IMG/VR virus record: IMGVR_UViG_3300032213_001937
Span: 1-31,527 of that record
Reading direction: 5' to 3' (one strand)
DNA: 31,527 nt
From: a virus
Position numbers and translations under genes: made by a program. Positions 1 to 31,527 of this stretch are shown in pieces (within the stretch, counting starts at the first letter, position 1; each line of letters starts with the position of its first letter). The notes beneath the pieces are model-generated. The model was not told the origin of the DNA, ran no database searches, and saw only the letters and a list, made by a program, of their open reading frames with translations.

Positions 1-2984
1 TATTCTTGACCAAATCTTATGAGTGCAGGATAATATGTTTGTGCTGCGTTTTCCTCTACTGCTGACGCTCTTCCGTTGCTATTGGTTACTATATTATTGT
101 TATCGGTAAAGCTGCTTTCAATTATATCAATCGTTTGGTTTGACAAAACAGTCAATGACAAAATGTTCCCATTTGTGAATATTTGATACCCGCCAAATAT
201 TGCTTGTCTTTGTGCAATAATCCACATTTTACTATTGGGGGGAATATCAACATTAGTATCAATATCTATTTGGGTTGGAGTTGTTGATACAGTTATTGAT
301 TCTGATAATGGAAAACTATATTTTGGAGAATATGGACTTCCTGCGTTTGAACAAATTAGTGCTGCAACAGTAAATATTTCACTTATTGAAGTATCGCAAC
401 TTATTAGTAAAGTTGCCTTAATATTCAATTTTAATGTTTTTGTTGAAGATTTATTCCAAAACAAAAATCCACTACTTGCAAATACAGGATATGAAGAACC
501 TGTGCTGCTTGCAATGTTAGCAGGTTGAGTTGATATTTGATAAAGAGCATTGTTAATTGTTGGTGTATTTGGTGGCTGAATAAAATAAGCATACTCGGCA
601 TATCCTATTGTATAAGAAGTTGTTGTAACCCATTTTAATTCATATTTTCTTGATATTAAAACATTTCTTTTTCTATAAAACAAATCTCCATTACTAGCCG
701 ATATTCTTGCCGGCACTCCTAATGGATTGCTTGCGGATTGCTGTTGCTCTAGTCCAAAATGATATGCATTTGCTGTTCCTGCATTTCCAATACCAAACAT
801 TTTGCCAAACTCAAAAAATACTTTTACATCTGTATTTGGAGTATAGTTGTATATAAATATCTCATAGTTTTGGTAATCGTCTGTACCCGAAAAGTTAAAT
901 GCCAATGTATTTATATCAGAAGTTGGATAGTTTATTTTAATAAAAAATCCCTTTCTATTTATACTTGCGGAAGTGCCATCTATTACTGCTTTTATGCTAT
1001 CCTCCACACCCAAAATCTCATAATCAAAAATTGCAAAATTTGTAGATATAAATTGTGGGTTTCCTGTTACATCAAATCTTCTTAAAAATCTTATTCTATC
1101 TCCCGGAGTATATTCGTATGAAACAACTTTTTCGGTAGATGATATTTGGTCATTATAAGTTGCTATATTTTCAATACCTATATAAGCATATTTTTTACCA
1201 TTAATATCTGAACTTTGATAAGCTGAATTGCTTATCCAACAAAGTCTTTTTGAATAGGTTGTATTGTTAGACCTTAACAAATGAAAGTATACTGCTTCTA
1301 ATGGTGGTCTATTAGCTATTTCTAAATAAAGCTGCGGATATGTATATAAAGTAGTATTTTGTTGAGTTTGCAAGGTAGCGTTTACGCTTGTTTGTGCTCC
1401 TATTGTTCTTCCCTCTGAATCAAAATATTGAATAGCATAAGTATATCCACTATCCCAAGCATTTGCAAAGGTTGTGTTATCGGGTTGTCCTGTTGTTGCA
1501 GATAAATATTTTGTTCCCGAAGAATTTAATAAAACCGTATTTGAGTTATAGGTGGTTGTAAATCCACCACCCACTCTCATTGTTAATTGATTGGAAGTAA
1601 TAGAACCTACTTGACTAAAGCCTTTGGTTACTAACAAAGCTGATATTGCAGTAAGTATAGAAGATGTGGTTGCAGTAAGGCTTGTGTTTGTATAAGATAC
1701 ACCAATATCTAATCCTGATGATGTTTGCAGGTTAATTACATATTGTGCTGCTGCATTGTTTAATGTGCTTACGTTATTTGCACTATCATTTGTTCCTGTA
1801 CCAAAAAGATATATGTTTAGATATGTGGTTGTCAAAGCTGGAAATGTTCCTGATGTTTGCCCATTTATTGTAACAAAAAAAAGCAACCCACACTTATCGT
1901 AAAAATAATTAGCTGTTGAGGAAGTATTCAAAGAATACCCTTTTAAAATCATTGATGTTTTATTGTATCCCTCGGTTATCCCTGCATACAACAAAGTATT
2001 TCCATTTGCAAGTTCTGATGCGTTTGCTTTTAAAGGAACGTAGTCTTGAAGTAATTCAGTTTCATTTATATCAAGTGGTATATAAACACTATCATTTTTA
2101 AATAAAAATGTATAAATTGAATCGTCTGCTATGTTTAGATTTGTCTTGTCAAACAGCTTTATTAATTTCCAATCGGAAGTTATACCGCTTGTAGTTTGTC
2201 TAAACGCAACTTCTATTCCTTTTACGTTTTGCCCTCCGGTACTAAAGTTTATAGATATTCTGCTATTTTCTTTTGGGTTATTAGATGTGTAGTTTATTGA
2301 ATCTTGCTGTGGCAAAGGAACTATACTTCTTGAACTCCATACAGATTTATCTTGTGTGTCATAAACGTATCTATAACAAAACTGAAATAAAGAATTGCGA
2401 AGGTTGTTTTGTGTAGTTGTTCCTGTTGTGCTATCGTTTTCATAAACAACTTGTGGCGGCATAACAGGCGGTGCTTTGATAACCAAAATATCCTGCTTTC
2501 TCCATACCGAATATACTTGTTTTACATTAATACATTTTGGCTGCGTATTACCATCGTTAAAAAACAATATATCCCCTTCCGTATCTCTATAAACTATATT
2601 AACAGATAATATCTTGTAAGATGGGTTGAACTCTAATATATCTACTCCACCTGTGTTGGTAAGGTTTATTAAAATGCTTACTATTGAATTGTTGTTATTG
2701 TCATAGTAAAGTACGGAGTGATATTTATTGCTATTCCATAAAAAGTAATATGCTCTATTTCTTTTTTTATCATCTCTAAATCCTATTATTTTATTGAACC
2801 CACTTGGTAGGGTATAAGGGATTAAAGTATTTCCAATAACACCTGATACAACTACATCTTGCCCTTCGCCCGGTGAATCCTTTGTTATGTTCAATGCATC
2901 AACATAATCTCCGTTGCTTATCACACGAAAATCTGCATCGTCAAGGTTCATCCTTCCATTAAACGGATTTGTTAGTATGGGCAT
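1..2984 (-). CDS. Very large tail/stabilisation-type structural protein, 3' end beyond the window
   Basis: An uninterrupted minus-strand frame runs from an ATG at 2984 off the left edge: at least 994 codons, and I found no in-frame stop. It starts MPILTNPFNGRMNLDD, followed by DFRVISNGDYVDALNITKDS. A short N-terminal stretch of this kind (MN.DD...R....DYVDALN) is what I associate with the large tail stabilisation/muzzle protein of crAss-like podoviruses. The rest is rich in Thr, Ser, Asn, Tyr and beta-prone segments with no catalytic motif, as expected for a fibrous or beta-rich tail component. It starts 3 bases after the stop of the 257-residue connector-type gene, so the two are probably co-transcribed. 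Position at the distal end of the structural block fits an extracellular tail part. The C-terminus is unseen, so a receptor-binding domain cannot be judged. The family assignment is inference; that it is a real long gene is clear. Confidence 0.8.
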   Translation of the reverse strand, partial: MPILTNPFNGRMNLDDADFRVISNGDYVDALNITKDSPGEGQDVVVSGVIGNTLIPYTLPSGFNKIIGFRDDKKRNRAYYFLWNSNKYHSVLYYDNNNNSIVSILINLTNTGGVDILEFNPSYKILSVNIVYRDTEGDILFFNDGNTQPKCINVKQVYSVWRKQDILVIKAPPVMPPQVVYENDSTTGTTTQNNLRNSLFQFCYRYVYDTQDKSVWSSRSIVPLPQQDSINYTSNNPKENSRISINFSTGGQNVKGIEVAFRQTTSGITSDWKLIKLFDKTNLNIADDSIYTFLFKNDSVYIPLDINETELLQDYVPLKANASELANGNTLLYAGITEGYNKTSMILKGYSLNTSSTANYFYDKCGLLFFVTINGQTSGTFPALTTTYLNIYLFGTGTNDSANNVSTLNNAAAQYVINLQTSSGLDIGVSYTNTSLTATTSSILTAISALLVTKGFSQVGSITSNQLTMRVGGGFTTTYNSNTVLLNSSGTKYLSATTGQPDNTTFANAWDSGYTYAIQYFDSEGRTIGAQTSVNATLQTQQNTTLYTYPQLYLEIANRPPLEAVYFHLLRSNNTTYSKRLCWISNSAYQSSDINGKKYAYIGIENIATYNDQISSTEKVVSYEYTPGDRIRFLRRFDVTGNPQFISTNFAIFDYEILGVEDSIKAVIDGTSASINRKGFFIKINYPTSDINTLAFNFSGTDDYQNYEIFIYNYTPNTDVKVFFEFGKMFGIGNAGTANAYHFGLEQQQSASNPLGVPARISASNGDLFYRKRNVLISRKYELKWVTTTSYTIGYAEYAYFIQPPNTPTINNALYQISTQPANIASSTGSSYPVFASSGFLFWNKSSTKTLKLNIKATLLISCDTSISEIFTVAALICSNAGSPYSPKYSFPLSESITVSTTPTQIDIDTNVDIPPNSKMWIIAQRQAIFGGYQIFTNGNILSLTVLSNQTIDIIESSFTDNNNIVTNSNGRASAVEENAAQTYYPALIRFGQE

Positions 2985-2987
2985 TAA

Positions 2988-3761
2988 TTACGCTTTAACA
3001 GTTAATCTTTGGGCTTCAAGGTTGGCATCGTATGCTTCTGACAAGTACAAAGGTTTAAATCTTGCAAGTGCCGTTCTGCGTTGGTTATAAAATTCTCTCT
3101 TTCTTTCTGCTTTATCTCCTAATGAGCCCCTTCTAGTGTTAGGCATAGAAGCAATATCTCTCCACGATAACCAAGCAAATAGGGCTTCCCTAAACACCAT
3201 AGGAATCATATATTGTTCATCCGGGTTAGGGCTTGAAAGGTATTCAATCATTATATAGGGATAGGAAAAACTTTCGTTTAGCAAAATTACTCCTGCTGAA
3301 TCATCAATATTAAATGAGCCTACATTTGGTGAACCGCTTGGTAGTCCATAAATATTTGTAAATCCGTATCCATCCCAATAGTTGTAAAACATTGGTGTAT
3401 TTTGTAAATACCAATTTACAAGTGTGTTGTCTTGTGTTTTTTCAATTCTATCTGGAAGTGTATCGGAAAAGAAAGTCATTTTGTTATTAAACTTTAATGG
3501 AACTATTTCTCCATTTGAATTTAATACTCCTATTTTAGTATAGTTGAGGTAATCGGAAGGTAATTGTACGGTGAAGTTGGTTGTATCAACAGGCAACTTT
3601 ACTGATTTGATTCTATAAAAGAAGTCAATACCTAGTTGTTCCATTCCACGATAGGCAATATTGTATAGTTTAGCGTACTTATTTTGGCTTTGTTCGCTTT
3701 CATCTATGTAGTCGTATATAACCGATTCAAGTGTTATATAGTTTCTTGTTTCTTGCCCCAT
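2988..3761 (-). CDS. Connector/ring-type structural protein (257 aa)
   Basis: 257 residues from ATG. The N-terminal half is helical (YDYIDESEQSQNKYAKLYNI), followed by a beta-rich part containing FTVQLPSDYLNYTKIGVLN and a C-terminal Arg/Lys-rich helical segment (FREALFAWLSWRDIA, then ERKREFYNQRRTALARF). Helices followed by a phrase of the type 'lP.Dyl....i' recur in head-tail connector or tail-tube adaptor proteins of podoviruses (P22 gp4-like and crAss-like ring proteins). No enzyme motif is visible. Its ATG overlaps the last base of the upstream GroES-like stop codon, and its own stop lies 3 bases before the giant tail gene, so translation is probably coupled. I would call it a connector/ring component from context. 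The exact position in the neck is not determinable from sequence. Confidence 0.5.
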   Translation of the reverse strand: MGQETRNYITLESVIYDYIDESEQSQNKYAKLYNIAYRGMEQLGIDFFYRIKSVKLPVDTTNFTVQLPSDYLNYTKIGVLNSNGEIVPLKFNNKMTFFSDTLPDRIEKTQDNTLVNWYLQNTPMFYNYWDGYGFTNIYGLPSGSPNVGSFNIDDSAGVILLNESFSYPYIMIEYLSSPNPDEQYMIPMVFREALFAWLSWRDIASMPNTRRGSLGDKAERKREFYNQRRTALARFKPLYLSEAYDANLEAQRLTVKA

Positions 3762-4024
3762 TAGTTAGAGTTTGATAGGTATGCTAATATATCTGATTCA
3801 CGAATAATAAAGTGCTGCTCTCCGTCAATAACAATTTCTTCTCCTACATCTTTTATATGACAGATAGTATCTCCCTGCTTTGCTTCTTTGCATCTATTTC
3901 CGGATTCTATTACAACTGCCATATTGTTTCTTGTTCTTACGCTTTCGGGTATATAAAGCCCTCCTTCTGTTTGTTCATCGGGTGCACAAGGCTTTACAAG
4001 TATCAAGTTTCTTAGTGGTTTCAT
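3761..4024 (-). CDS. Phage GroES-like co-chaperonin (87 aa)
   Basis: 87 residues, close to the usual 90-100 of GroES. It begins MKPLRNLILVKP, matching the 'i.PL.drvlVk' first strand of GroES. Then comes EGGLYIPES, equivalent to the mobile loop whose hydrophobic tripeptide (here LYI) docks on GroEL. The end, FIIRESDILAYL, corresponds to the GroES C-terminal 'm.EsDILAi' strand. Phage co-chaperonins such as T4 gp31 cap host GroEL to fold the major capsid protein, and its place in the virion operon fits that role. Its ATG overlaps the stop of the 50-residue gene (ATGA), and its stop overlaps the start of the 257-residue gene, so it belongs to a tight operon. No GroEL is visible in this window, so it would rely on the host chaperonin. 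Confidence 0.8.
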   Translation of the reverse strand: MKPLRNLILVKPCAPDEQTEGGLYIPESVRTRNNMAVVIESGNRCKEAKQGDTICHIKDVGEEIVIDGEQHFIIRESDILAYLSNSN

Positions 4025-4173
4025 TTTTCTTTTGCTTTTATCTTTTTTTCTTGTTGAAGCATTGCTTTTGTTGGCTTTTTCCCGCTACCCTTGTTTTCCC
4101 TAATGCTATCCCAAAGTCCATGCCTTGAATAGCTGCCATCTTTTCTTTTAATCATTGCATTTGTCTTTCCCAT
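4021..4173 (-). CDS. Small basic protein (50 aa), unknown function
   Basis: A short minus-strand frame of 50 residues begins MGKTNAMIKRKDGSYSRHG, passes through LWDSIRENKGSGKKP and ends in KIKAKEK. It is Lys/Arg-rich and likely disordered, apart from a possible short helix around the LWDSIR segment. Support for a real gene: it exactly fills the gap between the 206-residue gene (stop 5 bases upstream) and the GroES-like gene, and its TGA overlaps that gene's ATG as ATGA. Small Lys-rich proteins of this type are common in phage head-neck operons. I do not recognise a family. It could bind nucleic acid or be a minor virion part, but nothing here proves that. Confidence 0.6.
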   Translation of the reverse strand: MGKTNAMIKRKDGSYSRHGLWDSIRENKGSGKKPTKAMLQQEKKIKAKEK

Positions 4174-4178
4174 ATTTG

Positions 4179-4799
4179 TTAGTTTGGCGAATCCACTCCA
4201 TCATTTGTAGTTTGGATTGGTCTTTGTTTATTTGCAATAAGTAATTTTATATATTCAACAATAACAGGTATATAATCATCCGGTACATTTAATTCAGAAG
4301 TTAAGTCGGAAGAAACACCACCACTCACCATTCTTATTTTTGCTTTGTAGTTTGTGATTATTGTTCCCGATTTTATGTAAATTGTTTTGCCATCGTACCA
4401 AAAAGCAAATTTACCCTGTATTGGTCTGATATTATTTTGATATACTGATTGTGCGGTATTGAGTGGTACTCCTGCTCTTGATTGTTGATTAGAATAAATT
4501 TGTAAGGAAGCTATGCCATCAGTCTTTCCTAGTGCAAATGGTATTTGTGGTAGTGTTACTGTATATAAATCAGTATCTGCTTGCGTTATAGTCAAATTAG
4601 AAAAGGTAGTAAAGAAAGAACTATTTACAAAGGCTACACCTTCTAATTGTAGGTTATCGGTATAGTTTTTTTTCGCAGCAACACCAATACCATCATTTAA
4701 CCACTCATTTACAAGGTTGAATGTAATAGAGGAATCATCGCTTGGCTGCTCATTGTATATCAGCCTTAATATCCTTTCTATGAATGTTTGTCTTTGCAT
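4179..4799 (-). CDS. Connector/ring-type structural protein (206 aa)
   Basis: 206 residues. The N-terminal helix (QTFIERILRLIYNEQPSDDS) and the phrase VNEWLNDGIGVAAKKNY precede a beta-rich middle, and LNVPDDYIPVIVEYIKLLIA lies near the C-terminus. The 'l.vPddy.p.iveyi..li' arrangement, folding back on a helical base, is typical of podovirus head-tail adaptor and ring proteins. The ATG overlaps the TAA of the 222-residue gene (TAATG), indicating translational coupling. Gene order after the capsid gene also suits a neck component. No catalytic residues are visible. It and the 222- and 257-residue proteins probably form successive rings between portal and tail, which is an inference from order and length. 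Confidence 0.5.
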   Translation of the reverse strand: MQRQTFIERILRLIYNEQPSDDSSITFNLVNEWLNDGIGVAAKKNYTDNLQLEGVAFVNSSFFTTFSNLTITQADTDLYTVTLPQIPFALGKTDGIASLQIYSNQQSRAGVPLNTAQSVYQNNIRPIQGKFAFWYDGKTIYIKSGTIITNYKAKIRMVSGGVSSDLTSELNVPDDYIPVIVEYIKLLIANKQRPIQTTNDGVDSPN

Positions 4800-5467
4800 T
4801 ATTGTCCTTGTGTAATTATAGAGTTAGCGTAATTGAGTACATCTCCATCTTTCAAGTTTATTCCTGCAAGTTTTAGTATTCTTGCTATGATTTCAAGTTG
4901 GTCTAAGTTACTCCATTTTGGTTGTTCCGATAACGCAGAAGAATAAACAGGTCTGCCATTTCCATCAGTAGTATATGCCCAATATATTCTTGTTGGTTTT
5001 TTGATATAGGATAGCCTTGCTGCGGTTATATTGGCAGGATAGAACCTAAACCCTACATCTTCAATAAGGTAGGCAGGATTGGTCGCTATTGGGTCTATTT
5101 TTGAATTATAGATAGAGTACAACCTATCTTGGCTTGTCCATACTACTCTTTGATTGCCATAGATAGTCCACATAGCATCTGCTTGTAAATAATCTCCGGG
5201 ATAAGTACAAAATCCATTTAAGTCAACTGATAAATTGAAATTATATATAAAGGGTTGTAATCTTTGTCTTACGTTGCTATTTTGTCCATACCCTATTCTT
5301 GATTGAGCCCTTCCGTATTGATACTGCTGAAATTCTCCAATAAGAAAATCAGCCCATGAATTTTGTGCTTGCTCTACAAGTAGGTTGAACTCGGATGGTG
5401 TTAGGTTGCCATTTTGTGCTTTGTTAATTGCGTATTGGCATATTCTGTACATTTCATCAACATTCAT
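4799..5467 (-). CDS. Connector/ring-type structural protein (222 aa)
   Basis: 222 residues from ATG. The N-terminal part is helical and Gln/Asn-rich (MYRICQYAINKAQNGNLTPS, then FNLLVEQAQNSWADFLIGEF). The middle is beta-rich (VDLNGFCTYPGDYLQADAMW). The C-terminal helix reads QLEIIARILKLAGINLKDGD and ends in IITQGQ. I recognise this arrangement (an early 'g.l....fn.l...aq' and a final 'gi.l.d..v..ya...i.qG') from crAss-like virion ring proteins. That is family memory, not a search result. It is the first gene after the terminator of the 294-residue gene and has a -7-like box at 5484-5491, so it may start a separate transcript for the neck and tail genes. Confidence 0.5.
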   Translation of the reverse strand: MNVDEMYRICQYAINKAQNGNLTPSEFNLLVEQAQNSWADFLIGEFQQYQYGRAQSRIGYGQNSNVRQRLQPFIYNFNLSVDLNGFCTYPGDYLQADAMWTIYGNQRVVWTSQDRLYSIYNSKIDPIATNPAYLIEDVGFRFYPANITAARLSYIKKPTRIYWAYTTDGNGRPVYSSALSEQPKWSNLDQLEIIARILKLAGINLKDGDVLNYANSIITQGQ

Positions 5468-5483
5468 ACGAATATATTATACA

Positions 5484-5491
5484 CAAATATA
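5484..5491 (-). promoter_or_regulatory. Bacteroidota -7-like box TATATTTG
   Basis: On the minus strand TATATTTG matches TAnnTTTG exactly and ends 16 bases before the ATG of the 222-residue gene, just downstream of a terminator. I see no good TTTG at the -33 distance because the terminator hairpin occupies that place, so it would be a -7-only promoter. Confidence 0.4.
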
Positions 5492-5506
5492 CTTATTCCA
5501 AAAATT

Positions 5507-5532
5507 AAAAAACCACTAATTTTTGTTAGTGG
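5507..5532 (-). terminator. Intrinsic terminator after the 294-aa gene
   Basis: Read on the minus strand: stem CCACTAA, loop CAAAAAT, stem TTAGTGG, then six T. The stem is a perfect 7 bp. It lies 72 bases after the stop of the gene ending at 5605 and before the start of the 222-residue gene. Confidence 0.75.
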
Positions 5533-5604
5533 CTTTTTAAGATTCTAGAGATGTGTCCTACCCAATAGGCTTCCAGAGACAAGTCCTATCTTAGATTTTC
5601 AAAA

Positions 5605-6489
5605 TTAAGATAATTTCTTTAATTGTTCAAGAAATTGTTTACTATCATCTTGTGGGTAGAGTGCAAAGTCCACTAAGTATTCGTGTGCCTTTTGGTCTGG
5701 CGGTATTTTACAAATAAAACCTCCATCAGAAGCCCAATAAGCTGAACCGGGTCTGCTTGTCAAGTCAATTTTACTATCTGTGATAGCTTTTTTAACAACG
5801 AAAGCAACTTCTACTTCTTTACTTCCTACTGATTGCATAAACTTATTAGGTTGCGATTCTGCGTACAATTCATAGTCATTACGCAATCCTTCTGCTGACT
5901 TAGGGAAGCCCATTTCATCAATAAAGCTGATACCCAAATAATTTGCGTGCCTACGCATATCTTCTTCGGTTGCGTTTGTTGCGATTTTGATTGCTTCGAT
6001 ACGATTCAGCCTTTTCTTTCTATCAATTTCTGCTTGACGAAGCGGATTCCATTCAAAGAATGTGTTTCTCTTGTACCCTTTTCGGTGTGGGTTGTCAAGG
6101 TTTGCGTTTGATTTGTTTAAAAAGTCAATCGCTGTTTGGTCGTAATCGGGAAGTCTTAAAACCCTGCGTTGGAAAACAAGTGTTCTCCGGTTGGCTTTAA
6201 TAAAATCTTCCGTAAGTGCCTTTTGGTCTTCCAAATAAATACTTGGAAATCCTCTTAAAAGCCTAATACGTTCCATTCTTTGCTTCTCTGGATTCCAAAC
6301 ATCATCAATACCTTCCATGTGGAAATCTCCACTTTTGTTTACATCTGATAGCTTGTAAACTTTAAAGGTACTTGTTTGAATTGTTGAAGATTGTGTCGCT
6401 GACTGCGATTCTTCGTGTTGGTGTGATAAATCCGGTTCATCTTGAAATACAAGAGATTGGTCGGAAAGTGTTGAACTTTTTTTCGCCAT
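5605..6489 (-). CDS. Structural-block protein of unknown function (294 aa)
   Basis: 294 residues. The first ~45 are Ser/Gln/Thr-rich and probably disordered. From ~45 the protein is well ordered: YKLSDVNKSGDFHMEGIDDV, a basic segment RRTLVFQRRVLRLPDYD (~105-120), FFEWNPLRQAEIDRKKRLNR (~148-167), and a C-terminal part with SRPGSAYWASDGGFICKIP. I do not recognise a named family. Its place after the capsid gene (separated only by the homing endonuclease) and the strong terminator behind it suggest a head or head-completion protein expressed with the capsid. The charged central region could bind DNA or another capsid component. No enzyme signature was found. Confidence 0.55.
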   Translation of the reverse strand: MAKKSSTLSDQSLVFQDEPDLSHQHEESQSATQSSTIQTSTFKVYKLSDVNKSGDFHMEGIDDVWNPEKQRMERIRLLRGFPSIYLEDQKALTEDFIKANRRTLVFQRRVLRLPDYDQTAIDFLNKSNANLDNPHRKGYKRNTFFEWNPLRQAEIDRKKRLNRIEAIKIATNATEEDMRRHANYLGISFIDEMGFPKSAEGLRNDYELYAESQPNKFMQSVGSKEVEVAFVVKKAITDSKIDLTSRPGSAYWASDGGFICKIPPDQKAHEYLVDFALYPQDDSKQFLEQLKKLS

Positions 6490-6516
6490 AAATGGTGATT
6501 TTATGAATAAGCAGAA

Positions 6517-7392
6517 TCAATAGTAGTTCCACTTATCCGAATAATAAAATATGTATCCTTGCCTTGTAGGTTTTAAATTATTATATTGTGCTGCCCTATT
6601 TATCGTTGTTTTCGGAACTTTTAATTCTTCCGATGCTTCAAGAGCCGATGGGTATTCCTTTATAATATTCAAATCCGAATCCAAATATAATACTTTTCTT
6701 TTTGAGTTTGCAAAAGCAATCCCTTTCGTTTCAATTTTTAAGGGGTAATTTTCGGTTTTATCTACAAAGAAATATTTCCCTAAAGTGCAACTCTTTCTTT
6801 TTACTGCATCCCTTACAATACCTACACCTTTGTTTAACCATTTTCCGGCTTCGGTATAAGATACAAATTCCATTAAATAATTTCCGTCAACATCATAACA
6901 CAATACTGATTTAATTTTTTTTAATCTGCTTTTTTCTACACCCCATTTAGGTACTTTAACATTGTTTTCTAAATTATATTTTTTTACCCTTATTGATGAT
7001 GCTTTTTTATTTTCTTCTGTATGATGCTTGCCTTTAAATGGATTTCCATTTTTAAATAAATTATTTATTGCTATTGCCTTTCTCCTTTCATCTAACTTTC
7101 CTCTTTGCCCATCTCCCCCTAATGTCATATTCATTCCAAGACAATTGTTAAATGTATTTAATTTTTCAATCCAATAAATTTCTCTTTCATCTAAAATAGA
7201 ATCATCGCATTCTTCTATAATTTCAAAATCATGTTCATCAAATCCATATTTTTTAAAGCTATTAATCAAAATAACGTTACTGCTTTTTCTTTTCATTGAA
7301 CCCTTGTGAGCATTTAGTCTTTTTCTAAAATCATTAGTTTGTCCAACATAAATTCTATTTGCCGGGCTTGTAATTTTGTATATTATCCCCAT
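6517..7392 (-). CDS. GIY-YIG homing endonuclease with NUMOD-type DNA-binding repeats (291 aa)
   Basis: The N-terminus, GIIYKIT (2-8) with IYVGQT (14-19), is the GIY-YIG pair. A basic LNAHK follows at 26-30, EREIYWIEKLNTFN at 69-82 supplies the catalytic-type Glu, and GMNMTLGG follows at 86-93. Residues ~116-132 (GNPFKGKHHTEENKKAS) look like NUMOD3. Two later blocks, ~161-205 (KSVLCYDVDG) and ~233-275 (RKVLYLDSDLNIIKEYPSAL), look like NUMOD1 modules that read target DNA. This is the layout of free-standing phage homing endonucleases. It is wedged between the capsid gene's terminator and the 294-residue gene, and its ATG directly abuts the terminator's T-tract, so expression is probably low or dependent on read-through. 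It is more AT-rich and Lys/Asn-rich than its neighbours, consistent with a recent arrival. It is an intruder rather than a virion gene. Confidence 0.88.
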   Translation of the reverse strand: MGIIYKITSPANRIYVGQTNDFRKRLNAHKGSMKRKSSNVILINSFKKYGFDEHDFEIIEECDDSILDEREIYWIEKLNTFNNCLGMNMTLGGDGQRGKLDERRKAIAINNLFKNGNPFKGKHHTEENKKASSIRVKKYNLENNVKVPKWGVEKSRLKKIKSVLCYDVDGNYLMEFVSYTEAGKWLNKGVGIVRDAVKRKSCTLGKYFFVDKTENYPLKIETKGIAFANSKRKVLYLDSDLNIIKEYPSALEASEELKVPKTTINRAAQYNNLKPTRQGYIFYYSDKWNYY

Positions 7393-7427
7393 AAAAAAGT
7401 GGCACTCTGTTTTTGTCAGAGTGCCAC
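7393..7427 (-). terminator. Strong intrinsic terminator behind the capsid gene
   Basis: Minus strand: GTGGCACTCTG, 7-base loop, CAGAGTGCCAC, then six T. The 11 bp stem is perfect. It follows the capsid stop at 7462 by about 35 bases and ends exactly at the ATG of the homing endonuclease. Confidence 0.9.
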
Positions 7428-7461
7428 AAAGATAAACAACTATGTGCAGTAAATCAAATAA

Positions 7462-8868
7462 TTAATCTTGAACAACTACGAATTGATTCGCAGCTACGAC
7501 TCTTGCGGCGCGGTAGGTCAACATCGCAATTTGATTACTCATTGTTCCGTCCGTAGGATTTGGAGAACCACCACCATATTGCCAAACACGTATTCCGTTA
7601 CCTACTGTTCCCCCCTGTGGAGGCTGCTGGTACATGATAGTGATATTTTTGTATGTTTGACCGGAACGGCTATCTTTAGTTTCTCCCATTGGATAAATAA
7701 GTCCGAAGTTACGGAAGTAATCGGTTGAAGGAGTATATCCTGTCATTACCTCGGAGTTAAACTGCGGATACTTCTTAATTTGAAGCATATATCCATCAAT
7801 GTAGATTTCTTGGAAACCATAAGATACGGCTGCTTCTTTTGATTTTTCACCATTACCCCAAACGAATGAACCACCGGGATAAGCGGAGAAGATACCATCA
7901 GAGAAATCTTGACGTTGGAAAATATCAGATAACCAAGCACACTGCTTTGCTGCTCCGTTTACGTCCATTACACGAGTAATTTCATGTAGTTTGGTAATAT
8001 CCAAGTTACCGGGAGTGTATCCTACGTTTACACCATCTGCGATTGCTTTAGGGATGATTCCTTGAGCACCAACAGAAGTGGTAGAAAGTCCGGTATTTGT
8101 TAAGGTATCACCTCTCATTAATTTGTTCTCGATGTTGTTTTTGTAGCGTACAAGTGTTTTATACATTCCTTTGTAGGTAAATGCGGTTACACCATTTGCA
8201 GCCATGTCAGCAGAAACAGGATATTCATAGTAAGTGTCTGCCATTTGAGCCAAGTCAGTATTACTCCAACCATCACGAATTTCTGTGATGTTGTTTTCGT
8301 AACGCTGGTCTAAATGAATCAATGGGTCAACTTGGGTAGATGCTTCACCAACTTCTGATGCACCACCAAAAAGCAAAACCTCACCTGATAAAAGGGAAGG
8401 AGAACCTGCTGATGCAAAAGCAACAGTTGATTTAAGCGGTCTTACTGTGAAAGTAAATGCACTTGGAGTAGCGGTACTAATAGAAAGGATTTTACCCTCT
8501 ACGTTAGAAGATGCTACACGAAGAATTTCACCTACACGAAGTGGAGATTGTGTTCCCGAGTTGTAGTGGTCGCCTGATGAAAGCGTTAAGGTTACTGTTG
8601 CACCGGCAGCACCTGTTACAGTACCTGTGGTTGTAACTGCGGGCATCAATTTACCACGATTTTCAAACCAAAAGAAGTTTCTGTTTTTTACTTCTTCCAT
8701 TCCGGCTTGGGCGGCTAACCACCATGTAAAATCCTCATTACCATACTTTTCAGTATATTTTTTGTAATATTGAGGGGTAAGTAATTGAAGGTCAACCATA
8801 AGCTGCCTAGTCTGCGAAGTAAGGCTAATGCTTCCGGGCTTCAATATATTTGAAGTAGGGATACTCAT
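7462..8868 (-). CDS. Major capsid protein (468 aa)
   Basis: 468 residues, preceded by an acidic scaffold-like gene and the portal and followed by a strong terminator: the usual position and regulation of a major capsid gene. The N-terminal arm contains LLTPQYYKKYTEKYGNEDFT and WWLAAQAGMEEVKNRNFFWF, reminiscent of the N-arm of HK97-fold capsids in Bacteroidota podoviruses. Residues ~76-180 are Thr/Ser/Gly/Val-rich (TTTGTVTGAAGATVTLTLSS, later LRVGEILRV) and look like an inserted beta domain. The rest carries P-domain-like helices (NIENKLMRGD) and a C-terminal beta part ending in RAARVVAANQFVVVQD. By eye its codons are more GC-rich than those of neighbouring accessory genes, as expected for a highly expressed gene. 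No other candidate in the window fits better, but the call rests on context plus fold-like appearance. Confidence 0.75.
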   Translation of the reverse strand: MSIPTSNILKPGSISLTSQTRQLMVDLQLLTPQYYKKYTEKYGNEDFTWWLAAQAGMEEVKNRNFFWFENRGKLMPAVTTTGTVTGAAGATVTLTLSSGDHYNSGTQSPLRVGEILRVASSNVEGKILSISTATPSAFTFTVRPLKSTVAFASAGSPSLLSGEVLLFGGASEVGEASTQVDPLIHLDQRYENNITEIRDGWSNTDLAQMADTYYEYPVSADMAANGVTAFTYKGMYKTLVRYKNNIENKLMRGDTLTNTGLSTTSVGAQGIIPKAIADGVNVGYTPGNLDITKLHEITRVMDVNGAAKQCAWLSDIFQRQDFSDGIFSAYPGGSFVWGNGEKSKEAAVSYGFQEIYIDGYMLQIKKYPQFNSEVMTGYTPSTDYFRNFGLIYPMGETKDSRSGQTYKNITIMYQQPPQGGTVGNGIRVWQYGGGSPNPTDGTMSNQIAMLTYRAARVVAANQFVVVQD

Positions 8869-8889
8869 TTTTATAAGTATTAATTGTTA

Positions 8890-8908
8890 TGCTTTTCCGC
8901 AAAAAGCA
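8890..8908 (-). promoter_or_regulatory. Short hairpin between scaffold-like and capsid genes
   Basis: Minus strand TGCTTTT, loop TGCGG, AAAAGCA: a perfect 7 bp stem in the 43-base gap. It is not followed by a T-tract, so it is more likely an RNA-processing or mRNA-stabilising element, or a weak attenuator, than a terminator. No promoter box is seen in the gap. Confidence 0.35.
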
Positions 8909-8911
8909 ATA

Positions 8912-10012
8912 TTAAGAACCGAAAGCCCATTCAGCTAAGCTATCCATCATAGAAGCATCGCTTTGGTTAATCGGTCTTTGCGGAGTTGTGCCTACGGATA
9001 TTTGTCCAGATTGCTTTAATTGGTGAAGCATCCTTTGGCTTGCTGCTTCGTTCCCAACCTTTTGAAGAATTTTGCTTTGATTTTCTAACAAGTAGATATC
9101 GGACATGATTTGTTTTACTTGCGGTTTCCCATCCTCGGCAAACCATCTTTTAGACAAATAATCATCCGGGTTAAAATCAGAAAGCAATTCCTTTAACGAA
9201 TTTTTTTCTTCATCCGTAATTGAAAAGGTGATAGGCATTTCTACTTCACCATCTTTTACGGACAACTTGAAACCATCAAATTGTTGGTATTCGTTATTCA
9301 AAGTTTGCTCATAGACTTCTCTTGCTTTTCTAAGATTTTCGGAATCCTTCTCAAAATCTATTCTAGCCTGTTGGTCTATGTCTGGTAATTTAATTTCTTG
9401 TTGCAGTTTTTGCAATTCGGGTCTTGCTATTTTGGCATCAATAACAATCTTCTTGTTTATCTTATCCATTGCAATATCATAAACCCTTTGTCTTGCGTTA
9501 AAATCATCATCATCTTCAAACTCTCCTTTCTCCGGCTTGTCCGGGAACTTATAGTTGTCAGATATAAGCAAATCTATTTCGTCTTTCGTTAAATCCGAAT
9601 ATTTTTTTTCGTAGTTTAATTTAACAATATCTAATGCGTTTTGGGTTACATCTCCATCAAGCAAAGATTTTATCTTTTTGTTCTCTTGAATTACCGAAAA
9701 CACTTCATCTTCTTTGCCTTCTTTAATAAGGTTAAACAGCCTTTCAGAAACCTCATTTTCAAAAAACATTTCGGGTTTTGATTTCAGCTTTTCAATTTCT
9801 TCTTTTGCTGCATCTACTGAATCGTAACCAAAGTTTTCTTTGATAAATGAATTGTAGTCAATTTGTGGTGTTTCTGTTGTTGGTGCAGAAGGTGTTGCTT
9901 GGGGTGTTTCTATTGGGTCTGTTGGTTCGGTAGTATCAACAGGTGGTGGTGCTGAAACGATTGTATCATCAAATGGGTTAAAATCGTCTGCTAGTGTAAT
10001 TGTTTCTGACAT
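8912..10012 (-). CDS. Acidic scaffold-like protein (366 aa)
   Basis: 366 residues. The first ~55 are Pro/Thr/Asp-rich and disordered (TTEPTDPIETPQATPSAPTT). The remainder is strongly charged and helical with many Asp, Glu and Lys, for example EKGEFEDDDDFNARQRVYD, and has long coiled-coil-like stretches. The C-terminus contains LHQLKQSGQI and ends MMDSLAEWAFGS. An acidic, helical, low-complexity protein directly upstream of the capsid gene is what phage scaffolding proteins look like. They guide procapsid assembly and leave before DNA packaging. No protease motif is visible, so it does not seem to be a fused protease-scaffold. It is 43 bases upstream of the capsid gene and 15 bases downstream of the 119-residue gene, so it is probably in one transcript with the portal. 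Confidence 0.55.
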   Translation of the reverse strand: MSETITLADDFNPFDDTIVSAPPPVDTTEPTDPIETPQATPSAPTTETPQIDYNSFIKENFGYDSVDAAKEEIEKLKSKPEMFFENEVSERLFNLIKEGKEDEVFSVIQENKKIKSLLDGDVTQNALDIVKLNYEKKYSDLTKDEIDLLISDNYKFPDKPEKGEFEDDDDFNARQRVYDIAMDKINKKIVIDAKIARPELQKLQQEIKLPDIDQQARIDFEKDSENLRKAREVYEQTLNNEYQQFDGFKLSVKDGEVEMPITFSITDEEKNSLKELLSDFNPDDYLSKRWFAEDGKPQVKQIMSDIYLLENQSKILQKVGNEAASQRMLHQLKQSGQISVGTTPQRPINQSDASMMDSLAEWAFGS

Positions 10013-10027
10013 ATATGTTTATTTTGA

Positions 10028-10387
10028 TTAAACTAATTGTAAAAATCTACCTAAATTAACAAATTTTACCATTGCACTTGCCGCAACAGAAGTAACTGAT
10101 ACACCTGTGGTAACATTTACGCCTTGTACTGCAACCCAATTCGCAGGAACTTGTGGAACAGGTAGTATGGTTGCAGAACCTGCCGCATACCCATTGTCGT
10201 TGGTGGTATTAAAGTTTATAGCTGCGGATGGCGATATTATTTGAACTGTTGCCGCATCCCATCCCGAAACATCTTCGTAATAAGTTTGTGCAGCCCCTGT
10301 TTGAAATACAGGTGTTACATCTACATATCTACTTACTTGTCCGTTGTTTCTTGATAGTTCTATAATTACTTTTGTTGCCGTTGCCAT
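10028..10387 (-). CDS. Small virion-block protein of unknown function (119 aa)
   Basis: 119 residues from ATG, almost entirely Val/Thr/Ala/Ser beta-prone sequence: VIIELSRNNGQVSRYVDVTP, YEDVSGWDAATVQIISP, and a C-terminal AMVKFVNLGRFLQLV. It has no Cys and few charged residues. Size and composition would suit a head-decoration or other small beta-sandwich virion protein lying between the portal and scaffold-like genes. I do not recognise the family and cannot assign a function. Confidence 0.5.
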   Translation of the reverse strand: MATATKVIIELSRNNGQVSRYVDVTPVFQTGAAQTYYEDVSGWDAATVQIISPSAAINFNTTNDNGYAAGSATILPVPQVPANWVAVQGVNVTTGVSVTSVAASAMVKFVNLGRFLQLV

Positions 10388-10405
10388 TTTTTTTGTTTTT
10401 GTGGG

Positions 10406-12775
10406 TTATTGTTGAGCCATTTCTTCTTGTGGCTGTTGTTGTTCTTGACCTTGTGGTTGTCCTTGTCCTTCTTGTTCCATTTGCTGCTGCTGTTGTTGTT
10501 GCATAATAGCTTGTTGTATTTGCTGGTTTTCCATTTCAACAGGCACTTGGAAGTTTTGCAAAACGCTTGAAACAACAGGCTTTAATTCTTCGGGTATAGG
10601 CATTTGAATTTTAGCCAACTCAAACAGCCCTTGAATTACCATTTCCTTTTGCTTGGATTCTGATTTTTTCTTTTCAATGGCTTCGTCTGCCTGTGCTTTT
10701 GCCATTATGCTTTGCTGATTGGCTTCGTTGTTCATTTGGGCATTTTGCTGTGCCTTTTGTTGCTCTGTCTTTATGTATCTTTTTTGCCCTTGTCTGAAAT
10801 ACATTTCTGCAAGTTCTACACTTTCTTTTGCTATACGCATTATTTTGAAAGGGTCTAAATATACAGTAAGCAAAGGTGTAGCGGTTATGGCATTGTTCAT
10901 CATAGCTTCTAGCTTCTGCATTTCGTATTCGGTAGGCAGCATATCTACTCTTGCCAAAAAGTTTCTTTGTCTTACATCTTGCTCGGAGAACATATCTCTA
11001 TACGCTTCTCCGCTATGAAGAACGGAAGCATTTAATAAGCAAGCTACTTTTCTTGCGGTGTCCTCCATTACATACAAATAGCTATCATAAACATAATCGG
11101 TAGCGTTATTAGCTAACTGCATAGATGATTCTATGTTTTGTACTGCTACTCTTGGTCTAGATGCTTGTTGTAATAGGTTAGGGTCGTCGCCCAATTCATC
11201 TTTTAATACTTGATAGTGGAATTGGTAAAGAGAAATAAGTGCTTGCAATTGCGGTGCAAATCCATTGTTTGCAAGTTCCTTAATTGGTATAGGTATAGCT
11301 TGCCCTTCTGCATCTCTACCACGATAGTAAAGTTTACCTGTTTGTTCCCAAATCTTTTGTATATCTATTGGCTTGGAAAAATCTCCCAAACCTAAATCAA
11401 GTTCCTGTAAAGCATCAACATCAATAGCCGCACCCGATGGAACCATCTTTGCTACAAGCTGCTGAATTTTCAGCCTTGCTAAAATCATTTGCTCAATAGG
11501 TTCTTCAATCTTTTCAGCGATAGCCACGTTACGCATATCTTGCTGCTGATACATATAAAAAGAGTATGAAAATTCTGCATCCCCTAATTCCTTTGGGTCT
11601 TGGGGTCTAATCATATTCTTTTTAATGTTCCATTTGATTATTTTCTTTACTGCCGGGCAATAAACACCTTCATATATGTTCCACTTTCCTTCGCTTACAA
11701 ATTCTTGGTTTTCGTCTATCTTTTGTGGTCTTTCGGATTTGCGAATGATTGTAGAGTTATTCTTTTTTGTCTTTGTAACTAAATATCCTTGCGAATCGTA
11801 TGACTTTAATTCAAAGCACATTAAGTCAATGTTGAACTCGTCATAGGGTCGTAGATAGGATACATTCCAATCCTGCATCCACTTTATCTTATCGGTAAGC
11901 TGATAGTCTTTTGAAAAACTAGCTATTTCAAAAATTTCTTCTTCGGTAAGTGTACCTCCGTTTTCCTTTCCGTATTTTGCCCTTAATTCGCTTATTTTAA
12001 TAGAACGAATATGCCCTCTATATGCTGTATCTCTAAAATCGGGATAGTCTGAATATGAATAAAAGCAGTTTTCTGGTCTTAACCATTCTACAAGAACCTC
12101 CCCCTTATCATTCATCCATGTATAAGTTCCTACAAGTCCTACGGAAGCTGCATCGTGTAGCATTTTTTCTTTTAACACTCCATACCATCCGTTAGCGTTA
12201 AATATGTTGTTGCACCCTAAACTGAATTTTATTTCCTCTGGAAGATTATTGAACTCCATTGTCCATCTATCCAATTCGTCTTTATCTTCTGCCACAAATT
12301 GTCCTTGTGGAATCATTGGCACACCCGATTCTTGTGATATTTGAGTAAGCACCTCCTTGTTTTGGTAGTAATACTCCGCTTCTGCTGCCTTATCTTTCTT
12401 TTCTTGTAAACTTGTTGGGTCAACTGCGGTAACCTTTACTTTCTCTTTTCTTGCCATCCAACCACCTACAAGCCTTGATATAATTGTGTTTCCGATAAGA
12501 ATAGGCTTCCAATTAATGTTTACATAATTGTTTTTGCCATTCATTTCCAATCTATCTAAATAGACCGACATATCTATTTTTCCGGTGGCTATTTGTCTAT
12601 TCTTTCTAAAACGATTATTGCGTATCCAAAAGTATGTTTGGTTTCCGTAGATGGTAGAATATATTGATTCAGCAACCTTTTTACCAAAATCTAAATCTGA
12701 TTTCAATGCTACATTGGTTGTAGTTTGAAAATCTTTTAGTGGTTGACCTGATGATATTTCGTTGTTGTTTAACAA
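10406..12775 (-). CDS. Portal protein (789 aa), TTG start
   Basis: 789 residues, placed between the TerL side and the scaffold-like/capsid genes, as portals are. Portal-like segments include NINWKPILIGNTIISRLVGG (~83-102), a central region with RLKIQQLVAKMVPSGAAIDV, and QASRPRVAVQNIESSMQLAN. The long C-terminal helical barrel-like region is very rich in Gln (IQQAIMQQQQQQQMEQEGQG) and ends EEMAQQ. In the neck it would form the dodecameric DNA channel and bind TerL. The reading frame begins with TTG: the in-frame codons upstream run to a TAA three codons back without an ATG, and the next ATG lies about 75 codons inside. A good promoter (12796-12824) ends about 20 bases upstream, supporting the TTG. 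The poly-Gln tail is encoded by CAA/CAG runs that could vary in length. Confidence 0.75.
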   Translation of the reverse strand: MLNNNEISSGQPLKDFQTTTNVALKSDLDFGKKVAESIYSTIYGNQTYFWIRNNRFRKNRQIATGKIDMSVYLDRLEMNGKNNYVNINWKPILIGNTIISRLVGGWMARKEKVKVTAVDPTSLQEKKDKAAEAEYYYQNKEVLTQISQESGVPMIPQGQFVAEDKDELDRWTMEFNNLPEEIKFSLGCNNIFNANGWYGVLKEKMLHDAASVGLVGTYTWMNDKGEVLVEWLRPENCFYSYSDYPDFRDTAYRGHIRSIKISELRAKYGKENGGTLTEEEIFEIASFSKDYQLTDKIKWMQDWNVSYLRPYDEFNIDLMCFELKSYDSQGYLVTKTKKNNSTIIRKSERPQKIDENQEFVSEGKWNIYEGVYCPAVKKIIKWNIKKNMIRPQDPKELGDAEFSYSFYMYQQQDMRNVAIAEKIEEPIEQMILARLKIQQLVAKMVPSGAAIDVDALQELDLGLGDFSKPIDIQKIWEQTGKLYYRGRDAEGQAIPIPIKELANNGFAPQLQALISLYQFHYQVLKDELGDDPNLLQQASRPRVAVQNIESSMQLANNATDYVYDSYLYVMEDTARKVACLLNASVLHSGEAYRDMFSEQDVRQRNFLARVDMLPTEYEMQKLEAMMNNAITATPLLTVYLDPFKIMRIAKESVELAEMYFRQGQKRYIKTEQQKAQQNAQMNNEANQQSIMAKAQADEAIEKKKSESKQKEMVIQGLFELAKIQMPIPEELKPVVSSVLQNFQVPVEMENQQIQQAIMQQQQQQQMEQEGQGQPQGQEQQQPQEEMAQQ

Positions 12776-12795
12776 TTTATGTTAAATTTTATTTC

Positions 12796-12824
12796 CAAAT
12801 ATAAATACAATAAAAATAAACAAA
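12796..12824 (-). promoter_or_regulatory. Bacteroidota-type promoter for portal and head genes
   Basis: Minus strand: TTTG (12821-12824), a 17-base spacer, then TATATTTG (12796-12803), an exact TAnnTTTG. It sits in the gap after the DUF6321-like gene and would start RNA about 15 bases before the TTG start of the portal. Confidence 0.65.
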
Positions 12825-12825
12825 A

Positions 12826-13119
12826 TTAATTTTTATTTCTTGCAGATATGCTTTTTGCTTTTTGTTTTGCATCTGCCTTTGAGGATGCACCCCATGCTTT
12901 TAGGGAAAGTAACAATCTTGTCGGTTTTCCATCTTTATATTCTTTTCCGGGCATATTTCCCATTCTTGCAAGAAAACTTGCCCTTCGTGGGTTATCTCCC
13001 GATTTTACAGGTGCTTTTAATGTTCCACCTGTTTGTGCTTTATAAGATGCCCTACCTTTTTCGTTCAATCCTCCTTTTGGATTTTTGCCTTCCTTTCTTG
13101 TCCAAGCAGGTGTGCTCAT
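12826..13119 (-). CDS. DUF6321-like small basic protein (97 aa)
   Basis: 97 residues, strongly basic. Motifs in order: PAWTRKEGKNPKGGLNEKGR (4-23), TGGTLKAPVKSGDNPRRASF (~31-50), ARMGNMPG (51-58) and KPTRLLLSLKAWGAS (~65-79). This PKGGL-kGR / LKaPV / NPRR-SF-aRM-GM-G / PTR-aL-W order matches a small phage family I know as DUF6321, widespread in marine and other tailed phages near terminase or head genes. Its function is not established. The high charge suggests contact with DNA. It lies between TerL (27 bases) and the portal promoter. Confidence 0.6.
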   Translation of the reverse strand: MSTPAWTRKEGKNPKGGLNEKGRASYKAQTGGTLKAPVKSGDNPRRASFLARMGNMPGKEYKDGKPTRLLLSLKAWGASSKADAKQKAKSISARNKN

Positions 13120-13145
13120 TCGTTAAGTTTTATCAAATCTATATT

Positions 13146-15191
13146 TTAATTTGTTAAATTTGGAATATAGCTTTTTACAAAAGGCTCTTGTTTCTTTTTT
13201 TCTTTTATTGGTTCAAGCAGCAAAACTACCAACATTAAGAAAGAAACGGTTATATCGTAATCGTTTCTATTGTTTGGGTCAAACTTTTTCGCATCTGTTA
13301 AAAGTTCAACATAGTCTATTAAATGGCAATAGTTTTCAAAATACATTATTCCCGAATCAGTTTGTTTTGTTAAACTAAACGGAGTGGTTGGGAATCCCCT
13401 ATGCCTTTCTGTTGTAGAAAACTTTGCGGGGTCTATTGCCGACTTTGGATAAATACCCAAGTATCCTAATCTTCCCCTATCTCTAAAATAAGTCAAGTAG
13501 TCATCAAAATTATGCTCAAAATGAGCAGTATATCCATAGTATTCGCTTGCAAGTAGCACTTGCTCATATAAAGTTTCCTTTTCGGATGGTCTGCCCCATA
13601 GCCATCCTATTGCTTTTCCGGTGTTATTTGGGTCTAAAAAATTATACCTTCTACCAATCCAAGCACTTGCCTTTGAACCAAACTTTCCCCCCTGCGTGTT
13701 GCTATAACCATCAATGGCAATAGCCCCATCATTTACCCTTCCGGGTTTTTTTGTTTTTTGCTCGTATGTGTATTTGTTGTCTTGTCCTTGTGGTGGAAAT
13801 TGGGTTATTTTCCAATGGAAATCTTCATCTTTAGATTCTCTCCATTTTACTTTTTGGTCTATATCTCGGTAGAATAAAACCTTTCTTTTTAGTACCGGGT
13901 TTTCGTTTAGTTCTTGTTCCCTTTTAGCTATGTTCAATACGTTAAATATGCAATCATCTGCATCTGTGCTAAATGCTTCCTCTATCGTTAGGGGTTCTTT
14001 TCTTATCCTTGCTGATAATGCTCTAGGGTTATTTTTTGCTGCATCCCTTTCAGCCATTATAGATTTTAATGTTTTTTCTTCATCCGGGTATCCGTACAAG
14101 TCAAAATTTCTTGTCTTTTTTGCAGACATAAAGAAACGATATAACCCACTACTTGTTTCTCCGTTTTCTTGTCTATTATTTTGGTCGGATTCATCCCACA
14201 ATAACTTAAAGGCATCCTGTATTCCGTTTTTATCGGTATCAAGTTTTTCTACTGTGGTTGTGTATAAAGCCTTGCCAATAATCCTACCTTCATCATCTTT
14301 TAAGCAATATCTTACTACTTCGTGTCTATCGTAAACATTACATTCCGTAGTTTTTCCTTCTTCATCACCAACGTATCTGTGTATCTTTTGTCCGTCATAA
14401 GCTGTTTCGTCTGCACTTTGCCAGTCAATCGCACTCCCTAATTCATCCTTATCTACTGAATCTTCTGATTTTTTACCTCTGACGTTTGTCTTTTGAAAAC
14501 GCATTTCTGTTCTTGGATTAACCCCTAAAGACATATCGTATTCGGGTCGAAAGAATCTTGGTAGCCTTCTAAATGGATTAACAATAGTTTTAGAAAAGAA
14601 TTTCTTTGCATCAGCACCTGTCTTTGATTGTATGCCGCCAAAAGTCATTTTGGTTCTTGTGATATAATCAACAAGAAATGCCCCTGCAAAAAATGACTTA
14701 CCAAATCTTCGTTTGGTTACTTCAACCATTCCCATACTAATAGGGTCTTGTATGCAGTATTCCAAAAAGTAAGATTTTTCTAAATCTGGAATCCTAAATT
14801 TAGGGCTTCCAATATCTATGTTCCACCATTGAAGATAAAGATAGTGTAGTCCTGTTATGTAGGTTGGTTTACCATTGTTCATAAACCAAAATCCATTCAA
14901 TCTTCTATCCCATTCTTGTTTCTTAAATTCTTCAAGTTTCTCGTTGTAGAAATCGGGTTGGTCGTCTTTCCTTTTCTTTTCGTAGTTATCCCACTCTTTC
15001 ATTACCTCGTCATACCATACAGGGGGCTTTATTCTTTCCCAATATTGGTGCTTTGGGTTATCTGACCTTTGGTATATTCCCCTCCACTGTAGGGTGTTTG
15101 TAAAGGCATTAAAAACGTATCCGGGTTCGGGTATATTGCATATTAACCCTTGTATATTAACCGATGTTCCGTTTTCGTATGGCTTAAACAT
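13146..15191 (-). CDS. terL: Terminase large subunit (681 aa)
   Basis: 681 residues, a typical size for Bacteroidota phage large terminases. The N-terminal part includes FWFMNNGKPTYITGLHYLYL (101-120), an approach to the ATPase often seen in this group. A Walker A-like loop is VTKRRFGKSFF (~158-168) and an acidic VGDEEGK (~274-280) fits the Walker B position. The C-terminal half contains AIAIDGYSN (~490-498), where Asp494 is a likely metal ligand of the RNase H-like nuclease, and later acidic segments. It drives DNA into the procapsid through the portal and cuts the concatemer. It starts 3 bases after the coiled-coil gene, which could be its small-subunit partner. Frame and length appear intact. 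Confidence 0.85.
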   Translation of the reverse strand: MFKPYENGTSVNIQGLICNIPEPGYVFNAFTNTLQWRGIYQRSDNPKHQYWERIKPPVWYDEVMKEWDNYEKKRKDDQPDFYNEKLEEFKKQEWDRRLNGFWFMNNGKPTYITGLHYLYLQWWNIDIGSPKFRIPDLEKSYFLEYCIQDPISMGMVEVTKRRFGKSFFAGAFLVDYITRTKMTFGGIQSKTGADAKKFFSKTIVNPFRRLPRFFRPEYDMSLGVNPRTEMRFQKTNVRGKKSEDSVDKDELGSAIDWQSADETAYDGQKIHRYVGDEEGKTTECNVYDRHEVVRYCLKDDEGRIIGKALYTTTVEKLDTDKNGIQDAFKLLWDESDQNNRQENGETSSGLYRFFMSAKKTRNFDLYGYPDEEKTLKSIMAERDAAKNNPRALSARIRKEPLTIEEAFSTDADDCIFNVLNIAKREQELNENPVLKRKVLFYRDIDQKVKWRESKDEDFHWKITQFPPQGQDNKYTYEQKTKKPGRVNDGAIAIDGYSNTQGGKFGSKASAWIGRRYNFLDPNNTGKAIGWLWGRPSEKETLYEQVLLASEYYGYTAHFEHNFDDYLTYFRDRGRLGYLGIYPKSAIDPAKFSTTERHRGFPTTPFSLTKQTDSGIMYFENYCHLIDYVELLTDAKKFDPNNRNDYDITVSFLMLVVLLLEPIKEKKKQEPFVKSYIPNLTN

Positions 15192-15194
15192 ATT

Positions 15195-15605
15195 TTATCT
15201 TTTTTGTCCTGCTAAATCCCCAACGGAATTGGCAACCGATTCGGCTGTAATTGGAATCCGTTCTTCAACTTTTTTTTGTACTTCTTTAGTATCTCCTTCC
15301 ACTTCTTTTTGAGAAAACCCTTTAAGTATTTGTATGCTTTCTGATATTGTTTTTGCATCTGTCCAAACGCTTTTAATTCTTTCAAATGTTTTTGAGTTTT
15401 TATCATCTATATCTATTTCGGTTAGTTTGTGTTTGTTTAGTAAGTCTGCCATTTCGTTTGCCTTTCTTTGCAAAGAGTTGTATAGCTTTCCTATTCCATC
15501 TGATTCGTATGAAATTAGCTTATCTGATAGGTATTTGTTTTCTTTTTTTAAAGAGTTTATTTGCTCTTTTAGTTCGTCAATTTCTTTTTTAGTTTCCATA
15601 TTCAT
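15195..15605 (-). CDS. Coiled-coil protein next to terminase; possible small terminase (136 aa)
   Basis: 136 residues. Residues ~4-35 form a heptad-rich helix (KKEIDELKEQINSLKKENKY), followed by a helical middle (LQRKANEMADLLNKHKLTEI) and a polar C-terminus. It directly precedes TerL with a gap of 3 bases and overlaps the 214-residue gene by 17 bases. Small terminases are often short helical oligomerising proteins in this position, so that is the leading guess. No helix-turn-helix is obvious, however, so it could equally be another packaging or assembly factor. Confidence 0.45.
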   Translation of the reverse strand: MNMETKKEIDELKEQINSLKKENKYLSDKLISYESDGIGKLYNSLQRKANEMADLLNKHKLTEIDIDDKNSKTFERIKSVWTDAKTISESIQILKGFSQKEVEGDTKEVQKKVEERIPITAESVANSVGDLAGQKR

Positions 15606-16233
15606 AGATTATTTTAGCTTCACTTGGCGAAAGTCCTATTAATACCTCACACATATTTACCTTGTTTGTCAAATCGTGTTCCATAGCTACCATTTCATCT
15701 CTTTCACCCGAACTTCTAACTCTGATTATTCTTTTTTCTTTTCCATCTTGGTCTTGAAATATCACCTCGTAATCAGAAGATTTTAATACTGCCATTACGT
15801 TTCCGGCATACTCTCCATCCGTAATATACAACTTGTTTTTTATTAGGGTAGGTTGTATTCCTTGAATAGCCCCCTTGTATGGTTCAAATAATCTCAATGC
15901 AGTAGAGAAGTGCGGAAATGGTTTCCACTTATCTTCAAAGTACAAATAACATTCATCAATAGGTACTGAATAAGTTCCGCAAAGTGGTTTGTTTCTTACG
16001 CTGAACACCTTGTTTGTATCGTGGATGGTGTTATGGTGCATTATTACAGGTGTACCCGGTTTCAATCCCATTCCATCTACTAATACTCCGTTTACAGGGT
16101 TGGTGTACCTTCCATTGAAGTTATCGTACCCTCTTTCAAGTCTTATTTTTGTTCCATCTTGAAAAGTATGTGAGTTTTTGCTTTCCAAATCTACCTCTAC
16201 AATAATTTTGTCTTTTGGTGCTATTAGTTTCAT
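15589..16233 (-). CDS. Possible second GroES-like-fold protein (214 aa)
   Basis: 214 residues. The first ~80 run MKLIAPKDKIIVEVDLESKN, DGTKIRLER, NPVNGVLVDGMGLKPGTPVI and MHHNTIHDT. The pattern 'P..d.iiVe', a mobile-loop-like segment, 'G.V....gl..Gt.V..hhn' is close to the GroES barrel, with an inserted region and a C-terminal extension including LRLFEPYKGAI and NKLYITDGEYAGNVM. This is a resemblance by eye only. Known function: none that I can name. It overlaps the coiled-coil gene by 17 bases and follows the PP-loop gene after 10 bases, so it starts the packaging side of the operon. Confidence 0.4.
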   Translation of the reverse strand: MKLIAPKDKIIVEVDLESKNSHTFQDGTKIRLERGYDNFNGRYTNPVNGVLVDGMGLKPGTPVIMHHNTIHDTNKVFSVRNKPLCGTYSVPIDECYLYFEDKWKPFPHFSTALRLFEPYKGAIQGIQPTLIKNKLYITDGEYAGNVMAVLKSSDYEVIFQDQDGKEKRIIRVRSSGERDEMVAMEHDLTNKVNMCEVLIGLSPSEAKIIYEYGN

Positions 16234-16243
16234 ATTTTATTAT

Positions 16244-17023
16244 TTATCTATGGCAAAATGCTCCGCAGCTTGTTTCTTTTTTTAGTAGTTTGTACATTTC
16301 TTTTATATCCTCAAATGGTAAGGTTTGATGTTTTTGCTCATTCATTACTTGTCGCAAAGACTTTCCATTACCCATTATTGAATAAAACTTTTTTCTTTTA
16401 TCCTGTATTTCTTCTTCAAAATTCATTACTTCAACAAATTCTTCGTTTGCTAGATGAAACATTGCACGATATTCTTTTTCGCTTTTAAAAAAACACATTC
16501 TACACCCCCCCCTGCTCATAAAAACAGGCATTTGTGGATGCAAGTTATGCTTATACAAAATTTCTTCACAATCATCCCTTGTTAATCCATCTTCTATTAA
16601 TGGATAAATGTACTTTACGTTTTCTTGTAGCCCCCAATTTCCTTCTCTACTATTTTCTTCGTCTGCATTTAATCCAATCATCAACTCACAATCTCCTTGA
16701 CTTTTTAAATAATTGTCTATGGGTTCTATTTTAAATATTCTGGTACAAAATCTTGCTTGTCCGCTAGGCATAAATTTTTGTGCAACAATTAATCTTTCTA
16801 AATTATCGTAATTTTGTTTTTTGTAATTGCAGTTACCTTTTACTTTTATTATGGTAAAATTAGGATGAATTTTTTTTATCTCACTTTCTACTTTATCTAG
16901 TCTTTCGTACATATACTTATGTTCTGAACCTGTATCAGCCCATATTGCAGTCGCATCGTTTCCGTACAAAATGCACATTGTTGTACTTTCAACACCTCCC
17001 GAAAATGATATAAACTTTTTCAC
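16244..17023 (-). CDS. PAPS reductase-like PP-loop protein (259 aa), GTG start
   Basis: 259 residues beginning at GTG. The PP-loop is FISFSGGVESTT (4-15), the ATP-pyrophosphatase signature of the PAPS reductase/adenylyltransferase superfamily. Further family features are IWADTGSEHKYMYERLDKVE (~32-51), FCTRIFKIEP (~94-103), LMIGLNADEE and a Cys pair GGCRMCFFKS. The last residues, TSCGAFCHR, add two more Cys, so a metal or Fe-S site is possible. In phages such proteins are annotated as phosphoadenosine phosphosulfate reductases, but they may also serve DNA phosphorothioation (DndC-like), tRNA or base modification. No dnd partners are seen here. A run of eight G in the coding strand (16505-16512) encodes the Arg-Gly-Gly before the Cys motif and is a slippage risk. 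Its GTG immediately follows the stop of the GT9-like gene. Confidence 0.75.
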   Translation of the reverse strand: MKKFISFSGGVESTTMCILYGNDATAIWADTGSEHKYMYERLDKVESEIKKIHPNFTIIKVKGNCNYKKQNYDNLERLIVAQKFMPSGQARFCTRIFKIEPIDNYLKSQGDCELMIGLNADEENSREGNWGLQENVKYIYPLIEDGLTRDDCEEILYKHNLHPQMPVFMSRGGCRMCFFKSEKEYRAMFHLANEEFVEVMNFEEEIQDKRKKFYSIMGNGKSLRQVMNEQKHQTLPFEDIKEMYKLLKKETSCGAFCHR

Positions 17024-17024
17024 T

Positions 17025-17834
17025 TTAATTATTTAATACTTTATCTACATAATACTCTACTGCTTGCTGATGGTAAAAGTCGTATGCGTTCTCTCCGGTA
17101 GGTATTACATTAGGTATAACAGGAGATAGTTCAAGTATTCTTGGTATTTTTAATCCTTCTGCAAGTTGATAACAAAATGATTGATTACCTAAAAAACCTT
17201 TTGCCGTAGCAAAAAGTGCAGCAAGTTCCCTAAAATTGTTTGTTTCTATATGGTCTATCTCTAATCCCCATTGTTTGCAAAAGAAATCTTTTTCCTCTTT
17301 TAAACCAACAAAAACAACTTTACTTTCATACTTTTTAAGAAAATTGTAGTCAATTATTGTATTTCTGTATCTGAATGTAAAGTTAATTATTAACTTATCG
17401 CCAAACTCAAATAGTGCAAGGTAGTGGGGTAGTTCTTCTTTTTTTATCCAGCTTTCAGACAAATCACAAGTCATTTGAGGGTAAACGTAAAATATCCATC
17501 TATTTATTGAACCTAATGGTTGATTAGTAAATACTTGCATCCGTACTTTGTCTAAATCAATATCGTATTCTTGCCCGGTGTATGGTTCAAACTTTTCAAT
17601 GTAGTCTTGGCTTTCCAATAGTGGTTTTAGCATATTTAACATATACTCGTTCATCATTACTTCATCCCCTATTTCATTTTTAAATGGATGAATAGCCCCC
17701 TCATATCCTATCCCTGCTACATCTAATCTTTGGTATATTATAGCCCTTTGATTTTTGTCCTCACATAGCTTTTTAATACCCGGTAACATAGACATTAAGT
17801 CTCCTGCCGGAGAAGAAGTTTTGAATTTAATCAT
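17025..17834 (-). CDS. GT9-like (heptosyltransferase-type) protein (269 aa)
   Basis: 269 residues. It starts with SSPAGDLMSMLPGIKKLCED (7-26), matching the 'G.GD.i...p.i..l' nucleotide-sugar-site start of ADP-heptose transferases. The C-terminal half reads VVFVGLKEEKDFFCKQWGLE and ALFATAKGFLGNQSFCYQLA, and the latter matches the GT9 'li..d.g.ighp..s..HlA' region. Such enzymes transfer heptose-like sugars to lipopolysaccharide or other acceptors in the cytoplasm. It is shorter than the usual ~330-residue enzyme, so the N-terminal domain is reduced or it acts on an unusual acceptor. It is divergent to the lone plus-strand gene, and part of that gene's promoter lies over this gene's first codons. 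Confidence 0.6.
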   Translation of the reverse strand: MIKFKTSSPAGDLMSMLPGIKKLCEDKNQRAIIYQRLDVAGIGYEGAIHPFKNEIGDEVMMNEYMLNMLKPLLESQDYIEKFEPYTGQEYDIDLDKVRMQVFTNQPLGSINRWIFYVYPQMTCDLSESWIKKEELPHYLALFEFGDKLIINFTFRYRNTIIDYNFLKKYESKVVFVGLKEEKDFFCKQWGLEIDHIETNNFRELAALFATAKGFLGNQSFCYQLAEGLKIPRILELSPVIPNVIPTGENAYDFYHQQAVEYYVDKVLNN

Positions 17835-17850
17835 AATAGTTCTTTATTTG
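17820..17850 (+). promoter_or_regulatory. Promoter for the isolated plus-strand gene
   Basis: TTTG (17820-17823), 19-base spacer, TTTATTTG (17843-17850), which is one mismatch from TAnnTTTG. It would give a leader of about 30 bases, A-rich and without a Shine-Dalgarno sequence, before the ATG at 17888. Confidence 0.5.
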
Positions 17851-17887
17851 ATAGCCAATCATTTTTAACAATTAAAACAAATCAACA

Positions 17888-18181
17888 ATGGCAAACATGC
17901 ACTTTTTAGCTTCCATTTATGGAAAAGGTACGGCAAGTAACGCATCGGCTCGTGCGTTATATTCTGCCGCAAACATTCCTGCTACGCAGGGGATTACAAT
18001 GAGTTTCCCCTCTACCGGAACTGTTTTTTATCCAATCCCTGTTGGTAGCACCCCACCAAACGTATTTAATGGTGTAACTACCATTACTTGCATTGAGGTT
18101 CTTCCGCAAGGATTGAATCAGCCATCAACAAAGTATTATACTGACGCAACAGTAAGTACTCTTGATACTGCTGCTAAGTAA
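17888..18181 (+). CDS. Isolated plus-strand small protein (97 aa), possible virion component
   Basis: 97 residues: MANMHFLASIYGKGTASNAS, then SARALYSAANIPATQGITMS, a Pro/Thr/Val-rich middle (GTVFYPIPVGSTPP), TITCIEVLPQGLNQPSTKYY and a C-terminal LDTAAK. It is mostly beta-prone and neutral with no signal peptide. It is the only plus-strand gene among about 26 kb of minus-strand genes, with its own promoter-like boxes upstream and a strong terminator 20 bases behind its stop. Self-contained, strongly terminated units of this kind often encode abundant small proteins. A decoration, cement or DNA-associated protein is possible, but no family is recognised. Confidence 0.6.
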   Translation: MANMHFLASIYGKGTASNASARALYSAANIPATQGITMSFPSTGTVFYPIPVGSTPPNVFNGVTTITCIEVLPQGLNQPSTKYYTDATVSTLDTAAK

Positions 18182-18198
18182 TTTTTAGCCGAAGTTTT

Positions 18199-18225
18199 AA
18201 AGCCCCCACTTGTTGGGGGTTTTTT
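18199..18225 (+). terminator. Strong terminator, possibly bidirectional
   Basis: AAAG-CCCCCA, loop CTTGT, TGGGGG, then six T: a 6 bp GC-rich stem extended by a G-T and A-T pairs. It ends the plus-strand gene. On the minus strand the same hairpin overlaps the stop codon of the GT2-like gene and is followed by a weaker T-containing stretch, so it may also reduce minus-strand read-through into the GT9-like and packaging genes. Confidence 0.85.
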
Positions 18226-18991
18226 ATGGTCTTTCCTTAACCCATTCTTCCATAAATTTTGGATGGGTTATTGAAATTGGTTTCAAATCTTTTTCTGGGT
18301 CAAACCACAAGTCGGGATTGAACACCTCGCACTCATCTAATTTTTTATCGTAATCAATCATCCCAAATACTCCCTGCTGCATATTGATGATTTTAGATTT
18401 CATTACCTCCTTTTTCCTTACAAATCCATAGTGGACTATTACTATGTTTTCGTTTATTTCGGGTTGTGCATTGGTAGTGGTAGTTAGGCTTTCTGCATCA
18501 TCATAGGCACGATAATTTGCCTTTGCTAATCTCAATACTATATTACTGCAAGGAAGTCTATCCTGTGGCACATTCAGTTCGTGGTTGGGTGTTTTCCATA
18601 AGTTTACCCTTCTTATTAAGCAGCTATCTTTACCCGATTCTACAAACTTTCTTATTTCTGCATAGCTGTCTTCGTGAACAACCTCGTCTGCTTGTACCGA
18701 CAGAACGTACGAAAATCCTAGTCGGTCTGCGTGTTGTATTGCTATGTTTGTGATGTAGGAGAGGCGGTGCTTGTCGGTGTAAAAGTTCCAATCGGTTTCG
18801 TCAAGATTGATTACTATAAGCGGTGTTCCGTTGTACTTTGTAGCCATTAATCTTTCCAAAGTATTATCTTCACTTTCTACATAAGCAACTATTACAACAT
18901 CACAAACAGCTAATAAAGACTTGATTGATTCCTCAAAACAATAATCGTATTTTACTGCGTTTTTTAGTATTGATATTCCTGCTAGTTTCAT
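18224..18991 (-). CDS. GT2-like glycosyltransferase (255 aa)
   Basis: 255 residues. The N-terminus MKLAGISILKNAVKYDYCFE, followed by SIKSLLAVCDVVIVAYVESE, is the 'is..i.kNee..l...l.sl....deiivvd..S.D.T' opening of family-2 glycosyltransferases. SYVLSVQADEVVHED (~94-108) is the acidic metal/nucleotide-sugar position (QADE instead of DxD). The rest includes CSNIVLRLAKANYRAYDDAE and VIVHYGFVRKKEVMKSK, as in enzymes that act on surface glycans. It is soluble, with no membrane segments. It follows the 58-residue gene by 17 bases. Likely role: sugar transfer on host surface polysaccharide or on a phage protein. Confidence 0.7.
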   Translation of the reverse strand: MKLAGISILKNAVKYDYCFEESIKSLLAVCDVVIVAYVESEDNTLERLMATKYNGTPLIVINLDETDWNFYTDKHRLSYITNIAIQHADRLGFSYVLSVQADEVVHEDSYAEIRKFVESGKDSCLIRRVNLWKTPNHELNVPQDRLPCSNIVLRLAKANYRAYDDAESLTTTTNAQPEINENIVIVHYGFVRKKEVMKSKIINMQQGVFGMIDYDKKLDECEVFNPDLWFDPEKDLKPISITHPKFMEEWVKERP

Positions 18992-19008
18992 TTCATTAAT
19001 TTTTTATT

Positions 19009-19185
19009 TTAGCCGCCAAATATATCATCCATAGCATCATTTAAATCATCGAATGTGCTTTCCACTAGCCCAATAGTTGTATCGGGTTCTTCCCCTGTAA
19101 CAACATTAACCGCATCTTTTACAAGTGCAACAGGAACTAATACAGTTTTAACTGCAACATTAAAAATACTTGAAAAAAATCCCAT
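19009..19185 (-). CDS. Small phage protein with helical amphipathic N-terminus (58 aa)
   Basis: A 58-residue minus-strand gene. It reads MGFFSSIFNVAVKTVLVPVA, then LVKDAVNVVTGEEP, and ends in an acidic helix ESTFDDLNDAMDDIFGG. The order hydrophobic/amphipathic start, 'vkD.v...tGeep.tt', and terminal 'dDl.dA.Ddi' is one I recognise from small uncharacterised phage proteins, often near tail or lysis genes. It fills the gap between a methyltransferase gene (ends 19197) and the GT2-like gene (starts 18991). Membrane association of the first ~25 residues is possible. Function unknown. Confidence 0.65.
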   Translation of the reverse strand: MGFFSSIFNVAVKTVLVPVALVKDAVNVVTGEEPDTTIGLVESTFDDLNDAMDDIFGG

Positions 19186-19196
19186 AGTTTATAGTT

Positions 19197-19715
19197 TTAA
19201 TTTATGTAAGCAAATATTGCACCCTTATTTAATTCCGGATGAAAGTTTGGAAAGATTATGCACGAATAACCCATTTTTTCAAAGTCCGTTTCAGTCCATC
19301 CGCTTTTATGAGTATCCGGATGGGTAGAGTTTTCATCAACCATATAATCTCCATAGGGTGTAAATATTACTGATGATTTTGATTTTTGTTTAATTAATTC
19401 AAGCAATAATAGTCCATCTTCTTTACTAAAATGCTCAATGCCATCCGAACAAATTATGGTATCAAATTTTTCATCGTTTTTCAAAAACTTTATAGCATCT
19501 TGCTCAATAAACAAATCGTTATCTCTTAATCCAAAATCAAGTCCACGATATTGTATATCCACAAATGTTACGCTTTCAAATCCCAATAAAGGTGTGTGTG
19601 GTGCTTTGTGGCACATCAAGTCAAGTAGGCTTTCTTTTGGCTCGTTTGCCAATATTTCGCTTACCACATCAACCCACAAAGCACCACTACCTTCATCGTT
19701 TCTATAACTTACCAT
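19197..19715 (-). CDS. SAM-dependent methyltransferase (172 aa)
   Basis: 172 residues. The fold markers are ESLLDLMCHKAPHTPLL (~27-43, degenerate motif I), SVTFVDIQYRGLD (~48-60, acidic end of beta 2), IEQDAIKFLKND (~70-81), FDTIICSDGIEHFSKEDG (~84-101, motif IV with the DGIEH often seen in glycan or small-molecule methyltransferases) and SSVIFTPYGDYM. The glycine-rich motif I is weak (CHKAP replaces GxGxG), so SAM binding may be altered. It overlaps the next methyltransferase gene by 14 bases. In an island of glycosyltransferases it probably methylates a sugar, but this is inferred. Confidence 0.65.
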   Translation of the reverse strand: MVSYRNDEGSGALWVDVVSEILANEPKESLLDLMCHKAPHTPLLGFESVTFVDIQYRGLDFGLRDNDLFIEQDAIKFLKNDEKFDTIICSDGIEHFSKEDGLLLLELIKQKSKSSVIFTPYGDYMVDENSTHPDTHKSGWTETDFEKMGYSCIIFPNFHPELNKGAIFAYIN

Positions 19716-20397
19716 TTACTTTTGCTTTTTTCTTTTTTTCGCTTTTTTTCAACAAGGCTACATAAAAACCATTCCACCAACTATCATTATCGTGGCTGCC
19801 TTTTGAAGCCATATATTGCTCAAACAAAATTATGTACCCGGCATCTTCAATACCTTTTCTTGTTCCTTTTTGAACATCTCCCCAACCAAAATCATCGCAA
19901 AGGAAAATAAATTCATCTGCAAGATTATCTTTAAAATAGGTTAGTGCTTTTCTTTGATATTCTTCGGAGTGGTCGCCATCGTAAAGGTAAACATCAATAT
20001 CTTTTGGTACTTCATTCAAATCTACTTGAAAAGAATCGCTAACAATCAATTTAAACGAAGATTCTTTCGGAAGAAATTTATTTGCCCAATGCTCAAACTC
20101 TGGTCTTGCTTTTCCGTATCCGTTTACTGTTTTTTCATAGTCGTTTTCATCCGAAGCAAAAGAATCAATGGCAACAATTTCTTTTAAGTTGTCGTTGTTT
20201 GATATAGAAGCTGTAAATGTTCCCCCTTTGTGAACACCTATTTCCATATATTTTGTTCCTAATTTTCCAATGCTATTAAGCAAATGCCTAATTCTTAAAC
20301 TTGTCAAAGCAGGAACTTCGTATTGCTCGTTTGGCAAATCTGATTTTAGTTGGTCTGCGTTTTCAATAGCCAATTTTAGTGCTGTAATTTTATCCAT
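19702..20397 (-). CDS. Class I SAM methyltransferase of the Methyltransf_24 / CmcI type (231 aa)
   Basis: 231 residues from ATG at 20397. I prefer this to the upstream TTG at 20418, which would extend the N-terminus by seven residues into the preceding gene. Motifs include LGTKYMEIGVHKGGTFTASI (motif I, EIGVhkG), EIVAIDSFASDEND (motif II), DIDVYLYDGDHSEEYQRKAL (the 'y.DG.H.y.....D' motif of this family) and FIFLCDDFGWGDVQKGTRKG. The last segments resemble macrocin-O-methyltransferase and cephalosporin-hydroxylase-like enzymes, which act on sugars and small molecules. The C-terminus is Lys-rich. It overlaps the DUF5672-GT9 gene by 8 bases and the smaller methyltransferase by 14 bases, so the three are translated as a tight set. 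Likely role: O-methylation of a glycan. Confidence 0.75.
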   Translation of the reverse strand: MDKITALKLAIENADQLKSDLPNEQYEVPALTSLRIRHLLNSIGKLGTKYMEIGVHKGGTFTASISNNDNLKEIVAIDSFASDENDYEKTVNGYGKARPEFEHWANKFLPKESSFKLIVSDSFQVDLNEVPKDIDVYLYDGDHSEEYQRKALTYFKDNLADEFIFLCDDFGWGDVQKGTRKGIEDAGYIILFEQYMASKGSHDNDSWWNGFYVALLKKSEKKKKAKVNGKL

Positions 20398-21844
20398 TTT
20401 GATTGTTTTTAATGCCAAATTTACTTAAAATAATTTCCGCATCCAAATAATATGCTCCAAATCTTGAACAAGGTGGATTTTCTTTATCAACATAACATTC
20501 CATGCCCTCGCAGCCTATTGTTTCGTGCCAACAAAGCGGTTTATCGCATATTTTTGTTTGGTTTGGTCTATCATAAAACCAATTTAACCATAACATATTT
20601 CTCATATCGGGATGAATTACTCTTAAATCTACGCTACCCGAAAATATAACTGATGGAATACCAAACGCTTGTGCAATATGTGAGATACCCGAATCTATGC
20701 CTATAAAAAGTTCTGCCCCTGCCACAACACTCATTAAAAACGGAAAGTTGCTTGTTTTTATAAAGTCAGCGCCTTGTATTGGACTGCCATTTATTCCTAC
20801 TTGAAGCACTGTATATCCCATCAATCTAAATTGGGTTGCTATTCCATCAAAAGAAAAATGGTTTATGTTGCGATAGGGTTGTGCCCTTGTGTCGTTGTGT
20901 ATTACAACATATTTTTTAAATATTTTATGTTCTTTTATATCAAAGTTTAGGTATAGGCTTGGTCTTTTAATTTCTCCATCCGTTACCCCTGCAAATTCGT
21001 AGTATGTTTTTAGGTGAAGTTCTTTTGGCTTTGATTCATAGGACATATCCAAATTGTAGTATTCGTGCTTTACTCTATTAGCATCAAAGTTTTCGTAAAA
21101 TTCAATAGGGTATTTGTGTTGCAGAAATAGATGGTAAAATTCGGGTGTAGTTTTTAGCACTACTCTATATCCTTTGTTGTAAAAGTGTTCAAGTACAGGT
21201 TCTACTCCAATAACATCACCCATAGCACCCATTCTTTGTATAACTACTGTTGGTTGGTATGGTTTATGAAAGTATCCATGAAAGCCAAATGTTTTTCTTC
21301 TCGGTTCTTGTAGTTCAAATGAAAACCTTTCTGCTATGTAGTCAGCAGCCCAAACAAGTCCATATGTTTGTTCAAGGTATCTGCGATAAATTCTACAAAT
21401 AGAAACATCTTCGGGTGTTAATACCGAAATTGTTTCGTCTGTTGCTATTGCATCAAGTAGTTTCTTTGACCGCCACGAAAACCCTCCGTTACCATTGTTT
21501 AGTTGGTCTTTTTCTAGCCACAATGCACCGCAGTAATCATATAGGTACAAATCTTTCGGAAACAAATCTCCATTTAGTACATATCCATCGTGTTGAATAA
21601 CCAATACAAAATCGGTGTTTATGTATTTGTATAGCTGCTTTATCATAAAGCGACTATAATCATCTACCGAATTTATGTTATCTACTTTTATTGTTGTTAC
21701 TCCCTCTAATTCAATATCAGCGTTTGTAAAAAATAAACATTCATCCGGTTCAACCTCCATCAATGTTTTTCTTAAAGCTATTACTGATTCGCCTACATTG
21801 TAAGTATCAACGCATACTATTGTTACATTATTTAGTGTTTGCAT
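20390..21844 (-). CDS. Two-domain glycosyltransferase: DUF5672 fused to GT9 (484 aa)
   Basis: 484 residues with two recognisable parts. Residues ~7-190 form a DUF5672-type glycosyltransferase: TIVCVDTYNVGESVIALRKT, LVIQHDGYVLN (81-91), LYDYCGALW (101-109), NGNGGFSWRSKKLLDA (117-132) and LTPEDVSICRIYRRYLE (142-158). Residues ~198-480 form a GT9/heptosyltransferase domain: TVVIQRMGAMGDVIGVEPVL (with the 'GamGDvi' site) and GAELFIGIDSGISHIAQAFG, the GT9 nucleotide-sugar site. The tail carries a Cys cluster (CDKPLCWHETIGCEGMEC), possibly metal-binding. One polypeptide with two transferases suggests consecutive sugar additions to one acceptor. It overlaps the exported-protein gene by 17 bases and the methyltransferase by 8 bases. 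Confidence 0.8.
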   Translation of the reverse strand: MQTLNNVTIVCVDTYNVGESVIALRKTLMEVEPDECLFFTNADIELEGVTTIKVDNINSVDDYSRFMIKQLYKYINTDFVLVIQHDGYVLNGDLFPKDLYLYDYCGALWLEKDQLNNGNGGFSWRSKKLLDAIATDETISVLTPEDVSICRIYRRYLEQTYGLVWAADYIAERFSFELQEPRRKTFGFHGYFHKPYQPTVVIQRMGAMGDVIGVEPVLEHFYNKGYRVVLKTTPEFYHLFLQHKYPIEFYENFDANRVKHEYYNLDMSYESKPKELHLKTYYEFAGVTDGEIKRPSLYLNFDIKEHKIFKKYVVIHNDTRAQPYRNINHFSFDGIATQFRLMGYTVLQVGINGSPIQGADFIKTSNFPFLMSVVAGAELFIGIDSGISHIAQAFGIPSVIFSGSVDLRVIHPDMRNMLWLNWFYDRPNQTKICDKPLCWHETIGCEGMECYVDKENPPCSRFGAYYLDAEIILSKFGIKNNQNG

Positions 21845-22322
21845 ATTCTTTAAAATTTATTCCAATACCTAATGAAAATTTATTTACGTTGTCAAATGAA
21901 GAAAGTAGTTGTATTTTTTTTATGTTGTAAGCAACATTTAATCCATATAGTAGGTACGTTCCTCCATTCCTTGTTACATACCACTTTTCTCCGTTTGTTT
22001 CTCCGTTGTAGTAAATACTTTTCGCTGCCATTCCACATTTTACCGAAAAAACAAAATCATTTAGCAATCTTCCATAAGTTACGTAAATAGTTCCGTTATA
22101 ATTATAAACAACTTCTTTTGCAAAGGCTGGGTTGTAAAAATTTGTATAATCTATTCCTACTGCACCTTTGTTGAAAAAAGTTGTAATCCCAATACCATAC
22201 ACACCGGGAAATCTTTTTTTGGTAAGCTGAACACCCAATGATTTTCCGTAATAAACAGAAGCGGTATATTGTGAATAGCAAGAAGAAGCTATAAACAAAA
22301 AAATAAATAAGCTATATTTCAT
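21828..22322 (-). CDS. Exported protein with signal peptide, possibly a small outer-membrane barrel (164 aa)
   Basis: 164 residues from the ATG at 22322. A further in-frame ATG at 22352 lies inside the neighbouring gene and would place ten residues ahead of the signal peptide, so I reject it. The start is MKYSLFIFLFIASSCYSQYT: Lys, a hydrophobic core, then SSCYSQ. Mature Bacteroidota exported proteins often begin at Gln after such a sequence, so cleavage before Gln is likely, and a lipoprotein Cys is the alternative. The remainder alternates hydrophobic and polar residues in short Tyr/Gly-rich segments (TASVYYGKSLGVQL, GVYGIGITTFFNKGAVGIDY) and ends with a glycine-rich SLGIGINFKEYA, as in small outer-membrane beta-barrels. 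A phage-encoded surface protein could block receptors (superinfection exclusion) or help lysis. Neither is shown by the sequence. Confidence 0.6.
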   Translation of the reverse strand: MKYSLFIFLFIASSCYSQYTASVYYGKSLGVQLTKKRFPGVYGIGITTFFNKGAVGIDYTNFYNPAFAKEVVYNYNGTIYVTYGRLLNDFVFSVKCGMAAKSIYYNGETNGEKWYVTRNGGTYLLYGLNVAYNIKKIQLLSSFDNVNKFSLGIGINFKEYANTK

Positions 22323-22590
22323 AGTTGTAGTTTTGAGCAAACCAATTTTCATTGATTGTAAGTTTAGGATAATTTTTTCTTAATACTTCACATTCGTTTT
22401 TCCACCAATTAATATGTTTTGCGTAAACAAATTTGTAATATTCTAAGTCATTAATTTCATTTACCACATAAGCAATAAAAGAAGAATTAACTGCTGAAAG
22501 TCTATCAAATGCTTTTGTTGCGGCTTTTGTAAACTCTCTTTTTTGACTTCTGTTTACCATTGATGGATATAAAATAGCATCGTTTATCAT
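22312..22590 (-). CDS. Unknown 92-aa protein
   Basis: 92 residues with ATG start: MINDAILYPSMVNRSQKREF, then TKAATKAFDRLSAVNSSFIA, and an aromatic C-terminal part KHINWWKNECEVLRKNYPKL ending NWFAQNYNYEI. It is mainly helical and basic, with no signal peptide or known motif. It lies between SSB (13 bases upstream) and the exported protein, whose gene it overlaps by 11 bases. I do not recognise the family. Confidence 0.5.
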   Translation of the reverse strand: MINDAILYPSMVNRSQKREFTKAATKAFDRLSAVNSSFIAYVVNEINDLEYYKFVYAKHINWWKNECEVLRKNYPKLTINENWFAQNYNYEI

Positions 22591-22603
22591 TTCTTAATTT
22601 TTT

Positions 22604-22912
22604 TTACACCAGAGATATACTGCTTACTCTAATGTGTATTTGTGCTTGAATGTTTTTATCTTCTCCGGTATATGTTTTTGCTTCGGGTTTTCCCTCTATA
22701 TAAATTGTAGTTCCTTTTTTCATATAGTTTGCAATATTTGTTTTTTCAGTCCACCATGCACAATAAAGCCATGTTGTTTTTTGCTGTTCTACTCCTTCTG
22801 AATTTTTATACTTTTCAGTATGTGCAGCACTAAAATTAATTACTGACTTTCCATTTACTTGATTAACTGTTGCATCTTTTCCAAGATTTGCGATTGTTTC
22901 AATTTTTAACAT
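22604..22912 (-). CDS. ssb: Single-stranded DNA-binding protein (102 aa)
   Basis: 102 residues covering one OB fold and little else. Landmarks: MLKIETIANLGKDATVNQVN (first strands), KSVINFSAAHTEKYKNSEG (the 'v..f.vA....y....g' stretch), KTTWLYCAWW (the '.w......' strand), ANYMKKGTTIYIEGKPEAKT (the '.yl.KG..v.veG.l....y' core) and IQAQIHIRVSSISLV. The acidic C-terminal tail of cellular SSBs is absent, as is common in phage versions. It coats ssDNA during replication and recombination. Its ATG overlaps the end of the second half of the methyltransferase gene by 14 bases. Confidence 0.88.
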   Translation of the reverse strand: MLKIETIANLGKDATVNQVNGKSVINFSAAHTEKYKNSEGVEQQKTTWLYCAWWTEKTNIANYMKKGTTIYIEGKPEAKTYTGEDKNIQAQIHIRVSSISLV

Positions 22913-23683
22913 TGTTTAGGTTTTTATTAATTAATAATTCTTGTTCTTGAATTGCTTTAAATATTTTATAAGGAATTTGAGGAACTACTGCATTTCCGTA
23001 TCCATGTAATTGCTGTCTAACCAATTTAGGGGGTATCCCATCATCCAAGCATATAATTGGGGGTTCACTATTCCAATAACCGCCCCTACTAATTTGTATA
23101 GCTGTTCCGTAAGGTTTCCACTCCCACGATAGTGCCTTCTCTGATACATAGGAAAAGAAAGTTTCGGTCTGTTGCAGTCTGATGCTACTGGGGTATGCAA
23201 CCAAATACAGCCGGGCACGTTTGTGGGGGCACCAGCTTCTGACGCTCTGCAAATTCTCCATTCTGCATTATACCCCAATCTGGAAAGTTCGGATAAAACT
23301 GTTCTAATGTCTGACCCTCCGTTAGTTTTAAGAAAGTTTGCGACATTTTCGGCAATAATATATTTTGGTTCAATTTCTTTGATTGCTCGAAGCATTTCCC
23401 AAAACAACCCTGTTCGTTTACCTTGTAGCCCCTTCTGACCTTTGCCATTCGCGATGCTCGCATCTTGGCAAGGGAAGCCTCCGGAAAGCACGTCAACTCT
23501 TCCTTTGTGAACTGTAAAGTCTGTTGTTGTAATGTCTCCATAACTAATTGAAGTTTTAAATTTTTTTTTAAGGTGTTCTATTTTATAATCAATATATTCA
23601 CAATGAAAAATATTTTCCCATCCCATCCATTGTGCTGCTAAGTCAAAACCGCCTATTCCGCTAAATAAAGAACCATGTGTCAT
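22899..23683 (-). CDS. DNA (cytosine-5) methyltransferase, interrupted by a one-base frameshift
   Basis: The 5' part (from ATG 23683) encodes LFSGIGGFD (6-14, motif I), GGFPCQDAS (68-76, motif IV with catalytic Cys72), a Trp-rich LFWEMLRAI, AENVANF (111-117, motif VI) and a segment reading GYNAEWRICRASEAGAP. After the five-C run at 23225-23229 this frame continues with unrelated sequence and stops at 22985. The overlapping frame continues the enzyme: PHKRARLYLVAYPS (motif VIII), a short recognition region, VRQQLHGYGNAVVPQIP (motif X-like, GNAVVP) and a stop at 22899. Adding one C would join GAP to HKRAR and give about 261 residues. The second frame's stop overlaps the SSB start, as in a normal operon, so it is the original C-terminus. 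The cause may be mutation, a base-call error in the homopolymer or -1 frameshifting. As read, the first frame alone yields 232 residues without motif X. Confidence 0.8.
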
Positions 23684-23695
23684 AAAATAATTTAA

Positions 23696-25525
23696 TTAAA
23701 AATAAGTAAAATCATTTGATTCTTCAACTATTTCTTCTTGTTGTCCAAAATTAATATTTTTATTTCTTAGCAATACCGCAATAGGGTCTATTCCATTGAA
23801 TAAAAATCTTCTTGTTTTGAAAAACATTTCAAATAGTATAAAGCCCTTTTTTCCTACTATCTTTTGTCTGCGTATCTTTTTAGAGTGAAATTCACAAGAT
23901 GGGTTTTGTGGGTCTGTTTGGGCTAATCCTCGGTGGTATATTAATATGTTATCCATTTTATTGTTCCACATAGCACCATCATTTAAATCAAATACATCAG
24001 GGCAAGGATAGTTTCCGTTATTAGCTTTTACCATTAATTTAGGATGTGCTATTATCCAAAAGAAAACATTATTAGTTTGTGCAAATCTGCTAAATAAAGA
24101 TAACACCCACTCAAGGTACTTATCTGTTCTTTGAAAGTTTTTATATTCGTTGGTAAGTTGGTTGAATGGGTCTATATCGCAACCATCTATGTTTTCCTTT
24201 ATTATTAGTTCAAGAAAAACCTCCATTACATATTGTGGTGTAGGGCTTACATCTTTTGGATATACATAGAATATGTGTTTGCATACAAGGTCGTAAACTC
24301 CTTCGTAAACTTCTCTTGAAGGTCTGTTTGGATTACTTGGGCTACAATCGCATCCTAATATAATCTCTACAAAATCGTGGTAGTATTCTTCGGGTGGGTT
24401 ATCTTCGGGTGCAAAGGAAGCAAACTTTTCTCCATGTAGTAACATTCGCATAGCTTGATACCATTTCTTAAAAGTTGACTTACCATAATTTCCGATTCCA
24501 GATAGCAAAGTTATTTCACCTCTCTTTGGTTTAAACCTTTCATCTAATTCGGGTATGCCTACTCCATCAATCTTTGCATAACCTTCATCGTATATTTTTA
24601 ATGCTTGTTCTTTTACATCAATACCATAAACAACATCTTTCAGTTTTAGTCCTTCATCAAATATTGTTTGGTCAACAGGTATTTCTTTTCTTGTTACTTT
24701 GTCCACTAAAACTTCTCTATCAAAAGAAGCTGAACCATAACTTGAATTGTTTGACTTATATGCAGACTTGATTGCCCTTTGTGCTTCGTTTCTTGTAAAA
24801 TCAGAATTGCTTACAAACTCTGATTCAATCATACTTGTTGCGGAATGTAAGTCTATTCCGAACCTACAACAAGCAGAAGCTAACTTGAAAATAAAATTAT
24901 TTCTTTCCCCTGTAACAAACGCTTCGTTTTTATTTGTTAGCCAAGTAAGTATTCTTTTAAAGATAACATCTTGCTCTGCGGTTTTTACATAGGTTGGTAT
25001 TTTTTCGGTCTTTTTTGTTTTGGTAAAAACACTCGCTTCCTTGTTTATGTAAATTTCACTATCAAAAGATTCATAGCATACCCTAGATGGGTTTATTCCG
25101 CTTTTGTCTATGTCTATAAATTCTTCTTGTAGTGCTTGAAAATGTTCCCGGTGTTTTTTTGGGCTAGATATTTTTACAAGTGCTTTTAACCCATTTCCGG
25201 AAGGAGAAACCCAACAAGCATATACAAATGGCTTTGAAATTATATCTGTTTGCTTATCCCTTAACTCACCTACATTATCAAAGTCAAGTACAATATATCC
25301 CGAATGTTCTATAAGCTGTTCATCTGTTCTATCCTTTCCAAACTTTCCCGAAAAGCAAACGGAGGGTAAATTAAGTTTAATTTTGTTCGCTTTTTCCTTA
25401 TCTAAAGTACCCCTAATTTCCTCTACTATTTTTCTGCTTTTACCCGATTTAATTCTTTCTAAAGCATCATCAATGGAAACATAAAATGGCTCTTTTGAGA
25501 AAATGTTTTTAAAAATCGTAACCAT
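23696..25525 (-). CDS. Primase-helicase: VirE_N/prim-pol-like front and DnaB/Twinkle-like helicase (609 aa)
   Basis: 609 residues. The front (~1-170) resembles VirE_N/BT4734-like sequences: SGYIVLDFDNV (75-85) gives a DxD pair, VSPSGNGLKALVKIS (106-120) is the family's conserved SPSGNGLK segment, and NPSRVCYESFDSEIYIN follows. The C-terminal half is a RecA-type helicase: LSGIGNYGKSTF (341-352, Walker A), FAPEDNPPEEYYHDF, IDGCDIDPFNQL (~446-456, Walker B-like), WIIAHPKLM (490-498) and SKKIRRQKIVG (~548-558, arginine-finger region). Bacteroidota phages often fuse primase-like and helicase parts this way. It would unwind and prime the fork with SSB downstream. The middle (~190-260) contains TGERNNFIFKLASACCRFG, typical of this family's linker. 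It starts after a 131-base gap with inverted repeats and no clear promoter. Confidence 0.8.
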   Translation of the reverse strand: MVTIFKNIFSKEPFYVSIDDALERIKSGKSRKIVEEIRGTLDKEKANKIKLNLPSVCFSGKFGKDRTDEQLIEHSGYIVLDFDNVGELRDKQTDIISKPFVYACWVSPSGNGLKALVKISSPKKHREHFQALQEEFIDIDKSGINPSRVCYESFDSEIYINKEASVFTKTKKTEKIPTYVKTAEQDVIFKRILTWLTNKNEAFVTGERNNFIFKLASACCRFGIDLHSATSMIESEFVSNSDFTRNEAQRAIKSAYKSNNSSYGSASFDREVLVDKVTRKEIPVDQTIFDEGLKLKDVVYGIDVKEQALKIYDEGYAKIDGVGIPELDERFKPKRGEITLLSGIGNYGKSTFKKWYQAMRMLLHGEKFASFAPEDNPPEEYYHDFVEIILGCDCSPSNPNRPSREVYEGVYDLVCKHIFYVYPKDVSPTPQYVMEVFLELIIKENIDGCDIDPFNQLTNEYKNFQRTDKYLEWVLSLFSRFAQTNNVFFWIIAHPKLMVKANNGNYPCPDVFDLNDGAMWNNKMDNILIYHRGLAQTDPQNPSCEFHSKKIRRQKIVGKKGFILFEMFFKTRRFLFNGIDPIAVLLRNKNINFGQQEEIVEESNDFTYF

Positions 25526-25567
25526 AAATTGATATTAATAATTTATTTACTATTTATTTTAAGGCTT

Positions 25568-25630
25568 AAATTTCAATTATTTTTTGGTGGGTTGTACGTT
25601 TATACCATTTTACCATTTGAATTGAAATTT
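25568..25630. repeat. 11-bp inverted repeat in the replication-gene gap
   Basis: AAATTTCAATT (25568-25578) and AATTGAAATTT (25620-25630) are perfect inverted copies 41 bases apart, in the 131-base gap between the initiator-like and primase-helicase genes. The spacer is T-rich and contains GGTGGG. No promoter box is seen. The repeat could be an origin element, an operator pair or a stem that occludes translation. Confidence 0.5.
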
Positions 25631-25649
25631 ACCCCTACTTATGGGGGTA
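25630..25649 (-). other. GC-rich hairpin behind the initiator-like gene
   Basis: TACCCC / GGGGTA, a 6 bp stem with an 8-base loop, directly abutting the right arm of the 11-bp inverted repeat. It lies just after the stop of the gene ending at 25657. No solid T-tract follows on the minus strand, so it is a weak terminator at best or part of a larger cruciform. Confidence 0.35.
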
Positions 25650-25656
25650 TTTCGGG

Positions 25657-26439
25657 CTATTCTTCGGCATATTGCGTTGGAACAAAATTGTTTCTTGCGA
25701 TTTCTAAGTCTTTTTCAATGTTTCTCGGAACGTAACCGGAGGGGGTGAAGTTCGCCCTTGCTTCCTCCAAACCTTTTTCCAAAATTTGTTTTTGGGGTGC
25801 TGCCATCGGTTTCAAAAATGGGATTGTGTTTTTAATTTTTGCTTTCCAATTTTTTATCGGTTTGTTGTGTCCATCCTTCCATCCGTTTTCCTGCCAAGTT
25901 TCAATTTTGGATTTCACCGGGTATTCAAATTTTGAAAAATCGTGTCCAAGTTTTTCAATTTCAGTTTTGGCAAAATTTAGCATTTCTGAAATTTCAGGCA
26001 TTTGTATTTTTTTAACTTTACTATTTGTAAGAATACTTTCTTTTTCTATTACATTTTCATTTTCATTTTCATCTTCCATATGCTTATCCATATGAGTATC
26101 CATATGCTTAGCATATGCTTCGGTGTTTTTTTTCTTACTTTTTTCAACCAAACCATTACTGCGTCTGCTTTCTGTGTATTTACTTCTTCTTTCTTTTTCT
26201 TTCTCTAATCTTGCATTTAAGTAATATTTACCATCAAATTCAAATTTTTCTAAAACATTTGTGCAAACATTGTCAAAGCATACGCCAAGCATATGCTTAG
26301 CTTGTGCTTCTGTAAATTTACCCCTAGCAAACTGCAACATTAATAGTTCTATGTACGCACCTTTTTCTAATAAAGTAAAGTGCATTGTACCTAACTGCCA
26401 ATCACCCGGATAAAACAAAAAAGCAGGGTCTTTTGCCAT
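25657..26439 (-). CDS. DUF1376-like replication protein, possible initiator (260 aa)
   Basis: 260 residues. The N-terminal ~85 are a winged-helix-type start, MAKDPAFLFYPGDWQLGTMH then FTLLEKGAYIELLMLQFARG, matching DUF1376-like proteins ('af.fy..dw...t..l...e.GaY..ll'). A basic stretch follows (EKEKERRSKYTESRRSN), then a low-complexity linker (YAKHMDTHMDKHMEDENENE, ~108-127), and a C-terminal part with SKFEYPVKSKIETWQENGWK and KPIKNWKAKIKNTIPFL, the usual end of phage replication proteins. In phages this family usually sits next to a helicase and is thought to start replication. The linker is encoded by iteron-like repeats (26077-26117), recalling lambda O, whose gene contains its own origin. 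It lies between the HTH gene (10 bases upstream) and the primase-helicase. Confidence 0.65.
   Translation of the reverse strand: MAKDPAFLFYPGDWQLGTMHFTLLEKGAYIELLMLQFARGKFTEAQAKHMLGVCFDNVCTNVLEKFEFDGKYYLNARLEKEKERRSKYTESRRSNGLVEKSKKKNTEAYAKHMDTHMDKHMEDENENENVIEKESILTNSKVKKIQMPEISEMLNFAKTEIEKLGHDFSKFEYPVKSKIETWQENGWKDGHNKPIKNWKAKIKNTIPFLKPMAAPQKQILEKGLEEARANFTPSGYVPRNIEKDLEIARNNFVPTQYAEE
26077..26117. repeat. Four CATATG-centred repeats inside the initiator-like gene
   Basis: CATATG occurs at 26077, 26089, 26101 and 26112, with spacing 12, 12 and 11, close to one helical turn. The units read CATATGCTTATC, CATATGAGTATC, CATATGCTTAG and CATATGCTTCG. A further copy at 26290 is embedded in the perfect palindrome AAGCATATGCTT (26288-26299). 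They look like initiator-binding iterons. Alternatively they are a minisatellite coding the linker. Confidence 0.5.
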
Positions 26440-26449
26440 AAATAATTAA

Positions 26450-26656
26450 TTATTTAATTTTTAAACTAATATCCAAAACCTCGCTTATTTTTTCTAAATT
26501 TGATTCGGAAAGTAAACATACCTTTTGAACCAAAGAAGAATATAATGTTCCATAAGGAATATCTGTTTTACGAGAAAGCCAAGACATTCTCCTTTCCATT
26601 TCATCTAGCCTTTTTAAAATCTTTTGAGAAATTTCATCTCTTTTTTTGTTGCTCAT
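26450..26656 (-). CDS. Small helix-turn-helix regulator (68 aa)
   Basis: 68 residues from the ATG at 26656. An upstream TTG at 26671 could add five residues, but ATG is preferred. After a charged helix (QKILKRLDEMERRM) comes MSWLSRKTDIPYGTLYSSLV, a helix-turn-helix-like sequence (WLSRKT-DIPYGTLYSSL), followed by LLSESNLEKISEVLDISL, the third and fourth helices of XRE-type domains. Such small proteins control early promoters or bind the origin. It is the first minus-strand gene left of the divergent promoter region, with the plus-strand recombination operon starting 100 bases away, so it may set the balance between the two operons. Confidence 0.6.
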   Translation of the reverse strand: MSNKKRDEISQKILKRLDEMERRMSWLSRKTDIPYGTLYSSLVQKVCLLSESNLEKISEVLDISLKIK

Positions 26657-26720
26657 AATCGTTTTTGACAAAGTAAAGTATATTAGTCCATTTGAAAAAA
26701 TAAAGTTTTATAAATATTTT

Positions 26721-26748
26721 TTTGTTTTGGAAATTTAATTTAACTTTG
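26721..26748 (+). promoter_or_regulatory. Early promoter for the recombination operon
   Basis: TTTG (26721-26724), a 16-base spacer, then TAACTTTG (26741-26748), an exact TAnnTTTG. It is only seven bases before the ATG at 26756, so RNA would begin close to the start codon (possibly leaderless). On the minus strand a partial box (TTACTTTG, one mismatch) serves the HTH gene. Confidence 0.6.
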
Positions 26749-26755
26749 GATTCTT

Positions 26756-27304
26756 ATGGCAAATTCAACTATTGTAAGAAAGAAAAAAAGATGCGTTACC
26801 TGTTTTGGTTACGATTATATTTTTTCTAAAGGTAGGTGTAAACATTGTGCAACAATAGAAGATACACAAAAGAGAATTGATAAAGCACAAGACACAGACG
26901 AATCAGAAAGTATGCAGAACTTGATTGCTGATTTGGATTATGTGTTTTCGCAGTATATAAGAGTAAAGCACGCAAATAAGGATGGAATTGCAACTTGCTT
27001 CACCTCTGGTAAAAAATATAATTGGCAACAAATACAATGCGGTCATTTTATATCAAGAAAGAATTTATCTACTCGGTGGTTAGAAGCTAATTGCAGACCA
27101 CAATCGGAACACGACAACTGCTTATTAAGTGGTAATTTAGAAGTGTTTGAAAAGAATTTAGAAGAAGAAAAGAAGGGTAGTGCAGAGTATTTAAGAGAAC
27201 TATCAAGAGAAATAAACAAACCTACTATAAGTGAGCTTAAAGAATTGATTATTGAATATAGGTCAAAACTGAATCAAGCAAAAAAGAAGTTTTTGCAGGG
27301 ATAA
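26756..27304 (+). CDS. NinG/Rap-like recombination nuclease (182 aa)
   Basis: 182 residues. The N-terminal zinc-binding part is RCVTCFGYDYIF then KGRCKHC (two Cys pairs, ~12-32). The middle has VFSQYIRVKHANKDGIATCF then QCGHFISRKNLSTRWLEANC (~92-111), the NinG signature 'C.tCg....c.GHFisR......r....N...qc..CN'. HDNCLLSGNLEVFEKNL lies in the position of the usual CN...G. Lambda NinG (Rap) is a Holliday-junction/D-loop endonuclease. It is the first gene of the plus-strand operon, consistent with an early recombination role. One usual zinc/His position looks altered (DNC), so activity is not assured. Confidence 0.75.
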   Translation: MANSTIVRKKKRCVTCFGYDYIFSKGRCKHCATIEDTQKRIDKAQDTDESESMQNLIADLDYVFSQYIRVKHANKDGIATCFTSGKKYNWQQIQCGHFISRKNLSTRWLEANCRPQSEHDNCLLSGNLEVFEKNLEEEKKGSAEYLRELSREINKPTISELKELIIEYRSKLNQAKKKFLQG

Positions 27305-27335
27305 TCACCAAAAAGTAGGATTAAAAAACAAATAT

Positions 27336-27677
27336 ATGATGTTACAATTAAACCCAACAATTTCGGTAAAAACACCAAAAGGCGATGCAGAAGCATTGAT
27401 TATTATTGACTATGGTGTAAATGTAAACTCTGTATGGTTATGTAGAATGAAAGGTGGAAAAGTTTTACATTTTTATAGCGATGATATTTTGATATACGAT
27501 AATCCTATGAATGGAAATGGATGGGATATTGAAGATGGTTTTAAACCAAAAAAAAATGTATCATCATTTTGTTATCATTGTCATAAATTTATTCCAAATC
27601 ACTTCAAAGAAATAGATAATCAACGTATTTGTATGAACTGTTATCAAAAAAGATTATCTGAAAAAGATGTTTATTAA
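27336..27677 (+). CDS. Small protein with C-terminal zinc ribbon (113 aa)
   Basis: 113 residues. The N-terminal ~60 form a beta-rich domain (TISVKTPKGDAEALIIIDYG, then VWLCRMKGGKVLHFYSDDIL) that I have seen in small phage early proteins next to recombination genes. Residues ~82-105 contain FCYHCHKFI and ICMNCYQKR, two CxxC pairs that probably bind one zinc. It begins 31 bases after the NinG-like gene in an A-rich leader. Role unknown. A DNA- or protein-binding accessory factor is plausible. Confidence 0.5.
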   Translation: MMLQLNPTISVKTPKGDAEALIIIDYGVNVNSVWLCRMKGGKVLHFYSDDILIYDNPMNGNGWDIEDGFKPKKNVSSFCYHCHKFIPNHFKEIDNQRICMNCYQKRLSEKDVY

Positions 27678-27694
27678 CCCTAAAACAATAAAAA

Positions 27695-27886
27695 ATGGCA
27701 AAGAGAGAAAACACACTCGGTAGCAAAATTGAAAAATTGGAATTAGATGAAAGCATTTCAGTTGACAATAGCTACATGACTACAATGGTAACTATTTCCC
27801 GGTTGAAAAAAGATTTCAACCACAGCAACAAAAAATTTAAAGTAAAAGAAACCCAAGAAGGTGTAATTGTTACAAGAGTAAAATAA
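27695..27886 (+). CDS. Small basic protein of unknown function (63 aa)
   Basis: 63 residues, MAKRENTLGSKIEKLELDES, then MTTMVTISRLKKDFNHSNKK and a final EGVIVTRVK. It has a beta/alpha appearance with a basic helix. Tight spacing (17 bases from the upstream gene, 10 to the next) and Bacteroidota-style A-rich leaders support a real gene. The 'F.v.......VtR..' ending is seen in small phage DNA-binding or regulator-like proteins, but I cannot name a family. Confidence 0.45.
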   Translation: MAKRENTLGSKIEKLELDESISVDNSYMTTMVTISRLKKDFNHSNKKFKVKETQEGVIVTRVK

Positions 27887-27896
27887 TTTTAATTTT

Positions 27897-28514
27897 ATGA
27901 AAGAATATTTAGAAAGTGTTAAGTTAAGTAAAGACCCATTCAATCAGCCACAACTACCCGAATGGATTAAAACAAAAAAGTCAGAAGTAACCGGAGAAGA
28001 ATACCAATACAATGATATTGAACTTATTGAGGATATTTTGAGTTATTTTGGAGAATGGAGATACGAAATAAATAAAACTCAATTTGTTCAAGATAAGTTC
28101 GGTATCAGCGTAACAGTAGAGGTTCGTTTAACATTTTCATGGTCTAAAATATCAAGCCAATGGGTACCGGATTTACTATTATTTTTTGGAATAGCATCCG
28201 AATTTGCCCCAAACACCAAGTACCTTACTCTTGCTACACCCAAAGCAGCTTCAATGGCTTTTAAGAACGCAGCAAAGAAGATAGGTACATTATTAGGAAA
28301 GGACTTGAACAGGGGAATAGAAAACAATGAATTACCTTCTGTTTTTATTGAAAAAGAACCAAAGCAAACAACGCAGCAAAGAGTTATTTCGCAAATTGCA
28401 AACTGCAAAACTACTGATGAACTTGAATCGTACAAGCTGTTAAGTAATTCAGACGAAGTAATTAAAAAAGCATACACCGAAAAATATACTGAATTTATTA
28501 CAAAAAAATCTTAA
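27897..28514 (+). CDS. Candidate single-strand annealing protein, Rad52-like (205 aa)
   Basis: 205 residues. The central part includes WRYEINKTQFVQDKFGISVT, VEVRLTFSW, then YLTLATPKAASMAFKNAAKK and IGTLLGKDLNRGIE. 'P.a...A.knAaKk.G..lGk.L.R' resembles the Rad52/22-like and related annealing proteins of phages. The C-terminal ~50 residues are a polar tail (TTDELESYKLLSNSDEVIKK). The next gene, 3 bases on, is a PD-(D/E)XK exonuclease, the classic partner of a phage annealing protein, which strengthens the call. It would bind ssDNA and pair complementary strands in recombination or end joining of replicating genomes. Confidence 0.6.
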   Translation: MKEYLESVKLSKDPFNQPQLPEWIKTKKSEVTGEEYQYNDIELIEDILSYFGEWRYEINKTQFVQDKFGISVTVEVRLTFSWSKISSQWVPDLLLFFGIASEFAPNTKYLTLATPKAASMAFKNAAKKIGTLLGKDLNRGIENNELPSVFIEKEPKQTTQQRVISQIANCKTTDELESYKLLSNSDEVIKKAYTEKYTEFITKKS

Positions 28515-28517
28515 TCT

Positions 28518-29261
28518 ATGTTTGAAAACGCAAAAATACACTGCTCCGCTTTGGGTAATTTAACGACTGAACCAAAAGCTGCTGCCGACAAAGCTAGTGG
28601 GGCTTTATCCGCTACTGCAAAAGCATCGCTTTTAGAAGTCTATGTAAAACAGATTTATGGTAGGAAAAAAGACATTCAAACCAAGCCTATGAAAAAAGGC
28701 ACATTGGTAGAAGATGATTCAATTACTACCCTATCAATGTATGATGGAGTTCTTTATCAAAAGAATGAAAAGAGATACGAAAACGAATTTGTAATAGGAA
28801 CACCGGATATAGTAGATTCCTCTTTTGAGGATAATGATACCGCCACATATGGAAAAGTTATTGATATTAAAAGCAGTTATGACTTATGGACTTTCCTTGC
28901 AAACGTAGATTCAAAGATTGACAAAGGATATTGGTGGCAGCTACAAGGCTATATGTGGTTAACAGGATTAAAAATGGCAGAACTTGTATATGTTCTTTCA
29001 AATATGCCAGAGGAAATGATTCTGCAAGAAAAATACTACCTATTAAAGCGGATGAATGTTATATCCGAAGAAAGCCCGGAGTATATTAAAGCAGTAGCAG
29101 AACTTGAAAAAAGATTAAGTTTTGATGATATACCTGTAAGCCAAAGAGTAATTAAGTTTTCTTTTGGTGCAGACGAATCTGCATTTGACTTTATAGAAAG
29201 CAAGGTAAAAGCTGCAAGGATTGAACTTGAAAGATTTCATAACCTAAGATTTCCAAAATGA
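28518..29261 (+). CDS. PD-(D/E)XK exonuclease, YqaJ/RecB-like (247 aa)
   Basis: 247 residues. The nuclease core is spread over KKGTLVEDDSI (~59-69, equivalent to the 'G...E' Glu), FVIGTPDIVDSSFED (~91-105, containing the core Asp), KVIDIKSSYDLW (~113-124, the hDhK motif) and YWWQLQGYMWLTG (~139-151, the QxxxY motif). This is the family used by phage recombination exonucleases. With the upstream annealing-protein candidate it forms an exonuclease/annealing pair comparable in role, not sequence, to lambda Red. The stop overlaps the next ATG (ATGA), so the downstream gene is translated in coupling. Confidence 0.8.
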   Translation: MFENAKIHCSALGNLTTEPKAAADKASGALSATAKASLLEVYVKQIYGRKKDIQTKPMKKGTLVEDDSITTLSMYDGVLYQKNEKRYENEFVIGTPDIVDSSFEDNDTATYGKVIDIKSSYDLWTFLANVDSKIDKGYWWQLQGYMWLTGLKMAELVYVLSNMPEEMILQEKYYLLKRMNVISEESPEYIKAVAELEKRLSFDDIPVSQRVIKFSFGADESAFDFIESKVKAARIELERFHNLRFPK

Positions 29262-29656
29262 CAATAAGAAAAAGTCCACCAGACGAGCAAGGAAATCATT
29301 TTGTTACCAAAGAATCCGGTAACGTATTGACTATTTGCTTAAAGCTAAACAACGAAACAAGGGAAAGAGAAATAGGTAAAGTGTTTTTGAAGGAAAGAAT
29401 ACTTGAAATAAAGCGTAATAGAGAAAAGCATTTATTTAGAAAGAACAAGTCTTATGGATTTAATGAGCACGTTATTAAAACAGGTAAAACATTTGATAAA
29501 ATACAATTATCAGACGAGCAAAACACCTACTTGTTTAATAAAGAATTAATTTTAACAAAGGGTAGCTATCTTCATTTTAAGGTTTTAGGATTTGAAAAGC
29601 AATTATTCTTGCCCCTATCTGAAATGGAAAAATTTATTATTACACCAATATTTTAA
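29258..29656 (+). CDS. Unknown early protein (132 aa)
   Basis: 132 residues. It begins MTIRKSPPDEQGNHFVTKES, continues with a charged stretch (NNETREREIGKVFLKERILE) and KHLFRKNKSYGFNEHVIK, and ends in beta-like segments (KGSYLHFKVLGFEKQLFLPL). Coupled to the exonuclease by ATGA overlap, it probably acts in the same DNA-processing set. No motif is recognised. Confidence 0.5.
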   Translation: MTIRKSPPDEQGNHFVTKESGNVLTICLKLNNETREREIGKVFLKERILEIKRNREKHLFRKNKSYGFNEHVIKTGKTFDKIQLSDEQNTYLFNKELILTKGSYLHFKVLGFEKQLFLPLSEMEKFIITPIF

Positions 29657-29659
29657 ACA

Positions 29660-29950
29660 ATGAAATACATAGACTACATTAGGATTGGATTTGAAAGAAC
29701 AGAAATGAATTGCGAAACAGAGTTTAAAGAAACCGGGTATCGTGGTTTTGCATTGGAAAAGAAAATAAACGATAGTATGATGGTATGCGTTTTAAGTGGA
29801 GAATTAGGTAACCCTAAACTTTACATTAAAAAAGATAATAGCGAAACCTACCACATAATTCCTATACCAACAGCAGCCGCTTTTGATTTAGTAAAACAAA
29901 CAAAAACTGCTGTAACACCAAATACAAATATTGGGAGTTTAGCTTGTTAA
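29660..29950 (+). CDS. Unknown early protein (96 aa)
   Basis: 96 residues: MKYIDYIRIGFERTEMNCET, FKETGYRGFALEKKIND, SMMVCVLSGELGNPKLYIKK and a Thr/Ala-rich end. Alternating strands suggest a small alpha-beta fold, similar in style to its neighbour. It starts 3 bases after the preceding stop. Function not recognised. Confidence 0.5.
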   Translation: MKYIDYIRIGFERTEMNCETEFKETGYRGFALEKKINDSMMVCVLSGELGNPKLYIKKDNSETYHIIPIPTAAAFDLVKQTKTAVTPNTNIGSLAC

Positions 29951-29971
29951 ATAAAACAAAAAACAAATAAC

Positions 29972-30133
29972 ATGGACCCACAAAGAGAATTAAAGATTTT
30001 TACGAGAGAGCAAGTAGTTAAAATAATAGATGAAATTCTATTAAATGCAGATTGTGTAATGGATGCCATTACTAACGAACATACAGATTATGATGGCGAA
30101 GAGTTGCTGAGCATGGTAGAAAATAAACCATAA
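29972..30133 (+). CDS. Small acidic protein (53 aa)
   Basis: A 53-residue gene: MDPQRELKIFTREQVVKIID, EILLNADCVMDAITNEHTDY and DGEELLSMVENKP. Two amphipathic helices and high acidity. It begins after an A-rich leader (ACAAAAAACAAATAAC) like its neighbours and fills the gap between the 96-residue and HNH genes. A 'fT.eqv..ii' start is common in small phage proteins that tag along with recombination genes, but no function can be given. Confidence 0.55.
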   Translation: MDPQRELKIFTREQVVKIIDEILLNADCVMDAITNEHTDYDGEELLSMVENKP

Positions 30134-30167
30134 GTGGTTGAATTGCATAAAATTAAATTCTAGTAAC

Positions 30168-30512
30168 ATGGCACAACGTATAGACAGGGTATTAGTGCAT
30201 CAAAAGTATGATGGTCATTGTGGCTATTGCGGAAAAGATATAACACTAAAGGAAATGCAGGTTGACCACATGAAACCTGTATGGTCTGCTAAGGATAATA
30301 CAATACATGATTTTAGTAACCTAATGCCATCATGTAGAAGGTGCAACCATTACAAGAGAGCAGACAATGTGGAGCAGTTTAGATTGTCTATGAAGGGGCT
30401 GCATAAAAGACTTGAAAACATATACATTAACAATGTAGCCGTTGACTTTGGAATGATTGATATTAAACCATTTGACGGGGTATTCTATTTTGAAAAATTA
30501 AACCAACAATAA
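30168..30512 (+). CDS. HNH endonuclease (114 aa)
   Basis: 114 residues from ATG at 30168. I prefer this over an in-frame TTG at 30138, because the leader ...TAACATGGCACAAC matches that of the next gene. The HNH core reads HCGYCGKDITLKEMQVDHMK (~18-37, CxxC zinc and the D-H of the motif), HDFSNLMPSCRRCNHYKRA (~50-68, the N and second Cys pair) and then VEQFRLSMKGLHKRL. This is a complete CxxC-DH-N-CxxC-N/H arrangement. It could be a packaging-type HNH, a nicking homing enzyme or a recombination nuclease. Position in an early operon and lack of flanking DNA-binding modules argue against a typical homing enzyme. Confidence 0.85.
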   Translation: MAQRIDRVLVHQKYDGHCGYCGKDITLKEMQVDHMKPVWSAKDNTIHDFSNLMPSCRRCNHYKRADNVEQFRLSMKGLHKRLENIYINNVAVDFGMIDIKPFDGVFYFEKLNQQ

Positions 30513-30513
30513 C

Positions 30514-30753
30514 ATGGCACAACAGACAGCAGTTGAGCAACTGATAAACTACATGAAAGAGAATTTTCATCTAACCGATGAAGCATTGCAAAAGTTTGAG
30601 GAAGCGAAAGAAACCTTTAAGCAGCAGATAATGAATGCCTACGATTGTGCATTTTTCGGACATGGAATTAATGGAAAACCATGTGCAAGCGGGGGGAAAT
30701 ACTACACCGAAACCTACACCACTCGGTTACAAAACGAAACCAACTCAAAATGA
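30514..30753 (+). CDS. Small helical protein with Tyr-rich C-terminus (79 aa)
   Basis: 79 residues: MAQQTAVEQLINYMKENFHL, then TDEALQKFEEAKETFKQQIM, NAYDCAFFGHGI and KYYTETYTTRLQNETNSK. The first 50 residues are helical. It resembles small phage proteins with a 'yD......' segment and a 'YY.eTY' ending that commonly lie next to HNH or recombination genes. The leader ATAACATGGCACAAC repeats that of the upstream gene. It is the last gene of the plus-strand operon. Function unknown. Confidence 0.5.
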   Translation: MAQQTAVEQLINYMKENFHLTDEALQKFEEAKETFKQQIMNAYDCAFFGHGINGKPCASGGKYYTETYTTRLQNETNSK

Positions 30754-30758
30754 ATAAG

Positions 30759-30779
30759 CATATGATAAGCATATGCTTC
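30759..30779. repeat. Two CATATG palindromes matching the initiator-gene repeats
   Basis: CATATG at 30759 and 30770, spaced 11 bases. The second is inside the perfect 12-base palindrome AAGCATATGCTT (30768-30779), identical to 26288-26299. Both are preceded by TAAG. Confidence 0.5.
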
Positions 30780-30780
30780 T

Positions 30781-30827
30781 AAAAAAGTCAGGCGGAATTG
30801 GTTAGACGTTCGAATCCTGTCCTGACT
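30781..30827 (-). terminator. Intrinsic-type terminator of the regulator gene, built on a tRNA-like stem
   Basis: On the minus strand: AGTCAGG, a 28-base loop that can pair further (GGA with TCC), CCTGACT, then T-run (plus-strand A 30781-30786). A 7 bp perfect stem followed by T fits a rho-independent terminator for the minus-strand gene that ends at 30904. Confidence 0.5.
30786..30827 (+). other. tRNA-like remnant lacking the anticodon arm
   Basis: AGTCAGG (30786-30792) pairs perfectly with CCTGACT (30821-30827) like an acceptor stem. Between them are GGAATTGGTTAGACG, a D-arm-like segment, and TTCGAATCCTGT, the T-loop plus the 3' side of a T-stem. The anticodon arm, variable region and 5' side of the T-stem are absent, as if an internal fragment had been deleted. 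It cannot be a normal tRNA. Confidence 0.55.
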
Positions 30828-30903
30828 ACGATACGGCGTTGACCTGTCCGCAGCCGAAATGTATACAGAATAGTGGAGGGTGACAGCGGGAGAGACTGCA
30901 TAT

Positions 30904-31152
30904 TTATTTCCATCCATATTCGCCTATGGATAGCTTTATTTGTTTAATTTTTTCATCCGATAGTGTTATTTTTCCTTTTTTTAACATTCTTTGAAAGTTC
31001 CCCTTGTCTATTCCTATTTCAAGGCACATTTTAGACCATTTAAACTTGTTGTGAGTGTTAATCCAATCTACTATGTCTTGTTCCTTTACGCTAGGATTAA
31101 ATTCTGCGTTTTTTGGTTTTACAAACCCTATTTGTCTTGATAATTTTTCCAT
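30904..31152 (-). CDS. Small DNA-binding regulator candidate (82 aa)
   Basis: 82 residues: MEKLSRQIGFVKPKNAEFNP, DIVDWINTHNKFKWSKMCLE, IGIDKGNFQRMLKKGKITLS and DEKIKQIKLSIGEYGWK. The middle (WSKMCLEIGIDKGNFQRMLK) looks like a helix-turn-helix with GIDKGNFQRML as recognition helix. Its ATG lies four bases after a perfect -7 box, and the promoter is overlaid by palindromic repeats, so autoregulation is likely. It ends opposite the plus-strand operon. It could be a repressor or a Cro-like protein. The sequence does not tell which. Confidence 0.65.
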   Translation of the reverse strand: MEKLSRQIGFVKPKNAEFNPSVKEQDIVDWINTHNKFKWSKMCLEIGIDKGNFQRMLKKGKITLSDEKIKQIKLSIGEYGWK

Positions 31153-31156
31153 AGTT

Positions 31157-31190
31157 CAAAATTACAACAAAAGTTGTACAAAACAACAAA
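31157..31190 (-). promoter_or_regulatory. Promoter of the right-end regulator gene
   Basis: Minus strand: TTTG (31187-31190), 22-base spacer, TAATTTTG (31157-31164), an exact TAnnTTTG four bases from the ATG. Operator palindromes overlap both the spacer and the -33 element. Confidence 0.6.
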
Positions 31191-31249
31191 AGTTGTTGAA
31201 AAAATGCCAAAATTAACAACAAAAGTTGTTTCAATACAACAATAGTTGT
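31164..31249. promoter_or_regulatory. Array of four operator-like palindromes
   Basis: ACAACAAAAGTTGT at 31164-31177, 31183-31196 and 31216-31229, and ACAACAATAGTTGT at 31236-31249. Each has inverted arms ACAAC/GTTGT around a 4-base A-rich centre, all in the same orientation. Start-to-start spacing is 19, 33 and 20 bases, near whole helical turns. Two copies belong to each of two repeated promoter modules. Confidence 0.7.
31208..31215 (-). promoter_or_regulatory. Second, upstream copy of the TAATTTTG box
   Basis: Minus-strand TAATTTTG identical to the box at 31157-31164 and 51 bases upstream of it. It is likewise joined to an ACAACAAAAGTTGT palindrome. No clear -33 TTTG is seen for this copy. 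Confidence 0.4.
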
Positions 31250-31527
31250 AAATTGTACCAAATTGTTGAAGCCAACGAGATGGTATCAGTTTTTAACAAT
31301 CTCAAAATAAGCCCCAAAATTCGCTTCAAATACATTGAGTAGTACAAACACCCTACTCAAACATTATCTGCCAAATTTGAGCCGTTTCCGTTTTAATGTA
31401 CCTACCCCTTACCCCCTACTACTAAAACAAAACACTAATACTATCCCCACCCTACCACCCACCCCACCACCACGAACCAACGCAAGGCAACATCCCGAAC
31501 CCAAATAAACCCAGCCCCACAACGCAA
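31250..31527. other. Non-coding right end with hairpin and A+C-rich tract
   Basis: 278 bases without a supported gene. It holds a perfect 8-bp inverted repeat TTGAGTAG (31335-31342) / CTACTCAA (31353-31360) with a 10-base loop and no T-tract. From about 31400 to the edge the plus strand is almost entirely A and C, with very few G. The C-runs at 31445-31465 make a G-quadruplex motif on the minus strand (GGGG-T-GGG-TGGTA-GGG-T-GGGG). Confidence 0.6.

Follow-up and report, generated by a model that had tools for sequence, protein, structure and literature searches.

Iterons inside a phage DUF1376 gene: a probable replication origin within the gene of its putative initiator

Introduction

Among related lambdoid phages, the types of iteron and of initiator are divergent. 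In lambda and in Stx phages the initiator gene O holds the origin midway along its length, and this origin combines iterons with an AT-rich region (PMC7466680). The gp38 protein of SPP1 binds direct repeats in its own gene (oriL, in gene 38), with an AT-rich unwinding element alongside, and it also binds a second, distant array, oriR (PMC6316719). The Rac prophage has an active origin, oriJ (PMC3945230).

Here we describe a locus in what we call the window, a stretch of 31,527 nucleotides that makes up positions 1 to 31,527 of IMG/VR virus record IMGVR_UViG_3300032213_001937. It is highly probable, in our assessment, that the DUF1376 gene of this window (Table 1) encodes the phage initiator and contains the iteron origin on which its own product acts. 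The same arrangement appears, judging from sequence, to recur in many phages that carry the poorly understood DUF1376 family.

The window resembles lambda in that its AT-rich tract sits where lambda has its AT-rich region. It differs in its N-domain, since a profile search of the window protein found only DUF1376 and no N-domain family of the lambda-O type, and in its iteron, a 10-bp palindrome repeated at 11-12 bp, with a second cluster in the codons of the DNA-binding domain. Compared with SPP1, the window's cluster C resembles the second, distant array of gp38, but it is apparently missing from the close relative L004, and a shallow comparison of gp38 with the DUF1376 protein showed no sequence relation. 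The Rac protein YdaU belongs to the same Pfam family (DUF1376) and its linker has AACAGGTGTT and AACAGATGTT 12 bp apart, although its half-site is AAC as against AGC in the window. Lin1244/Lin1753-like proteins (PF14297) share the tandem iteron form in linker codons but have another N-terminal Pfam family. A search of open-licence papers did not find DUF1376 described as an initiator or an origin. An origin placed inside an initiator gene is already known; what appear to be new are the protein family, a diversifying 11-bp iteron code and an array lying in recognition-helix codons.

Results

Table 1. Features of the initiator locus and of the intergenic array in the window.
Feature	Position	Strand	Remarks
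Primase/helicase-like protein	23696..25525	-	Downstream of initiator gene; Pfam BT4734-like_N, PriCT_1; PHROG DNA primase/helicase
DUF1376 protein, 260 aa, putative replication initiator	25657..26439	-	Pfam, PHROG, AF2 models
AT-rich, C-poor tract, candidate DNA-unwinding element	25999..26074	-	GAAAAT repeats encoding ENENEN; directly 3' of cluster B
Cluster B unit 4, AGCATATGGA	26075..26084	-	K-H-M; 12 bp after B unit 3
Cluster B unit 3, CTCATATGGA, degenerate	26087..26096	-	T-H-M; 12 bp after B unit 2
Cluster B unit 2, AGCATATGGA	26099..26108	-	K-H-M; Lys codon AAG; 11 bp after B unit 1
Cluster B unit 1, AGCATATGCT	26110..26119	-	A-Y-A frame
Cluster A unit 3, degenerate, + strand AGCATACGCC	26277..26286	-	11 bp from A unit 2
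Cluster A unit 2, AGCATATGCT	26288..26297	-	K-H-M-L frame; 11 bp from A unit 1; inside AAGCATATGCTT
Cluster A unit 1, AGCACAAGCT	26299..26308	-	A-Q-A frame
Small Cro/C1-type HTH protein gene	26450-26656		Directly upstream of DUF1376 gene
Cluster C, AGCATATGAT and AGCATATGCT 11 bp apart	30757..30777	.	Intergenic, 3' of last + strand gene

The DUF1376 protein and its neighbours

Pfam PF07120 (DUF1376) matches the protein at E 1.3e-8 with 35.5 bits, above the curated cut-off of 30.1, and a PHROG entry, "primosomal protein," matches it at E 1.8e-13. The AF2 model divides into a predicted winged-helix N-domain (residues 1-105), a disordered linker (about 106-149), and a helical C-domain (150-250). 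In the N-domain, helices 11-17, 23-39, and 44-63 come first, then a short hairpin, then a long helix, which is the winged-helix order. Foldseek with this model gave no significant match (best E 0.39), the leading matches being mostly winged-helix, and searching PDB sequences with the family profile gave no match. Because there is no significant PDB fold match, it is from predicted topology that helix 44-63 is the predicted recognition helix. Cluster A occupies the codons for the N-terminal part of this predicted helix, and cluster B those of the disordered linker.

In the DUF1376 protein YdaU, the C-domain can be aligned with the C-domains of the lambda-O-like proteins of Gifsy-1/2 and mEpX1. 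In the window the neighbour downstream of the DUF1376 gene is the primase/helicase-like gene, and in relatives DnaC-like or DnaB-like genes lie nearby. The turn in GC skew, at about 26.5 kb, coincides with a turn in gene orientation, so that the two are confounded. At 22899-23683 there is a C5 cytosine methylase ORF that covers only the first half of its Pfam profile, and it is possibly split or truncated.

The repeat unit in the window

An earlier note on this DNA had drawn attention to CATATG. The four copies that it reported in linker codons, about one helical turn apart, are present at 26077-26112 (starts at 26077, 26089, 26101, and 26112; spacings 12, 12, and 11). The fifth, starting at 26290, lies as claimed in a 12-bp palindrome, AAGCATATGCTT at 26287-26298, with the correction that it is 178 b from the nearest of the four (26112 to 26290) and not 170. 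The palindrome does have a second copy, at 30767-30778, one base off the 30768-30779 given before.

As the definition of the repeat, CATATG did not hold up. Its count in the whole window is that of chance (9 observed, 9.1 expected); five of these nine fall within a 220-b stretch inside the DUF1376 gene, and two others are separated by 11 b. With at most two mismatches allowed, AAGCATATGCTT has 11 near-matches in the window against 2.4 by chance, a figure reached in none of 100 shuffles. The true repeat unit is the 10-bp palindrome AGC-N4-GCT, spaced 11-12 bp; CATATG is its common core, and it is the flanking half-site AGC that discriminates. The fifth copy, taken earlier to stand alone, is the middle one of three units spaced 11 bp, so the gene holds two clusters: A, with three units (26277-26308), and B, with four and some decay (26075-26119).

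Under a synonymous-codon null with window codon usage, the window gene has three exact units where 0.83 are expected (p 0.03) and three tandem pairs where 0.79 are expected (p 0.007). The best match between A and B in this gene alone is not significant against synonymous shuffles (p 0.16). For the window gene taken by itself, significance is thus modest, at p 0.007-0.16.

Directly after cluster B the GC content drops to 0.22 (25980-26059). The same is seen more widely: in 48 homologues, the stretch of about 75 b that follows the iterons is 78% AT, compared with 65% for the gene as a whole.

Repeats are conserved as DNA

Three scans of viral contigs yielded 221 homologous genes, of which 84 were left after dereplication at 80%; the close relatives L003/L004 are too similar for a silent-site test. 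For each gene, region A (codons 35-62) was compared with linker region B, using shuffles that keep the protein and the codon usage. A-B similarity exceeded this synonymous-codon null at p<0.05 in 41 of the 84 genes (combined p 2.5e-35), and the match is lost when the A of one phage is paired with the B of another (cross-pairing z 14.3). In many genes (L082, L110, L160, L210, L100, and L115) A and B match in differing reading frames, as with AAAACCATTAGGTT in L110, AACAAGTGTTAAACAAGTGTT in L210, and AAAGCATATGCT in L160. Palindromes of the type derived from B occur 52 times in region A, where the synonymous null gives 14.8 and control stretches of the same genes give 0-2. Finally, where Lys precedes His-Met, AGC-type genes use the codon AAG in 12 of 12 cases, and genes of other types in one of eight.

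Across the family, the repeats are kept as DNA and not merely as peptide. The earlier note had proposed a check of whether homologues preserve them at the DNA level, and had named scrambled DNA under the same linker as the result that would speak against an origin. Over the 84 genes we found the reverse: the repeat persists in the DNA, and what varies is its reading frame and the peptide.

Half-site types switch together in A and B

The units reduce to the form x-y-C-N4-G-y'-x', with a phage-specific xy of AG, GT, AC, AA, TG, or TA; per gene, the half-site types are AGC (window phage), GTC, ACC, AAC, TGC, and TAC. Of 53 genes, 48 have A and B of one type, where permutation gives 15.6. In 99 genes there are 24 tandem pairs of units of the same type, against 1.5, and their spacings peak at 11 (17 pairs) and 12 (seven pairs).

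When region A is left out of the tree (few columns, modest support), the A type is seen to switch nine times or more along it. In nearly every row A and B have the same type, for example in L160, L104/L221, L100, the window's clade, the clade of L050, L210, and L107/L114. A test of independent pairs on the tree gave no significance, with too few supported pairs. Half-site type partly follows phylogeny, and the independent switches that this tree of few columns resolves are a handful.

Near-confinement to one class of gene

The repeats are nearly confined to the DUF1376/Lin1244_N gene class. Tandem pairs, whose count is free of circularity, occur at 0.26/kb within the gene and at 0.003/kb in the 2 kb flanks. 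Own-type palindromes, whose density within the gene is partly circular, are located at codons 20-59 and 100-119. Genome-wide, the tandem pair is the sole one in P19250A and one of two in PfDIW6, both of these being complete genomes.

We also scanned viral contigs blindly, with the DNA pattern AACGNNCGTTCAACGNNCGTT and no protein information. The scan gave at least 120 stretches, where rough arithmetic leads one to expect a handful by chance. Among the 120 matches listed, 93 lie in DUF1376-like and 17 in Lin1244-like ORFs (110 together); of the other ten listed, three resemble truncated or untyped relatives by eye. Pfam PF14297 was confirmed for three of five non-DUF1376 ORFs tested. Dereplicated at 60%, the listed matches include 47 genes, with the motif in frame 0, 1, and 2 in 30, 4, and 13 of them, respectively.

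Individual cases illustrate the variety. The proteobacterial phages PfDIW6 and Mcat18 have two copies of AACGACCGTT, 11 bp apart, in their DUF1376 genes; that of P19250A has three copies of AACGGGCGTT, and that of a Rhizobium phage has TGCAAATGCA/TGCATATGCA. In L298, L318, L376, L385, and L399, an AACG..CGTT tandem iteron lies in the linker codons of Lin1244/Lin1753-like (PF14297) proteins, which suggests that these proteins form another family of initiators, with origins like that proposed for DUF1376 genes. The distant gut-phage DUF1376-like gene at L041 2810-2870 (MT837034.1) has another repeated motif, GGTAACACTGACGGTAATACC, at the same linker position.

The exact sequence AGCATATGCTTAGCATATGCT was absent from the viral contigs searched. 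The triple AGCAWAWGCTN occurs in 30 viral contigs, mainly one marine lineage, where it forms an intergenic array, and two DUF1376 lineages, with one match in GTDB. A tblastn search with P0001 found two phage records, both distant, and no plasmid. The marine array, in L010 at 5928-5970 and in about 25 other contigs (L006-L034), repeats AGCAAATGCT at an 11-bp period in a short piece of non-coding DNA beside a large terminase gene. It is nearly identical between many contigs and has an iteron form like that of the DUF1376-gene repeats; no DUF1376 gene was found in the one record with this array that was checked.

Discussion

The comparison with lambda made in the earlier note, of iterons inside an initiator gene, gains support from the DNA-level conservation, the AT-rich tract, the helicase/loader gene downstream, and the O-like C-domain. 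In the mechanism that we propose, the origin would consist of the dyad-symmetric iterons of clusters A and B, which recur roughly once every helical turn (11-12 bp). The winged-helix domain of the DUF1376 protein would bind these iterons cooperatively, the AT-rich tract beside B would then melt, and the DUF1376 C-domain would bring in the replicative helicase or the protein that loads it. The pair of letters xy in the half-site, AG for the window phage, would act as a phage-specific address that differs from phage to phage in A and B together. We infer four things here: that the product binds repeats in its own gene, that the tract melts, that the helicase is recruited, and that the locus acts as an origin.

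A bolder idea goes with this mechanism, and here we consider the chances evenly balanced. The DNA that encodes the predicted recognition helix may at the same time be a site array for that same helix, so that a change of specificity would rewrite site and reader within a few dozen bases. Rewriting of this kind may have recurred among phages, with the array in the linker changing in its wake, in DUF1376 initiators and, for the linker only, in Lin1244_N initiators.

Other readings of the repeats must be weighed. They could exist for the protein, supplying helix motifs and a low-complexity HM/KHM linker, in which case the similarity of the DNA would be a by-product, and the GTC-type genes would fit this, with A and B repeats in the same frame and encoding one peptide (GHMTTHM). 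Elsewhere in the family identical DNA is found in differing frames and peptides, the repeats exceed synonymous nulls, and the silent choice of AAG for Lys follows half-site type. For the family, these three observations refute the protein-level reading, and we think it very improbable overall. Alternatively, the repeats might be operators for the DUF1376 protein, or for the neighbouring Cro/C1-type HTH protein, that shut off early transcription and have no origin role. Tandem dyad-symmetric sites would suit a repressor too, a small HTH gene is placed directly upstream, and cluster C is intergenic. Operators would, however, have to work from 130-365 b into the coding region, away from the gene's promoter, while sites are almost missing from 2 kb on each side across loci. 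The AT-rich tract comes after the sites, and in unrelated phages the sites go with the DUF1376 or Lin1244 domain whereas the neighbouring gene varies by phage. We rate operators without an origin role as unlikely.

A further possibility is a version of the origin reading and does not exclude it: cluster B may be the real origin, and A secondary or regulatory (e.g., in autoregulation or handcuffing) and dispensable for initiation. The AT-rich tract adjoins B, and proteobacterial Mcat18 and P19250A have linker iterons without an exact own-type palindrome in A. Against this, region A is conserved like B in the Bacteroidetes-like set, to which the excess of palindromes over the synonymous null belongs, and A switches type together with B. 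We hold a B-only origin to be a tentative possibility, with somewhat less than even weight.

If the repeats are an origin acted on by the DUF1376 protein, then DUF1376, a Pfam domain of "unknown function" in phages of many bacterial groups, has a testable function, as by extension does Lin1244_N. A simple DNA signature would lead to origins and to initiator genes with no need of protein homology, and the naturally matched pairs of initiator and iteron would offer a readout of the code of protein-DNA specificity. Should cluster A be functional, it would be a clear case of overlapping information, in which the codons of a reader contain the site that it binds.

The right end of the window

The palindrome copy at the right end, treated as solitary in the earlier note, is part of the two-unit array that we call cluster C. 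Over 20 bases it agrees with the gene clusters at 19, where the best of 60 simulated windows reached 18. Possible roles for it are an extra binding array, a second origin, a decoy, or a regulatory site.

Eight bases from cluster C there is a 43-nt tRNA-like element (30786-30828, + strand), possibly the remnant of an attachment site. It has a 7-bp acceptor-like stem (AGTCAGG/CCTGACT), a D-arm-like part GGCGGAATTGGTTAGAC, and a T-loop GTTCGAATC, without an anticodon arm. Neither ARAGORN nor Rfam called it, and no exact match was found in other viral contigs; it folds better than shuffles (z -3.25). Further to the right, at 31160-31249, four near-palindromes ACAACAAAAGTTGT, spaced 19, 33, and 20 b, lie upstream of a small - strand ORF (30904-31152) and are operator-like.
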